Of a stretch of 64,000 nucleotides of DNA, positions 1 to 64,000 are shown piece after piece. The stretch is taken from assembly GCA_003162415.1 (NCBI GenBank), contig PMOL01000004.1, positions 330,474-394,473 of the forward strand. The letters run 5' to 3'. Numbering within the stretch: the stretch's first letter is position 1; each line of letters starts with the position of its first letter. The translations under genes and the position numbers were made by a program. The DNA is from Candidatus Dormiibacterota bacterium (GTDB lineage: Bacteria > Chloroflexota > Dormibacteria > Aeolococcales > Aeolococcaceae). Under the pieces are notes generated by a model. It searched no databases, was not told the DNA's origin, and saw nothing but the letters and a program-made list of their open reading frames with translations.

Positions 1-793
1 CGACGAGTGGATCCCGTCGACGCCGAAACATCTGGCGCTGTATGCGGCGTTCGGCTGGGACGCCCCGAGCTTCGCGCACGTTCCTGCGGTGCTCGGACCG
101 GATCATCAGAAGCTCAGCAAGCGCCGTGGCGCACGCAACGTCCTCGAGTACGGCGAGCTCGGCTACCTGCCGTCAGCGATCGTCAACGCCATCGCGCTCC
201 TCGGGTGGTCGTCAGGGGACGAGCAGGAGGTCTTCACACCCGAAGAGCTCTGCGAGCGCTTCACGCTCGAGCGCGTCAACTCCGCAGCGGCGATCTTCGA
301 TCCGAAGCGACTCGACGACCTGAACGGCATCCACATCCGGCGCATGAGCACCGACGAGCTGGTCGAGGGGCTCGAATTCCATCTCCCGGGCACGAGCAAG
401 GAGACGCGGCGACAGCTCATACCGCTGCTTCGCGAACGGATGGTGACCCTGGCCGATGCGACTCGACTCTGCGCGCCGCTCCTCGGTGAGATCACGCTCG
501 ACGCCGACGTCGAATTCCCACCGAAGAAGGTCGACCAGGCGACCGCTGTGGCGATGATCGACGCCTGTATCCAGGCGATCGAGGCGGGCGGTCTCGAGGA
601 CCACGCGGCGCTCCTCGAGCGGCTTCGCGCCGTTGCCGAGAGCCGAGGTGTGAAGCCCCGGGATGCGTTTCGCGTCCTCTACGTCGCCGTCCTCGGCACC
701 GCTGCCGGGCTGCCAGTGATCGAAGCCATGATGTTTCTCGGCAACGAGAAGTCGCTTGAGCGTCTTCGCGAGGCGCGCGCCCGGCTGGGCTGA
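1..793 (+). CDS. gltX: Glutamyl-tRNA synthetase, C-terminal part (5' end outside window)
   Basis: Charges tRNA-Glu with glutamate in the cytoplasm. Only the last 263 codons are here; the HIGH-containing half lies before base 1. The frame is read from base 2 and opens with TPKHLALYAAFGW, followed by the class I KLSKR signature (bases 110-124), whose second lysine contacts ATP. The remaining ~220 residues match the helical anticodon-binding region in length. The stop is TGA at 791-793. The protein could in principle be a glutamyl-Q synthetase, but those lack this long C-terminal cage. The next gene is convergent. Confidence 0.95.
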   Translation, partial: DEWIPSTPKHLALYAAFGWDAPSFAHVPAVLGPDHQKLSKRRGARNVLEYGELGYLPSAIVNAIALLGWSSGDEQEVFTPEELCERFTLERVNSAAAIFDPKRLDDLNGIHIRRMSTDELVEGLEFHLPGTSKETRRQLIPLLRERMVTLADATRLCAPLLGEITLDADVEFPPKKVDQATAVAMIDACIQAIEAGGLEDHAALLERLRAVAESRGVKPRDAFRVLYVAVLGTAAGLPVIEAMMFLGNEKSLERLREARARLG

Positions 794-808
794 CCTTCGA
801 CCGGCGGC

Positions 809-1300
809 TCAGAGCCCCGGGCCATCGACCTTCGATCCGGCGTGGCGCTCAACGGTCTTTGGGCGGCGTGCGGGCTCGTGCCGGTGCGAGGTAGGCGCAT
901 GCGGGTGTGGAGTGCGGTGCGACCGCACCGCCGGTTCCGCGGGCGGATGCGCCTCGTGCCGTGGAGCCGAGGGTGCAGGTGCTGACGGATGCGGTACGAC
1001 CGGTGCCGGTGCAGGGGGTGACGGTGCAGCCGGTGCCGGCTCGTGGTGAACCCTGTTGTGTGCGGATGACCGAACGCGAACGGCGAGGCGTTCCGCGAGG
1101 TGCAGGGCGGCGCGATCCAAGCCGGTTGCGTGACCGGCGACGGCGACGCCGACCACGATCGCGCTGAGCGGCCAGAGCGCGGAGAAGAGCGAGAGCCCTG
1201 AAAGGACACCAAAGGCGGCAAGGATCGGGTGGCGACGGACGTACGATGGCGGCGCGGCAGCCGGCGCCGGGGTGGTTGAGCGGTCGTCTGTGATGGGCAT
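809..1300 (-). CDS. Small membrane protein with Pro/His/Ala-rich tail
   Basis: 163 residues, no recognised family. Residues ~24-60 form one or two hydrophobic segments (HPILAAFGVLSGLSLFSALW onward). Residues ~80-163 are low-complexity, rich in Pro, Ala, His and Arg, and probably disordered. I infer a membrane-anchored protein with a flexible tail. The ATG at 1298-1300 lies inside an inverted repeat TGTCAC-N8-GTGACA (1300-1319). It converges with gltX and diverges from the diguanylate cyclase. Coding is supported by a clean ORF and codon bias rather than by homology, so confidence is moderate. Confidence 0.55.
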   Translation of the reverse strand: MPITDDRSTTPAPAAAPPSYVRRHPILAAFGVLSGLSLFSALWPLSAIVVGVAVAGHATGLDRAALHLAERLAVRVRSSAHNRVHHEPAPAAPSPPAPAPVVPHPSAPAPSAPRHEAHPPAEPAVRSHRTPHPHAPTSHRHEPARRPKTVERHAGSKVDGPGL

Positions 1301-1319
1301 GTCACGAGGCTATGTGACA
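1300..1319. repeat. Inverted repeat over the start codon of the 809-1300 gene
   Basis: Perfect 6-base arms TGTCAC and GTGACA with an 8-base spacer. The first arm overlaps the ATG of the minus-strand gene. It may be an operator; it does not fit the Crp consensus (TGTGA-N6-TCACA). Confidence 0.4.
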
Positions 1320-1518
1320 GCGTCGGACGGTACGCGGACCAAACCCCAATTCAGGTCTGACATCGCTGTTCCGGTGTCGTTACCACGCTGTGACGCTCCC
1401 GTGGACAGACGCAGCCGGATGTCGCGACACAATCGAGGCGCCGGTCTAGGGGGACGGACCGAAGGTCTGACAGGAGGTCTGTGCAAGTGTTCAGGGGACA
1501 GCCCCGTCGTGACGTGAC

Positions 1519-3372
1519 ATGAGTGAGATGTCGGTGGCGCATCCACCGGTTCTCATGGCACGAGCGCGCGCCCGGATCGGCCGGCTCAACGGTCCCCAGC
1601 GACTTGTCGTGTTCTCGGTCTTCCTCGGGCTGATCGGCGCCGCACTCTGGTTGCTGCCACTGCACGATGTCCACCGGGTCACGGTCATGGGTGCAATCCC
1701 CTGGTGGGTGGAGCTGGCCGTCTGCTACGTGACCAGCCTGCTCTACGTGCAAGTGCGCGTCCATCGCGAGGTCTCCACGCTCTCGCTGACGGAGATCCCG
1801 GTTGCGATCGGCCTGTTCCTCGTCGACCCGCGTCAGCTGCTCGCGTGCTACGTCGTCGGTGTCCTCCTGGCCAGCTGGACCCGGCAGCGGCGCATCCGCT
1901 GGGTCAAGGACTTCGCCAATGCGGCGCTCGACGTCGTGTACATCGGGGTCGCGGTTCTCGTCTTCAACGCCGTCGGACCGGTCGCCTCCGATCCGCTCGC
2001 GGTGCACAGCATCGTCGCCTTCGCCGCGGCGATGATCGCAGCCGGCTGGTTCGTCTACCCGATCGCACTCAACGCCGGCACCACCATCGCGCAGGGACGG
2101 CTCAACGTCGGCGAAGTGGCGCGCGCCTATCTGTTCCAGCTCATCGCAACCACCACCAACGCGTCGCTTGGCGTCGTGGCGCTGATGATCCTCGCGACAC
2201 GCCCCGTCCTGGCCTTTGCACTCGTCCCGCCGGTGATCCTCGTGCTCGCCGGGCAGATAGCCGCAGGCGAGAGTCAGCGTCGTGCCGACCGCAACGAGTT
2301 CCTCTACCGGACCACCGAGATCCTGCATTCGACACGCCAGGTCGGCGAGCGGGCGGGCGAGCTCTTGAACGGCATCACCAAGATGTTCGGGGTCGAGCGC
2401 GCCGAGCTCGTCGTGATCCCCGAGGTGCGTGGACCGGCGGTCCGCTTCACCTCCACCGGCGACGACGAGCACGCGCAGGCCACAACCTCAGACCTGACCT
2501 TCGCTGAGCAGGAGGTGCTCAACGAGCTGCGAACCAACGCGATCCTGAGCGGCTCGATGGCGCGCGATCAGTCGCTGGGCCTCGCACTCGCCGAACGCTC
2601 CGCCGGTGCCGGCACGGTGGTGGTGCTGCGAGGGCTCGAGGGCCCGCAGGGCATGCTGTTGCTGCTCAACCCGACGCGTGGCGTGAAGTTCGGAACGCAC
2701 GAGCAGAACCTGCTCAGCACCGTCGCGGGGCTCATCAGCGTCGCGCTCGAGAACGGCCAGCTCGCCGAGGCGATCAAGGCGATGTCGGTCGAGAAGGCCG
2801 AGCTGGCGCGCCGGGCTTTCTACGATCCGCTCACCCAGATCGCGAACCGCTCGCTGTTCATCGAGACGGTGGCAACCTCGCTGTCGCAGCTCGCCAGCTC
2901 GCAGCGTCCGGTTGCGGTGATGTTCATCGACCTCGACGGTTTCAAGGAGATCAACGATAACTTCGGGCATGCGGTGGGCGATCGGGTGCTCAGCGCGGTG
3001 GCCGCGCGCCTGCGCGTGCAGGTGCGCAAGCTCGACCTTGCCGCGCGGCTCGGCGGCGACGAGTTCGGCATGCTCCTTGACGGAATGCGCCACTTCAGCG
3101 ATGCCGCCGTCGTCGCCGGCCGGATCATCGAGTCCCTGCGCCGCCCGATCCCGATGGGAGACGCGATGATCACCATCGGCGCGAGCGTCGGTGTCGCCGT
3201 CGTCGAGGACGCGGCTGATGCGCCCGAGCCCGAGGAGCTGATGCGCCGTGCGGACATGGCCATGTACCTCGCCAAGCGCCAGGGCAAGAATCGCTTCGTC
3301 GTGTTCGACGAGGCCGCTCGGACGCCGGTGATCGCGCGGACTCCCGAACCGGTCCACCAGGTCGCCAGCTGA
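1519..3372 (+). CDS. Membrane diguanylate cyclase (7TM-like N-terminus, GAF, GGDEF)
   Basis: 617 residues. It makes cyclic di-GMP from two GTP at the inner face of the membrane. Residues ~30-250 hold several hydrophobic helices (MASE-like sensor), ~265-410 look like a GAF domain, and ~430-600 form the GGDEF domain. The signature GGDEF is intact at residues 512-516, so the enzyme should be active. An inhibitory I-site RKLD lies five residues before it, which predicts product feedback. There is no EAL domain. ATG 1519 was taken because it opens the frame just ahead of the first hydrophobic helix; no clear ribosome binding site is visible. The ligand sensed is unknown. Confidence 0.9.
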   Translation: MSEMSVAHPPVLMARARARIGRLNGPQRLVVFSVFLGLIGAALWLLPLHDVHRVTVMGAIPWWVELAVCYVTSLLYVQVRVHREVSTLSLTEIPVAIGLFLVDPRQLLACYVVGVLLASWTRQRRIRWVKDFANAALDVVYIGVAVLVFNAVGPVASDPLAVHSIVAFAAAMIAAGWFVYPIALNAGTTIAQGRLNVGEVARAYLFQLIATTTNASLGVVALMILATRPVLAFALVPPVILVLAGQIAAGESQRRADRNEFLYRTTEILHSTRQVGERAGELLNGITKMFGVERAELVVIPEVRGPAVRFTSTGDDEHAQATTSDLTFAEQEVLNELRTNAILSGSMARDQSLGLALAERSAGAGTVVVLRGLEGPQGMLLLLNPTRGVKFGTHEQNLLSTVAGLISVALENGQLAEAIKAMSVEKAELARRAFYDPLTQIANRSLFIETVATSLSQLASSQRPVAVMFIDLDGFKEINDNFGHAVGDRVLSAVAARLRVQVRKLDLAARLGGDEFGMLLDGMRHFSDAAVVAGRIIESLRRPIPMGDAMITIGASVGVAVVEDAADAPEPEELMRRADMAMYLAKRQGKNRFVVFDEAARTPVIARTPEPVHQVAS

Positions 3373-3391
3373 GGGCGATCGCGCCTGCAAC

Positions 3392-3397
3392 TACGAT
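3392..3397 (+). promoter_or_regulatory. -10 box TACGAT, leaderless promoter of thiD
   Basis: TACGAT ends six bases before the GTG start at 3404, and no Shine-Dalgarno sequence is present. Transcription would start at or next to the start codon. Confidence 0.6.
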
Positions 3398-3403
3398 GGG
3401 CGG

Positions 3404-4198
3404 GTGACATCGCCGCGCTGCCTGTCGATCGCAACGTCCGATTCCGGCGGCGGGGCCGGGATTCAGGCGGACCTCAAGGCATTCGCCGCAGCCGGGTGCC
3501 ATGGCATGACGGCGATCGTCGGGGTCACGGCGCAGAACACCACCGCGATCCTGGCGACGTATGAGCTGCCCGTCTGGATCATCATCGCGCAGCTCGAAGC
3601 CGTCTACGACGACATCGGGGTCGATGCTGTCAAGACGGGGGCGCTCCTGTCGGCGGAGATCATCGTTGCGGTGGCGGACTATCTCCGAACCCACCCGACG
3701 CCACTCGTGGTCGATCCCGTTCTCCAAGCCAGCACCGGGACGGAGCTGCTCGATCCCGCGGCGGTCGATGTGCTGATCGGGTCACTGCTTCCCCTGGCGA
3801 CGGTGGTGACGCCAAACCTCGCCGAAGCCCGGGTGCTCGCTGGCGGCGACGGCGATCGCCGTGCGCTTGCCGAGCGGATCGTCGCCCGTGGCGCCCGCGC
3901 GGTGGTCATCACCGGTGGCGATGGCGTGGGCTCAGACCTGCTCTTCGACGGCACGGAACACGTCGAGATCCCGATCAGCTGGGTTGAGGGAACCGCGACC
4001 CACGGCACCGGGTGTACTCACTCCGCGACCCTGGCCGCCGAGCTCGGACGGGGAACGCCGCTTGCCGAGGCCGCCCGCCGCGCTGCCGCGGTCACAGCGG
4101 CTGCGATCGGCAGTGGGCTGGTCGAGATCGGCGAGGGCGCGGGGCCGGTCGCGGTGGCTCAGGCCTCGGGGGCGAGCCAGCGGGTGCGAACCAGGTAA
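3404..4198 (+). CDS. thiD: Hydroxymethylpyrimidine/phosphomethylpyrimidine kinase
   Basis: 264 residues. It phosphorylates HMP and then HMP-P to HMP-PP for thiamine synthesis. The ribokinase fold is visible: [16 protein letters not shown] near residues 12-27, a conserved core [10 protein letters not shown] near 105-114, [12 protein letters not shown] near 133-144, and the anion-hole motif [14 protein letters not shown] near 201-214 with the catalytic Cys characteristic of ThiD. Length is normal. The GTG start fits both the family N-terminus and the upstream -10 box. No other thiamine gene is nearby. The 3' end overlaps the convergent gene at 4159-4198. Confidence 0.92.
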
Positions 4199-4878
4199 AC
4201 GAGCAGACCGATCCCGATCATGTCGATCAGGAGGAGGATCGGGCCCAGGTTCAGACCACTGCCGAACTCGAGGCCGCTCAGTGGCGTGAGCGCTTCGACC
4301 GGTGGGATCCGGGCTGCGTCAAGGCCCTGACCCGAGGTCACGACAGTCACGGCGCTGGTGAGCGGTGCAAATGGCGTCGGATCAGCCTGAGCCTGGACGT
4401 GGGTGACGTCGCCATCAGCCGTGGTTCCGCCGGAGCCCCCGACGCTGGAGCCGCCGCCGGTCGAGTGGCCGCCGCCCGATCCTCCGGTGGTCACCGGCTT
4501 GGATGTCGGCGTCGGCGCCGGGGTACTGGTTGGCGCTGGAGTGCTCGTCGGGGTTGCGGTCGGGGTCGGCGTCGAACCGCCACCGTTCCCGTTGTTGCCA
4601 CCGCCGGTCGGGCTCGGGGTGGGACTCGCGGTCGGCGTGGGACTGCTGGTCGGTGGTGGCGTCGGCGTTGGGCAGGAGTGGGGGTGGTGCCGGCACCACC
4701 TCGCCGTGGGCGTCGGTGACGGGGTCGCGGTGGCCGTCGGCGAGGGGCTTGCGCCCGCGGCTGCCGCTCCCGACACCCCGACGAGCATGAGCGCGAACAC
4801 GCCAGGAAGGAGCGCGAGCGCCGCGCGGCCTCTGGGGCGCTTCTGGCGGGTCAGCTTGCCGATGACGTTTGCGCTCAT
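4159..4878 (-). CDS. Exported Thr/Pro-repeat protein with C-terminal membrane anchor
   Basis: 239 residues. The N-terminus has a basic patch then a hydrophobic signal ([20 protein letters not shown]). It is followed by ~120 residues of PT/SPTPT repeats with Gly-rich breaks, then a less repetitive part. A C-terminal hydrophobic helix ([18 protein letters not shown]) is followed by Arg residues, a typical membrane anchor. I infer a cell-surface stalk protein; no enzymatic domain is seen. ATG 4878 was chosen over an upstream in-frame ATG at 4941 because it gives a normal signal peptide. The 3' end overlaps thiD by 40 bases. A similar PT-rich protein is encoded at 28414-28887. Confidence 0.7.
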
Positions 4879-4992
4879 TGACGTGATCCAAACTGTGGTC
4901 TTAATACCTCCGCGCCGAGATGGAAGTCGGTGGGTCGTCACGGCGTCGCGAGCCCCCGTTCACAGTGGTCACAACGGCGTGGGCCGTCCGCA

Positions 4993-4998
4993 TACGAT
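4993..4998 (+). promoter_or_regulatory. -10 box TACGAT, leaderless promoter of the NRDE gene
   Basis: TACGAT ends seven bases before GTG 5006; no ribosome binding site. It fixes the choice of the internal GTG over the far upstream start. Confidence 0.6.
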
Positions 4999-5005
4999 TC
5001 AGCGG

Positions 5006-5749
5006 GTGTGCACGATCCTCCTGGCCTGGAGATGCGCCTCAGCCGCGCCGATCGTGCTGGCGGCGAATCGGGATGAGCTCATCGCCCGCCCCAGCGCGCC
5101 GCCCGGCGTCCTCATCGCGAGCCCGCTGATCGTCGGGGGTCGCGACCTGGTGGCGGGCGGGACCTGGCTCGCCGTCTCGGCGGATGGCGCCATCTGCGCG
5201 GTGACCAACGGCCATCCGGCGGAGGGGCCACCGGTCGCGCCCGACCCCACGCGCCGATCTCGTGGGGATATCCCGGTCGCCCTGCTGACCGCCTACCGTG
5301 CGGATGTGGCGGCGCGGATGCGAGATCTCGGCCCCGGCAGCTACAACTCGGTCAACGTGCTCTGGGTGGACGAGGACCGAGCGCTGGTGGCCCACGTGGA
5401 CGACTCGGGCCCTGTACGCGTGGTCGAGCTCGCGCCAGGCCCGCATGTGCTCACCACGCGCGATGTGGATGATGCGAAGAATCCCAAGGTGGCGATGCTG
5501 CTCTCGGGCATGCACCGCGTCCTGGCGGCAGGTGACGGTGCTGATGCAGTTGTCGCGGGCTTGCGCGCCATGCTCGCCGATCACGCCTCGGCAAGTGACT
5601 CGCCGGTCGATGCCGCATGCATCCATTGCGATGTCTACGGCACGGTTTCGGCGTCGACGGTCGTCGCGGGGAGCGGGCAACTCGTGTACGAGCACGCGCC
5701 CGGCCGGCCCTGTGTCACCCCCTTTGCAGCGGTCACGATGCCGTCCTAG
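5006..5749 (+). CDS. NRDE (TANGO2-like) family protein
   Basis: 247 residues. The N-terminus reads MCTILLAW, then AANRDELIARPSAPP, the NRDE signature of the family, with the invariant Cys at position 2 that marks an Ntn-hydrolase-like fold. GGRDLVAGGTWLAVS and VTNG are further conserved blocks. Biochemical function is not settled; eukaryotic TANGO2 is linked to lipid or heme handling. The start was placed at GTG 5006 because the Cys must follow the initiator. An open frame runs 200 codons further upstream but is antisense to the PT-rich gene and not credible. The 3' end overlaps the convergent transporter by four bases. Confidence 0.85.
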   Translation: MCTILLAWRCASAAPIVLAANRDELIARPSAPPGVLIASPLIVGGRDLVAGGTWLAVSADGAICAVTNGHPAEGPPVAPDPTRRSRGDIPVALLTAYRADVAARMRDLGPGSYNSVNVLWVDEDRALVAHVDDSGPVRVVELAPGPHVLTTRDVDDAKNPKVAMLLSGMHRVLAAGDGADAVVAGLRAMLADHASASDSPVDAACIHCDVYGTVSASTVVAGSGQLVYEHAPGRPCVTPFAAVTMPS

Positions 5750-7407
5750 TGCCCGCCGCGGGAGGCGAGGATCGTCTTGATGAGCAGGCTCACCATCGCG
5801 ATGATCGCGTAGCCGCGCACCGTGCACAGCGCGATCAAGCGGCCGCGCGACTTAACCGGTTGATCCAGTAAGGCAAGTGACGGCATGCGCCAGGTCTCGC
5901 GTTCCTCCTGCATCCGCGGATCCGGCGGCATCATTCTCCGGGCTCGAACGTTGATCGCGATGGCGAACAGCAAGCCGACCAGCATGACAGCGGCGAGAAT
6001 CAGGAACAGACGGGCGACGTCAATGGTGGGAAAGATCGTCGATACCACAAGGATGACCGAGAGGATCAGCAGCACGCCGAGTATCAGCGACGCGAGCAGG
6101 TTGAACCACGGCCGGTTGACCCAGGGTCCGAGCACATCTCGGTCGTTGCACAAGAAAAGGAGGAAAAGACACGCGCTCGGCAGCATGACGCCCGCGAGAG
6201 CCTGCACCGCAGTCGTCACCAGCCCGAGGGGAACACCCGGGATGAGGACGAATGCAGCGGCCAGAACCACGAGTCCGGTGAACATCGCGTAGAACTGGCG
6301 CGCTTCGCGCCAGGACCTGTGCAAGGAGTTTCTGATGCCGAATGTGTCACCGAACGCGTAGGAAGTTGAGAGCGTCACAGCACTCGCGCCGACGATTGAG
6401 GCATCGATCAACAGGATCGAGAAGATCGCACCGACCGCCGGGCCGGCATGCGACGCCAGACCCTTGGCGAGGTCGTAGGCGTTGGTGAATGCATTCGCAT
6501 TACCCGCCCCAGTCCCGTTGTGATTGAAAGCGAATGCCGTCGCCACCATGATCGCGCTCGCGCCGATGACGACGATGAGTGCCCCGATCGCCGTGTCCGC
6601 GCGCTCGTAAGGGATCCACCGAGGTGTGATGCGCTTGTCGACGACGTTTGATTGCTGGAAGAACAGCTGCCACGGCGTGATCGTGGTTCCGACGATGGCG
6701 ACGATGAGGAGCACACCATCGGATTTGAATCCACCCTGCACACCCGGGATGACGAAGTGCTGAAGGACGGGACCCAGGGTTGGATGACAGAGAAACATCA
6801 ACGGGATGCACAACAGGTTGCCGAAAAGAATGACGAACATCAGCCGCTCCCACGTTTCGAAGCGTCCCGTGACCGTGATACCGACGAGCAGCAGGCCGGC
6901 GAGCGGGACCGCGACCCACGCGGGAACCCCGAAATATTGAGCGCCCAGCGATATGCCGATGAACTCGGTCGCGATCGTGAGGAAGTTGAGTACGAAGAGA
7001 TCGCTGACTGCGAAGCGACCCCAGATCTTGCCAAAGCGCTCGAAGATGAGCCGTCCATGTCCGACGCCGGAAACCGCGCCCAGACGGACCACCATCTCCT
7101 GGTTGACGATGAGCACCGGGATGAGCAGGAGCAACGTCCAGAGCAGGCTTGTCCCGAAGTTCTCTCCGGCGGCGGCATATGTCGAAACGCCGCCTGCGTC
7201 GTTGTCCCCGACCATCACGATCAGACCCGGACCGATGATCACCGCGAGTGCCAGGAGCCGGCGGCGCCACGTGCGCGCACCCGATGGATCGTGCTCGCCG
7301 ATGGTTCCGAAGGCGCCTCTGATGTCGCCGTGATGGGCGTCGTTCGACGCCGTCATGTTGCCGGGCGCCGCCCTGGCATTCGACTTGCGAGCCTTCTCCT
7401 TGGCCAA
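5746..7407 (-). CDS. Nramp-related divalent metal transporter (possible Mg2+/Mn2+ type)
   Basis: 553 residues with about 11 membrane helices. It is a LeuT-fold Nramp-family carrier. The TM1 motif, DPGN in classical Nramps, reads GDNDAGG at residues 67-73. The TM6 motif, usually (A)MPH with the metal-binding Met, reads TPWQ at 244-247. Loss of that Met is known in the Nramp-related magnesium transporters (NRMT), so Mg2+ or another hard ion is a fair inference. The N-terminal ~45 residues are hydrophilic. TTG start with GGGAGG six bases upstream. It lies downstream, on the same strand, of a soluble MgtE/CBS protein (7617-8885), separated by a 209-base leader. Confidence 0.85.
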   Translation of the reverse strand: MAKEKARKSNARAAPGNMTASNDAHHGDIRGAFGTIGEHDPSGARTWRRRLLALAVIIGPGLIVMVGDNDAGGVSTYAAAGENFGTSLLWTLLLLIPVLIVNQEMVVRLGAVSGVGHGRLIFERFGKIWGRFAVSDLFVLNFLTIATEFIGISLGAQYFGVPAWVAVPLAGLLLVGITVTGRFETWERLMFVILFGNLLCIPLMFLCHPTLGPVLQHFVIPGVQGGFKSDGVLLIVAIVGTTITPWQLFFQQSNVVDKRITPRWIPYERADTAIGALIVVIGASAIMVATAFAFNHNGTGAGNANAFTNAYDLAKGLASHAGPAVGAIFSILLIDASIVGASAVTLSTSYAFGDTFGIRNSLHRSWREARQFYAMFTGLVVLAAAFVLIPGVPLGLVTTAVQALAGVMLPSACLFLLFLCNDRDVLGPWVNRPWFNLLASLILGVLLILSVILVVSTIFPTIDVARLFLILAAVMLVGLLFAIAINVRARRMMPPDPRMQEERETWRMPSLALLDQPVKSRGRLIALCTVRGYAIIAMVSLLIKTILASRGGH

Positions 7408-7616
7408 TTCGGACCTCCCACCGTCGATGACGGCAAGACTGAGCGGGCCTGTCCGCTCAGGAGGTCACGAGTACGTCGCTACCTCGAGACGGGCCGGCCC
7501 GTGAGTTGCCGGGACTGGGGACTGTCGCCGCCGTCCATGTGCTGGTGAATACACCCCAAAGAAAGTGGTTGATGTATCCGGAGTGTACAACCCACGCTCG
7601 ACCCGGAGGTCCGAGG
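7408..7616 (-). promoter_or_regulatory. Structured leader between MgtE/CBS gene and Nramp-like gene
   Basis: The gap holds two strong hairpins: TGAGCGG-N6-CCGCTCA at 7440-7459 and the perfect 14-base palindrome ACGGGCCGGCCCGT at 7489-7502. Weaker repeats (GGTTG/CAACC around 7567-7594) are also present. The size suits a metal-responsive leader, but I cannot match it to the M-box, yybP-ykoY or NiCo riboswitch consensus. Confidence 0.35.
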
Positions 7617-8885
7617 TCAGTCTCCGTCGGCCTCCGCGCGGCGCCGCCACGAGTTGGGCAGCATCGCCCCGAGCACGTCGTCGACAGTGATGACGCCGAT
7701 GACCCGATTGTCGTCCTCGAGCACCGCGACGACGGTGAGGTTGAAGTCGGCCATGCGGCGCGCCACCTCGGGAAAATCGTCGTCGACGTGCACCGATGCG
7801 TTGCTGTGCTCGACGAGCTCCGCGATCCTCATCGCACCTTCGGCGCGAAGCAGCTCGATGAGTGGCACCGAGCCGGCGATGTGGCCGTCGTCAAGCAGGA
7901 ACACGTCGGCGGCGACCTGGGGAAGAACATCGGCGGCACGCACCGCGGCGAGTGCGTCGGACACGGTCGCATCGGGAGTGACCGACACGAAGTCCGGGCT
8001 CATCAGTCCGCCTGCGCTGCTCTGTCCATAGCTGAGCAGCGCTCGGACCTTGGCCTGTTGCGACGGTGGGAGCAGCGACAGGATCGGAGCCCGTCGCGGC
8101 TGGTCCAGCTCGGTGACCAGGTCGGCTGCATCGTCGGGCCCCATCTCGGCGAGCACGGCGGCGGCCTCCGCGTCCGACTTGTCGCGGAGAAACTCAACCT
8201 GATGCTCGGTGTTGAGCTCCTCGAAGACGTCGGCCTCGAGCTCTGGATCGCCATGCACCGCCGAGATGATCTCTTCACCCTCGTCATGCGACGCAGCTTC
8301 GACGAGATCGGCAATCTGCGCGGGATGGAGGCGCCGCAGGCGGCGGAGTGGCATGAGCAGTCGCGAGCTGGGAACGTGTCCGACGAAGGGCTCGACCGCC
8401 GCCCAGTCCACGAATCCAGGGTTGTCTGAGCGACCGCCAAGGAGCCGGCCTCGCAGACCCCGCGGACGGGTGTCGACGCCCGCGACGACCCACTTCCCGT
8501 CCTGGGAGCGCAGCTCGATGTCGTGCGCGACCACGAGCCGGCCCGCATCGACGCTGATGAGCCGGCGGCCGAGCACGTCGTCACCGAGCAGCACCTCTCC
8601 CTGGCGTCGCTCGAAATGGGAGAGGTTGAGATCCTCTCCGGCGAGCTGGACGCTGCCCGGTTTCATCTCGGCGATCCGGTCGCGGGGAATGAACAGGCGC
8701 CGGCCGGCAATGCGTCCGACCAGGCCGGTCACCGGCGGATAGCCGCCCTCGGCGAATCGGGCGATGACGTCATCCACCCGGCCGAGCCGGCCCCCAGCTC
8801 GATCGACGAGGGGGCTGTGGATGATCCCGGTGAGCGCCAGCCGGACCGGTTCGGTGGCTGGCTCCCCGGCGTCTGAGGTCGACAT
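7617..8885 (-). CDS. Soluble MgtE N-domain/CBS protein with PRC-barrel-like N-terminus
   Basis: 422 residues. Residues ~15-160 resemble PRC-barrel repeats (SPLVDRAGGRLGRVDDVI; VLGRRLISVDAGRLVVAHDI). About 175-285 is the superhelical MgtE intracellular N-domain (LHPAQIADLVEAA; MGPDDAADLVTEL), and about 290-410 is a CBS pair (LMSPDFVSVTPDATVSDAL; VIGVITVDDVLGAML). The five-helix MgtE channel domain is absent, so this is not itself a transporter. In MgtE these domains sense Mg2+, and the gene precedes an Nramp-like transporter on the same strand. I infer a cytoplasmic metal-sensing partner or regulator of that carrier. The start codon at 8883-8885 is an ATG. Confidence 0.85.
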   Translation of the reverse strand: MSTSDAGEPATEPVRLALTGIIHSPLVDRAGGRLGRVDDVIARFAEGGYPPVTGLVGRIAGRRLFIPRDRIAEMKPGSVQLAGEDLNLSHFERRQGEVLLGDDVLGRRLISVDAGRLVVAHDIELRSQDGKWVVAGVDTRPRGLRGRLLGGRSDNPGFVDWAAVEPFVGHVPSSRLLMPLRRLRRLHPAQIADLVEAASHDEGEEIISAVHGDPELEADVFEELNTEHQVEFLRDKSDAEAAAVLAEMGPDDAADLVTELDQPRRAPILSLLPPSQQAKVRALLSYGQSSAGGLMSPDFVSVTPDATVSDALAAVRAADVLPQVAADVFLLDDGHIAGSVPLIELLRAEGAMRIAELVEHSNASVHVDDDFPEVARRMADFNLTVVAVLEDDNRVIGVITVDDVLGAMLPNSWRRRAEADGD

Positions 8886-8962
8886 ACCGCGCTCAGTCTG
8901 CCACGTCGCAAGGCGCTGTGTCTGTCCGCGCGATGTCCGGGGCGGCGCCCGATGGTTAGGCG

Positions 8963-9685
8963 GTGTCCGTGTCCGCCGTGCCGGCCGACCCCACCCCTGT
9001 CACCACTACACTGACTGTGGCCGGCCGCGGGCACGGACCCTTCCGTTCGCTCGTGAGCCCTGGCTGGGAGGGGTTCTGCGTGGGGATTGTCGACGCTCCG
9101 TGGATGCTCGGCGTGCGCGCACCCGACCGTGGTCGCGCCATTCTCGTGGTCACCATCGACGGCGAGCTTGCGGTCGCAGTGCGCGACGCCGCCCCCGGCG
9201 GAATGGCGGTCGTCCGGGACGCACGGCCAGACGACGCAGACGCGATCGCGGCCGCGTGTCTCCCGTGGCCGTGGATGGTCGTCGGCAGCGCCGTGGCTCT
9301 GACTCCCGCGCTCGCATCGGTTCTGCGCGACCGGCCGGTGCTGACCTACTGGCTCGGCGATCCTCCGGTCGGGCTTCCGAGCCACGCGCGGTACTTCGAC
9401 CGGCCCGCAGCCCTCCTCGATGCCGTACGAAGTGCATGCGCGGGCAGCGTGGGCGGCATGCGCCTGGCCCCGGGCAGTGGCGTCGAGCTCGAGGACGGCA
9501 CGCTGCTGCGCGGCGCCACGCTCGAATCGTTGGTCGCGGCCTACCCGCGCGGATTCGCATTGCCCGCGCGCAATTTCCGAGCGGTCTCGGACGCGTTGGC
9601 ACGGCACAACGCCGGTTGGTCTCCGCAGCGCGGCAGCGCTGCGGAGATGACGCTGGTGCGATCAGCCGCCCGGTCGCAGCGATGA
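8963..9685 (+). CDS. Unknown protein, first gene of a receiver/HATPase cluster
   Basis: 240 residues; not recognised. It is mostly soluble and Ala/Pro/Val-rich, with no signal peptide or clear membrane helix. There is an LVVTIDGELAVAVRDA stretch, and the C-terminal half alternates hydrophobic and acidic residues. Its stop overlaps the ATG of the receiver gene (ATGA at 9682-9685), so the two are translationally coupled and probably work together. GTG 8963 was used; GTG 8969 is equally possible. It may be the signal-input or output partner of the following two genes. Confidence 0.6.
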   Translation: MSVSAVPADPTPVTTTLTVAGRGHGPFRSLVSPGWEGFCVGIVDAPWMLGVRAPDRGRAILVVTIDGELAVAVRDAAPGGMAVVRDARPDDADAIAAACLPWPWMVVGSAVALTPALASVLRDRPVLTYWLGDPPVGLPSHARYFDRPAALLDAVRSACAGSVGGMRLAPGSGVELEDGTLLRGATLESLVAAYPRGFALPARNFRAVSDALARHNAGWSPQRGSAAEMTLVRSAARSQR

Positions 9686-10350
9686 GGGCGAACCCTGAGG
9701 TGCTCATCCTCGAGGACGATGCCGAGACGCTCGATGAGCTGCAGAACCACTTCACGCGCAAGCGGTTTCATCCGCTCGGTGCGCGGAGCGCGTCGCGCGC
9801 GCTGTCGCTGCTCGAAAACAACCAGTACTCGAGCAGGCCGGTTCTGGCGATCATCGACTGGGACCTCGGCAAGGCCCCTGATCGCAACGCGAGTAGCGGC
9901 GACGTGCTGTCGCGACTCGCACGCGAGCTCCGCGAGTGCCCGGTCATCGTCTACTCGCAGAACATCGACGCGTTCAACGTTCGCAGCCAGATCCAGCGTT
10001 CGCATCCGCGAGCCCTGCTCCACGACAAACGCGACGGCGATGCGTCATTGCTCGAGCGCATCGACAGGATGCTCGATCGCACCGTCGGCGACCTCCGGAT
10101 CCACGACGGGACGGTGGTCGTGCACCTCCCGACCCTCGACCAACACCATCACCGCGAGGCGATCCGGCTGGTGGTGCACCACCCCGACATCGTGACCTTC
10201 CACTCGGATACCGCGACCAAGGCGGTTCGCCGTTTCGGTGAGTGGCTGCACAGCCACAACTCGGCGGTGCGGCTCGTGAGTCATGGCAACCGCAAATACC
10301 GGCTCACCGTGGCCGCAAGCGAGGTGTTCGCGCCCGACGCCGAGGCGTGA
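9682..10350 (+). CDS. Response regulator with N-terminal receiver and unknown C-terminal domain
   Basis: 222 residues. Residues 1-~125 are a receiver domain: acidic pocket VLILEDD at 7-13, phospho-acceptor Asp in AIIDWDLGK near residue 57, the conserved Ser in VIVYSQN near 92-94 and Lys in LLHDKRDG near 115. All key residues are kept, so phosphorylation is expected. The C-terminal ~95 residues (GDLRIHDGTVVVHLPTL to the end) match no output domain I know; LytTR-like DNA binding is possible but unproven. ATG overlaps the previous stop, and the stop overlaps the GTG of the next gene. Confidence 0.75.
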   Translation: MRANPEVLILEDDAETLDELQNHFTRKRFHPLGARSASRALSLLENNQYSSRPVLAIIDWDLGKAPDRNASSGDVLSRLARELRECPVIVYSQNIDAFNVRSQIQRSHPRALLHDKRDGDASLLERIDRMLDRTVGDLRIHDGTVVVHLPTLDQHHHREAIRLVVHHPDIVTFHSDTATKAVRRFGEWLHSHNSAVRLVSHGNRKYRLTVAASEVFAPDAEA

Positions 10351-11657
10351 ATCTCACCCTCGCCGAGATCGCCGAGCTGCCCCTGGCCGCGGCGCTCGTG
10401 GACGCCGCCGGCGCGGTGGTCGCGCGAACCCCCGAGTGGGACGGACCTGGGCCCGGAGCCGTCTCCTACCCGGTTCGCAGCGTGCGCCTCGTGGTTCGAA
10501 CCGAGCCGGCGTCCGCGCAGTGCGACGAGCTCCTCAGCCGCCTGCTCGACACCATCGACAGCGCAGCAACTGCCCTCACAGGCACGCATGCGCAGCGGGT
10601 TCGCATGCTCGCGGGTTCGCTCCGGCTCGTCGCCGGGCGCGAGCCGGGCGGGTGGGGCACCACCGATGACGTCATCGACATGGCTCGGGCGGGAATCACC
10701 GCTCGCACCGGCCTCAGCGTGGAGGTGGCGGCGGGACCCGCTCGTCCGGTTCTCGGTCCAGAGATCGCCGCGCTCGTCCTCGTCCAGCTCGCCGTCAACG
10801 CGGAACGGCACGACGCCGCCACCTCGGTCCGGCTCGAGGTCGACCGCACCACGTTCCGGGTCGTCTGGCGTCACGCGGGGGCTGCGCCGCGCATCACCAC
10901 CGCGCGGCGGCGGGCCGAGCGTGATCGCTGGGGTCTCGGCTTCGCGCGTATCGCAGCCGACGCCATCGGCGGCACGGTGTATCCGCCGCGCGCCACCGGC
11001 GACGGGGCACTTGCAGCAACGCTCGAGCTGGGCATCCGCCGCCTGGCGTTGCCGCTTGCCGCTATCCATGACGGTCGCATCCTCAGAGCGACCCGGTCCT
11101 GGGACGAGGAGACCGGGTTGGCCCCAGGGAGCGCGACGGGGAACGGATCCAGGCTCGCGACCATCGAGGCGGCTGCCGCCTCTATGCCCGGGCGCATCGT
11201 GGTGGATACGGGTTTCAGCGCCCGGGCGGCCCTACGGGCGCTCTGGGTGGCGGTGCCCCCGGACGATTCAAGCGTTCGAGCCCGAGAGGTCGTCGCGGGT
11301 CTCGTCCACGAGCGGGCGCTGTCGGATCACATCGAGGAGCCGGCTCGTTCGAACATCGGCGGCCTGGCCCTGCTGCTGGCGACGTTGCTCGGTGAGCCGA
11401 TGCCGCGGGTCCCGATTGCCGCCTGGTCGCGACGGTTGCACGAGTTGCCGCGCGTCCTCGCCATGGCCGGTGAGCTCCCGGAGTTCGACGGCGTCGGTGC
11501 CATCGACCCGCAGGTGGTCGCCGTGCTTGCGCCATCCGGCGCCGGATTCGAGGTCGACGGCGGCAGGCTCTGGCTTCGCGTCCGCGAGGAGTGCCGCGAC
11601 GACGCGGCGGTTCGGGTGCTGCTCAGGCCAGGCGAGAATCGGATCCCGCTGGGCTGA
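10347..11657 (+). CDS. HATPase-domain protein (histidine-kinase-like, no visible HisKA)
   Basis: 436 residues. A GHKL ATPase fold spans roughly residues 110-230, with an N-box-like LVQLAVNAERHD and a G-box WGLGFARIAADAIGG. I see no HisKA dimerisation helix with a phospho-acceptor His before it; residues ~55-90 are helical and could replace it. The last ~200 residues match nothing known. GTG 10347 overlaps the receiver stop (GTGA), so the three genes 8963-11657 form one coupled unit. It is probably a divergent sensor kinase or a partner-switching ATPase. The 3' end overlaps the convergent gene by 35 bases. Confidence 0.65.
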   Translation: MNLTLAEIAELPLAAALVDAAGAVVARTPEWDGPGPGAVSYPVRSVRLVVRTEPASAQCDELLSRLLDTIDSAATALTGTHAQRVRMLAGSLRLVAGREPGGWGTTDDVIDMARAGITARTGLSVEVAAGPARPVLGPEIAALVLVQLAVNAERHDAATSVRLEVDRTTFRVVWRHAGAAPRITTARRRAERDRWGLGFARIAADAIGGTVYPPRATGDGALAATLELGIRRLALPLAAIHDGRILRATRSWDEETGLAPGSATGNGSRLATIEAAAASMPGRIVVDTGFSARAALRALWVAVPPDDSSVRAREVVAGLVHERALSDHIEEPARSNIGGLALLLATLLGEPMPRVPIAAWSRRLHELPRVLAMAGELPEFDGVGAIDPQVVAVLAPSGAGFEVDGGRLWLRVREECRDDAAVRVLLRPGENRIPLG

Positions 11658-12360
11658 CCATCGGCGTTGCCGGGGAGCGCAGCAGGAGTGACGTGATCGC
11701 GGCGAGCAGCGGATGCGCAGCACGTTCGGCCGCTGTGGCGCCCGCTTCCTCGAGAGCCTCGTCGAGCCGCAGAAGATCAGCGGCAAGAACCCGTACGGCG
11801 GCATGAATGATGGCCGCCGGATCGTCCGCCCCCGCGGGCTCCCAGCCATTGTCATCAGTGGCCGGCGGAACTTCGGGAGGCAATTCGACGCCGTCGCGAG
11901 CTCCAGTCGCGTACGCCGTCGCCCAGACGTCATATCCGAGCGACTCCTGGTGTCGCAAGCGCGCCGCGAGCCGCCGCAACGGATCAGGGTCACCGCCAAG
12001 CACGGCTGCCTGTTCGACCAGCCGGAGGACCAGCAGCTTCTGATACCGAGCAACCCAGTACCGGGAGACGCCGGCGGTGAGCAGCCGGGACAGCCGAACG
12101 TGGGCGATGCTGATCCGAGCGGCCGACGGCCCGCCGGAATCGGGCACCAGCACTTCAACGTCACGGCCCACATCCCATACACCCCCAAGCAGGCGAACGA
12201 TCGAGGTGGGCCGCCACGCGTCGATCGATGCGTCCCACCAGTCAACCGGGACATCAGCGAACGAGCGCTCGCCGGTGCTCGTGAGGAGCGCTTGATGCAG
12301 CTCGTCACGGGGACGTGTGGCGAGAAGCGACCAGCCGGCGGGAAGTGTGTGTATAGCCAT
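11623..12360 (-). CDS. Unknown soluble protein
   Basis: 245 residues; not recognised. Trp- and Arg-rich with helical segments (ISIAHVRLSRLLTAG; YQKLLVLRLVEQAAVLGG), no signal peptide and no membrane helix. The N-terminus MAIHTLPAGWSLLATRPRDE may bear a small beta region. It converges on the HATPase gene with a 35-base overlap and is preceded by a 324-base non-coding gap. Codon use is like that of its neighbours. I cannot assign a function. Confidence 0.6.
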   Translation of the reverse strand: MAIHTLPAGWSLLATRPRDELHQALLTSTGERSFADVPVDWWDASIDAWRPTSIVRLLGGVWDVGRDVEVLVPDSGGPSAARISIAHVRLSRLLTAGVSRYWVARYQKLLVLRLVEQAAVLGGDPDPLRRLAARLRHQESLGYDVWATAYATGARDGVELPPEVPPATDDNGWEPAGADDPAAIIHAAVRVLAADLLRLDEALEEAGATAAERAAHPLLAAITSLLLRSPATPMVSPAGSDSRLA

Positions 12361-12523
12361 CGAAATCTGTGCTGGGATGTAGAGAAAACGGATGCAAAAA
12401 GCGGCGCGCTGCCGTGACTGGCGTGCAGTATGCCCCGGATCTGCCGTAAACGGTGTACTGCGGGCGACAAATGGCGGTTGACCGGGCGGCTACGGTTGGA
12501 GGCAGAGGTGGCGCCGCTTCGAG

Positions 12524-12660
12524 AGGCAGGTGGTGACGACGGTCACCCGGGTCGCAGCGAATTTGGTAGCGACCGAAGGAGCGCGACAATCTGCTGGCGC
12601 GAACGAGGGAGCGGACAAGCTGAGCGGCGGCCCGGGTGATCGGCGTCACCACCCCTGCCT
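12524..12660. repeat. Long imperfect inverted repeat (structured RNA or miniature element)
   Basis: Left arm 12524-12551 and right arm 12631-12660 are near-perfect complements: both read AGGCAG..GTGGTGACG then TCACCCGGG when the right arm is reversed. There are two substitutions (one a G-U pair in RNA) and a two-base insertion. The 79-base interior contains two similar units with GGAGCG(C)GACAA(T/G)CTG and an inner GTCGC/GCGAC stem. Confidence 0.7.
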
Positions 12661-12661
12661 C

Positions 12662-12680
12662 TGCCCGCCATCGGCGGGCA
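12662..12680 (-). terminator. Hairpin just after queF
   Basis: TGCCCGCC-ATC-GGCGGGCA, a perfect 8-bp stem four bases beyond the queF stop in the direction of transcription. There is no T-run, so it may act as an RNA 3' end or a pause rather than a classic terminator. Confidence 0.45.
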
Positions 12681-12684
12681 GCCC

Positions 12685-13122
12685 CTACGGCTCCGTCTGT
12701 GCCCCGCGTCCCGTCGACCACCAGGGATCCACCTCGCCTTGCCATGTGGACTGGCGGTGATGTGCTCGTACGACCGTTTTGATGTTGCCGCGCACGTTGA
12801 AGTCGCCGACCACTTCGCAGTACCGGGGTTCGAGCAGCGAGACGAGGTCGCCGAGAACTACATTGACGACGTCTTCGTGGTAGACGTTTTGATTGCGGTA
12901 CCCGTTGATATAGAGCTTCAACGATTTCAACTCGACACAGCGCGGGCCGGGGACGTATCGGATGTGCAAGGTTGCGAAATCGGGGAAGCCGGAGATCGGA
13001 CAGAGGCAGGTGAACTCGGGGATGGTGAACTGGATGGTGTAGTCGCGGTCGGGCGTACGGTTGTCGAAGGCTTCCAGCCTGGCCTCGCGGATCGCGCGCG
13101 TGCCGTACAGTTCGTCGCTCAT
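12685..13122 (-). CDS. queF: NADPH-dependent 7-cyano-7-deazaguanine reductase
   Basis: 145 residues, the compact (unimodular) form. It reduces preQ0 to preQ1 in queuosine synthesis. EFTCLCPISGFPDFATLHI holds the thioimide-forming Cys (Cys41) and the general-acid Asp (Asp48); the QueF signature ELKSLKLY is at residues 64-71. The C-terminal ~25 residues (STWQGEVDPWWSTGRG) extend a little beyond the usual end. ATG overlaps the stop of the upstream transporter gene by four bases, so the two are coupled. No other queuosine genes are in the window, which suggests salvage of preQ0 or preQ1. Confidence 0.93.
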   Translation of the reverse strand: MSDELYGTRAIREARLEAFDNRTPDRDYTIQFTIPEFTCLCPISGFPDFATLHIRYVPGPRCVELKSLKLYINGYRNQNVYHEDVVNVVLGDLVSLLEPRYCEVVGDFNVRGNIKTVVRAHHRQSTWQGEVDPWWSTGRGAQTEP

Positions 13123-13841
13123 TGCTCCGCTCCGCGCAACCGCGCGCGCAGGGATGCAAGCGGGATCGGCGCGAACTTGGTGTCGCGATCGTACGTGTCC
13201 ACACCCTCGATGCGCTTGAGCGCTGTGACCAGAGCGTAGGTGATCGGGGTGGCGATCACCTCGTAGAGGACCTTCACGACCCAGACGTCGCGAATGATGA
13301 TGATGAGCACCGACCAGGGTTGGAGGCCACCGAATGCGAGTGAGATGAAGACTGCGCTGTCCACTCCCTGGCCGACGAGCGTGGATCCGATGGTGCGCGT
13401 CCAGAGGAAACGCCCCTTGGTCGCCACCTTCAACCTCGCCAGGACGAAGGCATTGAGAAACTCGCCGAGCAGGTAGGCCGTGAGCGATGCCAGCACGAGT
13501 CGCGGGCTCTCACCGAGTACGCGCGCGTACGCGGCCTGATCGCTGTAGTGCGCGTTGGCCGGGATGGCGATCGCGGCCGCGATGAACAGCACCACGATGA
13601 TGTTCGCGAAGAATCCCGTCCATATCACCGTGCGCGCCACACGGTAGCCCCACACCTCGGTGAGCACGTCGCCGAAGAGGTACGCGAGCGGAAAGATCAC
13701 GATCGCAGCCGGGACCGAGAACGGTCCGACGTCGGCGATCTTGACCGCGAGGATGTTGGACGCCACCAGCGTCGCGACGAAGAGCGACGAGATGGCGAGG
13801 AGCAGGGGGCTCGGGACGCGTGAAGGAGGGCGCTGCGTCAT
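13119..13841 (-). CDS. Queuosine precursor transporter (YhhQ/VUT family)
   Basis: 240 residues with about six membrane helices. The family imports preQ0/preQ1-type 7-deazapurines across the inner membrane. Recognised from NILAVKIADVGPFSVPAAI, FPLAYLFGDVLTEVWGYR and GQGVDSAVFISLAFGG. Placement directly upstream of queF, with a four-base overlap, supports the substrate. ATG 13841 directly abuts the ATG of the divergent DMT gene at 13842; the ORF runs much further upstream but only as antisense of that gene. Promoter sequences must therefore lie within coding DNA on one side. Confidence 0.88.
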   Translation of the reverse strand: MTQRPPSRVPSPLLLAISSLFVATLVASNILAVKIADVGPFSVPAAIVIFPLAYLFGDVLTEVWGYRVARTVIWTGFFANIIVVLFIAAAIAIPANAHYSDQAAYARVLGESPRLVLASLTAYLLGEFLNAFVLARLKVATKGRFLWTRTIGSTLVGQGVDSAVFISLAFGGLQPWSVLIIIIRDVWVVKVLYEVIATPITYALVTALKRIEGVDTYDRDTKFAPIPLASLRARLRGAEQ

Positions 13842-14735
13842 ATGGAGCCGCACAGCGTAGAAGATCTCGCCGTGAGCAGACGTGGCCTGGTCCTCTTCGT
13901 GGCGATGTGCGTGATCTGGGGCATCCCTTATCTGCTCATCAAGGTGAGCCTCGAAGGCCTGGGACCGGTCGACCTCGTCTTCTTCCGGTTCGCGCTCGGC
14001 GCCCTCCTGCTGGTCCCGATCGCGCTGGGTCGCGTCGAAATCCGTCCACTGCTCGGTCGCTGGGGTTGGATCGTCGCGTACACGATCATCGAGATGGGGA
14101 TCCCGTGGGTGCTCCTGTCGGACGCCGAGTTGCGCATCTCGAGCTCGCTGTCCGGACTGCTTGTCTCGACGGTGCCCCTCATCGGCGTGGTGATCGGGCT
14201 GGTCACGCGAAGTGGCGAGCACCACGGCTGGCGCCGGATCCTCGGCCTCTGCATCGGCCTTGTCGGAGTCGGCGTGCTGGTCGGCTTCGACGTCTCGTCG
14301 TCCACCTTCGGTGCGATCGCAGAGGTGCTTGCGGTCGCGATCTGTTACGCGACCGGGCCGTACATCATCAACCGCAAGTTGAGCGACCTCCCGTCCCTCG
14401 GGGTGATCGCGAGCTCGCTGCTCCTGGCGGCGGTCGCCTACGCGCCGGCCGCGCTCATCCAGCTGCCCCACGCCTGGCCGTCAGGCGAGGTGATCGCCGC
14501 TGTGCTCACGCTCGGCATCGTCTGCACCGCGCTTGCATTCCTGCTCTTCTTCGCGCTCATCCGGGAGATCGGCCCGGTCCGCTCGACGGTGATCACATAC
14601 GTGAACCCGGCGGTGGCGGTCACGCTCGGGGTGATCCTGCTCCACGAACGTCTGACCGGCGGGATCGCCGTGGGTTTCGTCCTCATCCTCTGCGGGTCGG
14701 TGCTTGCGGCGAGAGCCGCTCCGTCGCGGACCTGA
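13842..14735 (+). CDS. EamA/DMT-family transporter
   Basis: 297 residues, ten predicted membrane helices arranged as two EamA repeats (first about residues 15-145, second about 155-290). Typical motifs are AMCVIWGIPYLLIKVSL at the start and EIGPVRSTVITYVNPAVAV in the second repeat. These carriers export amino acids or other metabolites; the substrate cannot be told from sequence. ATG 13842 leaves no gap to the divergent transporter start; GTG 13873 (MSRRGLVLF) would leave about 30 bases and is a reasonable alternative. It converges on clpB with a six-base gap. Confidence 0.85.
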   Translation: MEPHSVEDLAVSRRGLVLFVAMCVIWGIPYLLIKVSLEGLGPVDLVFFRFALGALLLVPIALGRVEIRPLLGRWGWIVAYTIIEMGIPWVLLSDAELRISSSLSGLLVSTVPLIGVVIGLVTRSGEHHGWRRILGLCIGLVGVGVLVGFDVSSSTFGAIAEVLAVAICYATGPYIINRKLSDLPSLGVIASSLLLAAVAYAPAALIQLPHAWPSGEVIAAVLTLGIVCTALAFLLFFALIREIGPVRSTVITYVNPAVAVTLGVILLHERLTGGIAVGFVLILCGSVLAARAAPSRT

Positions 14736-14741
14736 CCGGGA

Positions 14742-17378
<2,637 letters not shown>

Positions 17379-17410
17379 GACACTCTTAGTACCACCGTGC
17401 GGGGGGCGGC

Positions 17411-17416
17411 TAATCT
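17411..17416 (+). promoter_or_regulatory. -10 box TAATCT, leaderless promoter of the MBL hydrolase
   Basis: TAATCT ends six bases before ATG 17423, and no ribosome binding site is present. Confidence 0.6.
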
Positions 17417-17422
17417 TCCCTG

Positions 17423-18160
17423 ATGCGCCTCACCGTCCTCGGCAGTGGCAGTGCCTTCAGCAGCTGCGGCTGCAACGCCGGGTACCTCGTCGACGGGCGC
17501 GTTCTGGTCGACTGTGGCGCCCCGGTCCCGGCCCTCGTTCGGCGCGCCGCGACGTCGATCCACGCCATCACGCTGATCCTGCTCACGCACTTCCACGCGG
17601 ACCACAGCTTCACGCTGCCAACCGTCCTTGGAGCCCGAGCCTTCGCTGACGTCACGTCCCCCGGGATGCTGGTGATCGGTGGACCGGTGGGCACTCGCGA
17701 ATACGTGTCTCGCCTGCTCAGCGACGGCTATGGCGCGCACATCCGCAATGAGGTCGATGTCAACGTCGCTCCCGTGTACGAGGTGCTGCAGGACGGCAGT
17801 GATGTCGAGCTGGCCGGCTACCGCGTTCAGAGCCACGCCGTGGTGCACAGCACGGGTCCGTCGCTTGCGTACCGCGTCACCGATGCCAATGGCGTGTCGA
17901 TCGGCTTCTCAGGCGACAGCGAGATGTGCGGTGGTCTCCGCCGGGCAATTGCGGGATGCGACCTCTTCGTCTGCGAGTGCACCGGATGGGATGGCCCGAC
18001 ACCGGGCGGTCATCTGTGGCGTGAGGAGGTGGCCGGTCTCATGGTCGAGAATCCGCGCACCCGCTTCCTCCTCAGTCACCTGGCGGAGCGCCGTCCCCTG
18101 CCGGGTGCGCTGGTAGCGCACGACATGCTCAGCCTGGAGATTTCCGCGGTCGCAACGTAG
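17423..18160 (+). CDS. RNase Z-like metallo-beta-lactamase-fold hydrolase
   Basis: 245 residues. The N-terminus [12 protein letters not shown] is that of RNase Z-type MBL enzymes. The zinc site THFHADH is near residue 60, a further His lies in SHAVVHS, Asp in GFSGDSEMC, and a late His in LLSHLAER. The exosite arm of true RNase Z is short or missing, so a phosphodiesterase or ribonuclease of the ElaC/AtsA type is likelier than tRNA 3' processing. The genome-encoded CCA on the nearby tRNA says nothing either way. The 3' end overlaps the convergent transglutaminase gene by 32 bases. Confidence 0.85.
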
Positions 18161-20432
18161 CCCGGATCAGCGCCCGACGCCAGGTCCGCAGCGCATGCGC
18201 CCGATCGTGTCGCGAGGCGCCGGAGGCACTGAACTCGGCGCGAGCGGTCACATTGGCGAGCTCGTCGAGTGCCGATTCAGCCCGGGGTCGAGCCCGGGCA
18301 AGGCGGGCTGCAAAGGCCCTGTGGGTCTCGGCTTTTCGCCGATCGACCCCCGAGATCACCCCGAGCGTCTCCACTCGCTTCCAGGCGCCGGCCAGCGAGC
18401 GCGGGAGCAGCATCCAGAGCGCCAGGGCGACGATCAGCACGACGATGGCGGCGAGCACCGCCAGCGAGATCACCACGGACGCAGGCACTGCCGCGTGGGT
18501 CTTCGGTGTGTTCAGGTTCCCGGGGTCGTTGCTAAAGTTTCCGGGCTTGGGGGTCGGCCCAGCCCTGGGGGTCGCCGGCGCCGCGCTGGGAACGGTCGTC
18601 ACCGCCTGCGAGCCACGAGGGAAGGGCTGGTAGTTGCCCTGGCTCGACGGTGGCGTGGGCTCGAAGGGAATCCACCCGTAGCCGGGGAAGTACGCCTCGA
18701 CCCAGCTGTGGGCATCGCTGGTGGTGACCGCTTCCTGGGACGGTCCGCCCCGTTCATTTTGTGCTTGCGTTGTCCCAGGGCCGTACCCGCTCACGAGCCG
18801 GGTGGGGATCTTGAGGCTGCGGAGCATCGATCCCATTGCGGAGGCGAAATACTGGCAGTACCCCTTGTGGCTCGTGGTCAGAAAGTAGACGACCGGCCAG
18901 ATGGTGCCGCTCTTGTCCTGGGGCGGATTGAGCGTGTACTGGAAGTACAGCGGATCGCGGAGATGATTCTGGATGGCCATCGCCTCGTCGTACGGGTCAG
19001 TCGGACCGCCCGCGATCCACTGCTTGGCGAGGTTGAGAATCGTCTCGGCGCCCCTGGTGGAGTCGTCGCCCAGGGTCGTGTACTGCTGAACCCAGGCCGG
19101 GTACTTGATCCCCGCAGCCTGCAGCTGCGCCGCTGAGGCAGTCGAGACGTAGGCGGTGGTCTGAATGGTTGTCGCCCCCTGGATGTCCTGGTCGGCTGTC
19201 ACCTCGTCGACGGTGTAGAGCGCGGTCTCGGTGCCGTTGACCTGGCCGCCGGCCCGCCCTGGCAGGTTCGCCGACACCGGGTCACCCGTGAACGGCACGA
19301 GTGGCGTCGACCCGGTCGCTCTCGGCTGCATCGTCAGCTTTGCGGTGACCAAGGATTCGGCGTTGCCGATACCACCGTCAGACAGGTTGATGTCTCGCGG
19401 GAGCAAACCCGCCGGATACTGCAGCTCAGTCCAGGAATCGCCGGCCCACGCATTGGGACTCTCAGGGAACCAGCTGCCGTTGGCGAACTCAGTGTCGTTG
19501 TCGACCCGGATGTACACGGGTGATGAAGTGTTTGCGGTGTAGGTCATGACCGGCTGCGGATGGCTGACGAGCCGTCCACCCAGGATCACGGAAGGGTTGA
19601 AGCCGATGGTATCGGCACCTCCAGTGATCGTCACGCCACTGCCACGGCCCCCGGTCCCGAAGCTGAGCCCATGGGGAAAGAGTCGCGCCGATATGTCAGT
19701 GGTCGATATGGGAGGGAGCACCAGCGCAACGATCGTGAGCACGACGGCGACCGCCGCGGCGCTGCTGCCGAACCGCCAGCCGAGGCCGTCGAGCGGTGTG
19801 ATGCGCGACGCGGTCCACCGATCGCCGAGCGACCCCAGATATGCGGCGGCGACCACGCCGATGGCGAGGACCACTGCAATCGTCTCGGGCAGCGCGATCG
19901 GATCGGGACTCTGGGCGTTGACGACGTTGGTGGCAAGAACTGAGAACACCGGGATCACAGCGATGACGCCGCGATGCTCGCGAAGGACCATCCATCCAAG
20001 CCAGTACCCGCAGAGGAAGAGAATCGCGCAGAGACCGACGGTGAAATCCCAGTCCTGTGTCGAGGCGAGCCCGGTGAAGATCGCGCTCAGGTAGTGCCCG
20101 GCGACGGTGCCGGCCGACTGTCCCGGAAGCGCCGGCATGGCCGCGAGAGTCGTCGGCACGATCGCGGCGAGACCCAGGAATGGCGCCGCGATCGCGGTGG
20201 TGATACGCGGAGCGCGCGCCTGGGCGAGGAGCGCCGCCTCGACCACCGATGTTACGGCGACCACGATGGCGCCGCCGCCGCCGTGAACCCACCCGGCGGC
20301 GAGCACCGCCCACGCCGTGGCGGCGATCAGTGCGACGCAGAGGACGGCGGAGATCTCGAAGCTGTGGTCCCGGGATGCCTTGCTCAGCGCCGGTTCGCGG
20401 AGCGGGATGGTGCGGTCGACGTACGCGTCCAT
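18129..20432 (-). CDS. TgpA-like membrane transglutaminase
   Basis: 767 residues. The N-terminal ~230 residues hold six or so membrane helices, then an extracellular part. The transglutaminase core has Cys in KGYCQYFASAMG (about residue 526), His in SDAHSWVEAYFPGYGW (about 576) and the third catalytic position in FEPTP, with Glu rather than Asp. Another membrane helix (VISLAVLAAIVVLIVALALW) precedes a cytoplasmic DUF4129-like tail. With the upstream DUF58 and MoxR genes it forms a widespread operon thought to act on cell-envelope proteins. ATG 20432 lies four bases after the DUF58 stop; a GTG at 20479 is possible. Confidence 0.88.
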   Translation of the reverse strand: MDAYVDRTIPLREPALSKASRDHSFEISAVLCVALIAATAWAVLAAGWVHGGGGAIVVAVTSVVEAALLAQARAPRITTAIAAPFLGLAAIVPTTLAAMPALPGQSAGTVAGHYLSAIFTGLASTQDWDFTVGLCAILFLCGYWLGWMVLREHRGVIAVIPVFSVLATNVVNAQSPDPIALPETIAVVLAIGVVAAAYLGSLGDRWTASRITPLDGLGWRFGSSAAAVAVVLTIVALVLPPISTTDISARLFPHGLSFGTGGRGSGVTITGGADTIGFNPSVILGGRLVSHPQPVMTYTANTSSPVYIRVDNDTEFANGSWFPESPNAWAGDSWTELQYPAGLLPRDINLSDGGIGNAESLVTAKLTMQPRATGSTPLVPFTGDPVSANLPGRAGGQVNGTETALYTVDEVTADQDIQGATTIQTTAYVSTASAAQLQAAGIKYPAWVQQYTTLGDDSTRGAETILNLAKQWIAGGPTDPYDEAMAIQNHLRDPLYFQYTLNPPQDKSGTIWPVVYFLTTSHKGYCQYFASAMGSMLRSLKIPTRLVSGYGPGTTQAQNERGGPSQEAVTTSDAHSWVEAYFPGYGWIPFEPTPPSSQGNYQPFPRGSQAVTTVPSAAPATPRAGPTPKPGNFSNDPGNLNTPKTHAAVPASVVISLAVLAAIVVLIVALALWMLLPRSLAGAWKRVETLGVISGVDRRKAETHRAFAARLARARPRAESALDELANVTARAEFSASGASRHDRAHALRTWRRALIRATLRPRKSPG

Positions 20433-20436
20433 CTGG

Positions 20437-21630
20437 TCAGCCGGTGGCCGAGGTGCGCTCGCCTGAACCGAGCGCGTCACCGCGGCGAACGACCCACCAA
20501 TCGAGAGCGAGCCGCCATGCGGCGGGGATGCGCAGCGCCTGACCGGTGGCGCCAAAGGAGGTGGGCTCGATGAAGATGCAGAGATGTCGCTGGCCGCGAG
20601 TCGCGCTGTCGACGAGTGCTTCCACCCAGTCGTTCGAGCGGTTCGGCGTGATCACCACCATGCCGCCCCGGCCGCGCCAGCCGTCGCCATGTTTGCTGAT
20701 CGTCTCGGCGAGGCTGCGGACTCCATCGTCCGTTGCCAGCGCTAGGAAATCGAGCAGTCTGAGCCGCTGCACCTCGCCGCGTCCGGCGCCGAAGCTGGTT
20801 CCGTTCCGCGAGTTGGTCACGAGTCCGACCGCCTGGCCGCGGCGGATCGCGCCGTGCGCTACCGATGCGCACATCGCGATTGCGTACTCGAGCGACGATT
20901 CGATGCCCGAGCCGGCATGAAGGCCGCGCTGGAGGTCGAGGATGATCAGGAGGTCGGCACTCTGGCCGGTGTCGAAGGTGCGACTGATCAAGCGGCCGGT
21001 GCGTGCCGTCGAGGCCCAGTGAATGCGGCTCAGGCCATCGGTGGGCGCGTAGTCGCGGATGGTCGACACGTCAGGCGGCACATCCACCGGCTGACCACGA
21101 TGGGCTTCGGCGACGCCGTTGCCGCTCCACTGGGGAACGCTGTGCAGCAGCGCGTGAATGGCCGGGTAGACGATCACCTCGTTCTCTGGCGCCACACGGA
21201 TACGACGCGGAAACAGCCCGAAAGGATCCCCGAGGCGCGCCTCGAGGGGTCCGAAGCGATGCACGCCGCGGAGGTTGAACATGCCCCGCGCCGTCCAGGT
21301 GACCGATCCGCCCGCGGCCAGGGCAAACGCGCGCCCGGGCGCATACCCGGGGAGCTTGGTCCCGTCACGAACCTCGCAGTACGGCAGGCGAAGTCCGCTC
21401 TCGTTCTTGACCGTGAAGGTCTCCTCGAATGGCTCCCCCATCATGAATGACCCTCCCGGGGATTCCCTGATGACCCGGAGCTTGCGAGCGAGCAGGCGAG
21501 ACCAGATGTAGGCGACCACCAGGAGCAGGACGAGCACATAGGCCAGCGTGTAGGCGAGCCGCACGCCGGTGATCCCGGCGAAAAAGGCGAGCACCGCCAC
21601 GCAGGCGATCAGCGGGACGCGCGCGGTCAC
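20437..21630 (-). CDS. DUF58 protein (vWA-like), MoxR partner
   Basis: 397 residues. Two N-terminal membrane helices (about residues 5-45) are followed by a beta-rich extracytoplasmic or peripheral part and the DUF58 core: DVSTIRDYAPTDGLSRIHW near 185-205 is the family signature. A vWA-like Asp-containing segment (DLLIILDLQRG) follows. Known operon partner of MoxR ATPases; molecular role unsettled, probably substrate presentation. It is spaced 31 bases from the MoxR gene and four from the transglutaminase gene, so all three are one operon. Confidence 0.9.
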   Translation of the reverse strand: MTARVPLIACVAVLAFFAGITGVRLAYTLAYVLVLLLVVAYIWSRLLARKLRVIRESPGGSFMMGEPFEETFTVKNESGLRLPYCEVRDGTKLPGYAPGRAFALAAGGSVTWTARGMFNLRGVHRFGPLEARLGDPFGLFPRRIRVAPENEVIVYPAIHALLHSVPQWSGNGVAEAHRGQPVDVPPDVSTIRDYAPTDGLSRIHWASTARTGRLISRTFDTGQSADLLIILDLQRGLHAGSGIESSLEYAIAMCASVAHGAIRRGQAVGLVTNSRNGTSFGAGRGEVQRLRLLDFLALATDDGVRSLAETISKHGDGWRGRGGMVVITPNRSNDWVEALVDSATRGQRHLCIFIEPTSFGATGQALRIPAAWRLALDWWVVRRGDALGSGERTSATG

Positions 21631-21661
21631 GGGGCGCTCCGGGCGCTCGCCGCGGTGCCGG

Positions 21662-22618
21662 TCACGCCAGACGCCGGCCCGTCATCGGCACCGACTCCGT
21701 CGCCAGCACCTCCTCGAGCACCGCTGCGGCGGTCATGCCGCGCAACTCGGCGTTGGGGCGGAGCATGACCCGATGTTCGAGCACGTTGGCGGCAATCTCC
21801 TTGATGTCATCGGGCAGGACGAAGTCTCTGCCCGCCAGGGCGGCACGAGCCTGTCCCGCGTGGAGCAAGCCGAGCGTGCCGCGTGGCGACGAACCGAGCG
21901 AGACGTCGCGGTGGTCGCGGGTCCGCCGGACGATCCGCACGCAATAGTCCTTGAGAGTGGTGTCGCAGTAGATGCCCCGACACACCTCCTGGGCAGCCTT
22001 GATCTCGGTGGCATCGGTGACCGGCTCGAGTGAGCTGAGCGGGCTGCCCGACTGGAAGCGATCCAGCATCGCGACCTCCTCGTCAGCAGGCAGGTAGCCC
22101 AGTCGCAGCTTCAGAAGGAAGCGATCCACCTGCGCCTCGGGCAAGGGGAACGTTCCACCCAGCTCGATCGGGTTCTGGGTCGCCAGGACCATGAAGGGAT
22201 CGGGGAGTGGATGGCTGGTGCCGTCCACGGTCACCTGCCACTCCTCCATTGCCTCCAGCAGCGCCGATTGCGTTTTCGGCGTGGCTCGGTTGATCTCGTC
22301 CGCAAGCAGCACCTGGGCGAAAATCGGCCCTTTGCGGAACTCAAACGTTTGGGCCTGGGGGTTGTAGACGCTCACCCCGGTCACATCGCCGGGGAGCAGG
22401 TCTGGTGTGAATTGCACTCGCTCGAAGCTGCATCCACTGCTGCGAGCGAGCGCTTTGGCGAGGAGCGTCTTGCCGGTGCCGGGAACGTCCTCGATGAGAA
22501 GGTGACCGCGGCACAGAAGCCCCACGATGCAGAGTTCGATCTCTGCTTCCTTCCCTACGATGACTGTCCCGAGGCTCCCCTGCAGACGCCGTGCCATTGC
22601 CTGGACGTCGACGTTCAT
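21662..22618 (-). CDS. MoxR-family AAA+ ATPase
   Basis: 318 residues. Walker A EDVPGTGKTLLAKALA is near residues 41-56, Walker B LLADEINRA near 105-113, and sensor 1 is in VLATQNPIE near 145. These ATPases act as chaperones or activators for vWA-domain partners, here the adjacent DUF58 and transglutaminase proteins. ATG 22618 has GAGGATC about six bases upstream; GTG 22630 is an alternative. A -10 box TATACT lies at 22672-22677 and would give a 5' leader of about 45 bases, so unlike several neighbours this is not a leaderless gene. Confidence 0.92.
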   Translation of the reverse strand: MNVDVQAMARRLQGSLGTVIVGKEAEIELCIVGLLCRGHLLIEDVPGTGKTLLAKALARSSGCSFERVQFTPDLLPGDVTGVSVYNPQAQTFEFRKGPIFAQVLLADEINRATPKTQSALLEAMEEWQVTVDGTSHPLPDPFMVLATQNPIELGGTFPLPEAQVDRFLLKLRLGYLPADEEVAMLDRFQSGSPLSSLEPVTDATEIKAAQEVCRGIYCDTTLKDYCVRIVRRTRDHRDVSLGSSPRGTLGLLHAGQARAALAGRDFVLPDDIKEIAANVLEHRVMLRPNAELRGMTAAAVLEEVLATESVPMTGRRLA

Positions 22619-22671
22619 GGTGATCCTCACGCCTTCTCAACCGGGCTGGTGAGTCAGTTGACCTCGTCTGG

Positions 22672-22677
22672 AGTATA
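22672..22677 (-). promoter_or_regulatory. -10 box TATACT of the MoxR operon
   Basis: On the minus strand CGTATACTCCA, identical over 11 bases to the -10 region at 23632-23637. Start of transcription is expected near 22665. Confidence 0.6.
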
Positions 22678-22805
22678 CGTTCGGTCGATACGCTCTCAGC
22701 ATCACTCAACAGGATGACCCGCACGACCCCGCCAAACCGTTGTATAACTGCACCTTGAGATCCGAGCCCGGGTCTTCATACGCTGACGGTCTGGAGGAGG
22801 AGGAA

Positions 22806-23063
22806 TTGGCAGAGCGCGAGGAAGAGATCCTCACAACTGGAGAAGCGGCGGCACTCTGCGGTGTGTCGCGTTCGACGCTACGTCGCGCCGTCGCCCAGGG
22901 TCACTTGCGCGCCTGGCACACACCCGGAAAGCACCTTCGGTTCACGCGCGCCGCGTGCCTGGAGTTCGCCCAGTCGCTGGGCCGGGTCGATCTCATCGGC
23001 CAGTCCTACCGCGAGGCCCCCGCCTCGGGCCAGCCCGCGCCGGCAGGAGCCGTCGGGGTCTGA
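22806..23063 (+). CDS. BldC/excisionase-like small DNA-binding protein
   Basis: 85 residues. A MerR-like winged helix-turn-helix fills the centre: TTGEAAALCGVSRSTLRRAV, then HLRAWHTPGKHLRFTRAACLEF, the classic excisionase/BldC pattern. TTG 22806 was chosen because GGAGGAGGAA sits right before it; an upstream TTG at 22740 would add 22 acidic residues and lacks a site. The C-terminal ~20 residues are Pro/Ala-rich. No integrase is nearby, so a chromosomal regulator of the BldC kind is likelier than a phage excisionase. It is divergent from the MoxR operon, which it may control. Confidence 0.8.
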   Translation: MAEREEEILTTGEAAALCGVSRSTLRRAVAQGHLRAWHTPGKHLRFTRAACLEFAQSLGRVDLIGQSYREAPASGQPAPAGAVGV

Positions 23064-23108
23064 TCTTCTGAGCGTCGCGAAGCATTCGCGGCGCCCGATG
23101 CCTCGGTT

Positions 23109-23624
23109 CTATCGCTTTCCGGACAGCAGGCCGCCGACCGACCCGCCGAAGAGCGCGAGCAGATCACCGCTGAAGAGATTGCCAAGGTCCATGGGGCCGA
23201 GGTCGATGAGGTGGTGACTGTTGGTGCCGAGCGACGCGGCGATGATCGACGATTCCTGGAAGAACGTGTAGATCGCGCCGACGGCGATGAAGCCGATGGC
23301 AACGACGATGCCCTGGTAGAGGCCGAAGCGGCGGGCCAGTCGTGCCGCGAGCCAGCCTCCGAGGATCACCGCCAGGAGGGTCGAGACTCCGACCACGCCA
23401 CCGTCGATGTTGCCGTTGGACGTGGATCCGAAGGCCGCGTTGGTGGCGATGAGACCGACATTGCTGATCACCAGCAGGGCGACCTCGCCGACCGCGAGAC
23501 CGATCAGGCAGTGCCGCCAGGAAATCGTGTGACCGGAGGACGCCGCAATCGGAGCGACCGTCTGCCTCGACCCCGTGCTCGCTGAGGTCTGACGACGCTT
23601 GGGAGACCGGGTGTCCGTGGCCAT
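23109..23624 (-). CDS. Membrane protein of unknown function
   Basis: 171 residues. A hydrophilic, Ser/Arg-rich N-terminus (~30 residues) is followed by three to four hydrophobic segments (CLIGLAVGEVALLVISNVGL; VSTLLAVILGGWLAARLARR; GIVVAIGFIAVGAIYTFF) and a Gly-rich end (GGSVGGLLSGKR). No family recognised. ATG 23624 follows a strong -10 box by seven bases with no ribosome binding site. Divergent from the large membrane protein gene at 23703. Confidence 0.65.
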   Translation of the reverse strand: MATDTRSPKRRQTSASTGSRQTVAPIAASSGHTISWRHCLIGLAVGEVALLVISNVGLIATNAAFGSTSNGNIDGGVVGVSTLLAVILGGWLAARLARRFGLYQGIVVAIGFIAVGAIYTFFQESSIIAASLGTNSHHLIDLGPMDLGNLFSGDLLALFGGSVGGLLSGKR

Positions 23625-23631
23625 CGCGTGG

Positions 23632-23637
23632 AGTATA
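23632..23637 (-). promoter_or_regulatory. -10 box TATACT, leaderless promoter
   Basis: Consensus-like TATACT ends seven bases before ATG 23624. The 11-base context CGTATACTCCA is shared with the MoxR promoter. Confidence 0.7.
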
Positions 23638-23688
23638 CGAATCTGTCGCCAGCCGGCCGCGAACCGTTTCCGCGGCCGGCTGGGCACC

Positions 23689-23694
23689 TACGCT
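23689..23694 (+). promoter_or_regulatory. -10 box TACGCT, leaderless promoter
   Basis: TACGCT ends eight bases before ATG 23703; no ribosome binding site. Confidence 0.55.
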
Positions 23695-23702
23695 GCGCTC
23701 GC

Positions 23703-25310
23703 ATGGCAACCCTGATCCGCGCCGCTGAACCGGCCTCGGCGCCGGAGACGCCCGACGCGCACGGCCGCGTCATCGCCTGGCTTTCGGACCCGCGCCGCGC
23801 GCTGCTGGCCGCAGTGCTCGTCCTCACCGGCGCCGTCGGTCTCGACGCGCTGAGCGACCCGGATGTCTGGTGGCACATCCGCCTCGGCGATTGGATCATC
23901 GCCCACCACCAGATCCCTGCTGGCGAGCTCTTCGCTTTCACCGCCTTCGGCAATCCGCTGGTCGCCCACGAATGGTTGTCGGAGACGATCTTCGCCGCGC
24001 TCGCCGCGATCGGCGGCCTGTTCCTGGTGACCGTGCTGATGGGACTGGTCGCGTGGAGCGCCATGCTCGCAACCGTGCTGCGCGGCAGCATCCGCGGCGC
24101 CGGGCCCATCGTTCTCGCGGTGGGACTGGCGCTCGGCGCGCGTGCGGCCGAGCCCGTCCTCGGGACACGGCCGCAGGTGTTCACGTTCGCACTCATCTGC
24201 TGGGCGCTCTGGATCGCCGAGTCGTACCTGCGCTCCGGTGGCAGGCGCCTCTGGTTGCTGCCTCCGCTCTTCCTCCTCTGGGCGAACCTGCATGCAGGTT
24301 TCATCGCAGGCATCGGCTTCCTGGTGATCGTCGTGGTCGTGGAGGCGATCAAGCACCGATGGGCGCTCGGCGCCGTCGCACCCGCGCGGCGGGTCAAGGG
24401 CCTGGCGGTCGCGGTTGGCGCATCGGTGCTCGCCGCCTGCGTGAACCCGTACGGGCCGTCGCTGTTCGTGTTCGCCGCGACCACCGGGGCCACCGAGCGG
24501 CAGAAGGGCATCATCGAGTGGCAGTCGCCGAATTTCGCGGATCCGACGATGTGGATACTCCTGGCGCTGCTGCTCTCCTTCGCGGCGCTCACCGTGACGG
24601 TGCTCGCACGGCCCGCACTGCGGCGTCATTTCGAACTTCGCGATTTCGCGCTTGCGACCGTGGGCGCAGTGCTCGCGCTGACGTCGGTGCGCAACACCGC
24701 CATCTGCGTCGCGGTCATGGTGCCACCGTGGATGGCGATGGCCGCAGGTGTTGTGGAGTCGGTCAGTGCACGGCGCGCACGGCCCCGTACCGCCGCACGA
24801 TCGGGCCCGCAGCCGCGGATCATTGGGATCGCGCTCCTCACCGTCGGCGTCCTCGGACTCGGGGTTGTCGGCACGCGGGTCGCGCAGAGCGCGTCACCCC
24901 AGGGCATCGCGGTCGCCTATCCGTCCTGCGCGACCGCGCTGCTCGCGCGCAGCCCGACGACGCAGCGCGTCTTCACCGCCTATGGCGCCGGGGGATACGT
25001 CATCTATCGCCTCTGGCCGCACGCATCCGTGTACGAATACGGTGAGTCGATCTCGCTCGGGACATCGGTCTTTGCCGGCTACCAGCGCATCGCCGCCGGT
25101 GCCGTGACCACTCCGAACGCGCTGCAACTCCTCGACTCGAGCGACACGACCGCGGTGCTGTACAGCGCGGGCCCGTTGACCGACGAGCTGGCCGGGTCAC
25201 CGGAGTGGACGGAGATCATCGACAACCGAGACCACGGCATGCTCCTGTTCCTCCGCGGCAACGCGTCATGGGCGGATGGCGGGTCGTGCGCGGGCCCTGC
25301 CGGCAGCTGA
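23703..25310 (+). CDS. Polytopic membrane protein, GT-C glycosyltransferase-like
   Basis: 535 residues, about ten membrane helices, then a C-terminal ~130-residue extracytoplasmic domain. The first loop carries DPDVWWHIRLGDWIIAHHQI and HEWLSETIF, a pattern seen in large bacterial membrane proteins resembling GT-C glycosyltransferases (acidic residues in the first external loop). The acceptor and donor cannot be told. The C-terminal part (TAYGAGGYVIYRLWPHASVY) is conserved-looking and soluble. ATG 23703 follows a leaderless-type -10 box. coaE follows 40 bases later with its own -10 box. Confidence 0.7.
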   Translation: MATLIRAAEPASAPETPDAHGRVIAWLSDPRRALLAAVLVLTGAVGLDALSDPDVWWHIRLGDWIIAHHQIPAGELFAFTAFGNPLVAHEWLSETIFAALAAIGGLFLVTVLMGLVAWSAMLATVLRGSIRGAGPIVLAVGLALGARAAEPVLGTRPQVFTFALICWALWIAESYLRSGGRRLWLLPPLFLLWANLHAGFIAGIGFLVIVVVVEAIKHRWALGAVAPARRVKGLAVAVGASVLAACVNPYGPSLFVFAATTGATERQKGIIEWQSPNFADPTMWILLALLLSFAALTVTVLARPALRRHFELRDFALATVGAVLALTSVRNTAICVAVMVPPWMAMAAGVVESVSARRARPRTAARSGPQPRIIGIALLTVGVLGLGVVGTRVAQSASPQGIAVAYPSCATALLARSPTTQRVFTAYGAGGYVIYRLWPHASVYEYGESISLGTSVFAGYQRIAAGAVTTPNALQLLDSSDTTAVLYSAGPLTDELAGSPEWTEIIDNRDHGMLLFLRGNASWADGGSCAGPAGS

Positions 25311-25336
25311 CCGCCCGTTCGGAGCGGGCGCTGGGG

Positions 25337-25342
25337 TACCGT
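25337..25342 (+). promoter_or_regulatory. -10 box TACCGT, leaderless promoter of coaE
   Basis: TACCGT ends eight bases before ATG 25351; no ribosome binding site. Confidence 0.55.
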
Positions 25343-25350
25343 CCGGGACG

Positions 25351-25944
25351 ATGCGACTGATCGGCGTCACCGGGGGAATCGCGACCGGCAAGAGCACGGT
25401 TGATCGCATGCTCGAGGCACACGGCGCGGCGGTCATCGACGCCGACCAGCTTGCGCGCGAGGTCGTCCGCCGCGGTGAGCCGGCATTGCACGAGGTCGCC
25501 GCGCGCTTCGGACCAGACGTGATCCAGCCCGACGGCACCCTTGACCGCGAACGTCTCGGCAAGATCGTCTTTGCCGATCCCGAGGCGCGCCGCGACCTCG
25601 ATCAGATCACGCACCCTCGGATCGCCGAGCTCACCCGCGATCGCATCGCGGCTGCACTCGCGAGCCCGGCGCCCCTGGTCGCAGTCGACATCCCGCTGCT
25701 CTTCGAGAATGCGCGCGATTCGATGTTCGAGGGAGTGCTGCTCGTGTACGCGCCGCGCGAGGTTCAAGTCCGGCGGCTGCGCGAGCGAAACGGACTCGAC
25801 GAGGCGGCCGCGCTGCAGCGGCTCGCCGCGCAGCTGCCGATCGACGAGAAACGCGATCGCGCAACCTGGATCATCGACAACACCCACGGGCTCGACGCGA
25901 CGGCACGCGCCGTCGATGACTGGTGGGAGACCGCAGTCAGGTAG
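25351..25944 (+). CDS. coaE: Dephospho-CoA kinase
   Basis: 197 residues. It phosphorylates the 3'-OH of dephospho-CoA, the last step of coenzyme A synthesis. P-loop GGIATGKSTV is near residues 8-17, then DADQLAREVVRRG (family signature), QITHPRI and VDIPLLFEN, the CoA-binding block with the conserved acidic and hydrophobic pattern. Length is typical. The 3' end overlaps the convergent TetR gene by eight bases. Its neighbours do not suggest an operon. Confidence 0.95.
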   Translation: MRLIGVTGGIATGKSTVDRMLEAHGAAVIDADQLAREVVRRGEPALHEVAARFGPDVIQPDGTLDRERLGKIVFADPEARRDLDQITHPRIAELTRDRIAAALASPAPLVAVDIPLLFENARDSMFEGVLLVYAPREVQVRRLRERNGLDEAAALQRLAAQLPIDEKRDRATWIIDNTHGLDATARAVDDWWETAVR

Positions 25945-26586
25945 GTGAGCGCGGCGCGAGCCCGTCGAGGAGCACCTCGAGCATCTGCGTTTCGTCACCC
26001 GCGAATGCCGGCTGCTCGTCACGGCGCAGCGTCCCCATGACATAGCCGGTGAGCAGCATCTCGGCGGCACCGAAGACCACGTAGCTGGCCAGCTGCGGAT
26101 CGACGCTGCTCGCGACCTCACCGCGGTCCCGGGCCTTCCGGATGATCTGTTCAATGGCTTCGAAGGCCACCATCACGGTGCCGATGTCGTGCGATTCGAG
26201 GAACTCATACGATCGCGTGACCTCGTTGATCATCACGGTCATCAGATCCGGCTCGCGCCGGTAGACCTCGACCCAGAAGTGCACGAGCCTGCGCATCTGC
26301 TCGCGAAACCCGACGTCCATGTCGCCGACCTCGTGCAGGTACGTGACGTACTGCGCCCAGCGCTCGGTGAAGATCGCGGCGAGGATGTCCTCCTTGTTGT
26401 GAAAGTAGTGGTAGACGAGCCCGTAGGCGATCCCGGCCTGCTCGGCGATATCGGCGACCTTCGCGCCGTGAAACCCGGAGCGCGCAAAGACCTCGGTGGC
26501 AGCGGCGATGATGCGTTCACGGGTCTGCGCGCTGCGGGTGGTGCGCGGAGCGTGCCGCGGGGTCTGCGTCGCCTCTCCGGCCTGGC

Positions 26587-26590
<4 letters not shown>
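25937..26590 (-). CDS. TetR-family transcriptional regulator
   Basis: 217 residues. The N-terminal HTH reads RERIIAAATEVFARSGFHG, then VADIAEQAGIAYGLVYHYF, then HNKEDILAAIF. The C-terminal part resembles FadR/AcrR-type TetR_C, commonly fatty-acyl-CoA responsive. Its ATG overlaps the stop of the racemase-like gene upstream by four bases, so the two are cotranscribed and the regulator probably controls that operon in response to an acyl-CoA (inference). No palindromic operator is obvious near 27757-27873. Confidence 0.88.
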
Positions 26591-27756
<1,166 letters not shown>

Positions 27757-27765
27757 GGTCGCGCG

Positions 27766-27771
27766 AGTGTA
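27766..27771 (-). promoter_or_regulatory. -10 box TACACT, near-leaderless promoter
   Basis: TACACT ends nine bases before ATG 27756 on the minus strand; no ribosome binding site. Confidence 0.5.
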
Positions 27772-27873
27772 GCAATCACTCGACGCCCTCGATTCGCACA
27801 ACCGCTGTGTTAGATTCGCGCACAGGGTTGACGTGATGAGCACCGTGAACGTCCTGCTGAGTGAGGCTCGCTG

Positions 27874-28401
27874 ATGGACGAGCTGGTCATCAAGGTGCCC
27901 GCGCCATTCAGTGGCATCGAGGATCTTGGATTCTCCGCACGCTACCCGGCGCAGGAGCGCAGCGAGCCGCTCCGCGACATCCCGCTCTTCGTTGAAGGAC
28001 CTGCCGGCCCGATGCAACTGCTGGTCGAGCGACTCGTGCTCTTCAGCGACAAGGATCGGATCGTCGGCTCGACGGCCGACGACGACCAGTACGCGTGGAC
28101 CGCACCGGTGCAGCTCACCGATCAAGTCTGCGTCCTTGCCTTCCAGGACCGGAGCATGCGCAGCGGTGAAGCCGTCCTCGAGTCCGCGGAGACCGCGCAG
28201 GCGGTCCGCGGCTACATCTGGAACCTGGTGCGCCCCATGGCCTTCACCTTTCTTCGGGATTGCGTCCGCATCGGTGGACTGCGCCTCTCGGAGAGCATCG
28301 CAGTGGTGATCGAGACCGGGCATCCGCCGTCGGTGGACATCGAGATGCAGCGCTCGTCGATCACCCCAGTGAACGGCAACAGGCTGCTCTTCGCCCTCTG
28401 A
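27874..28401 (+). CDS. Unknown protein
   Basis: 175 residues; not recognised. A soluble alpha/beta protein with an acidic N-terminal half (YPAQERSEPLRDIPLFVEGP) and a helix-rich C-terminus; no signal peptide. A 12-codon ORF (27836-27874, MSTVNVLLSEAR) ends in TGATG overlapping this ATG, and GTGAGG inside it can serve as ribosome binding site, so either a leader peptide or chance. The 117-base upstream gap contains TTAGAT as a weak -10. It converges on the PT-rich gene. Confidence 0.6.
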   Translation: MDELVIKVPAPFSGIEDLGFSARYPAQERSEPLRDIPLFVEGPAGPMQLLVERLVLFSDKDRIVGSTADDDQYAWTAPVQLTDQVCVLAFQDRSMRSGEAVLESAETAQAVRGYIWNLVRPMAFTFLRDCVRIGGLRLSESIAVVIETGHPPSVDIEMQRSSITPVNGNRLLFAL

Positions 28402-28413
28402 GGCCGGTGACGC

Positions 28414-28887
28414 TCAGCCCGACGACGTTGTCGGTGTCGGGGTCGCGGTGGGCAGTGGCGTGGAGTTCGGCGGGGTGGTCGGGACCGGCGTCGGGGTAGG
28501 TGTCGGCGCTGGCGTCGGGGTCGCGCCGACGGCGGTCGGACTCGTCTTGGGCGTCGGCGTCGGGGAAGCACTCGGTGGGAGTGGCGGCGTCGGGCAGCCC
28601 TGCAGCTCCGGGTTGAACGGGGTCGGGCTCGCGATCGGGGTGGGGACCGGGGTCGGCGTCGGGGTCGCCGTGGGGGTTGCCTTTCCACTTGTGGTTGGCT
28701 TCGGCGTCGCGGTCGGCGCCGGCGTCGGCGTGACCACGTACGGGGTGTACGTCGGGCAGGGCGCTGCTGACGGGATGGGCGTGCCGTGAGCGGCGGAGAC
28801 TCCCAGGGAAATCGCCACGGCGACGGCGCCGACCAGGATGGTCACGACGAAGGTGACCGCGCCCCACTCACGGCGAAGTGCGTTCAA
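28414..28887 (-). CDS. Thr/Pro-repeat protein with one N-terminal membrane helix
   Basis: 157 residues. One membrane helix near the N-terminus (VTFVVTILVGAVAVAISLGV) is followed by ~120 residues of TPTPTP/PTAT-type repeats interrupted by short Cys-containing segments (PCPTYTPYV; QGCPTPPLPP). It is probably a cell-surface spacer anchored as a type II membrane protein. TTG 28887 overlaps the galU stop, giving translational coupling; a longer frame into galU is not credible. Similar in style, not in order of parts, to the protein at 4159-4878. Confidence 0.65.
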   Translation of the reverse strand: MNALRREWGAVTFVVTILVGAVAVAISLGVSAAHGTPIPSAAPCPTYTPYVVTPTPAPTATPKPTTSGKATPTATPTPTPVPTPIASPTPFNPELQGCPTPPLPPSASPTPTPKTSPTAVGATPTPAPTPTPTPVPTTPPNSTPLPTATPTPTTSSG

Positions 28888-29747
28888 GCGCCACCGGTGG
28901 CGTCGATGCTCGCGAAGGCGCTCTGGAACTCGGGGTGCCCGCGTGCAAGCCGCACATTCGTCGCCAGCCATCCGGCCGGCGTTCCGACATCGAGGAGCTC
29001 GCCTTCGAACTCCACGCCCCATACCTCGTCGGTCGCGAGCAGCCGGCCGATCGCGTCGGTGAGCTGGATCTCGCCGAGGGCGCCGGGCGCTGTCTCTCGC
29101 AGCGCGGGAAAGATCGCCGGGGTCAGCACGTACCTGCCCATCACGGCGAGGTCGCTCTTGGCCTCCGCGGCCGGCGGCTTCTCGACAAGACCACTCACCC
29201 GGTGCAGCTTGCCACGCGACTCGGCGATCTCGGCACACCCGTACCTGGAGATCTGGTCGCTGGGCACACGCATCAAGGCAAGGATGGGCGTCCCGAGGCG
29301 CTCATGCGCATCCCACAGCTGGCGGAGCACCGGCGGCTCGGCGAGCGAGAGGTCGTCGGGAAGCATGCAGAGGAAGGTCCTGTCCCCAACCGCGCCGGCA
29401 GCGCAGAGCACTGCGTCGCCGAGGCCGCGCGGTGACGCCTGACGGGCGACGGTGACCCGGCAGAGGTTCCCGGCCCGGCGCACCGCCTCGAGCTCAGCGG
29501 TCTTGCCGCGCTCCTCGAGCAGGCGCTCCAGCGGGGGATCGGGGCGCAGATGCGCCGCCAGCGCCTCCTTGCCCTCGGCGAGGACCAGGACGATCTCGTC
29601 GGCCCCCGATGCCACGGCCTCCTCGGCCGCCCACTGGATCACCGGGCGATCGAGAACCGGGAGCAGCTCCTTGGGAAGCTCCTTGGTGGCAGGGAGAAAG
29701 CGCGTCCCCAGGCCCGCGGCCGGGATCACGCATGGTCGCGAGTCCAC
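28884..29747 (-). CDS. galU: UTP-glucose-1-phosphate uridylyltransferase
   Basis: 287 residues. It makes UDP-glucose from UTP and glucose-1-phosphate for envelope polysaccharides. Nucleotidyltransferase signature VIPAAGLGTRFLPATKELPK at the N-terminus with the catalytic Arg and Lys, PKELLPVLDRPVIQW, LPDDLSLAEPPVL near the UTP site, and GLVEKPPAAEA with its conserved Lys. Length fits. GTG 29747 follows GACAAT by eight bases, again a leaderless-like arrangement. Coupled to the PT-rich surface gene downstream. Confidence 0.94.
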   Translation of the reverse strand: MDSRPCVIPAAGLGTRFLPATKELPKELLPVLDRPVIQWAAEEAVASGADEIVLVLAEGKEALAAHLRPDPPLERLLEERGKTAELEAVRRAGNLCRVTVARQASPRGLGDAVLCAAGAVGDRTFLCMLPDDLSLAEPPVLRQLWDAHERLGTPILALMRVPSDQISRYGCAEIAESRGKLHRVSGLVEKPPAAEAKSDLAVMGRYVLTPAIFPALRETAPGALGEIQLTDAIGRLLATDEVWGVEFEGELLDVGTPAGWLATNVRLARGHPEFQSAFASIDATGGA

Positions 29748-29790
29748 GGCGGCGCATTGTCGCCCGTCGGGACGCAGGCGTGCTCCCCGT

Positions 29791-29796
29791 TACCCT
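29791..29796 (+). promoter_or_regulatory. -10 box TACCCT, leaderless promoter of argS
   Basis: TACCCT ends eight bases before ATG 29805; no ribosome binding site. Confidence 0.5.
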
Positions 29797-29804
29797 TGCG
29801 CGAT

Positions 29805-31691
29805 ATGGCTGACACCAGGACGCTGCTCGTGAACGCCGTCCGGCGTGCCCTCGACGCTATCGGCGTCGACCCCTCCTTCGAAGTCGTGGTCGAGCGTTCG
29901 GCTCGCCCCGAGTTCGGCGACTGGTCGTCGCCCGCACCGCTCGGCCTCGCCAGGGTGCTGCGCCGCGCGCCGGCGGCGATTGCCGCAGAGCTCGCCGAGC
30001 ACCTCGAGGCCGCTCCGGTACCCCGGGTACGGACCTGGACGGTGACGCCCCCGGGGTACGTCAACGCGCACCTCGACGACCGCGCCTGGGCCGGGGCGGT
30101 GCTCGCCGCGGCGACCGTCCTTGAGACGACCGGTAGCCTTGACCTGCCCGCCGATGCGGCCGCAGCCGCCGGCAAGACGCTCGTCGAGCACACCGCCACC
30201 AACCCCAACAAGGCTGCGCACATCGGGCACCTGCGCAACGCCTGCATCGGAGACACGGTTGCCCGCGTGCTCCGGCGCACCGGCCATACCGTCGAGGTGA
30301 ACAACTACATAGACGACACCGGGGTCCAGGTCGCTGACGTGGTGGTCGGTATCCGCGAGCTTGGCATTGAGCCGATGCCGGACGAGCCCTTCGATCAGTA
30401 CTGCTCGCGCGTGTACATCGCCGTGTCCGCGCGCTACGACACGGACCCCGACCTGCTCGAGCAGCGCCGCGCCGTGCTCCGTGAGGTCGAGGAGGGCGGG
30501 AACGGGACGTCGGTGTTCGTCAAGGACGTTGCGCGGCGCGTCGTGAACGCGCACCTCGCCACCATGCGGCGGTTCGACATCGCCTACGACCTGCTCACCT
30601 GGGAGTCGGACATCATCGGCCTCGGCTTCTGGCGCCAGGCTTTCGAGCTGTTGCGCGAGTCGGGCGCGATCGTCCTTGCCGAGACCGGCAAGCTCGCCGG
30701 TTGCTGGGTCATGCCTGGCGAGGGTACCGAGGACGAAGGGGACGACGACACCAAGGTTCTTGTCAAGTCTGACGGTATCGCCACCTACACCGCGAAGGAT
30801 ATCGCTTACCAGCTCTGGAAGTTCGGCCTGCTGGGGCGGGACTTCTCCTACGTGCCTTGGGAGGGTGATCCGACCCTCATGACCACGTCGTCGGTGCCGC
30901 AGCCGGGTGCGTCACCGGCTCATTTCGGAAGCGCGCAGCGCGTGATCAACGTCATCGACGCGCGCCAGGCGTACCCGCAGCGGGTCGTGCAGCGCGCCCT
31001 GCGCCGGCTGCACCACGAGAGCGAAGCCGACAACTCGATTCACCTGAGTTACGAGGTGGTCGCGCTGACACCCGCAGCTGCGGCCGAGCTGGGCGTGGAG
31101 ATCGAGGAGGGCCGCGACAGCGTGGCGTTGAGCGGGCGGCGGGGCATCGAGGTGCGCGCTGACGACCTGCTCGACCGTGCCATCGCGCGGCTCACCGCCA
31201 ACGCCCGCGACGCGGCCGGCGCAACCCTGGTCGCCGCCGGAGCGGTGCGCTATTACCTGCTCAAGTTCTCGCTCAACCAGATCATCGCGTTCGATTTCGA
31301 CGAGGCGCTGCGCGTCACCGGTGACACCGGCGTGTACCTGCAGTACGCCCATGCGCGCGCCGCCGGCATTCTCCGCAAGGTCAGCGACGACGGAGCGGGT
31401 ATCCAGGTTCCACACGAACTGCACCCGGCGGAGCGAGAGCTCCTCCACGGCATCGAGGCATACTCGCGAGCTCTGACCGAGACCGCGCTGGCGCTGTCGC
31501 CGTCGCTGCTCACCACCTACGCATTCGGTCTTGCGTCAGCCTTCAGTGACTTCTATGAGCACACTCCGGCGATCGTGCGCGAGGAGGACGCCTCGGTGCG
31601 GCGATTCCGGCGCGGCCTGGTGGCGGCGACGCGCGCCACGCTCGCCGATGCGCTGCGCACCTTGGGTATGGCGGCGCCCGACCAGGTCTGA
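29805..31691 (+). CDS. argS: Arginyl-tRNA synthetase
   Basis: 628 residues, larger than the usual 550-590. Class I enzyme charging tRNA-Arg. Order: N-terminal Add-1 domain (ARPEFGDWSSPAPLGLARVL), HIGH motif HIGHLRN near residues 142-148, active-site block NNYIDDTGVQVAD, DGIATYTAKDIAYQLWKF, and the DALR anticodon-binding domain at the end (YLQYAHARAAGIL; FSDFYEHTPAI). The KMSK lysine position is replaced by SGRRG, as in many ArgS. An insertion of acidic residues (EGTEDEGDDDTK) explains part of the extra length. A tRNA-Glu follows. Confidence 0.95.
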   Translation: MADTRTLLVNAVRRALDAIGVDPSFEVVVERSARPEFGDWSSPAPLGLARVLRRAPAAIAAELAEHLEAAPVPRVRTWTVTPPGYVNAHLDDRAWAGAVLAAATVLETTGSLDLPADAAAAAGKTLVEHTATNPNKAAHIGHLRNACIGDTVARVLRRTGHTVEVNNYIDDTGVQVADVVVGIRELGIEPMPDEPFDQYCSRVYIAVSARYDTDPDLLEQRRAVLREVEEGGNGTSVFVKDVARRVVNAHLATMRRFDIAYDLLTWESDIIGLGFWRQAFELLRESGAIVLAETGKLAGCWVMPGEGTEDEGDDDTKVLVKSDGIATYTAKDIAYQLWKFGLLGRDFSYVPWEGDPTLMTTSSVPQPGASPAHFGSAQRVINVIDARQAYPQRVVQRALRRLHHESEADNSIHLSYEVVALTPAAAAELGVEIEEGRDSVALSGRRGIEVRADDLLDRAIARLTANARDAAGATLVAAGAVRYYLLKFSLNQIIAFDFDEALRVTGDTGVYLQYAHARAAGILRKVSDDGAGIQVPHELHPAERELLHGIEAYSRALTETALALSPSLLTTYAFGLASAFSDFYEHTPAIVREEDASVRRFRRGLVAATRATLADALRTLGMAAPDQV

Positions 31692-31728
31692 GTCGTCTTC
31701 GGGCGCTGGTATGATCCGGGGCCTTCGG

Positions 31729-31805
31729 GCCCCGTTCGTCTAGTGGCCCAGGACACCGCCCTCTCAAGGCGGAGACCATCGGTTCGAATCCGATACGGGG
31801 TACCA
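31729..31805 (+). tRNA. tRNA-Glu (anticodon CUC), CCA encoded
   Basis: Cloverleaf checked by hand. The acceptor stem pairs GCCCCGT (31729-31735) with ACGGGGT (31795-31801), with one G-U. The anticodon stem CCGCC/GGCGG closes the loop CTCTCAA, giving anticodon CTC. The T-arm is ATCGG-TTCGAAT-CCGAT. The discriminator base is A, followed by genomic CCA. Confidence 0.95.
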
Positions 31806-31950
31806 GCTACGGAGGATTGCGGGGGGAGGGCCGGCGTCACGACCGGCATCCGAGACGTAACAAGATGGATGCCATCACCGGAATCGGGGCGGAAAGGCGA
31901 CTAGGCTGGGGTCCTGGCACCGATTCGTGGGTGCCGAGGAGTTACCAACT

Positions 31951-32649
31951 TTGGACAAGATGAAGCCGTGGCAGCGGCTCTCACGGAAGCAGACGGGCGA
32001 CAGCGGGCCTGCCGGCGGCGACCATGACGGTCTGGGCAAGTGCCTCGACGGCGAATGCTCCAAGCCTGCCACCTGCCGCTGCACCTACGTCGACCGCCGA
32101 CAGGTGAAGTGTGGAACCACGTGGTGCGACGAGCACAGCCGCATTGTCCTCGGGCTCCCGTACTGCCGCCGCCACGCCACAGTGGCTCCCTCACTCTCGA
32201 ACGGCTTCTTCACGCACATGCTCCCCGATGTCGAGAACCGCGCCCCGTCGCTCGCGACCTGGGTCGGTGGTGAGCTCGACACCGCGGTTCGCATCGCGCT
32301 CACCGCGGATGCTCCCCACAAGGACGCCTACGTCGTCAGCGGCGCCGTCCGCCCGGTTCGGGTTCCGGGAAGCACGATGCCCGTGTGGCTGCGCTCCTGG
32401 ACGCTTGTCGATAGCACCGGCGTCCTCCAGCACGTGTCCATCGAGGTCGACGAGGAAGACGATCGCGCCGTGATCGTTCGGGTCGGCGGCGAGCCTATGG
32501 GCCGCCACCAGCCGCCGTGGATCGGCCGCCCGCGCAACGAGACCATCGCACCGGAACTCGACGCCGCGGCTCGCCAGGCCTTCCGGATCACGGTGATGCA
32601 CGACATCGAGCTCGGCCTGCTCGGCGCCCGCATGGAAGTCGCCTCCTGA
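31951..32649 (+). CDS. Cys/His-rich protein of unknown function (probable zinc binding)
   Basis: 232 residues. Residues ~29-75 carry eight Cys and two His in pairs (CLDGECSKPATCRC; KCGTTWCDEHSR; YCRRHA), a pattern like a B-box or treble-clef zinc module. The remaining ~150 residues form a beta-rich domain (MPVWLRSWTLVDSTGVLQHV; RAVIVRVGGEPMGRHQPPW) and a C-terminal helix. No family recognised. TTG 31951 has GAGGAG ten bases upstream; ATG 31960 and GTG 31927 are alternatives. It follows the tRNA-Glu gene. Confidence 0.65.
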   Translation: MDKMKPWQRLSRKQTGDSGPAGGDHDGLGKCLDGECSKPATCRCTYVDRRQVKCGTTWCDEHSRIVLGLPYCRRHATVAPSLSNGFFTHMLPDVENRAPSLATWVGGELDTAVRIALTADAPHKDAYVVSGAVRPVRVPGSTMPVWLRSWTLVDSTGVLQHVSIEVDEEDDRAVIVRVGGEPMGRHQPPWIGRPRNETIAPELDAAARQAFRITVMHDIELGLLGARMEVAS

Positions 32650-32687
32650 TCTGACCCGATCAGCCGGGTTTGGGATCGCCGTGGCGG

Positions 32688-32693
32688 TATGCT
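32688..32693 (+). promoter_or_regulatory. -10 box TATGCT before a 39-codon ORF
   Basis: TATGCT ends nine bases before ATG 32703; no ribosome binding site. The same arrangement as at several full-size genes here. Confidence 0.5.
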
Positions 32694-32702
32694 TCACACC
32701 GC

Positions 32703-32822
32703 ATGTTCGCAACCTCGGCTCCCGGCCTCTCGGTGGTGATCGGCATCCCGGTCGGGTTCGTGCTGCTCTCCGCGGGAGCGTGCCTGGGCCTCTTCATCCT
32801 CTGGACTCGAGCCCGATCGTAG
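32703..32822 (+). CDS. 39-residue single-pass membrane peptide
   Basis: ATG to TAG, 39 residues. Residues ~10-34 are a single strongly hydrophobic helix (VVIGIPVGFVLLSAGACLGL, then FILW) followed by Arg residues (TRARS), so the predicted topology is N-out with a cytoplasmic end. Its own leaderless-type promoter supports expression. It sits between the Cys-rich gene and the convergent FKBP lipoprotein. Function unknown; small proteins of this shape often regulate a larger membrane partner. Confidence 0.5.
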   Translation: MFATSAPGLSVVIGIPVGFVLLSAGACLGLFILWTRARS

Positions 32823-32840
32823 CCCGTCCTGAGCCGCGGC

Positions 32841-33374
32841 TCAGGTCAGCGAGACCAGCTCGACATCGACGACCAGCGTGGCGTTGGCCGGCACATTCGC
32901 CGACGAATTCCCGGCTGCGCCGAACCCCAGCGCCGGCGGCACGATCAGCCTTCGCGTCCCCCCGACCTTCATGCCGGGCACGCCCACTCTCCAGAACGGG
33001 AGGGTCGAGGGGTTGGAGAGCTGCAGGGCGTTGACCGGCTGACTCGGACCGCGGGTGGTGATCACCAGCTTTCCCGTCGAAAGCCAGACCGTGAACTGGA
33101 CGTTCACGTTCGAGGTGGTCTTGGCGACCTTCCCGCAGCCGACGCTGATATCGCCGTACTGAAGGCCCGACGCACCCGGCTGGAGCGCCACCGAGGTCCC
33201 GAATGAGTCGGAGGCGTTGACCGGGCGCGGCGTCGAGCAGTTCGGGGGCGGGGGAGTGATCTGGCTGCTCACGGTGACCAGGCTGCCGCACGCGCCGAGC
33301 GCCAGAACCGCCAGCGCTGCGCCCGCCGCGGTGCCGAGGAGACGCAACCGGAAGGTGCCGAGGTATTGAGACAT
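32841..33374 (-). CDS. FKBP-type peptidyl-prolyl isomerase, lipoprotein
   Basis: 177 residues. A lipoprotein signal peptide ends in a lipobox LALGAC with Cys29. A short Pro/Ser linker precedes an FKBP domain: VNVQFTVWLSTGKLV, PFWRVGVPGMKVGGTRRLIV, PPALGFGAAG and VPANATLVVDVELVSL are recognisable blocks. It catalyses proline cis-trans isomerisation of exported proteins outside the membrane. Two extra Cys (NCSTP; VGCGK) could form a disulfide. ATG 33374; longer frames upstream run antisense through the next gene. Confidence 0.85.
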   Translation of the reverse strand: MSQYLGTFRLRLLGTAAGAALAVLALGACGSLVTVSSQITPPPPNCSTPRPVNASDSFGTSVALQPGASGLQYGDISVGCGKVAKTTSNVNVQFTVWLSTGKLVITTRGPSQPVNALQLSNPSTLPFWRVGVPGMKVGGTRRLIVPPALGFGAAGNSSANVPANATLVVDVELVSLT

Positions 33375-33402
33375 CGGCGGCGAATCGTACCCCGACGCCG
33401 CG

Positions 33403-33408
33403 TACAAT
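33403..33408 (+). promoter_or_regulatory. -10 box TACAAT
   Basis: Good -10 match for the 65-residue protein gene. It leaves a leader of about 30 bases with AAGGAG at 33427-33432. Confidence 0.55.
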
Positions 33409-33443
33409 CGAGTTAGCCCACCCCTCAAGGAGCCCCAGCAGCC

Positions 33444-33641
33444 ATGGCAAACACGATCAAGGAATCCAAAGGTGTCGCCTCCCAGCGCGACATCCTGACG
33501 CACGTCCGGTGCCCGATCTGCAACAACCTCATGCGTCAGAACGAGATCGGCGTGGAGATTGCATTCCGGCACAGTCGCCGTCCAGGCGAGCCTCGCCGCG
33601 AGCGGATCATCAAGCACACCAAGAACTGCAAAGCCGCCTAG
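33444..33641 (+). CDS. Small Cys-containing protein (possible zinc ribbon)
   Basis: 65 residues. A CPIC knuckle at residues 28-31 is followed by a basic stretch (RHSRRPGEPRRERIIKHTKN) and a late His/Cys group (HTKNC). The basic charge suggests nucleic acid or ribosome binding, but no family is recognised. Good -10 box and AAGGAG support expression. The Lon-domain gene follows 29 bases later. Confidence 0.6.
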   Translation: MANTIKESKGVASQRDILTHVRCPICNNLMRQNEIGVEIAFRHSRRPGEPRRERIIKHTKNCKAA

Positions 33642-33670
33642 GCGGTGAAGCGGGCGCGGACCGTCACCTG

Positions 33671-34321
33671 ATGGCCATCGAAGTCCCGCTTTTTCCGCTT
33701 GGCACCGTGCTGTTCCCGCACATGCCGATGTCGCTCCACATCTTCGAGGAGCGCTACAAGGTGATGATGCGGGACTGCCGAAAGGCGTCGACCACTTTCG
33801 GCATCGTCGCGATCCGTTCGGGCCCGGAGACCGGAGGCGGTGCGGTCCCCTACGAGGTCGGCACCCTGGCCCAGCTCGACGAGGTCGAGGACCTCCCCGA
33901 CGGCGGGTACAACCTCACGGTGGTGGGCGCGTCTCGCTTTCATATCGACTCGTACTCCCACAACCGGCCATACCTGGTCGGCTCGGTGCATTACCTCCAG
34001 GACATCCCGGCGGCGGCCGATGACACCGAGCGCCTCGCGGCCGCGGTGACCGCCGCGTTTCGCGGGTACGCCGGGCAGCTCCGCGGAATCGGCCAGGAAG
34101 ATCCGTTCGAGTTCGGGCTTCCCTCCGACCCGGAGTTGCTCTCCTACCTCGTATCGGCTGCAATGCAGGTCGAGACCGCGCAGCGTCAACGACTGCTCGA
34201 GACGGACGGCACTGCGGAGCGGCTCGCCGCGTGCCTGCGCCTGCTCCGCCGTGAGGCGGCGCTGCTCGACCGCATGCTGGTCCGTTCGAAGGACCACGCC
34301 AGCACCTCCAGCCTCAACTGA
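33671..34321 (+). CDS. Lon substrate-binding (LAN) domain protein
   Basis: 216 residues. It corresponds to the N-terminal domain of Lon protease only: VPLFPLGTVLFPHMPMSLHI then FEERYKVMMRDC, and a C-terminal helical bundle (ETAQRQRLLETDGTAERL). There is no ATPase or peptidase domain, so it is one of the free-standing LAN proteins found in many bacteria. Proposed roles are substrate recognition or protein quality control. Two bases before the SDR gene, so cotranscribed with it and perhaps with the acyl-CoA ligase. Confidence 0.88.
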   Translation: MAIEVPLFPLGTVLFPHMPMSLHIFEERYKVMMRDCRKASTTFGIVAIRSGPETGGGAVPYEVGTLAQLDEVEDLPDGGYNLTVVGASRFHIDSYSHNRPYLVGSVHYLQDIPAAADDTERLAAAVTAAFRGYAGQLRGIGQEDPFEFGLPSDPELLSYLVSAAMQVETAQRQRLLETDGTAERLAACLRLLRREAALLDRMLVRSKDHASTSSLN

Positions 34322-34323
34322 GC

Positions 34324-35091
34324 ATGAGCGTCGCCGAGCGGTTCGCTCTCGACGGGCGGGTCGCGCTGGTCACGGGCGGGAGTCGCGGCATCGGGCTGGC
34401 TATCGCCACGGCGCTCGCGGAGGCTGGGGCGACCGTGGCGCTCAACGCCCGGCACGCCGACGCATGCGAGGCCGCGGCCTCGGAACTCGTTGCGGCGGGA
34501 GGGATGGCAATCGCCGTGCCTGGGCACGTCGGCGACGCCGCGACCTGCGAAGCGGTGGTCGCCGAGGTGATGCGCCGGGCGGGGCGGCTCGACGTCCTGG
34601 TGAACAACGCTGCGACCAACCCGCAGTACGGGCCGATCCTCGACGCCGACGAGAGTGCGATCGACAAGATCTGGGACGTCAACGTGATGGGCCCGATCCG
34701 CCTCACCCGCCACGCGGTTGCCGCGTGGATGCGCGACCACGGCGGCAGCGTCATCAACATGGCCTCGGTCGCCGGGATCCGTCCGGAAGCCCTCACCGGC
34801 GCGTACAACATGAGCAAGGCGGCGCTCATCACGCTCACACGCACGATGTCGCGTGAGTTGGGACCGCTCGGGATCCGGGTCAACGCGATCGCACCGGGCC
34901 TCGTCGAGACCAAGCTCGCTCGCTACCTGGTTGAGACTACCGAGATCCACGACCACATCCTCGCGCAGACCGCGCTCGGCCGCCACGCGGTGCCGGACGA
35001 GATCGCGGGAGCCGCGCTCTTCCTCGCATCTGACGCCGCATCGTTCGTCACCGGGTCGGTCCTGGTCGTCGACGGAGGCTGGGCCGCCTAG
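34324..35091 (+). CDS. Short-chain dehydrogenase/reductase (FabG-like)
   Basis: 255 residues, classical SDR. The cofactor motif TGGSRGIG is near residues 18-25, NNAA follows, and the catalytic Ser/Tyr/Lys are in INMASVAG and YNMSK. IRVNAIAPGLVETKLAR and SFVTGSVLVVDGGWAA are typical of FabG-like 3-oxoacyl reductases. With the downstream acyl-CoA ligase it may serve fatty or branched acyl-CoA metabolism. Preceded by the LAN gene with a two-base gap. Confidence 0.9.
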   Translation: MSVAERFALDGRVALVTGGSRGIGLAIATALAEAGATVALNARHADACEAAASELVAAGGMAIAVPGHVGDAATCEAVVAEVMRRAGRLDVLVNNAATNPQYGPILDADESAIDKIWDVNVMGPIRLTRHAVAAWMRDHGGSVINMASVAGIRPEALTGAYNMSKAALITLTRTMSRELGPLGIRVNAIAPGLVETKLARYLVETTEIHDHILAQTALGRHAVPDEIAGAALFLASDAASFVTGSVLVVDGGWAA

Positions 35092-35160
35092 CGAAACATT
35101 CCCCTGCGATGGATGGGAGAATCGCGAAGCGGCGACGTGGGCAATCGGAGGGTTCCAGCT

Positions 35161-36735
<1,575 letters not shown>

Positions 36736-36744
36736 GGGCGCGAA

Positions 36745-38886
36745 CTAGGTGATGTCGATGACCAGGCGACCGCCCGAGAGGTAGTAGGGGTCGAAGGCCG
36801 CATGCTTGCTCAGGGTGATCTTGAAGACCAGCCGGTCCGTGTTGCGGACCGCCGGAAGCGCCTCCACTGACACGACCACCTGGTGCGGCGGCATTGCCGC
36901 GATGTTGGATGCCCCGCTGACGCCGGTGAACTCGACGTAGAGCGTCGTCGCCCCGTCGAAACCGATCACCGTGGCCGGGTCCCCAGTCACCGTGTTCGGG
37001 AATGCCATGTCGAACACGAGGCGGAAGTCGTTGGGATGCTCCCCGTAGCGGACGTCCGCTACCGAGAAGCCACTGCTTCCGCTGCCGAGCGTTTTCGCCC
37101 CCGTGAGCTGCTGCGGCGTCGGCGCCGTCGGCAGGATCGCGATGGGCGAGAGCGTTGGAGTCGTGACGGGGAGCGGCGCCGTGGTCGGGGGGGTGGTGGT
37201 GGTTGCGTGGTGCGTCGGAGTCGAATGCGGCAAGGTCGCGGCGAGTGGCCCCGTCTGGGTGACCTGCCTGCCGACGAGCAGCCCGAGCAGCATCAGCACG
37301 ACGGTGATCGCGCCGAACAGCCAGAGGCGGCGGTCGCGGTCCGCCGCACCAACGGCAGGTCCGCCGAGCGGGAGCACATGGCGACCGGTGACCGGTTGGG
37401 TTGGATTCCACTGGCGCCGATCGGGGCGTTGCGACTGCAGACGCCGCACGTGGCGCCCGGGCGCCGGCGGAGATGCGGCCTCGTCCATCAACCCAAACTG
37501 GGTCGTGTCCTCCTCGACGGTCGTGGTATCCGGCTCGGGAGCGGGCGCTGTGGCCCCCCCGGCTCCGCGGTACTCGAAGGTCGGCTCAGCGGGCTTGTCA
37601 TCCATCCAGGACGACGGTTCTGCGAAGGTGCCGTTGGTAACCGGTGCATGGGGGCGCTCGAGCGGCGCAGCGAGACTCGCCACCTCACTGAGCACGTCGG
37701 CGAGCTCGGGTGGGGGCGTCGGCCCAGCCGTCTTCTGGCTTGCCTTCGCATCGTCGAGCGCGGCGACGCTCCGATCCGCCGGCTCGACGTCACGTCCGAG
37801 GTGTGTCTCGTCCGGTACTGCGTCATCGAGGTCGGCAACCGCCGGAGCCGCGGTGATGCGTGCCATGAGCCTGCTGAAGGGATTCGGTCTGGCGACGGCC
37901 GGCGACTGCGGCTCGACGACCTCGGGGGCGGGAGCAGGGGTGGCGGCGGCCATGATCGGTGGACTGTCGCTCCAATGCCGAGAACGGGCGCGCTGATCCC
38001 ATCGAGGCGCACCCACCCCGCTCACGATCTCGACCTTGGAGTCGAACTCGGCTTCGCCGCGACGGCGAAGGGCGAAGCGAACTGCGACCGCGTCGCGAAC
38101 ACGTTGGAATGCGTTGGGCCCGGTGGCCAGACGTGGGGGCACCACCATCGGCGCCGACGTCGAGAGATCCGGTGGTTGCGGCTCTGGGGCCATGACCTCG
38201 GGTGGTTGCGGCTCGCTGAACGTGGGCTTGGGGAACGGCGACTCGGGCTCGAAGGAGGCGACCGAGTCGTGGTCGAAATGATCCACCGGTTCGGGCTCGA
38301 GCGCAGCATCGGTCGCAGGTTCGAAACCGACCAGAGCGATCGGGTACGGCTCCGGTGCCACGATCTCCGGCTCGATCTCGGGGATCGGCATGGGTTCGGG
38401 AGCGGGCACCACATGCACCGGCGGCGGCACAGGCGTCGCTGTCGCAATCTGGTCGATTGTCTCGTCCCACAACAAGAGTTCCGGCGGTTCCGCAACGGCC
38501 GTGATCGGCGAGCGCTCGCCGATCAACTCGTGCGACCGCGAGGGATCGTGCCCGGTCGGCCGAGGCGCCCACGGCAACGCTGCACCCCGTTCGGCGCCGA
38601 ACCACGGCGGAGCCTCGACGGGAGCCGGTCGATCGCGATGCACAGGTCCTTCGGGCAACTCGTCGTCCTCCGCAATCAAACCGATCTGACTGAACAGGTC
38701 GTGCACTGCGTCATCGGGCACGTGGACGCGGGCGAGCGCGCCAATACGCCCCGATTCCTCACGGAGGTGGCCAATCGCCGTTCGACAGCGATCGCACGCC
38801 ACGAGATGCGCCTCGAGCTCACCCGCCGGCTCCTGGTCGAGCTCGGTGTCGATGTAGCTGCTGAGCGCGAGGAGGCTGCACCTCAT
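36745..38886 (-). CDS. Transmembrane anti-sigma factor with C-terminal AMIN-like domain
   Basis: 713 residues. The N-terminus is a zinc-type anti-sigma domain with His27, Cys31 and Cys34 (HLVACDRC). Then come ~450 residues of low-complexity Pro/Glu-rich linker, one membrane helix (FGAITVVLMLLGLLVGRQV, about residues 520-541), a Thr/Pro-rich stalk, and a ~105-residue AMIN-like beta domain (RLVFDMAFPNTV to the C-terminus). AMIN domains bind peptidoglycan or envelope polymers, so this probably reports envelope state to the sigma factor. Its ATG overlaps the sigma stop. The length of the cytoplasmic linker is unusual. Confidence 0.85.
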   Translation of the reverse strand: MRCSLLALSSYIDTELDQEPAGELEAHLVACDRCRTAIGHLREESGRIGALARVHVPDDAVHDLFSQIGLIAEDDELPEGPVHRDRPAPVEAPPWFGAERGAALPWAPRPTGHDPSRSHELIGERSPITAVAEPPELLLWDETIDQIATATPVPPPVHVVPAPEPMPIPEIEPEIVAPEPYPIALVGFEPATDAALEPEPVDHFDHDSVASFEPESPFPKPTFSEPQPPEVMAPEPQPPDLSTSAPMVVPPRLATGPNAFQRVRDAVAVRFALRRRGEAEFDSKVEIVSGVGAPRWDQRARSRHWSDSPPIMAAATPAPAPEVVEPQSPAVARPNPFSRLMARITAAPAVADLDDAVPDETHLGRDVEPADRSVAALDDAKASQKTAGPTPPPELADVLSEVASLAAPLERPHAPVTNGTFAEPSSWMDDKPAEPTFEYRGAGGATAPAPEPDTTTVEEDTTQFGLMDEAASPPAPGRHVRRLQSQRPDRRQWNPTQPVTGRHVLPLGGPAVGAADRDRRLWLFGAITVVLMLLGLLVGRQVTQTGPLAATLPHSTPTHHATTTTPPTTAPLPVTTPTLSPIAILPTAPTPQQLTGAKTLGSGSSGFSVADVRYGEHPNDFRLVFDMAFPNTVTGDPATVIGFDGATTLYVEFTGVSGASNIAAMPPHQVVVSVEALPAVRNTDRLVFKITLSKHAAFDPYYLSGGRLVIDIT

Positions 38887-39404
38887 AGAGCAATCTCTCG
38901 ATAGATGGAACCGAACTCGCGGCGGGCCGCCGCCACCAGCCGCGCCGCAGCCTCGGGTGAGCACTCGAGGGCACGAGACATCTCGTGGTAGTCGAGTCCG
39001 CAGAGGTCCCGGAGGAGCAGGGCCGCCCTGCGGTCGAAACCGAGCATCGCGAGAGCGCGCTTGACGGTATTGATGCGACCGGCGTTACCCTCGTCGACCT
39101 CGACGCGGACCGCACCGGCGCCGCGCCGGAACATCCTGCCGAAGCCCTGCGGCCGGGGTGGGAATCGCTGCCCGTGTCGGCAGGCCCTTGTCACGGCCCG
39201 ATAGAGCGCCGCGCGGCCGTCGACGCGAAGGCGTGCGGGGGGGTACCTGCTCGCGTGATGGATCCCTCCGGCGACGAAGGCCACCGCGTCGGCCTGGTGA
39301 TTGACCAGGTGCGTGGCATACGTGACTAGATCATCGAGCTGGTCGCGTGCGGTTGCGGCAAGCTCGCGCGCCTCGGGAGCGATGTGTGCTGAGACGTTGA
39401 TCAT
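38883..39404 (-). CDS. ECF-type RNA polymerase sigma factor
   Basis: 173 residues. Region 4 is clear: AMLGFDRRAALLLRDLCGLD then YHEMSRALECSPEAAARL, the helix-turn-helix that reads the -35. Region 2 is divergent and hard to see in residues 10-80, so the -10 specificity is open. It is cotranscribed and overlapped by four bases with a membrane anti-sigma factor, the usual arrangement for envelope-stress ECF factors. ATG 39404. No autoregulatory ECF promoter (AAC at -35) is obvious in 39405-39475. Confidence 0.8.
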   Translation of the reverse strand: MINVSAHIAPEARELAATARDQLDDLVTYATHLVNHQADAVAFVAGGIHHASRYPPARLRVDGRAALYRAVTRACRHGQRFPPRPQGFGRMFRRGAGAVRVEVDEGNAGRINTVKRALAMLGFDRRAALLLRDLCGLDYHEMSRALECSPEAAARLVAAARREFGSIYREIAL

Positions 39405-39475
39405 GACGTTTGCGCTGTGGGCGCGGAGTACGGGTCGAAGGATAGCCGGGACTCGGCTCTGCGGTCAAGGGGAGA

Positions 39476-40210
39476 TCAGGACGAAGTGTGCACCAACTCC
39501 CCGCCCGTGACACCGAGTGGTCGCTCCAGCCCCGCCCGGAGCCACGCGGTTGCGGGCATCCCGATGTCGGCAATCCAGACGGCGCCGGCGTGGGCAGCGG
39601 CGTCGCCTCGCCGCAAACCGTGCTTCATCGCCGTGAGCGTGCAGGTGAGTGCGGCGCGAACCGTCGGGTCGAAGGCCTCGCCGGTGGAGGCATCGAGACC
39701 GCTCGGGACATCGACGCTGAGGACGGGAATCCCCGACTCGTTGATGGCTCGGATTCCGCTCGCCTGGGGCTCACGTGGCGCGCTGCGCAGCCCGGTGCCG
39801 AGGATCGCGTCAATGACAAGATCGGCCTCAACGATGACTCCGCGGACGGCGTCGGGATCAGCGCTCACGACGACGTCGACGCCACACTTTCGCGCCGACA
39901 GGACGTGGTCCAGCACCACACCAGACACCCGCTCCTCCTCGGCAAGGACGAGCACCCGCAGCGCACATCCCCAGGTCGCGAGATGCCGCGCCGCCACCAG
40001 CCCGTCGCCGCCGTTGTTGCCATACCCGGCAACAACACCCAGGCTCGCGGTGCCGCCGAGGTGACGCCATGCGCATCGCGCGACCTGCCATCCGGCGATC
40101 TCCATGAGCTGAAGCGTCGACACCCCGGAGTCAGCCGCGGCCGCATCGAGGCGGGCCACCTGCTCGGACGTGAGGTCGCCGAATGTCCCGGACTCGGGGC
40201 TCGCGGTCAT
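39476..40210 (-). CDS. nnrE: NAD(P)H-hydrate epimerase (YjeF N-domain only)
   Basis: 244 residues. It epimerises damaged NAD(P)H hydrates so that a dehydratase can repair them. Motifs: GYGNNGGDGLVAARHL near residues 62-77, an Asp-rich VIDAILGTGL, and VDVPSGLDASTGE. The ADP/ATP-dependent dehydratase (NnrD domain) usually fused to it is absent from this protein and from the window. ATG overlaps the stop of the SAM-hydrolase gene by four bases. Confidence 0.9.
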   Translation of the reverse strand: MTASPESGTFGDLTSEQVARLDAAAADSGVSTLQLMEIAGWQVARCAWRHLGGTASLGVVAGYGNNGGDGLVAARHLATWGCALRVLVLAEEERVSGVVLDHVLSARKCGVDVVVSADPDAVRGVIVEADLVIDAILGTGLRSAPREPQASGIRAINESGIPVLSVDVPSGLDASTGEAFDPTVRAALTCTLTAMKHGLRRGDAAAHAGAVWIADIGMPATAWLRAGLERPLGVTGGELVHTSS

Positions 40211-40977
40211 GCCAGCTCGACCTCGACGATATCGCCGAGGCGCGGGCCACCGACCGCAGCCGCGGCGGCGCCCCGACCGGCGACCTCGAGGTGGCCGGCG
40301 CTCCCGATCAGCGCTCCCGGGCCGCTGTCAATGTCGGCATAGGTGGTGACCAGGCCGGCGCACCCGCCTCCCGGCCAGGTCACCGCGCGGACCCTGGCGC
40401 CACCGAAGTCAGCGACACGAATGGTGGTGATCGCGTTGCCGAAGTGATCGACAACCGCGACCCGCCCGGCGGCGCGGCTCCCGCCGCGACGCGCGAAAGC
40501 CTCTCCGAGGACAACCGGGTCGTCGACGAGATCGCCCTCGACGTCGAACGTCTCCCGTGACGCGAGCACGGCGGCAAGCGGCGCGAACACGTCCCGCCCG
40601 TGAAAGGTGGGCGAGGCGCCCGATGCGATGCCCACACGCAACGCTCGGCGCTCGCCCGGCGCAGTCTCCTCCCAGAGATACGACACCAAGCCGTTGTCCG
40701 GGCCGACGCACCTGATGTCACCGGCCTGGATGGCAATGGCTCTCCGGTCGGTGCCGACGCCGGGGTCGACCACCGCGCAGAAGACCACCCCGGCCACGAA
40801 CGCCCGCGCGAGGGCCTTCAACTGGTACGCGCCGGCGAGGATGTCTCCGGGCGGGATCCCGTGAGTCCCCTCGATGCACTGCGCATCGGGGTCGATGCGC
40901 CAGACAGCACCGATCAGCGCCGCCGCGTATGCGTCGTCGCGCCCATAGTCGGTGACGAAGACAATCGGCTGCCGCAT
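40207..40977 (-). CDS. S-adenosyl-L-methionine hydrolase (DUF62, SAM hydroxide adenosyltransferase)
   Basis: 256 residues. The family splits SAM to adenosine and methionine. Typical blocks: VFVTDYGRDDAYAA at the N-terminus, the VDPGVGT..R segment near residues 69-78 and PTFHGRDVFAPLAA near 121-134, which together supply the Asp/Arg/His site. DHFGNAITTI in the C-terminal half is also conserved. Length is normal. It precedes nnrE with a four-base overlap; pairing with a metabolite-repair gene fits a housekeeping role in limiting SAM by-products (inference). Confidence 0.9.
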   Translation of the reverse strand: MRQPIVFVTDYGRDDAYAAALIGAVWRIDPDAQCIEGTHGIPPGDILAGAYQLKALARAFVAGVVFCAVVDPGVGTDRRAIAIQAGDIRCVGPDNGLVSYLWEETAPGERRALRVGIASGASPTFHGRDVFAPLAAVLASRETFDVEGDLVDDPVVLGEAFARRGGSRAAGRVAVVDHFGNAITTIRVADFGGARVRAVTWPGGGCAGLVTTYADIDSGPGALIGSAGHLEVAGRGAAAAAVGGPRLGDIVEVELA

Positions 40978-40989
40978 GGGGGACTTCGG

Positions 40990-40995
40990 TACCGT
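40990..40995 (+). promoter_or_regulatory. -10 box TACCGT, near-leaderless promoter
   Basis: TACCGT ends nine bases before ATG 41005; no ribosome binding site. The 27-base divergent gap to the SAM-hydrolase gene leaves little room for anything else. Confidence 0.5.
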
Positions 40996-41004
40996 ACCAG
41001 TGCC

Positions 41005-41400
41005 ATGGACAATCCGCCGAGCGCCCCCGAGCAGGCTTCCGTGGCGGCCGTCACGGGTGAGCCGGTCGTCGGGCGCCGGCGCCCCTTCTGGGGCGTGCCG
41101 GTGGTGGTGATCGCCGTGGCCGCGATCGTGGTGCTCTTCGTCGTGGGGTTCAGGGGGCTCTTCGGCAACCCTGTGCGGTCAGTCAACTCAGACGGAAGCG
41201 CGACACTCTCGGGAAGCTTCGAGCCATACGTGTGCAACACCACAACCTGCGACGGGTACATCTCTGCGGGCGCCCGGAGCGTGTTCGTCGTCTTTCCGCG
41301 AGGATGCACGCCCCCGGGGCGGGACGCAACGATCACCGTCACCGGCCGACTCGCGCCCGCCCTGGGCAACGCCGCCTACCGGGCCACCGCCTGCGCCTGA
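41005..41400 (+). CDS. Small membrane-anchored protein with extracytoplasmic beta domain
   Basis: 131 residues. A cytoplasmic N-terminus, one membrane helix at residues ~29-50 (VPVVVIAVAAIVVLFVVGF), then an ~80-residue extracellular part with four Cys (YVCNTTTCDGYI; PRGCTPP; ATACA) probably forming two disulfides. ARSVFVVFPRG and DATITVTGRL suggest an OB-like beta barrel, but no family is assigned. Flanked by convergent and divergent neighbours, so monocistronic. Confidence 0.65.
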   Translation: MDNPPSAPEQASVAAVTGEPVVGRRRPFWGVPVVVIAVAAIVVLFVVGFRGLFGNPVRSVNSDGSATLSGSFEPYVCNTTTCDGYISAGARSVFVVFPRGCTPPGRDATITVTGRLAPALGNAAYRATACA

Positions 41401-41422
41401 CCCGCTACTCCCAGCGAAACCC

Positions 41423-41965
41423 TCAGGCGGCCGCCGCGATCCCTGTTAGGCGCCATCCACGATGCGCCACGAGCCATCCGCCATCGGCCACCTCATGATC
41501 CTCGTCGTCCGCGCTGGTATCGACCGAGGGGTCGCGCTCGAAAGTCCAGTCCTGGCTGATCGAGGTCGCGCCATCGATCGCGAAACGGACGACGACTCGT
41601 TCGCGACCGGCCACCACCTCGGCGGCCGTGACCTCCGCGGACGCGATGTCTGCGTCAAGGGCTGGAGCGCCCGCGGTGTGCGAATCCTGCAACACGCGGA
41701 ACGTGTCTCTCGCAATGAGCAGGAACGAGTCCGCGGTGAACGCGGGGTCGACCGCGGTGACGGAGGTCAGGTCGAGATCCGGGACGGCTTCCTCTCCGCG
41801 CTCATGAAACTCACGGTCGAGGTCGGTGAGCAGCTTGCCGTCGAGGGCGTCAAGTTGCTCCTCATCGGACTCACGTTTCGATATGCGGCTCCCAATCCCG
41901 GTGACATGCAGGAATGCCGAGCCGAGTGCCTCGCCGAGAGAGTGATCCGGCAGCGCGTCGCCCAT
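41423..41965 (-). CDS. Tim44-like domain protein
   Basis: 180 residues. The C-terminal ~130 residues resemble the Tim44-like (NTF2-fold) domain: VDPAFTADSFLLIARDTFRV, then a beta-rich half ending with ISQDWTFERDP and WLVAHRGWRLTGI. In bacteria such domains are found alone or attached to membrane proteins; ligand unknown. The N-terminal part is polar and lacks a signal. ATG 41965 has AGAGG seven bases upstream. The ORF extends upstream to 42103 but without support. It lies downstream of the groEL terminator on the same strand, as a separate unit. Confidence 0.6.
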   Translation of the reverse strand: MGDALPDHSLGEALGSAFLHVTGIGSRISKRESDEEQLDALDGKLLTDLDREFHERGEEAVPDLDLTSVTAVDPAFTADSFLLIARDTFRVLQDSHTAGAPALDADIASAEVTAAEVVAGRERVVVRFAIDGATSISQDWTFERDPSVDTSADDEDHEVADGGWLVAHRGWRLTGIAAAA

Positions 41966-42101
41966 TGAAGTACCTCTGACAACCGGGGATTCGAAGCTCG
42001 AATCTAAGCAGCCGCTGGGCATGTCGATTCCGGTGTCGCCGTGTTGTAGCCGATCGTTGATCGAGTCATCGCTGCGTGACCGGATAACCACAGTGCTGGA
42101 C

Positions 42102-42134
42102 AAAAGAAAGAGCGGCCCGGGGACCCCGGACCGC
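42102..42134 (-). terminator. Rho-independent terminator of groEL
   Basis: On the minus strand an 11-bp GC stem with a one-base loop (42112-42134) and one mismatch, followed by TCTTTCTTTT (42102-42111), 27 bases after the groEL stop. Confidence 0.85.
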
Positions 42135-42161
42135 CCTTTCGGGAATCGGATCAGCTGCCGA

Positions 42162-43772
42162 TCAGTACTCCGGCATCGGCGGACCGGCCGGTGCTCCCTT
42201 CTTCTCGGGGATATCGGTGATCAGCGCCTCGGTGGTGAGCAGCAGCGCGGCGATCGAAGCCGCGTTCTGGACCGCCGAGCGGGTGACCTTGGTCGGGTCG
42301 ATGATCCCGGCCTTGACCATGTCGACGTACTCGCCCTTGGCGGCGTCGAAGCCCTGGCCCTTGGGCAGGGACTTCACCTTGTCGACGACAACGGAGCCTT
42401 CCATGCCGGCGTTCTGCGCGATCTGGCGGAGGGGCTCCTCGAGCGCGCGGCGGAGGATGTTGACGCCGGTGAGCACGTCGCCCTCGGCCTTCACCTTGTC
42501 GAGCGCGGGGATCGCGTTGACGAGCACGACGCCGCCACCAGGCACGATGCCCTCTTCGACTGCGGCGCGCGTGGCGGACACGGCGTCCTCCATGCGGTGC
42601 TTCTTCTCCTTGAGCTCGGTCTCAGTCGGGGCGCCGACCTTGATCACGGCAACACCACCACTGAGCTTGGCGAGACGCTCCTGGAGCTTCTCCTTGTCCC
42701 AGTCGCTGGTGGACTTCTCGATCTCGGCCTTGATCTGCTCGATCCGGCCCTTGATCGCGTCCTTGCTGCCGTTGCCCTCGACGATGGTGGTGTCGTCCTT
42801 GGTGATGGTCACGCTGCGGGCGCGGCCGAGCGACGTAAGCTGCGCGGAGTCGAGCTTGAGGCCGACCTCCTCGCTGATGACCTGGCCACCGGTCAGGATC
42901 GCAATGTCCTGGAGCATCGCCTTGCGACGATCACCGAAGCCTGGCGCCTTGACCGCGACGGCGTTGAAGGTGCCGCGCAGCTTGTTGACGATGAGGGTGG
43001 CCAGCGCCTCGCCCTCGACGTCCTCGGCGATCACCACGAGCGGCTTGCCGCTCTGGACGACCTTCTCGAGGATCGGGAGCAGGTCCGCAATCGCCGAGAT
43101 CTTCTTGTCGGTGATGAGGATGTAGGGGTCTTCGAGCACGGCCTCCATGCGCTGGGCATTGGTGACCATGTACGCGGAGATGTAGCCCTTGTCGAACTGC
43201 ATGCCCTCGACGAGCTCGAGTTCGGTCTCGAGGCCCTTCGACTCCTCGACGGTGATGACGCCGTCCTTGCCGACCTTCTCCATCGCGTCGGCGACGGTTT
43301 CGCCGATGGTGGGGTCAGCAGCGGAGATCGACGCGACCTGGGCGATCTTCTCGCGCTCGGAGATCGGGATCGACTGCTCCTTGATCGCCTTGACGATCGC
43401 CTCAACGCCGAGCTCGATGCCCTTCTTGAGCTGGATCGGGTTGGCGCCGGCGGCCACGTTCTGCAGGCCGGCTGCGATCAGGGCCTGGGCAAGAACGGTG
43501 GCGGTGGTGGTCCCGTCACCGGCGATGTCGTTGGTCTTGCTCGCCACTTCCTTGACCAGCTGGGCGCCCATATTCTCGAAGGGCTCCTCGAGCTCGATCT
43601 CCTTGGCGATCGTGACTCCGTCGTTGGTGATGGTCGGCGAGCCGAACTTCTTGTCCAGCACGACGTTCCGGCCCTTGGGGCCGATGGTGATCTTGACGGC
43701 GTCGGCCACCCGATCGACCCCTCGTTTGAGATGGGCACGGGCCTCGACGTCGAATAGCAATTGCTTGGCCAT
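42162..43772 (-). CDS. groEL: Chaperonin GroEL (60 kDa)
   Basis: 536 residues. ATP-driven folding chamber, double heptamer. N-terminus [23 protein letters not shown] loop [35 protein letters not shown] with the catalytic Asp, and a standard apical domain. The C-terminus ends PAGPPMPEY without the usual GGM repeats. groES is not adjacent, so this may be one of two groEL copies. AGGAGG at 43777-43782 gives a strong ribosome binding site. Upstream lies a compound CIRCE-like operator (43819-43868), so control by HrcA is expected. Confidence 0.97.
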
Positions 43773-44148
43773 GGTTCCTCCTGGTTTGATCCTCTAGCCT
43801 AGGGTTCCAGGGCCTAGTTTAGCACTCGGGGGGTCTGACTGCTAGCGGGAGGCGGGGGTGAGTGCTAAGGGTGGGGATCCGACAGCCTCCAGTGTCAGTT
43901 CGGATTTGAGGGTGATGGCTGTGAGCGGGTTGTGCATGAAGAGAGATGGAACAAGCGGCCCTATCGATCGTTAATATAACCCCCATGCGACGGGCGCGGA
44001 AACAGTGTCGACGCTGCGGAGCACCCTCACTACCGCGTGAAGCACTCACGGCCCTGCCCGCATCGTGAAACGACGGCGAGCATCTTCGCGAGGACGCGTC
44101 CGACTGCATGGGTCGCGTCACCGAGGAACTGGTGCTGTGACGCGCCAG
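43773..44148. other. Gap upstream of groEL: promoter and heat-shock operator
   Basis: No gene seen. It holds the groEL leader, a -10 like TAAACT (minus strand, 43816-43821) that overlaps the first CIRCE half-site, the operator region, and an AT-rich block TTAATATAAC at 43971-43980 that could be another promoter. Bases 43985-44148 show nothing I can interpret. Confidence 0.6.
43819..43868 (-). promoter_or_regulatory. Doubled CIRCE-like operator of groEL (HrcA site)
   Basis: TTAGCACTC (43819-43827, perfect CIRCE half-site), nine bases, then GACTGCTAG (43837-43845, 7 of 9 matches). A second right half-site GAGTGCTAA (43860-43868, perfect) stands nine bases after CTAGCGGGA (43842-43850, 4 of 9). 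The two operators share the central GCTAGC. Confidence 0.75.
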
Positions 44149-44736
44149 CTACAGATGCGCTGAGTCGATGAGCGTTTCGACGGCGGCGCGGGTGGCGGCG
44201 GCGATGTCGGGGTCGCGGTCCATGCGCGCTGTGAGGCCGGCTCCGTCGTAGAGGACGTGGAGCTGACCGCCGAGTTGGCCGGGGTCGGGGGCTCCAGCCT
44301 GTTCGGCGAGGTCGGCGAACATGGTTCGTATCCAGGTGCGGAACTCGGCGGCGTCGCGGTCTACGACTCCGCCTGCGGGTGCTTCGGCGCTGGCGGCGAC
44401 GAACGCGCAGCCGTTGAAGTCGGGCTGACGGAACTGCTCGGCTTGGGTGTCGAACACGGCGAGGATCTTCTGGCGGGGATCGCTCTGTCTGGCGATGGCT
44501 TCGCTGAGCCGGATGGTGGTGCGCTCGTGGTGCCCAAGGAGGTAGGTGTGGATGAGCTGTTCTTTGCTCTCGAAGTTGTTATAGAACGATCCTCTGGATA
44601 CGGCGGCGTGTTCAATGATGCGGTCGACACCGACGGTCTGTATGCCTTCGGCGTCGAACAGCTCGTTCGCGGCAACTAGGAGGCGGTCCCGGGCGGATGC
44701 CCGACGCTTAGCGACGCTCGGTTCGGTGACGGTCAT
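44149..44736 (-). CDS. TetR-family regulator
   Basis: 195 residues. The HTH runs ARDRLLVAANELFDAEGIQT, then VGVDRIIEHAAVSRGSFYNN, then FESKEQLIHTYL. The C-terminal ligand pocket has WIRTMFADLAEQAGAPDP, similar to regulators of aldehyde or quinone-responsive SDR genes. It is the last gene of a three-gene operon (SDR, DUF427, TetR) with nine bases to DUF427. Paired palindromes upstream of the operon (45950-45988) are the likely operator, implying autoregulation. Confidence 0.88.
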   Translation of the reverse strand: MTVTEPSVAKRRASARDRLLVAANELFDAEGIQTVGVDRIIEHAAVSRGSFYNNFESKEQLIHTYLLGHHERTTIRLSEAIARQSDPRQKILAVFDTQAEQFRQPDFNGCAFVAASAEAPAGGVVDRDAAEFRTWIRTMFADLAEQAGAPDPGQLGGQLHVLYDGAGLTARMDRDPDIAAATRAAVETLIDSAHL

Positions 44737-44745
44737 GACGAACTC

Positions 44746-45132
44746 TCATCCTAGGGACTGGTCAGTGATGGTGACGCGATCGTCGTAGAAGGCGATATGG
44801 CCGGCGATGGCGTCGACTGCCGGGTAGGGGTGCGGGTAGTACCAGATGGCGCCCTCGAGAGTGTCGCCTTCGCCGGCGACGATGTCGTAGTAGGACGCTT
44901 CGCCTTTGTAGGGGCAGTAGGTGTGCTGTTCGCTCGACCGAATCAGCTTCTTGTTCAGGTCGTCGAAGGGGATGTAGAGCACGGGTGCGTGGCCGGCTTC
45001 GAGCATCTCGATGGCCTTGTCGGTCTGGGCGATGAGCACTGGTCCGGCGTGGACGGTCACGTGCGAGGGGTGGGCTTGGATGGTGATGGGGTGGTCGGGT
45101 CCGGGTTCGAGACGCGGGCGGGTGTCGGTCAT
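44746..45132 (-). CDS. DUF427 protein
   Basis: 128 residues. Family block HPSHVTVHAGPVLIAQTDKA at the N-terminus, then LYIPFDDLNKKLIRSSEQHT, TYCPYKGEASYYDI and IWYYPHPYPAVDAIAGHIAF, which identify DUF427 (beta-rich, function unproven). Common in actinobacteria, often beside oxidoreductases. Second gene of the SDR/DUF427/TetR operon, 64 bases after the SDR and nine before the regulator. Confidence 0.92.
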   Translation of the reverse strand: MTDTRPRLEPGPDHPITIQAHPSHVTVHAGPVLIAQTDKAIEMLEAGHAPVLYIPFDDLNKKLIRSSEQHTYCPYKGEASYYDIVAGEGDTLEGAIWYYPHPYPAVDAIAGHIAFYDDRVTITDQSLG

Positions 45133-45196
45133 CGAGGGCTCGGGATCGTGACGGCGAGCGGGGCGACGACCGGCGCTTCGAAGCAGGTCATATTGG

Positions 45197-45934
45197 TTAG
45201 ATGGCCGTGCGGCCGCCGTCGACGACGACGACGGAACCGGTCATGTAGCTGGCCTTGTCGGAGGCCAGGAACGCGATGACCTCGGCTATCTCGTCGGGCT
45301 GCGCGCCCCGCCCGAGCAGCGTGGTTTTGCCCAGACCGTCGATGCGAACGGTCTGCTCCGGTGTGCTGTAGACGGGACCGGGGGCGACCGCATTGACCCG
45401 AACGCCGCGTGGGCTGAATTCGGCCGCCCACGAGCGGGTCATCGATGCCATGGCCGCTTTGGTGGCACCGTAGGCGGCACCCCCTGCCAGGCCGACGATC
45501 CCGGCCATGCTGGCCATGTTGATGATGCTGCCGCGGCCCTTCTTTGCCATGGCCGGCACCAGAGCGGCGACCAGGAAGTAGGCCGAGCGGACGTTTCCCT
45601 CGAAGAGCGAGTCGAAGCCTGGGCTGTCGAGATCGGTGGTCGGGCCGAACCACGATGCGCCGGCGTTGTTGACCAACACGTCGACCTCGCCCACCTCCTC
45701 GGCCAGGTGGTTCAGGTCCTCCAGGTTGCTTAGGTCTGCGCGGACGAAGCGGGCCCGGCCCCCCTCGGCTTCGATGGCAGCAACCACCTCGGCGCCTCGC
45801 CCGGCGTTGCGGCCGTGAACCACCACCTCCCATCCGTCGCCGGCCAGTCGCAGCGCCGCGGCCCGGCCGATCCCGGAGGTGGCCCCGGTGACCAATGCGG
45901 TTCCCAACGTGTCGGTTGCAGTGCTGGCGTTCAT
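45197..45934 (-). CDS. SDR-family oxidoreductase under TetR control
   Basis: 245 residues. TGATSGIG cofactor motif near residues 17-24, NNAGASWFG, INMASMAG, YGATK with the catalytic Tyr/Lys, and MTGSVVVVDGGRTAI at the end. It reduces or oxidises an unknown carbonyl/alcohol using NAD(P). ATG 45934 was chosen for AAAGG just upstream; the frame continues upstream through the operators and is not credible there. First gene of the operon with DUF427 and TetR. Confidence 0.9.
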   Translation of the reverse strand: MNASTATDTLGTALVTGATSGIGRAAALRLAGDGWEVVVHGRNAGRGAEVVAAIEAEGGRARFVRADLSNLEDLNHLAEEVGEVDVLVNNAGASWFGPTTDLDSPGFDSLFEGNVRSAYFLVAALVPAMAKKGRGSIINMASMAGIVGLAGGAAYGATKAAMASMTRSWAAEFSPRGVRVNAVAPGPVYSTPEQTVRIDGLGKTTLLGRGAQPDEIAEVIAFLASDKASYMTGSVVVVDGGRTAI

Positions 45935-45949
45935 GGCCTTTCCTAGTTT

Positions 45950-45988
45950 GAGTAGAACGATCCACTCGATAGTAGAGAACGATCTACT
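45950..45988 (-). promoter_or_regulatory. Two tandem palindromes, likely TetR operator
   Basis: GAGTAGAACGATCCACTC (45950-45967, arms GAGT/ACTC) and AGTAGAGAACGATCTACT (45971-45988, arms AGTAGA/TCTACT). They share (G)AACGATC and are offset by about two helical turns. They lie 16-54 bases before the SDR start. Confidence 0.7.
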
Positions 45989-46036
45989 CAACATGTCAAG
46001 GGGAATCAAGAGCGGAACCTATGAGTCGTCCCGCGT

Positions 46037-46252
46037 GTGACAGCACGCTACTGCCCGATTGTTCGCAGGCGCAACTGGATGGACAACCTGGTCTCCCTGT
46101 GCCGGCCGCACCACCGCCGCGTGCACGAGCAGGCTGGCGCATTCACATCGCTGAGGGCAATGCCATGGTCGAGCCGCCACCCTGAAACCAGGGACACGTC
46201 AACGTCCGAGCGCGACCCAGAGTGGTCCTTCCTCAGCCGTGCGAATCTATGA
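46037..46252 (+). pseudogene. Remnant of an HNH (DUF222/13E12-type) nuclease gene
   Basis: The frame reads NWMDNLVSLCRPHHRRVHEQ at its centre, which matches the end of the HNH domain in DUF222-HNH proteins (DNLVLLCRxHHRxVHE). The rest of the domain and the long DUF222 part are missing, and the following ~30 residues do not resemble the family. I read it as the 3' relic of a deleted gene; a 71-residue functional protein is unlikely because half of the zinc/metal site is lacking. Confidence 0.6.
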
Positions 46253-46296
46253 CGAACCCTGAAGGCCGGCGAGCAAGTCCCGCGCCCTGGGGGTTT

Positions 46297-47058
46297 CTAG
46301 TTGGCTCCGACGACCGTGAAGTCCTGGTTGACGAAGATGTGGTGCGGCCAGTTGACGCCGATGTAGTGAACCTCGAACTCGCCGTTGCTCAGCTGCACGA
46401 CACGGTCGACGACGCCTCCCGGGTAGGCGGCAAGCGCGGCTTCAGTCGCCTTGTTTGCCGTCGTTCCGCTGACGATCGTCCCTGACCCCTGGCTGTAGTC
46501 CGCCGGGATTTGACCGACCTGCTTTGACGTCGTGGCGGCCCCTTGCTGGAAGGGCACCACGCCTGCCGCCGCGGAAGCCGCAGATGTAGCGCCGCTGGGT
46601 TGCACGACGACCTGCGTGGCCGTGATGGTCGTTCCGCTGGTCGTCCCCAGAACGAGGACGGCTTCTCCCGTCGTGATGGCACTTGCCGACGTCGAGGTCG
46701 AGTTCTTCTCGTAGGTGGTTGAGGACGCCTCGTCAACGGTCACCTTCTGACCCGCCGGCGTCGAAACGGTGAAGCTCGACGCCGATACGCCACTGACGGT
46801 CCCGGATGATCCGCCTGCGGCCGGTCCAGACCGAGCGTTCGATCCTCCGCCGCCGGATAGAGCGCCGGCGGGGGAGCCGCTGCCGGCGGCCGTCGGCGAT
46901 GGAGTGGTTGTCGCCGCGGCCGTGCCGCAGGCTGCAAGCGCTACCGCGGCAACAGTCAGCGTCAAGGCAATGATCCCTCGACCTCTTACGTGTGTCAGAA
47001 ATCGCCGAACCCGAGCGGGTGCGGAATCTTGCAGGCTGGTTGAGTCGTGGTCGTCCAT
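46297..47058 (-). CDS. Lipoprotein with DUF5666-like domain
   Basis: 253 residues. Signal peptide ending in lipobox ALAAC (Cys44), a Ser/Gly/Pro linker, then a small beta domain (GTVSGVSASSFTVSTPAGQK and VTVDEASSTTYEK) of the DUF5666 kind, and a C-terminal part with GGVVDRVVQLSNGEFEVHYI resembling a PepSY-like strand-helix unit. It lies outside the membrane; role unknown. ATG 47058. A palindrome TACTTAG-GTGG-CTAAGTA sits 15-32 bases upstream, probably a repressor site. Confidence 0.7.
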   Translation of the reverse strand: MDDHDSTSLQDSAPARVRRFLTHVRGRGIIALTLTVAAVALAACGTAAATTTPSPTAAGSGSPAGALSGGGGSNARSGPAAGGSSGTVSGVSASSFTVSTPAGQKVTVDEASSTTYEKNSTSTSASAITTGEAVLVLGTTSGTTITATQVVVQPSGATSAASAAAGVVPFQQGAATTSKQVGQIPADYSQGSGTIVSGTTANKATEAALAAYPGGVVDRVVQLSNGEFEVHYIGVNWPHHIFVNQDFTVVGAN

Positions 47059-47072
47059 GGTGGGTTCCTCTT

Positions 47073-47090
47073 TACTTAGGTGGCTAAGTA
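47073..47090 (-). promoter_or_regulatory. Palindromic operator TACTTAG-N4-CTAAGTA
   Basis: Perfect 7-base arms with a four-base spacer, 15 bases before the lipoprotein start, where a repressor would block initiation. The form is like MarR-family operators; no regulator gene is adjacent. Confidence 0.55.
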
Positions 47091-47163
47091 GGAGCTTGGC
47101 AACCGTCCATTTGAGGTTTATCTGGGTTGCCTGTGCGGTCGCTGTGACTGCGGCGGCTCTCGA

Positions 47164-48438
47164 TCAGGCGATGTCCCGACGCCCCGTGACCACGTCTGCC
47201 ACGTTGCCCTCGATCGCGATGACGCGGTCCAGCACGCCCTGGCGCAGCGCCTCGAGCCCGTTGCGCACGTCGCCCGTCGCGGTCGAGATCGACGTGAGCT
47301 TCGACTTCATGCCAACGATGGCGTTCAGTTGTGCGCGGATCCCTTCGAGATCCCGACGCACGGCTGCAGCGTCGACAACATCTGCATGGTCGCGCGACCC
47401 AGCAAGTGCAAGCGCACGTCCCAGGCGCACGGCGGCGGTGAACGCAGTGTCGTCGGGATCGTCCTGATCGAACTCGCAGATGATGTGCTCGCCGTGCAGC
47501 GTGAAGGGCGCGCATCCCGACGGGGCGTTGCCGGCACGGTAGACGGCGACGGCGATGACGGCGTCGCGGTTGTGCCGCGTCTCATCGAGGTCGCGACAGA
47601 GTTTGGCGAGCCCCACGCGTCCGCTCTTCGCCTCCACCGCGACACGCACAGGGAGGCCCCGGGTCGAGGTCGGATCCAGCGTGATCAGGAAGTCGCCCTT
47701 GCGACCGCGCACGCTGTTGCCGACAGCGGTCCCGGTCGGCTCAACGAGATCGCCCGTCCCACGCAGGAGCGTGTCGAGACGAGCCTCGACGGCTTCCTCG
47801 AAATCCAGTCCCTTGGCCGTGCCCTTCTCCCGCTCGTCTGAGCGTGCGTCGCGTGAGGCCTCGAGGCGAATGAGGCGATCGCTGACGTCCTTCAGCATTT
47901 CGCGCATCTCGTCGCGGAATCCATGCAGTGGACTGGCCGCGAGCCGCGGGTCGAGCATCCGGCTGATGATCGCGCCGTCGCCGTCGAAATAGCCCGCGAG
48001 CAGAGTACGCATGCGTCCGATCGCGCTGTCGCGCCGCTCCTCGTCGAAGAGATCGTCGACCAGGCGACGCAGGGTTCCGTTCTCGCCGAGGAATTGATCA
48101 AGCGTCCGTGGGAGCTTGCCATCCTTGGTGGCGAACGTCTCGCGCAGTGCAAAGTCCAGGGCTGCCGCCGCTCTGTCGTGCGACTCGTCGGTGCGATGCA
48201 GGAGCCGCTCGAATTCACGGGCGACGAAGTCGACGTTGAGCGTGACGCCCGCATTGCGCAACGCGATGAGACCGACCTTGAGCCCCCGCTCAACCACGGC
48301 CGGCCGATCAACCTCGGGGTGATCGACGACGTACGCCGCCAGTTCGGCGTCGTACAGAGAAAGACCCGTGACGGCGATGTGGTCTCCCTCGACGCGAACG
48401 TCGCAACCGAGATTGATGGGTTCTACCTTCCTGATCAT
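47164..48438 (-). CDS. PD-(D/E)XK-type nuclease-like protein of the ATPase cluster
   Basis: 424 residues. The N-terminal ~200 residues are helical and unrecognised. From residue 208 a restriction-nuclease-like core is visible: FEEAVEARLD helix (Glu214/215), GDF at 248-250 (Asp249), then VAVEAKSG with Glu269 and Lys271, followed by a helix RDLDETRHNRDAV. This is the D-(x)n-ExK arrangement of PD-(D/E)XK enzymes and resembles DUF2130/restriction-type domains. The C-terminal ~60 residues are coiled-coil-like. GTGAGGAAAA precedes ATG 48438. Last gene of the minus-strand cluster with the HEPN-like and SMC-like genes; probably its DNA-cutting effector. Confidence 0.65.
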   Translation of the reverse strand: MIRKVEPINLGCDVRVEGDHIAVTGLSLYDAELAAYVVDHPEVDRPAVVERGLKVGLIALRNAGVTLNVDFVAREFERLLHRTDESHDRAAAALDFALRETFATKDGKLPRTLDQFLGENGTLRRLVDDLFDEERRDSAIGRMRTLLAGYFDGDGAIISRMLDPRLAASPLHGFRDEMREMLKDVSDRLIRLEASRDARSDEREKGTAKGLDFEEAVEARLDTLLRGTGDLVEPTGTAVGNSVRGRKGDFLITLDPTSTRGLPVRVAVEAKSGRVGLAKLCRDLDETRHNRDAVIAVAVYRAGNAPSGCAPFTLHGEHIICEFDQDDPDDTAFTAAVRLGRALALAGSRDHADVVDAAAVRRDLEGIRAQLNAIVGMKSKLTSISTATGDVRNGLEALRQGVLDRVIAIEGNVADVVTGRRDIA

Positions 48439-48531
48439 CGCTTTTCCTCACTTCGCTACCCCGCCACGGATCTTCGGATGTGAGCGTCGGGTAGTCGGGC
48501 GACAGGTGCCTGTCGCGCCAATCGCCGCAGA

Positions 48532-48921
48532 TCAGCCCTGAATCTTCCCGCGCAACCGTTCGACCGCCTCGGCAAGGTCCCACACCATCTCGAGCGCCAG
48601 GTTGAGCTCGCTCGCCGTCGGCGGAAGCTCGTACACGCGGTGATGGCAGGCGTTGGACAGTGACTGCCAGGTCAGTGCGGCCCGGCCGCCAAGCTCCCTG
48701 TCGTTGAGCATGTCGCCGACGCAGAGCAGTTGACAGCGCGTCGACGTCCACTCGAGTCCCGGCGCCGTGACCTCCCAGAGTTGCGCCATGGCGAGTTCCA
48801 GTCCCTGTCGTGCGAGCAGCGCTGCCGCTCGGGGCCACAGGCCGGCGGTCGCGGGGTCGTCGTCCCGGATGAGGTCGCGTGCAGCTGACACGAGCGCGTG
48901 CGCGTCCACCGTCGTGCTCAT
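48532..48921 (-). CDS. Small helical HEPN-like protein
   Basis: 129 residues, all helical. Helix patterns AAALLARQGLELAMAQLWEV and ALTWQSLSNACHHRVYELPP then TASELNLALEMVWDLAEAV resemble HEPN-fold proteins found in defence loci; CHHRVYEL lies where the family has its conserved His-containing motif. Whether it is a nuclease or a structural subunit is open. Seven bases after the ATPase stop and 93 before the nuclease-like gene, same strand. By position it corresponds to the small accessory subunit of SMC-type defence systems. Confidence 0.6.
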   Translation of the reverse strand: MSTTVDAHALVSAARDLIRDDDPATAGLWPRAAALLARQGLELAMAQLWEVTAPGLEWTSTRCQLLCVGDMLNDRELGGRAALTWQSLSNACHHRVYELPPTASELNLALEMVWDLAEAVERLRGKIQG

Positions 48922-48928
48922 ACCGGTT

Positions 48929-51361
48929 TCAACGTTCGAGCACCTTCTTGCTCAGCTGCTCAACGCTGCGTATGAAGTCCTTCGGGTCGCCGTGCAGCTT
49001 CCCGCTGTGCGTGCCGCGGTTGCACTCCTTCACCGCATCGACAGCCCAGGGATGGTGTTTCGCGAGGAACGCGGTCACATCGCCACTGCGGTCGGGGTCG
49101 TGCAACAGCGCGAGCGCCAGCCACGTGTTGACCGTCGTCGGCCTGGCAAGGATCTCCCGAACTTCCGCGTAGGTCTTGCCCTCGCGAAGTAGGCGTCGCG
49201 TGGCCGCGAGCGATGATGCGGCCTCCAGCGCCAGCCGGCAGAAACCCGGGATCACGCGCAGTGCCTCGGTCGGAACGTCGCGGCTCATCGCAACCGCAAA
49301 GGCATCGTCGATGTATCGCTGCACCGGGTCCTGGATGCGACGCAACTCGACGACGGACTGCTCGCGTCGCACCACTTCGATAACGGTGGCCGCGATGTCG
49401 AGCGCCCTCATGGCGTCGGCAAGACGTGTGTCGTGTGTCAGCACCACCACCTGACGTTCTTTCGCAGCGCGCGCGAGCACCGTCGCGAGCCCGGCAACCT
49501 TGGCTGGATCCATCGCCTGCACCGGGTCGTCGATGACCACGAACCGGAACGGCGACTCGGGCATGGAGGCGCGTGGCAGGAACAGCGACAGTGCCAGGCA
49601 GTTGAGCTCACCCTGACTCATCACGCCGAGCGCGGATCCCTCCTCACCGTCGACTTTGACGTCGAGAGCGAGCCGGCGCTGTGTCTGAGCACCGAGCAGG
49701 CGCAGATCGCCGAGCGAGACGTTGCTGTCCTGGCGCAGCGCGGTCCAGTTCTCCTGCACGGCACCCGCGATCGGACGGAAGCGTTCCTCGCGCAACTCGT
49801 CATGCGCGTCCCTGAGCCACCGTTCTGCCTCTCTCAGACGTGCTGCATCGCCCTCGGCCTGCTGCGCCCTGCGGCCGAGCGGCAGCCACAACCCAATCGC
49901 ATCCGCTGCCGGGCGCCATGCCCGCTCCAACCGTTCGAGTTCGTTGGCCGCCGCCCTGCGCAGATCGCCGACCGCGGCGATGAGCGGCGGACCGTAAGTC
50001 TCGAGATGGCTGGCCAGCGTGATTGCGTCATCATCGGCAGCAACTTCAGCCCATCGCTCCCACAGCTCGACAACCGGTGCGATGTCGATGCCAGCCCCGG
50101 CACCGTCGCGGAGCGCCACCAGAGGCGCGGCCACGAGCTGGCGGCCCTGGCGCGCCGCGCTCGCGAGCATTTCGCGAGACTTGCGCACCGCCTCCGCATC
50201 AGCACGCAGCGCGACAACCTGGTCGCGGGCCTGCACGCGCCACTGGTAGGTCAGCACGCCCTCGGTCCCGCAGACCGGGCAGCTCTCCCCCTCCGCGTGG
50301 GCGTGCAGGTCGAGCGCCTGTTGCAGGAGTGCGGCGGTCTCGTGTGCCCTCCCGGCGTCGGTGGCCCGGAGGCGCTCGGCCGCAGCGTGGGTCTGGCGGA
50401 GCTCGGTCGTCGCGGCGTTGAGCCGCTCACGATCGAGCACCGGAAGACCCGCCAGGTCGCGCAGCTTGCGGAGCACGCTGCGCTCGTCGCTCTGTGCTTC
50501 ACCGCCAACCGTGCTCGCGGCAACCTCGAGGTCCCACGTCTTCGATGACAGCGCGGCGCGAACCACCGCCGCACGTTCGTCGGAGGTTCGGTCCAGGAGT
50601 CCGCGCAGCGCCGGCAGTGCGTCGCGAGCTTCCTTGGCATCGTGCTCGCGGCTCAGACGAGCCTTCTGCAGCACCTGTTGCGCCGCAGCGAGATCACCGA
50701 GCCCGAGGATGCCGGCGAGTGCGTCGTACAGCTTCGACTGCTCGCGGTCGAGCGCATGCTCGAGCTCGTTGTGTGACAGGAGCGGCGGGTATCCGGCGAG
50801 CTGCGGCGCCCACCCGAGCGACGCCGTCGACGCCGGTTTTCCGTCGACGATCAGCGTCGAGCCGTCGACACCCTCGTCGTCCTTCCAGACACGGGCGACC
50901 TCGAGCGGCTGTCTGCGCCCGTCGACGGTGAACCGTGCGGCCACTCGCGTATGGCGGTGATGGAGGTTCTGCCACCCGTCACGCCAGACCTTGACGCGCT
51001 GCTCCCAACGCTGATTGGTGCCGAGCAGGACCATCTCGAGCGCTTCCGAGAACGACGACTTCCCCGAGCCATTGCGCCCGACCACCAGGGTGAGCCCGGG
51101 TCCGGGATCGATGTGCAACGTGGTCGGAGGACCGATGCCGCGGAAGCCCTCGACCTCGATTGCGGCGAGGTACACCGCCGAAGGCGCTCCGGCCGCGCGC
51201 TGCGCGACCGAAGCCGGCGCACCAGAAGCCTCCCCGTGAAGAGCGGCATCCACAGCACCCGCCCCATCAAACGCGGCAAGGATCAGGTCCGCCGCCCCGT
51301 CTGCCGGGGCATGGGTCTCGAGCCGATCGATCACCAGGCCGAGCAGAGCGGCGTCAGGCAT
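48929..51361 (-). CDS. SMC/RecF-like ATPase with CPVC hook
   Basis: 810 residues. Walker A GRNGSGKS at 95-102, preceded by IEVEGFRGIGPPTTLHI (RecF/SMC start). Helical arms flank CPVC at 361-364, a single zinc-hook half as in Rad50-like proteins. ABC signature MSQGELNCLA at 581-590, Walker B FVVIDDPVQAMD at 607-618, His switch LTHD at 641-644. A ~160-residue C-terminal helical extension follows, with ECNRGTHSG near its end, reminiscent of HEPN domains. An N-terminal ~65 residues precede the ATPase. The overlap of eight bases with the upstream membrane gene and the tight spacing to the next gene show one operon. Not RecF, RecN or SbcC. Confidence 0.8.
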   Translation of the reverse strand: MPDAALLGLVIDRLETHAPADGAADLILAAFDGAGAVDAALHGEASGAPASVAQRAAGAPSAVYLAAIEVEGFRGIGPPTTLHIDPGPGLTLVVGRNGSGKSSFSEALEMVLLGTNQRWEQRVKVWRDGWQNLHHRHTRVAARFTVDGRRQPLEVARVWKDDEGVDGSTLIVDGKPASTASLGWAPQLAGYPPLLSHNELEHALDREQSKLYDALAGILGLGDLAAAQQVLQKARLSREHDAKEARDALPALRGLLDRTSDERAAVVRAALSSKTWDLEVAASTVGGEAQSDERSVLRKLRDLAGLPVLDRERLNAATTELRQTHAAAERLRATDAGRAHETAALLQQALDLHAHAEGESCPVCGTEGVLTYQWRVQARDQVVALRADAEAVRKSREMLASAARQGRQLVAAPLVALRDGAGAGIDIAPVVELWERWAEVAADDDAITLASHLETYGPPLIAAVGDLRRAAANELERLERAWRPAADAIGLWLPLGRRAQQAEGDAARLREAERWLRDAHDELREERFRPIAGAVQENWTALRQDSNVSLGDLRLLGAQTQRRLALDVKVDGEEGSALGVMSQGELNCLALSLFLPRASMPESPFRFVVIDDPVQAMDPAKVAGLATVLARAAKERQVVVLTHDTRLADAMRALDIAATVIEVVRREQSVVELRRIQDPVQRYIDDAFAVAMSRDVPTEALRVIPGFCRLALEAASSLAATRRLLREGKTYAEVREILARPTTVNTWLALALLHDPDRSGDVTAFLAKHHPWAVDAVKECNRGTHSGKLHGDPKDFIRSVEQLSKKVLER

Positions 51362-51908
51362 CAGGAGCCGGCGGCGTGCTGGTGACGCGCTTGAGCACGA
51401 TCTCGTCCGGTGTCCGTCCGTGATCGACGAAGTACGTCGCTCGCGTGCCGGCCTTCTCGAGATGGACCAGCGAACCGACCTTGAACGTGTCGGCGGGCAT
51501 GGTGAGAGGCGGGCTGCTCCCGGCACGGTGCTCGCGGGGCAACGACGATGCGGGCGCCACCGGCGGTACTGCGATGACCGGCGCGGGCGTCGCAACCGTA
51601 CGCAACGCAACCGCAGGAGTGCTCACCAAGCCTTGCGCGCCATGCACGTGCTGGCGATGCACGGTGATGCCGACGGCGATGGCCGTGAGCACCAGCACCG
51701 GGACGCTGACGTACCAGTAGGCAATGCTGAGGGCGAGGACGACGAGCAGAACGACGAAGCCCACGCAGCCGATGCCGCCGGTCGCGTGGGCGGCTTGACG
51801 CGCAGCACGATGGGGCCGGCGCGCGTAGGTGGAGACGCCTCCCCAGAATCCCCCGGGAAGTCGATGGCCGAGAGAGAAGCGCACGCGCCATTCTGGCTCT
51901 CGTGCCAC
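51354..51908 (-). CDS. Membrane protein heading the ATPase cluster
   Basis: 184 residues. A basic N-terminus (~40 residues), two hydrophobic helices at about 43-85 (GCVGFVVLLVVLALSIAYWY; VPVLVLTAIAVGITV), a Pro/Ala/Val linker, and a short C-terminal beta domain (FKVGSLVHLEKAGTRATYFV; DEIVLKRV). Not recognised. GTG 51908 has AAGGAGG five bases upstream, one of the best ribosome binding sites in the window. The stop overlaps the ATPase start by eight bases. Possibly a membrane sensor or effector of the cluster. Confidence 0.65.
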   Translation of the reverse strand: MAREPEWRVRFSLGHRLPGGFWGGVSTYARRPHRAARQAAHATGGIGCVGFVVLLVVLALSIAYWYVSVPVLVLTAIAVGITVHRQHVHGAQGLVSTPAVALRTVATPAPVIAVPPVAPASSLPREHRAGSSPPLTMPADTFKVGSLVHLEKAGTRATYFVDHGRTPDEIVLKRVTSTPPAPDA

Positions 51909-51979
51909 CGGTGCCTCCTTCGGAGGGCGCCATTACCCACAATGTGGCCGTGCCAGAGCGGACTCAGAGCGCGCAACCG

Positions 51980-52558
51980 ATGAGCGGTCGGTTCGCCGCC
52001 GCGTTCGCACTGGCTTGGGCGATCCACGGCGCGCAGATGCGCAAGAAAACGGGCATCCCCTACATCGCCCACGTCATGACGGTCTGCGCGCTGGCCCTCG
52101 AGAACGGCGCTGACGAGGATGTGGCCATCGCGGCGCTGCTCCACGACGCGGTGGAGGACTCTGACGACGGCGAGGCCACTCACCATGTGATCGAGGAGCA
52201 ATTCGGGGAGCGGGTCGCGCGGATCGTGATGGCCTGCAGCGATGCCGTCGCGGTCCCCGGAAAGCCGAAGCCGGACTGGCGGGAGCGGAAGGAAACCTAC
52301 CTGCGCCGTCTCGCCGCCGAGGCCGACACCGCCGTCCTGCTCGTCTCAGCCTGCGACAAGGTCCACAACACGCGGTCGATCCTCGCCGACCTGCGCACCG
52401 AGGGCGACGTCGTGTGGCAGCGGTTCACCGTGCCGGATCCGAATGCGCAGCTCTGGTATTACACGAGCGTGCTGGAGATCCTCGAGCGCCGCCTGCCGGG
52501 TGCGCTCACCGACGAGCTGGCCGGCACCGTCACGGAGATCGCCGCCCGCGTCGCCTGA
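51980..52558 (+). CDS. HD-domain hydrolase of the RelA/SpoT-Mesh1 type
   Basis: 192 residues. His31 in YIAHVMTV, His55-Asp56 in AALLHDAVEDSD and Asp126 in ACDKVHNTRSIL reproduce the metal site of (p)ppGpp hydrolases; EEQFGERVARIV is also family-like. There is no synthetase, TGS or ACT domain, so it is a stand-alone alarmone hydrolase or a related nucleotide phosphohydrolase. The frame is open upstream to 51902; ATG 51980 leaves the full HD domain, and GTG 51944 is possible. It is divergent from the ATPase cluster and may share its promoter region. Confidence 0.82.
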   Translation: MSGRFAAAFALAWAIHGAQMRKKTGIPYIAHVMTVCALALENGADEDVAIAALLHDAVEDSDDGEATHHVIEEQFGERVARIVMACSDAVAVPGKPKPDWRERKETYLRRLAAEADTAVLLVSACDKVHNTRSILADLRTEGDVVWQRFTVPDPNAQLWYYTSVLEILERRLPGALTDELAGTVTEIAARVA

Positions 52559-52598
52559 CCCATCGACCTCGACAGAGTTGCTGCCGCCGCCGCGGGCC

Positions 52599-52604
52599 TA
52601 TGAT
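52599..52604 (+). promoter_or_regulatory. -10 box TATGAT, leaderless promoter
   Basis: TATGAT ends eight bases before ATG 52613; no ribosome binding site. Confidence 0.65.
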
Positions 52605-52612
52605 GCGCGCCG

Positions 52613-53458
52613 ATGAGCGCCCATCGTCCCCTTGACGGCCGCGTGGCGGTGGTCACGGGATCCAGCCGGGGAATCGGACGCGCTATGGTGCTGCGCCTCG
52701 CTCGCGAGGGCGCGTCGGTGGTCGTCACGGGAAAGTCGGAGAGTGGCACCGACAAGCTGCCGGGAAGCATCCACACCGTCGCGGCCGAGGTCGAGGCCGC
52801 CGGCGGGTCGGCGCTCGCCGTACGCGTGGACGTGCGTCATGACGATGAGGTCAAAGCGATGGTCGACGCCACAGTCGAGCGCTTCGGCCGGCTCGACATC
52901 CTCATCAACAACGCGGGCGCGCTCTGGTGGCAGCCGATCCTGGAGACACCTCCCAAGCGCTACGACCTCATGTGGGAGATCAACGTCCGCGCCGCGTTTC
53001 TCTGCGCCTACTACGCCCTGCCTCAGATGGTGGCGAACCACTGGGGGCACGTCATCAATTGCTCGCCGCCGATCACCACCACGCCGAGCCCCGGGCATGT
53101 CGCCTACATGACGACCAAGATGGGGATGACGCGGTTGGCGATCGGGATCGCGGCCGAACATGCCGGCGACGGGATCGCCAGCAACTCGCTCTGGCCCGTG
53201 ACCATCATCGAGAGCCTGGCGAGCATCAACTGGGGCCTCGGGGACCGCAGCCAGTGGCGATCGCCGGAGATCCTCTGCGACGCGATGATGGAGATCGTCA
53301 CCACCGAGCCTCCGGCGCTGACCGGGCAGCAGATCCTCGATGAGCCGTTCCTCCGCGAGCGGGGCTGGACCGAGGAGCGCCTGGACGCCTACTGGCTGGA
53401 GGGCAAGCCTCCCGACCACCCGGTCTACATCGATGGGCGGTCGGGCTCGTCGATGTAG
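52613..53458 (+). CDS. SDR-family oxidoreductase (HSDL2-like)
   Basis: 281 residues, longer than usual. TGSSRGIG near residues 16-23, NNAGALWW, the Ser in NCSPPITT and YMTTK with catalytic Tyr/Lys. The extended loop after the cofactor motif (GKSESGTDKLPGSIHT) and the C-terminal part (WTEERLDAYWLEGKPPDHPV) are features of HSDL2-like dehydrogenases, linked to fatty acid metabolism. Substrate unproven. Monocistronic, with its own -10 box. Confidence 0.85.
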   Translation: MSAHRPLDGRVAVVTGSSRGIGRAMVLRLAREGASVVVTGKSESGTDKLPGSIHTVAAEVEAAGGSALAVRVDVRHDDEVKAMVDATVERFGRLDILINNAGALWWQPILETPPKRYDLMWEINVRAAFLCAYYALPQMVANHWGHVINCSPPITTTPSPGHVAYMTTKMGMTRLAIGIAAEHAGDGIASNSLWPVTIIESLASINWGLGDRSQWRSPEILCDAMMEIVTTEPPALTGQQILDEPFLRERGWTEERLDAYWLEGKPPDHPVYIDGRSGSSM

Positions 53459-53484
53459 ATTCCGATCGGCCGGCGGTCCCCCCG

Positions 53485-53490
53485 TATGAT
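53485..53490 (+). promoter_or_regulatory. -10 box TATGAT, leaderless promoter
   Basis: TATGAT ends six bases before ATG 53497; no ribosome binding site. Confidence 0.65.
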
Positions 53491-53496
53491 CGATCC

Positions 53497-54621
53497 ATGA
53501 GCCCTGCCAGTCGAGGCGACAAGATCCGCCGCACGCTCGCCGTCGGAGCGGTCGGCGCGGGAGCCGTGCTGTCCGCGCGAGCCCTCCTGCGGCCGCAGCT
53601 GCAGACGCCGCGCCGCCTGGTCGACTGGGAGGACGTGCGCCGGATCGCGGTGTCGCGCAGCGGCGAGGTCGGGAGCGGTGCGGGGATCAACGCTGAGACG
53701 CTCGAGGCGGCCTACACCGAGATGGCGGCGCGGGTGGCGCCCCTGCTGGTCGAGGTCTGCCAGGTCCCGCTCACGGCCTATCCACGATTCATCGCTCTCG
53801 ATCGTAGGGGCTTCATCGACGCCAACCTCGGCATGGTGCAGCGCCTGCTCGCGCCGGTCGAGCGCATCCGGGCGAGCGTTCCGGAGTCACTGGCGACCGG
53901 CATGAGCCGGCGCGTGCTCGACCGCTACGTGGGCGAGCTGTTCGGCTTGATGGCGCGCCGGGTGCTCGGCCAGTACGACCCGGTCCTCGAGCTGGAGGAC
54001 GTCCCCGGGGCCACCCGTCAGGCAAGCGCGCTCTACCTCGTCGAGCCCAATATCGCCGGGATCGAACGCGACCTCCATCTCAGCGGCACCGATCTGCGCC
54101 CCTGGCTGATCCTCCACGAGCTCACCCACGCCTGGCAGTTCGAGGTCCATCCGTGGCTCGGCGACCATCTCGAGAGCGTGATGCGCGGATTGATGCTCGA
54201 CGCGCTCTCCGCTGACGGTCAGACACTCCTTCCTTCAAGTCAGATGGTCCGCAGGCTGCCGGACACGGTGCGAAGCCAGGTGCAGACCATCCGCCATGTG
54301 CAGGCCGTGATGAGCGTGCTCGAGGGCTACAGCAACTTCGTCATGCACCGCGCCGGGCGGAATGCGATTCGTGGGTCGGACCGGCTCGAGGCTGCCATGC
54401 AGCAGCGCCGCCGCCAGCGAGGCCCGATCGAGCGCCTCGTGCTCACCATCACCGGCCTGGAGATGAAGATGCGCCAGTACGAGGTCGGCGAGCACTTCGC
54501 TGTCGGCGTCGTTGATCGCGCAGGGCTGAGCACGCTGAATCGCGTCTGGGAGTCCTCGGAGATGATGCCGAGCCTCGACGAGCTCCGGCATCCCGAGCGC
54601 TGGCTCAAGCGGGTGGCCTAG
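53497..54621 (+). CDS. DUF2342 zinc-dependent metalloprotease-like protein
   Basis: 374 residues. Zinc motif HELTHAW at residues 207-213, with a downstream VLEGYSNFVMHRA that supplies the third ligand. VDWEDVRRIAVSR at the N-terminus and EVGEHFAVGVVDRAGLSTLN near the end are family blocks. In actinobacteria the family is annotated as a coenzyme F420 biosynthesis-associated protein or zinc metalloprotease; real activity is unproven. A short hydrophobic N-terminal stretch (AVGAVGAGAVLSA) may be a membrane tether. The Fur gene follows by four bases, so the two are one operon. Confidence 0.88.
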   Translation: MSPASRGDKIRRTLAVGAVGAGAVLSARALLRPQLQTPRRLVDWEDVRRIAVSRSGEVGSGAGINAETLEAAYTEMAARVAPLLVEVCQVPLTAYPRFIALDRRGFIDANLGMVQRLLAPVERIRASVPESLATGMSRRVLDRYVGELFGLMARRVLGQYDPVLELEDVPGATRQASALYLVEPNIAGIERDLHLSGTDLRPWLILHELTHAWQFEVHPWLGDHLESVMRGLMLDALSADGQTLLPSSQMVRRLPDTVRSQVQTIRHVQAVMSVLEGYSNFVMHRAGRNAIRGSDRLEAAMQQRRRQRGPIERLVLTITGLEMKMRQYEVGEHFAVGVVDRAGLSTLNRVWESSEMMPSLDELRHPERWLKRVA

Positions 54622-54625
54622 ACCG

Positions 54626-55069
54626 ATGCCGGCCGCAGCGGCGCCGACCGTCAAGGACCGCCTCGCCGCCCAGGGACACCGGCTGACCCTGCAGCGGATG
54701 ATCGTGGCGAGCGCGCTGGCTCGCGCCCGCAGGACGGTCAGCGCGCAGGAGCTCTACGACTCCTTGCGTGGCGAGCACCCCCTCCTCGGCCGCGCAACCG
54801 TGTTTCGGACGCTCGATTTCCTTGTCGAGAACGGACTTGCCCAGCGATTCGAGGCAGAGGGTCACGTTCACGTCTACACGTCGTGCGCGGCGAACCATCA
54901 CCACCACCTGGTCTGCCGCCTCTGCGGGACGACCACGGAGATCGACGACACCGCGGTCAACCAGCTCATCGATGCGGTGCGGGGTGGGTACGGGTTCGCC
55001 CTGGACCACGACGCTCTCGACTTCTACGGGACCTGCGCCGCGTGCGCTGCGAAGCTCGCCCGGTCCTGA
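54626..55069 (+). CDS. Fur-family metalloregulator
   Basis: 147 residues. Winged HTH (GHRLTLQRMIVASALARA; TVSAQELYDSL; LGRATVFRTLDFLVENGL), then NHHHHLVCRLCG and CAAC with the structural zinc Cys pairs (CRLC, CAAC). Which metal it senses (Fe, Zn or Mn) cannot be told; the His-rich hinge resembles Zur and Fur alike. Cotranscribed with the zinc metalloprotease-like gene, which would fit zinc control (inference). A shared hairpin follows the stop. Confidence 0.9.
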   Translation: MPAAAAPTVKDRLAAQGHRLTLQRMIVASALARARRTVSAQELYDSLRGEHPLLGRATVFRTLDFLVENGLAQRFEAEGHVHVYTSCAANHHHHLVCRLCGTTTEIDDTAVNQLIDAVRGGYGFALDHDALDFYGTCAACAAKLARS

Positions 55070-55107
55070 TCGCGGCCCTTCCTCAAGAGGGTCTGTGGCC
55101 TGATCAG
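55066..55107. terminator. Hairpin between converging fur and ilvE
   Basis: CTGATC (55066-55071) pairs with GATCAG (55102-55107), with inner GGCC and CCTC/GAGG pairs. It overlaps both stop codons and probably ends both transcripts. No long T-run on either side. Confidence 0.5.
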
Positions 55108-56063
55108 TAGATCGGTGTCAGCCAGGCAGCGTATTTCGGGTCGCGACCGGTGACCACCTTCAGGTAGGCGTCCTGGACACGGTTGGTCAGCGGGCCGGGC
55201 TCGCCGTCACCGATGCGCCTCCGGTCGATCTCGATCACGGGTGCGACCTGCGCGCCGGTGCCCACCAGGAACACCTCGTCGGCGACATAGAGCTCGGAAC
55301 GATCGATCGACCGCTCGCGGACCTCAAGGCCAAGCTCCTCCTGAGCGAGATGCATCACCTTTGCACGGGTGATGCCTTCCAGGATGTTGTCCGATGGCGG
55401 CGGCGTGATGATCTCGCCCTTGCGGACGATGAAGATGTTCTCGGCGCTGCCCTCGCAGACGTGGCCGTCGCCGGACAGCATGATCGCCTCATCGAATCCG
55501 CTTTGCAGGGCCTCGCTTTTGGCGAGTGCGGAGTTCACGTACAGGCCGGTGCACTTGGTGCGCACCGGGGCCATCGCGTCGTCGATGCGCCGCCAGGACG
55601 ACACCATGCAACGGATCCCGCCATTGCCGACATAGAGGCCCATGGGAGCGGTCACGATTGCGAAGCTGTCGGGGACGTCGTGCAACTTCACCCCGATGAT
55701 CTCCGCCGACTTGAAGGAGAGTGGCCGGACGTAGGCGTCCTCGCGGTACTCGTTGCGGCGCAGGAGATCGATGGTGACTGCGACCAGCTCCTCCACGCTC
55801 CACGGGATTGTCATCTGCAGAGCGCGCGTGTTCTGGTGCATGCGCTCGAAGTGCTCCGGGACGCTGAGCGCGAACAGCTGCTCACGCTCCTCGTTCCAAT
55901 AGGCGCGAATGCCCTCGAAAACGCCGGTCCCATAGTTGAGACCGTGGGTGAGCAGGCCGACCTTGGCGTCTGCGTAGTGAACGACTTCACCGTTGAAGAA
56001 CACCCAGGACTTCTCGCGCAGCGACGTTGCCTCTGCAATTGGCTTGGGGACCGTTTGAGTCAT
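55104..56063 (-). CDS. ilvE: Branched-chain amino acid aminotransferase
   Basis: 319 residues, class IV PLP enzyme. It interconverts Leu/Ile/Val and their 2-oxo acids. LLTHGLNYGTGVFEGIRAYW at the N-terminus, the PLP lysine in TKCTGLYVNSALAKSEAL, then DEAIMLSGDGHVCEGSAENI and ERSIDRSELYVADEVFLVGT are typical ilvE blocks. Length is normal (E. coli 309). D-amino-acid aminotransferase is the main alternative but fits less well. ATG 56063 has a leaderless-type -10 box upstream. Confidence 0.94.
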   Translation of the reverse strand: MTQTVPKPIAEATSLREKSWVFFNGEVVHYADAKVGLLTHGLNYGTGVFEGIRAYWNEEREQLFALSVPEHFERMHQNTRALQMTIPWSVEELVAVTIDLLRRNEYREDAYVRPLSFKSAEIIGVKLHDVPDSFAIVTAPMGLYVGNGGIRCMVSSWRRIDDAMAPVRTKCTGLYVNSALAKSEALQSGFDEAIMLSGDGHVCEGSAENIFIVRKGEIITPPPSDNILEGITRAKVMHLAQEELGLEVRERSIDRSELYVADEVFLVGTGAQVAPVIEIDRRRIGDGEPGPLTNRVQDAYLKVVTGRDPKYAAWLTPIY

Positions 56064-56070
56064 CAGCGAC

Positions 56071-56076
56071 AGCCTA
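56071..56076 (-). promoter_or_regulatory. -10 box TAGGCT, leaderless promoter of ilvE
   Basis: TAGGCT ends seven bases before ATG 56063 on the minus strand; no ribosome binding site. Confidence 0.5.
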
Positions 56077-56129
56077 CAACCATACGCGGCAGAAGCCGTT
56101 ACCTCGGCCCACCTCGAGGGAGCCTTTGC

Positions 56130-56135
56130 TATGCT
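56130..56135 (+). promoter_or_regulatory. -10 box TATGCT of pckA
   Basis: Expected start near 56142 gives a ~70-base leader. GGAGGAG at 56204-56210 precedes ATG 56213, so this gene is of the classical leadered type. Confidence 0.45.
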
Positions 56136-56212
56136 CGCGAGGTCCGGAAAGCCTGCCTGGAGCGACGATCGAGGTCGAGCGGGGGATCGTGACCAGGGAT
56201 ATTGGAGGAGTC

Positions 56213-57772
56213 ATGTCCGCCGTCATCAATACCAATGCGAGCAGCCTCCCGGCTGCCCGCACCATCCGCTGGAACCCCTCCCCCGCGGAGTTGCGTGAAT
56301 TGACGTCGCGGATGCCCAACGCACGCCACACGGAGTTCGACAACTACAACGTTCAGACCAAGGTTGTCTCGCGAAGCAAGGCCAGCACCTACGTGGTCAC
56401 CGACCGGCCCGAGGAGCACTCCGACCAGACGATGAGCCGGGCCGACGCCGCCAAGATTGCCGGGCGCCAGGATGCCTACATCCACGACCAGGACATGCTC
56501 GTCATCGACGGGTACATCGGCAATGATCCCGAGTACCGCGTCGCGGCGCGGCTGTACATCGAAGCAGCCAATGCCAACGTCGCCGGCATGCAGCACTGGC
56601 TGTACTTCGAAGCCGAGGAGCCGGGACCCGACTTCGCTCCCGTGCTCACGGTCATCTACACGCCCAACCTTGACGCGCCCGGGTATCCGAACGATCGTGT
56701 GATTGCGGTCGACCTCGAGGCCGGGGTCACGCGCGTCCTCAACAGCGACTACTTCGGCGAGTCCAAGAAGGGCGGGCTGCGCATGTGGAACAAGCTCACC
56801 TACGACCAGGGTGGGCTCTCGCTGCACGCAGGATGCAAGGTTGTGCCGACCCCTCGCGGCGATCAGGCGCTGCTGATCATCGGCCTGTCGGGCACCGGGA
56901 AGACAACCACGACATTTACGCGCCAGAACGACAGCAAGCCGGTGCAGGACGACTTCGTCGCCCTCTACCCGGGCGGAAGGATCGTTGCCACCGAGAACGG
57001 TTGCTTCGCGAAAACTTTCGCGCTTGATCCGCAGTTCGAGCCGAGCATCTACGGCGCCGTCGTGAAACCGGAGGCGTACCTCGAGAACGTTTCGCAGAAC
57101 GACGACGGTGTCGTCGACTTCTTCGACACCGCCTACACGCCCAACGGACGCTCTGTGTTCCGAATGGACGCGCTGGGATGGCACAAGGATGCACGCGAGG
57201 TGGCGTCGGTCGACCACTTCCTGATCCTCAATCGCAACGACAATCTCATCCCGGGCGTGGCGCGACTCAATCGAGAGCATGCGGCGCTCTACTTCATGCT
57301 CGGCGAGACGCGAGGCACCTCGGCGGGTGGCAAGGAGGAGGCCGGCAGGTTCCTGCGCGTTCCCGGCACCAACCCCTTCTTCCCGCTCCGTCACGAGCAG
57401 CAGGGGAACCGATTCCTCGAACTCATGGACAGCAGCTCATTCGAGGTCTATCTGCTCAACACCGGTCGTGTCGGCGGCACCGACGAGGATGAGCGCGGCA
57501 AGAAGGTGTCAATCCCGTACTCGAGCGCCATCGTCAAGGCGATCTCGGAGGGGACCATCGAGTGGGAGCCGGATCCCGACTTCGGGTACGAGGTCGCGGC
57601 ATCGCTTCCCGGGCTCGACGACCCGGAGATCCTTCAGCCCCGCAAGCTGTACGAGCGCCAGGGCCGCATGGACGAATATCGCGCCCTGGTCGAGCGGCTC
57701 AAGGCCGAGCGTCGCGAATACCTCGCCACATTCCCCGGACTGCGCGAGGAGATCGTCAAGGCCGTCGCCTGA
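56213..57772 (+). CDS. pckA: Phosphoenolpyruvate carboxykinase (ATP)
   Basis: 519 residues. It converts oxaloacetate and ATP to PEP and CO2 for gluconeogenesis. The P-loop is IIGLSGTGKTTTT near residues 222-234 (ATP type; the GTP type has PSACGKTN), then QDDFVALYPGG with the metal-binding Asp pair, and ENGCFAKTF. The N-terminal half has DMLVIDGYIGNDPEYRVAAR, typical of the ATP-dependent family. It is clearly divergent from the E. coli enzyme (for instance TTTT in place of TTLS). ATG 56213 was chosen for the GGAGGAG three bases upstream. The convergent MBL gene starts four bases after its end. Confidence 0.9.
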   Translation: MSAVINTNASSLPAARTIRWNPSPAELRELTSRMPNARHTEFDNYNVQTKVVSRSKASTYVVTDRPEEHSDQTMSRADAAKIAGRQDAYIHDQDMLVIDGYIGNDPEYRVAARLYIEAANANVAGMQHWLYFEAEEPGPDFAPVLTVIYTPNLDAPGYPNDRVIAVDLEAGVTRVLNSDYFGESKKGGLRMWNKLTYDQGGLSLHAGCKVVPTPRGDQALLIIGLSGTGKTTTTFTRQNDSKPVQDDFVALYPGGRIVATENGCFAKTFALDPQFEPSIYGAVVKPEAYLENVSQNDDGVVDFFDTAYTPNGRSVFRMDALGWHKDAREVASVDHFLILNRNDNLIPGVARLNREHAALYFMLGETRGTSAGGKEEAGRFLRVPGTNPFFPLRHEQQGNRFLELMDSSSFEVYLLNTGRVGGTDEDERGKKVSIPYSSAIVKAISEGTIEWEPDPDFGYEVAASLPGLDDPEILQPRKLYERQGRMDEYRALVERLKAERREYLATFPGLREEIVKAVA

Positions 57773-57775
57773 CCG

Positions 57776-58414
57776 TCAGCCGTCGTGGCAGAAGTGCACC
57801 CTCTCCGGGGCGAGGGCTTTGAGGGTGCCGAGCGTGCCGCGCCACGCATCGATGTCGGCCGCCTGTCCGTCAGGCAGCGTGCCGGCGCCGGAGCTCTCCC
57901 AGATCCTCCGCGTGTACGCGGCATCGCCGATGAACAGTTCGGTGCCCAGATCGGTCGTCGCCACCACCGACTGGTGACCCGAGGTGTGACCCGGTGAGGT
58001 GACGATGCGCAGGTCGGGAGCAAGTTCGATACTGCCGTCCACGAGCTCGAAGGTTATCCCGGAAGCCTCGATCCACTCGGTGACCGCATCGCGCTCCTGG
58101 AGGATCCGCTCGTGCTCGGCGCGCTGGACCATCAGTGGCGCGTGGGCGAACGCAGGATTCTGCCCGCAGTGATCGAAGTGCAGATGCGTATTGATCACCA
58201 TGGTCACGTCCGTGGGGGCGAGGCCGTGGTCGGCAAGCGCGTCGGCGACGGTGCGGTTGACGACCTTGTAGTGGCGGAGCACCTCGTCCGGTCCGCCGCA
58301 GCCGGTGTCGACGAGAACCACGCCGAGATGCTCGTGCTGGATCACATACCCATGCACCGGCCAGGCACGAGCGGTCACGTACAGGTGGCCGAGGTCGAGC
58401 CGTTTGATCTCCAC
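57776..58414 (-). CDS. Metallo-beta-lactamase-fold hydrolase (lactonase-like)
   Basis: 212 residues. Zinc motif NTHLHFDHCGQN near residues 95-106, GHTSGHQSVVA with a metal His, and GDAAYTRR with the bridging Asp. The layout is that of AHL-lactonase/AttM-like hydrolases rather than beta-lactamases. Substrate unproven: a lactone, thioester or glyoxalase-type compound. GTG 58414 with AAGGAG just upstream. The methyltransferase gene lies upstream on the same strand, 25 bases away, so the two are probably cotranscribed. Confidence 0.85.
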   Translation of the reverse strand: MEIKRLDLGHLYVTARAWPVHGYVIQHEHLGVVLVDTGCGGPDEVLRHYKVVNRTVADALADHGLAPTDVTMVINTHLHFDHCGQNPAFAHAPLMVQRAEHERILQERDAVTEWIEASGITFELVDGSIELAPDLRIVTSPGHTSGHQSVVATTDLGTELFIGDAAYTRRIWESSGAGTLPDGQAADIDAWRGTLGTLKALAPERVHFCHDG

Positions 58415-58439
58415 GTGGTGCTCCTTTCGCTCCCGGCGC

Positions 58440-59222
58440 TCAGTCCGGACGCCGTCCCCACAGCAGGATGCGTCTGAACGGGTAGAAGTACGGGCGCTGA
58501 TCGCCGAGTGCCGCGTGCAATCGTGCGCGGTACCGAGCGACGAACTCCTCGTACAGCGGCCCGGGCAGTCGCGACTCGTAGTCGGTCAGGAGGGTGCCCC
58601 GAACCCACTCCACGACCGCATCCGGCGACTCGAGGACATGGCCGTAGATCTGGAGGCGCACGGACTGCGCGACGAAGCCGAGCTCATGGAGCAATGTGGC
58701 GTATTCCTCGGGCGGGAGCACCGAGAACGTTCTCGTGTAGCCCTGCATCGCCTCGACAAATGGCTCCTCGTGCGCGATGTCGGCAGCGAGGGTGTGGGAG
58801 ACGTGATCGAAATTGGCCGGCACCTGGACGGCCAGCTCGCCGCCCGGGGTCAGCATCGCGGTCAGCCGCGCAAACAGGGTCGGATGATCGCCGACCCATT
58901 GCAGCGCCGCGTTCGAGAAGACGACGTCGAATGGCGCATCCGGCTGCCATTTATTGATGTCGCCGCGTACGAATCGCAACCCTACGGTCTCGACGGTTCG
59001 GGCACGTTCGAGCATGGCGTCCGACGAATCGACACCAAGCGTTTCCGTAGCCTGCAGCTCGCGATGCAGGGCGGCCGTGAGCAACCCCGTTCCGCATCCG
59101 AGATCGACAACGCGACAGGCGGGCCGTCTGGTGATCAGTGCGACGAGGTCGTGAAAGGGTTGCTCCCGCTCCGCGCGAAAACGTTCGTACTGGCTCGGAC
59201 TCCACGTATCGCGCGCGATCAT
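58440..59222 (-). CDS. SAM-dependent methyltransferase (Tam-like)
   Basis: 260 residues, class I Rossmann fold. VVDLGCGTGLLTAALH near residues 36-51 binds SAM, followed by TLGVDSSDAMLERA, FDVVFSNAALQWVGDH and LTPGGELAVQVPANF. The N-terminus WSPSQYERFRAEREQPFHDL and the overall pattern match trans-aconitate 2-methyltransferases and relatives. Substrate uncertain. ATG 59222 fits the family start; the ORF continues upstream but only across the divergent promoter region. Cotranscribed with the MBL hydrolase. Confidence 0.87.
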   Translation of the reverse strand: MIARDTWSPSQYERFRAEREQPFHDLVALITRRPACRVVDLGCGTGLLTAALHRELQATETLGVDSSDAMLERARTVETVGLRFVRGDINKWQPDAPFDVVFSNAALQWVGDHPTLFARLTAMLTPGGELAVQVPANFDHVSHTLAADIAHEEPFVEAMQGYTRTFSVLPPEEYATLLHELGFVAQSVRLQIYGHVLESPDAVVEWVRGTLLTDYESRLPGPLYEEFVARYRARLHAALGDQRPYFYPFRRILLWGRRPD

Positions 59223-59272
59223 GCGGCGGGAACAGCGATGGTGGCCGGCGTCGTGAACATCGGCCGACAGGA

Positions 59273-59278
59273 TAGCGT
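59273..59278 (+). promoter_or_regulatory. -10 box TAGCGT, leaderless promoter of MFS gene
   Basis: TAGCGT ends six bases before GTG 59285; no ribosome binding site. Confidence 0.5.
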
Positions 59279-59284
59279 TGCCCG

Positions 59285-60538
59285 GTGCGATCCAGACTGT
59301 GGACCAGCCGGGCATTCCGAACGCTGGCGGTGGACGCGCGGTCGCTGCGTGAGTCGCGGCCGTTCCGTCGCCTCTGGGTCGGGCAGCTCATCTCCCTGGT
59401 GGGACGCCAGATAACCCTGGTCGCGGTGCCGTTCCAGGTGTACTCGCTGACACGCTCAGCGCTCGACGTCGGCCTGCTCGGGATCGTGCAGGCCGTGCCC
59501 CTGGTCTGTGGATCGCTCGGTGGCGGCGCGATTGCCGACCGCTTCGACCGCCGCCGGGTGCTCGTGGTGACCCAGCTCTGCCTCGCGGCGTGCTCGGGGC
59601 TTCTCGCGCTGGGAGCCTTCATCGGGCACCCTCCGCTGCTCGAGATCTATGCGGTGGTGGCGCTTGCGGCACTCGTGGGCGCAGTTGACGCGCCCACCCG
59701 CACCGCGATCATTCCGAACCTGGTCGGTGTCGACCGCCTCCCCGGGGCACTCTCGCTCAACATCGTGCTGTTCCAGACGACCCTGGTCGCCGGGCCCGCC
59801 ATCGGCGGATTGGTGATCGCCCACCTTGGCCTGCCGGCGGCGTACTCGGTGGATGTGGTCACGTTCAGCGCGGCGCTGACCGCGGTCGCGCTGCTGCCCC
59901 CGCAGGGCCGCTCTTCGAGCGAGCGGGAACGACCGGTGGCAGCGATCCTGCGCGGACTGAGCTTCGCTCGACGCCAGCCGGTGATCCTCGGCGGATTCGC
60001 GATGGACCTCGCGGCGATGATCTTTGGACTTCCCCGCGCGGTGTTCCCTATGCTCGCGGCGACAACCTTCCATGCCGGACCGCAGGGTCTGGGGCTGCTC
60101 TATGCGGCTCCCGGATTGGGAGCCGTCATCGCCGCGCTGACCAGCGGTAGCGTCGCTCGGTCGAAGCGTCTCGGGCGGATCATCGTGGTTGCGATCATCG
60201 CCTGGGGCCTGGCGATCATCGCGTTCGGTTTCGCCTCATCGCTCTGGGTCGCGCTGCTCCTGCTCGCGATCGCCGGCGGAGCGGACAGCTTCAGCGCGGT
60301 GTGCCGGACGACGATCATGCAGCGGATCGCGCCCGACGAATTGCGAGGCAGGCTCACAGCCCTGTACTTCATGGTGGTCGCGGGCGGCCCCAACCTCGGC
60401 GATGTCGAGACGGGCATCGTCGCGAATGCCTTCGGCGCGGAGGTCGCGATCGTCACCGGTGGCGCGCTGTGCCTGGTGGGACTCGGCGCGGCCACTGTCG
60501 CGTTCCCATCGGTGTGGCGCTATCGCAGCGACGTCTGA
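59285..60538 (+). CDS. Major facilitator superfamily exporter
   Basis: 417 residues, 12 predicted membrane helices. The N-terminus [20 protein letters not shown] is typical of EntS-like (MFS_3) exporters, with the cytoplasmic loop motif [15 protein letters not shown] between helices 2 and 3. The second half repeats the fold ([20 protein letters not shown]). Likely exports a drug or siderophore-like metabolite by proton antiport; substrate unknown. The GTG start follows a -10 box by six bases. Divergent from the methyltransferase. Confidence 0.87.
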
Positions 60539-60608
60539 GGAATCAGTGCGGCGTTCGCTTCATCGCATCTCGGCGGCGAACGGCTGACGATGTCTCTAAG
60601 CCGCCATG

Positions 60609-60614
60609 TATCGT
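60609..60614 (+). promoter_or_regulatory. -10 box TATCGT before ccr
   Basis: TATCGT ends ten bases before ATG 60625; a very short leader is expected and no clear ribosome binding site is seen. Confidence 0.4.
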
Positions 60615-60624
60615 CCGAGGCCCG

Positions 60625-61866
60625 ATGCCAACTCAAGATCTGACCGATGTCGGCTCGATGCCGCGCCTTGGTGCCATCCCCGCGCGGATGCACGCACAGG
60701 TCATCCGACCTGAGCGATACGGCGACCCCCAGACCGCGTTCGCGGGCGAGACCCTGGCAACGCCGAGGCCTGGCCCAGGACAGGTCCTCGTTTACGTGAT
60801 GGCGGCAGGCGTCAACTACAACAACGTGTGGGCGGCGCTGGGGCGACCGGTCGATGTAATCGCTGCGCGACGCAAGGCGGGAGAGGCAGAGAGCTTCCAC
60901 ATCGGCGGCAGCGACGCATCGGGCATCGTCTGGGCGGTGGGCGACGGAGTCGACAGCGTTCGCGTCGGCGACCACGTGGTCGCGCACTGCGGCGTCTGGG
61001 ATCCCGCCGACCCGTGGATCACCGGCGGCGGCGACCCGATCATCGCGCCCAGCGCTCGGATCTGGGGATACGAGACCAATTGGGGGAGCTTTGCGCAGTA
61101 CACGCTCGTCCAGGCGCACCAGCTCCTCCCCAAATCGCCCGACCTCAGCTGGGCGGCGGCGGGGGCATGCATGCTGGTCGGTGCAACCGCGTATCGCATG
61201 CTCTGCTCGTGGCATCCGCACTCCGTTGCCGAGAATGACGTCGTTTTGGTGTGGGGTGGTTCGGGCGGACTGGGCTCGCAGGCGATTCAGATCGCCAAGG
61301 CCAGGGGAGCGATCCCGATCGCGGTGACATCGGGCCCGGAACGTGGTCAGTACTGTGTCAACCTCGGAGCACGCGGCTACATCGACCGGCGCGAGTTCTC
61401 GCATTGGGGGGTGATCCCCGACTGGCGCGACGATGCGGCGTTCGCGACCTGGACTGCTGGGGCGCGCGCATTCGGGACAGCGCTCTGGAACGTGCTGGGA
61501 GAACGCCGCAACCCGCGAATCGTTTTCGAGCATCCGGGCGAGGACACCATCCCCACCTCCATCTTCGTCTGCGACAACGGCGGCATGGTGGTCATCTGCG
61601 CGGGGACGACCGGGTATCACGCTGCGGTGGACCTGCGCTATCTCTGGATGCGCCAGAAACGTTTGCAGGGCTCGCATTTCGCCAACGACGCGGAGTGCGC
61701 GGCGTACAACCAGATGGTTGCGCGGGGCGAGGTCGATCCCTGCCTGTCACAGACGTTCGCCTTCACCGAGGTTGGTCTCGCGCATCAGCTCATGCGGGAG
61801 AACCGCCATCCGGTGGGCAACATGTCGATCCTGGTCGGCGCGCGCGACGCGGAGCAGCGCGACTGA
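60625..61866 (+). CDS. ccr: Crotonyl-CoA carboxylase/reductase
   Basis: 413 residues, MDR-family enzyme. It reductively carboxylates crotonyl-CoA to ethylmalonyl-CoA with NADPH and CO2, the key step of the ethylmalonyl-CoA pathway and a source of extender units. Typical blocks: [13 protein letters not shown] (residues 61-73), [13 protein letters not shown] (146-158), the cofactor loop [23 protein letters not shown] (301-312), CAGTTGY and [12 protein letters not shown]. Plain enoyl or crotonyl reductases lack several of these. I did not map the CO2-binding residues one by one. The stop lies two bases from the end of the convergent LuxR regulator. Confidence 0.88.
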
Positions 61867-61867
61867 G

Positions 61868-62533
61868 CTAGGGGTGCGCGGCGAGGTAGACGAGCGCCGC
61901 CTTGACGCGACGGTGAACGTCCGGCTCCTCGGAGAGCTCCAGCTTCGAGAAGATCGCGTTGATGTGCTTCTCGACCGCGCGCTCGGTGAGAAAGAGCGCT
62001 GCGGCGATGCCGGCATTGTTCCTTCCCATCGCCACCTGCTGGAGCACATCGCGCTCGCGAGGCGTCAATTGAGCGATCGGCGAGTCACGCACCGCGCTGC
62101 GCGCCGCGACGAGCACCTCGACCACACGCGGGTCGATCACCGACCCACCCCGCGCGACCTCGCGCACCGCGCCGACGAGCTGGTCGATGTCGGAGACGCG
62201 CTCTTTCAACAGGTACGCGCGGCCGCTTGCGCCCTTCTCGAGCAGCGCCAGCGCGTACTCCGGCTCCGCGTACTGGCTCAGGACCACAACGCCCACCTCG
62301 GGACGCTCGGCACGCAGGCGTTCGGCGGCCCGAAGGCCCTCGTCGGTCCCGGTCGGTGGCATCCGGATATCGGTGATCACGACCGCAGGGCTGTGCTCCT
62401 CGATAGCGCGCTCCAGCCCGGGGAGGTCGACGCAACTCTCGATCAGCTCGATCTCGTCAGAGGTCTCGAGCAGCTGCCGGATGCCCTCTCGCAGCAGGTA
62501 ATTGTCCTCGGCGAGGACGACGCGGATCGGCAC
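61868..62533 (-). CDS. LuxR/NarL-type response regulator
   Basis: 221 residues. Receiver (1-120): acidic pair in LAEDNYLLREG, phospho-Asp in VVITDIRMP near residue 55, Lys in AYLLKERVSD. HTH_LuxR (about 150-210): LTPRERDVLQQVAMGRNNAG then IAAALFLTERAVEKHI. The regulator should dimerise on phosphorylation and bind DNA. Its likely partner is the histidine kinase at 63028 onward. GTG 62533 follows TATCCT by six bases (leaderless type). A perfect palindrome at 62569-62591 upstream is a candidate site for it. Confidence 0.93.
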   Translation of the reverse strand: MPIRVVLAEDNYLLREGIRQLLETSDEIELIESCVDLPGLERAIEEHSPAVVITDIRMPPTGTDEGLRAAERLRAERPEVGVVVLSQYAEPEYALALLEKGASGRAYLLKERVSDIDQLVGAVREVARGGSVIDPRVVEVLVAARSAVRDSPIAQLTPRERDVLQQVAMGRNNAGIAAALFLTERAVEKHINAIFSKLELSEEPDVHRRVKAALVYLAAHP

Positions 62534-62539
62534 GCCATG

Positions 62540-62545
62540 AGGATA
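62540..62545 (-). promoter_or_regulatory. -10 box TATCCT, leaderless promoter of the LuxR regulator
   Basis: TATCCT ends six bases before GTG 62533 on the minus strand; no ribosome binding site. Confidence 0.55.
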
Positions 62546-62568
62546 GGGGGGAGTGGGTGCCGGGTGCC

Positions 62569-62591
62569 TGCATCACCCCGGAAGTGATGCA
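62569..62591. promoter_or_regulatory. Palindrome TGCATCAC-N7-GTGATGCA
   Basis: Perfect 8-base arms in the 107-base gap between the divergent regulator genes, upstream of both. A strong candidate operator, perhaps for the adjacent LuxR regulator. Confidence 0.6.
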
Positions 62592-62640
62592 AGTACGCTT
62601 GCCACTTCTCGGCCATCGGGATACCGTTCGAGATGTTGAG

Positions 62641-63021
62641 ATGAGTATCCGAGTGTTGATCGTCGACGACCAGGCACCGTTCCGCGACGTCGCGCGAACG
62701 GTCGTCGAGCTCACCGACGGCTTTGAGGTGGTCGGAGAGGTCGAGACTGGGGAGGACTCGGTCACCTCGGCTCGCGATCTCCGCCCCGACCTCGTCCTCA
62801 TGGATGTGAATCTCCCCGGAATCAGCGGGCTCGACGCAACCCGGCAGATCCTCGCCGGAGTGGAGAATGCCAAACCGGTCGTGGTACTCGTCCTGTCGAC
62901 CTATGAGGCTGACGAGTACGGGCCCCGGGCCGCCGAAGCGGGCGCCGCCGGGTTCATCTCCAAGTCCGACTTCAGTCCCGACCGGCTCGCGGAGGCGTGG
63001 GCCTCAGCGACATCCGCGTAG
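62641..63021 (+). CDS. Stand-alone receiver-domain response regulator
   Basis: 126 residues, one receiver domain. VLIVDDQAPFRDVART supplies the acidic pair, LVLMDVNLPG the phospho-Asp, VLVLSTYEADEY the Thr/Ser switch region and GFISKSDFS the Lys. There is no output domain, so it may act as a phosphate sink or by protein contact in the same circuit as the LuxR regulator and kinase. ATG 62641 was chosen; the frame continues upstream to 62557 across the palindrome and is not credible there. Confidence 0.88.
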   Translation: MSIRVLIVDDQAPFRDVARTVVELTDGFEVVGEVETGEDSVTSARDLRPDLVLMDVNLPGISGLDATRQILAGVENAKPVVVLVLSTYEADEYGPRAAEAGAAGFISKSDFSPDRLAEAWASATSA

Positions 63022-63027
63022 CGCGGG

Positions 63028-64000
63028 TCAGGCGAGAACAGTCTCGCGGACCGGCGCGGGAACGTCTCCGGACACGCGCGTCCCCGCACCAGGCGCCGAC
63101 CTCACATCGACGCTGCCGCCCAGGGCTTCGACTCGATCCACCATGTTGGTGAGCCCCGCACCTCTCGCGACCGTGACCGTGTCGAACCCGGTGCCGTCGT
63201 CCTCGACCTCGAAGCTCGGCCCACTCGCCTCACCACGAAGACGCACCGCAACCTGGGATGCCGACGCGTACTTCTGCACGTTCTGCAATGCCTCCAGCAC
63301 GCAGAAGTACACGGTGGCCTCCACGTCCTGTGCGTACCGCTCCACCCCCTGGGCATCCACGTGGACCCGTACCGTCGCTTTGCGGGCCTGTGATTCCAGC
63401 GCCGCCACCAGCCCCTTGTCGGCGAGCAGCGGTGGGTAGATCCCTCGCGCAAGGTCACGCAGAGTTTCGAGTGCCTCATCGGCGTCCGCTTTCAGCTGTA
63501 CCACCGTCAACCGTGCTTTCTCCGGCGATGTGGCTGCGAGCATTTGCGCCAGCCCGAGCTTCACCTTCAAGGCCACGATGTGCTGCTGCGCGCCGTCGTG
63601 CAAATTGCGTTCGAGACGGCGACGTTCTTCGTCCTGGGCGCGCACCAGCCGCTGTCGCGAGCTGCGGAGCTCGTCGAGACGGTTGCGAAGCTCAGCCGCA
63701 AGACCCACGTTTCTCAACACCAGACCCGCCTGATGCGCCAGGTCGTCGATGAGCTTCTGCTCGGTGGGGGTCACGGGGTCACCCCTGCGCTTGACGACGC
63801 TCAGCGCGCCGAGCAGGCGGCCCTGATGCTCCACGGCAACGGAGGTGGTCGCGCCAGGGATGTCGGGCAGCGAGCTACCGGACATCGCCAGCGGTAGAGG
63901 AGGCGACGTCGCTGCATCCGGATACGTCGCAGCCGGGCGCAGGGTCGCGGGACCCTTGAGCCAGACAGTCGCAGACTGTGCACCGGTCGCTTCCTGGAGC
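63028..64000 (-). CDS. GAF sensor histidine kinase, NarL type (5' end outside window)
   Basis: At least 324 codons; the frame stays open to base 64000, so the N-terminus is missing. A GAF domain (TTSVAVEHQGRLLGALSVVK and upstream) is followed by a HisKA_3 helix, ERRRLERNLHDGAQQHIVAL, with the phospho-acceptor His, and a HATPase (LEALQNVQKYASASQ; DDGTGFD; GAGLTNMVDRVEALGG). It should phosphorylate the nearby LuxR and lone receiver regulators. An internal ATG at 63885 would cut the GAF domain and is not the start. Confidence 0.92.
   Translation of the reverse strand, partial: LQEATGAQSATVWLKGPATLRPAATYPDAATSPPLPLAMSGSSLPDIPGATTSVAVEHQGRLLGALSVVKRRGDPVTPTEQKLIDDLAHQAGLVLRNVGLAAELRNRLDELRSSRQRLVRAQDEERRRLERNLHDGAQQHIVALKVKLGLAQMLAATSPEKARLTVVQLKADADEALETLRDLARGIYPPLLADKGLVAALESQARKATVRVHVDAQGVERYAQDVEATVYFCVLEALQNVQKYASASQVAVRLRGEASGPSFEVEDDGTGFDTVTVARGAGLTNMVDRVEALGGSVDVRSAPGAGTRVSGDVPAPVRETVLA

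Follow-up and report, generated by a model that had tools for sequence, protein, structure and literature searches.

What kind of signalling unit is formed by three co-oriented reading frames at positions 8963–11657 on the plus strand, here called genes A, B and C? They lie in the window, a 64,000-nucleotide stretch of contig PMOL01000004.1 from a Candidatus Dormiibacterota bacterium, and a preliminary description made from the letters alone proposed either a divergent phosphorelay or a partner-switching system. Our analysis suggests that A, B and C probably constitute one OmpR/PhoB-style two-component system with an internally duplicated kinase-like protein, C, and with promoters that carry TGTCCG repeats.

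The genes overlap by four bases at both joints, as first described: the last four bases of A (ATGA, 9682–9685) are the first four of B, and the last four of B (GTGA, 10347–10350) are the first four of C. With start codons assigned by script, the same 4-nt overlap recurred in 19/24 A/B and 20/33 B/C junctions of related loci. The start of A was moved from 8963, where the unit had been thought to begin. Since codons 1–39 of the longer frame (8963–9079) lacked codon periodicity among six congeneric genomes including that of the window (variable sites at codon positions 1/2/3 of 0.31/0.36/0.33; 0.26/0.15/0.70 in codons 57–110 of A) and were disordered in the structure model, A most likely starts at GTG 9080 and encodes 201 amino acids, the start at 8963 being unsupported. 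The resulting layout is as follows.

9067–9071, plus strand: GGAGG, probable ribosome-binding site of A, read in the sequence in a region aligned among congeners
9080–9685, plus strand: gene A, pseudo-response regulator of 201 amino acids from GTG 9080
9682–10350, plus strand: gene B, response regulator of 222 amino acids
10347–11657, plus strand: gene C, kinase-like protein of 436 amino acids, internally duplicated

The neighbourhood is conserved, a check that the preliminary description had called for: among loci of named genomes 23/29 have the order A-B-C, and the trio persists across many genera, which is more than chance. B-C copies without A were located on element-like islands with adjoining type IV secretion genes; P0003 had no match among plasmid or phage records. 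Divergent CBS/MgtE_N and NRAMP genes stand beside 9/23 ABC loci. Service to these genes was dropped as the main idea for the trio, being limited to those nine loci, and the repeat described below also occurs without them.

B is a complete receiver, as had been claimed, with the acid pair, the phospho-acceptor aspartate, the Thr/Ser and the lysine all present. Glu11, Asp12, Asp59 and Lys116 were kept in 30/30 sequences and position 92 is Ser or Thr in 26/30. Pfam Response_reg scored 20.2 bits on B, under its cut-off of 30.2 bits, and a PDB sequence search with B alone gave no match at 0.01, while a search with the B profile retrieved receivers from E 4.7e-4. The C-terminal domain, described earlier as unknown, had no match in Pfam (no Trans_reg_C), but a weak profile comparison pointed to a familiar fold. 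Compared with 15 OmpR-type domains encoded in the window's genome, the tail scored 15.9 (E 0.027), above all 100 shuffles by only 0.1 (maximum 15.8) and weak taken alone; it is probably a reduced OmpR-type winged helix.

9856–9858, plus strand: codon of the phospho-acceptor Asp59 of B
10072–10320, plus strand: C-terminal domain of B, probably a reduced OmpR-type winged helix, from profile comparison

A is a receiver-fold protein lacking the phospho-acceptor aspartate, that is, a pseudo-response regulator, and a paralogue of the phosphorylatable B. It had been called wholly unknown, and Pfam, NCBIfam and PADLOC searches indeed gave no match, nor was any of 11 PDB matches to the A profile convincing (best E 0.41). 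Yet the profile score of A against B was 33.0 (maximum 19.2 in 100 column shuffles), and the structure matches of A include receivers, with non-receivers also among the rows within 1 Z unit. Val107 of the window's A aligns with Asp59 of B; this position is Val, Ile or Ala in 23/23 rows and Asp in none, and an Asp two residues further on occurs in 7/23 relatives, the window's A not among them. The winged helix of A seems to be without one helix of the classical domain, and that of B is probably built likewise.

9134–9445, plus strand: receiver-like domain of A without phospho-acceptor Asp (five beta-alpha units in the model, receiver matches, alignment to B)
9446–9670, plus strand: reduced winged-helix-like tail of A, two helices and a beta hairpin (model, co-linear with B)

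A comparable set is CmrRST of Clostridioides difficile, an operon of one kinase with one phosphorylatable and one Asp-less OmpR-family regulator (PMC12548384), to which A-B-C corresponds in its kinase-like protein, phosphorylatable regulator and Asp-less regulator. According to the available part of that report, CmrRST heterodimers were seen in pull-downs but not in two-hybrid assays; CmrT carries a phosphomimetic Glu where the window's A has Val, CmrS is described simply as a histidine kinase whereas C is duplicated, and CmrR binds an inverted repeat whereas the candidate site of A-B-C is a direct repeat (PMC12548384).

The C protein had been described as a HATPase fold without a visible HisKA and with some 200 further residues of unknown nature. 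Library searches agreed: no Pfam or NCBIfam match was found at E up to 1 and none in PADLOC, and PDB sequence searches gave unconvincing matches (one at E 0.43 with C alone; two, both VTA1, at E 0.53 and 0.6 with its profile). The structure model (pLDDT 88.7, pTM 0.87) placed the protein. Residues 97–231 have the CA/HATPase fold: they matched kinase CA domains, with PrrB as best match (Z 11.8, 2.8 Å over 128 residues), and C gave a profile match of E 4.5e-7 to the HATPase_c proteins of the window's genome. We read a match to one genome of the phylum scan (G091, E 8e-4, positions 99–210 only) as an ordinary CA domain. The remaining part turned out to be a kinase duplication. C is an internal duplication of a unit of PAS, helix hairpin and CA, and its halves scored 36.7 against each other (maximum 19.0 in 100 column shuffles). 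Half 2 matched kinases weakly (E 0.06–0.08; 1/100 and 0/100 shuffles as good), and its best local match to the genome's HATPase_c proteins ends at the H-box His-Glu as we read it.

10515–10631, plus strand: helix hairpin of C half 1, residues 57–95, without a conserved His (model, conservation)
10635–11039, plus strand: CA (HATPase) domain of C half 1, residues 97–231 (structure match; N-box and G2 kept, Trp174 at the G1 Asp)
11040–11258, plus strand: PAS-like segment of C half 2, residues 232–304 (model; aligns with the start of half 1)
11268–11387, plus strand: helix hairpin of C half 2, residues 308–347, with the invariant His321-Glu322 (codon 321 at 11307–11309)
11406–11654, plus strand: putative truncated CA-like remnant of C half 2, from the order of secondary-structure elements in the model

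The preliminary description let its reading hinge on clear profile matches of C to an ordinary HisKA kinase and of the B tail to a known output domain. Ordinary library profiles miss both, but profile-profile comparison places both, weakly for the B tail, and structure comparison places C.

The conserved residues of C bear on how it might work. His321 is present in 26/26 relatives, is followed by Glu or Asp in 26/26 and sits in the modelled hairpin. In the CA domain the Asp of the G1 box (DxGxG) is replaced by Trp174 in 26/26, so that the N/G1/G2 set is incomplete, with N and G2 kept; because of this replacement, ATP use by C is doubtful. C could then be a Spo0B/ChpT-like histidine phosphotransferase, in which the CA-like domain no longer hydrolyses ATP and His321 relays phosphoryl groups from an unlinked kinase to B, a possibility that we judge somewhat improbable. 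The Trp in 26/26, the retention of a His in only one half and the presence of ChpT structures among the Foldseek matches of C argue for it, as does ChpT itself, which according to the available part of the report does not autophosphorylate and had no ATP bound in crystals (PMC3433190). Conservation of the N-box Asn151 (25/26), of each of the two G2 glycines (25/26) and of Arg192 (26/26) would be unexpected for an idle pocket, however, and no donor kinase was identified. The phosphotransferase reading overlaps the two-component reading that we prefer, in which the phosphoryl group on His321 may come from C itself or from another kinase. C shares with ChpT a helix hairpin and a degenerate CA domain, and the phosphotransfer through His that ChpT and Spo0B perform is predicted for C; their four-helix bundle is built from two identical subunits, whereas C holds both halves in one chain with one conserved His (PMC3433190). 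EL346, a monomeric LOV histidine kinase in which the LOV domain obstructs the dimer face of the one DHp-like domain, is a soluble kinase able to act without dimerizing, as proposed for C, but C has two PAS-hairpin-CA units (PMC10359499).

Of the two systems first proposed, a two-component or phosphorelay unit is supported by the receiver of B, the CA domain and His-Glu hairpin of C and the pseudo-regulator A. A partner-switching module of anti-sigma type, in which C would be an anti-sigma factor or a serine kinase antagonized by A or B, could explain why library searches show no HisKA beside the HATPase domain. We regard it as very improbable: Pfam and NCBIfam scans of A, B, C and three flanking proteins found no STAS antagonist, serine-kinase anti-sigma factor or PP2C phosphatase, the receiver of B is complete, A has a receiver fold and the associated motif is an OmpR-style direct repeat.

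That motif lies upstream of A.

8923–8939, plus strand: direct repeat TGTCCG-N5-TGTCCG with an 11-bp period, putative binding site of B/A
8951–8956, plus strand: GATGGT, a -10-like hexamer 11 nt past the repeat (identity among congeners; spacing as for TANNNT elsewhere; not a full TANNNT)

The repeat is one of two strict copies in the window's genome, and the GATGGTTA block is identical across six congeneric genomes, with variable flanks. Upstream of A, GTCCG-N6-GTCCG was present in 8/14 representative loci (24 upstream regions at hand, 10 near-duplicates omitted; shuffle mean 0.054, maximum 1) and persisted where the upstream neighbour differs. Since the pattern was first noticed in the window's genus, 7/13 without the window is the independent count. 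PhoP/PhoB-type sites are also direct repeats of 11-bp period, read there by a tandem regulator dimer (PMC4832192, PMC4415409). Unlike in those systems, the half-site here is TGTCCG and the winged helix of A, probably also of B, seems one helix short.

In the 28 genomes with C the strict motif gave 107 sites (7 in the control), and in the 33 without C it gave 14 (6 in the control); it is missing from 4/28 of the former and present in 7/33 of the latter, an association that is correlative, with counts that ignore phylogeny. Among 55 of the 121 strict sites, inspected singly in G019, G010, G053, G012, G007, G027 and G018, together with one site in G000, 37/55 are not within a called gene, compared with 22.5% of random positions; these counts are approximate, as the gene caller, also used for the random control, is a crude one based on G+C by codon position. 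TANNNT stands exactly 11 nt downstream of the repeat in 24/38 intergenic sites, and a gene start follows within 150 nt in the repeat's direction for 26 of the 38 and in the opposite direction for 8. The composite promoter pattern had 98 matches (control 0), 93 of them spread over 13/28 C-bearing genomes and 77 of these 93 in four small genomes (G019 28, G023 22, G010 18, G012 9). The seven genomes of the window's own genus had none. Relaxed searches were unproductive here: the strict motif with one mismatch was not clearly enriched in the window's genome (25 sites, 17 in the control), GTCCG-N6-GTCCG was near background there (25, 20), and GTCCG-N6-GTCCG with one mismatch was below chance in the window (9, 22.5).

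These distributions also bear on whose sites the repeats are. Another regulator of the OmpR family could be their reader and control the ABC operon as well, leaving B and A with other targets or none, which we think unlikely. None of the 18 Trans_reg_C matches in the window's genome falls on B, motif presence is imperfectly matched to C, and two genomes with composite promoters (G022, G029) showed neither C nor A in our searches. On the other hand, these two genomes are 80% and 71% complete, respectively, and C was found in five of their congeners; 29 genomes of other families gave 4 composite matches, 3 of which are in G053, which has C; and the repeat's recurrence upstream of A, even beside a different neighbour, argues for B/A as its readers.

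Genes linked to the repeat include those for Flp/Tad pili, type IV secretion and Clp. In G019, a small membrane protein gene divergent from A has a promoter of this kind. Pfam scans of 30 downstream proteins found no phosphate genes among the targets, unlike in PhoB/PhoP. ClpP control as a general feature of the motif was narrowed to a divergent extra ClpP in G010, G012, G019 and G023; one motif site of G027 lies inside another clpP gene.

From the computed folds of A and C, the A–B homology, the duplication of C, the conserved residues, co-linearity, and motif and promoter geometry, we infer phosphotransfer, DNA binding by B/A, A–B pairing and the direction of regulation as follows. In C, a PAS-hairpin-CA unit would have been duplicated in tandem, so that one chain mimics the usual kinase dimer, half 1 retaining the ATP-type domain and half 2 the phospho-histidine His321. 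His321 may be phosphorylated by C's own half 1 or take its phosphoryl group from another kinase, and would pass it to Asp59 of B. Phosphorylated B, as a homodimer or with its paralogue A, would bind the two TGTCCG half-sites 11 bp apart at the -35 position, 11 nt ahead of the -10 box, and activate transcription in the repeat's direction. Its targets would include the ABC operon itself and, varying from genus to genus, genes for Flp/Tad pili, type IV secretion and Clp protease.

Histidine kinases mostly work as dimers. We tentatively propose, well short of even confidence, that C is a natural single-chain histidine kinase, one half supplying the ATP domain and the other the phospho-histidine, feeding an asymmetric B/A pair that reads a polar repeat with fixed -10 spacing, both classical symmetric dimers thereby having become heterodimers. 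Literature searches, within the terms used, found neither a natural fused histidine kinase dimer nor a description of this A-B-C family. If true, the single ATP domain and single phospho-histidine of such a fused kinase would reveal directly which half phosphorylates which and what use is made of the asymmetry. The predicted site of fixed geometry and the candidate target promoters in several genera open a family unannotated in the libraries searched to bench tests, and the unit connects Flp/Tad pili, type IV secretion and Clp proteolysis with a regulator from a soil lineage still uncultured.

In the window, gene A (a pseudo-response regulator) ends at 9685, gene B (a response regulator) occupies 9682-10350 and gene C (a kinase-like protein) occupies 10347-11657. 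These frames, and the four-base overlaps that a preliminary description had reported at both joints, were confirmed from the sequence. The start of A that it had placed at 8963 found no support. When the window's genome was compared with five congeneric ones, variable sites showed no codon-position bias in codons 1-39 (0.31/0.36/0.33 at positions 1/2/3) and a bias in codons 57-110 (0.26/0.15/0.70), and residues 1-51 had pLDDT below 50 in the structure model of the long frame. A likely starts at GTG 9080, 8 nt behind GGAGG, so that 8886-9079 would be a divergent intergenic region. On the minus strand at 5746-8885, divergent from A, lie genes for an NRAMP transporter and an MgtE_N/CBS protein, a pair kept in 9 of 23 loci with all three genes; L067-L069 carry two NRAMP-like genes in tandem. 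A 245-aa protein (11623-12360, minus strand), without a match in Pfam or NCBIfam, converges with C and shares 35 bases with the 3' end of that gene; in several loci a homologue, with identity down to 32%, follows C. At 12685-13847 (minus strand), QueF adjoins a YhhQ-like transporter, named by eye, in a queuosine-related pair, and QueF also lies close to C in 12 of the 29 loci described below.

C has relatives in 28 of 61 genomes, a count that includes the genome of the window. In a phylum sample, 11 of 251 genomes gave matches; ten belong to the window's class, and the eleventh has a short match to the HATPase-type catalytic (CA) domain only. A scan of one genome per species yielded 29 loci with C, titled Dormiibacterota, Dormibacteraeota, candidate genera such as Dormiibacter, Chloroflexi or just 'bacterium'. 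The order A-B-C is present in 23 of them; the contig start falls inside the unit in four (L082, L084, L089 and L094), and two (L090 and L091) have B and C, with sequence available upstream and no A. Near B-C in these two, Pfam detected ParB, SSB, M23-peptidase, ArdC-like and VirB4/TraG-like genes. The 3.69-Mb genome of the window holds two more copies of C, each with B and without A (L052 and L053), whose neighbours resemble, by eye, those of L090 and L091. All four regions resemble segments of integrative or conjugative elements.

The preliminary description had also assigned B a receiver with all catalytic residues, and E11, D12, D59 and K116 are indeed invariant in 30/30 sequences. S/T92 is present in 26 of the 30; the four with Ala are the element copies L052, L053, L055 and L056. 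Against the genome's own OmpR-family regulators, full-length B aligned from end to end over 193 columns (E 6.6e-11), mainly through the receiver. The tail alone gave E 0.027 and a score of 15.9, a slight margin over the maximum of 15.8 in 100 column shuffles, and we read it as a putative winged helix minus its second helix. For A, sequence gave better support than structure matches. The model (pLDDT 80.9, pTM 0.74) has five beta-alpha units followed by two helices and a beta hairpin; its top Foldseek matches were OmpR-family regulators with modest E-values (1.6e-3 and worse, none below 1e-3), and its receiver part matched with Z up to 9.8 (3.0 A, 97 residues), where non-receiver folds tie. Profile comparison showed homology between A and B across 163 columns, with a score of 33.0 against at most 19.2 in shuffles. 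The residue of A in line with Asp59 of B is Val107, and this column is Val, Ile or Ala in 23/23 sequences. An Asp stands two residues after it in seven of the 23, the window's A not among them, and an alternative alignment register may apply to those seven. The A of the window is a pseudo-response regulator.

The model of C is confident (pLDDT 88.7, pTM 0.87). Residues 97-231 form a histidine-kinase CA domain (Z 11.8, 2.8 A over 128 residues; profile E 4.5e-7). In such domains, the Asn of the N box holds magnesium and the Asp of the G1 box contacts adenine. N-box Asn151 is conserved in 25 of 26 sequences, and the same count applies to each of the two G2 glycines; this conservation speaks for nucleotide or phosphate binding. 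Trp174 replaces the G1 Asp in all 26, which speaks against ordinary ATP use. A conserved His is absent from the first hairpin (57-95). The second half again runs PAS-like segment, hairpin, CA-like remnant, and a profile alignment of the two halves scored 36.7 (maximum of 100 shuffles 19.0, reversed 15.2). His321 in the second hairpin is invariant (26/26) and is followed by Glu (25) or Asp (1). Compared with 30 HATPase_c proteins of the same genome, the second half matched weakly (E 0.06-0.08; shuffles as good in 0/100 and 1/100), and its best local match ends at their apparent H-box His-Glu, assigned by eye. C thus looks like a kinase dimer within a single chain. The literature searched yielded no paper on a naturally fused dimer of this kind. 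In the parts of the sources available, the nearest to C are ChpT as a kinase-like protein without ATP use (PMC3433190) and EL346 as a non-dimer kinase (PMC10359499).

Upstream of A, the blocks conserved in the six congeneric genomes include TGTCC-N6-TGTCC, and the window carries the following elements.
Window 8923-8939: repeat TGTCCG-N5-TGTCCG, upstream of A
Window 8951 (start): GATGGT, likewise 11 nt from the repeat; its block does not vary among the six congeneric genomes; not a full TANNNT
Just downstream of this -10-like block, 8963-8976 reads GTGTCCGTGTCCGC, with two close TGTCCG copies, and is identical in the six genomes. In 8 of 14 representative loci (7/13 without the window), the region upstream of A carries GTCCG-N6-GTCCG, against a mean of 0.054 loci and at most 1 under dinucleotide shuffles; with spacings of 9, 10 or 12, pentamers recurred in two of the 14 at most. 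The strict motif TGTCCG-N5-TGTCCG was counted in the 61 genomes: the 28 with C hold 107 copies against 7 of the backward control, the 33 without C hold 14 against 6, and at least one copy is present in 24/28 versus 7/33. In seven genomes, 37 of 55 strict sites lie outside called genes, versus 22.5% of random positions. With one site from the window's genome, these make 38 intergenic sites; a gene start lies within 150 nt along the repeat direction in 26 and in the opposite direction in eight. In 24 of the 38, TANNNT begins exactly 11 nt downstream of the repeat, any other offset occurring at most twice. The composite of TGTCC repeats and TANNNT gave 98 matches and no control matches in the 61 genomes, with no strict match in the window's genus. 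Thirteen of the 28 genomes with C hold 93 of them, 77 in G019, G023, G010 and G012; the remaining five lie in G022, in G029 and, one of them, in G043. G022 and G029 are incomplete genomes whose congeners have C, and a search for A in these three found none. OmpR/PhoB-type promoter sites are described, in the available parts of PMC4832192 and PMC4415409, as direct repeats with an 11-bp period; the repeat and its TANNNT spacing have the geometry of such promoters.

Surface appendages and secretion machines recur among the candidate targets. The window's genome has two strict sites. One lies before A-B-C; the other is some 130 nt ahead of the conserved portion of a gene for a Flp pilin (Flp_Fap, E 3.3e-9) and overlaps the far start of that gene's longest frame. 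The pilin gene is the first of a cluster that also encodes a CpaB-like (SAF) protein and two T2SSF proteins. Divergent from A are a Flp pilin gene in L093 (E 4.7e-13) and, in L079, a cluster that includes a TadA-type ATPase (T2SSE, E 2.6e-29), whose neighbours, without informative Pfam matches, were taken by eye as CpaB, TadZ, TadB and TadC. In L074 of G019, A is divergent from genes for a small membrane protein, with a site in between, and a VirB4/TraG-like ATPase (E 1.9e-14). Chromosomal type IV secretion-like genes lie near repeat promoters in L074, L226 and L227, all of G019; the gene types are a small membrane protein, a VirB4/TraG-like ATPase and a large membrane protein without a Pfam match. 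In G027 a T4SS coupling protein and a LigD-like ligase lie behind sites, as does a protein with a weak PrgI match in G018. Genes for a divergent ClpP lie behind sites in G019, G010 and G012, and in G023 by position, a link seen only in these four small genomes (1.5-2.0 Mb); L224, L237 and L258 are such extra ClpP loci behind a TGTCCG repeat, and in G019 and G010 the extra ClpP is back to back with the ribosomal protein L31 gene. Also behind sites are Clp-type AAA proteins in G010 and G012 (homologue in G019), L31 in G010 (homologue in G019) and a GGDEF protein in G019. Many further targets had no match or no shared theme.

In the literature searched, no paper on the trio family in Dormibacterota was found. 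The nearest operon found, as far as the available part of PMC12548384 describes it, is CmrRST of C. difficile, with a kinase, a regulator and an Asp-less regulator; how such partners might work is discussed in the available part of a perspective on pseudo-receivers (PMC12632262). In the trio, the phospho-His on C would be either self-made or received. The phosphoryl group would most likely pass from His321 of C to Asp59 of B, and B, perhaps as a pair with A, would most likely activate the repeat-bearing promoters.
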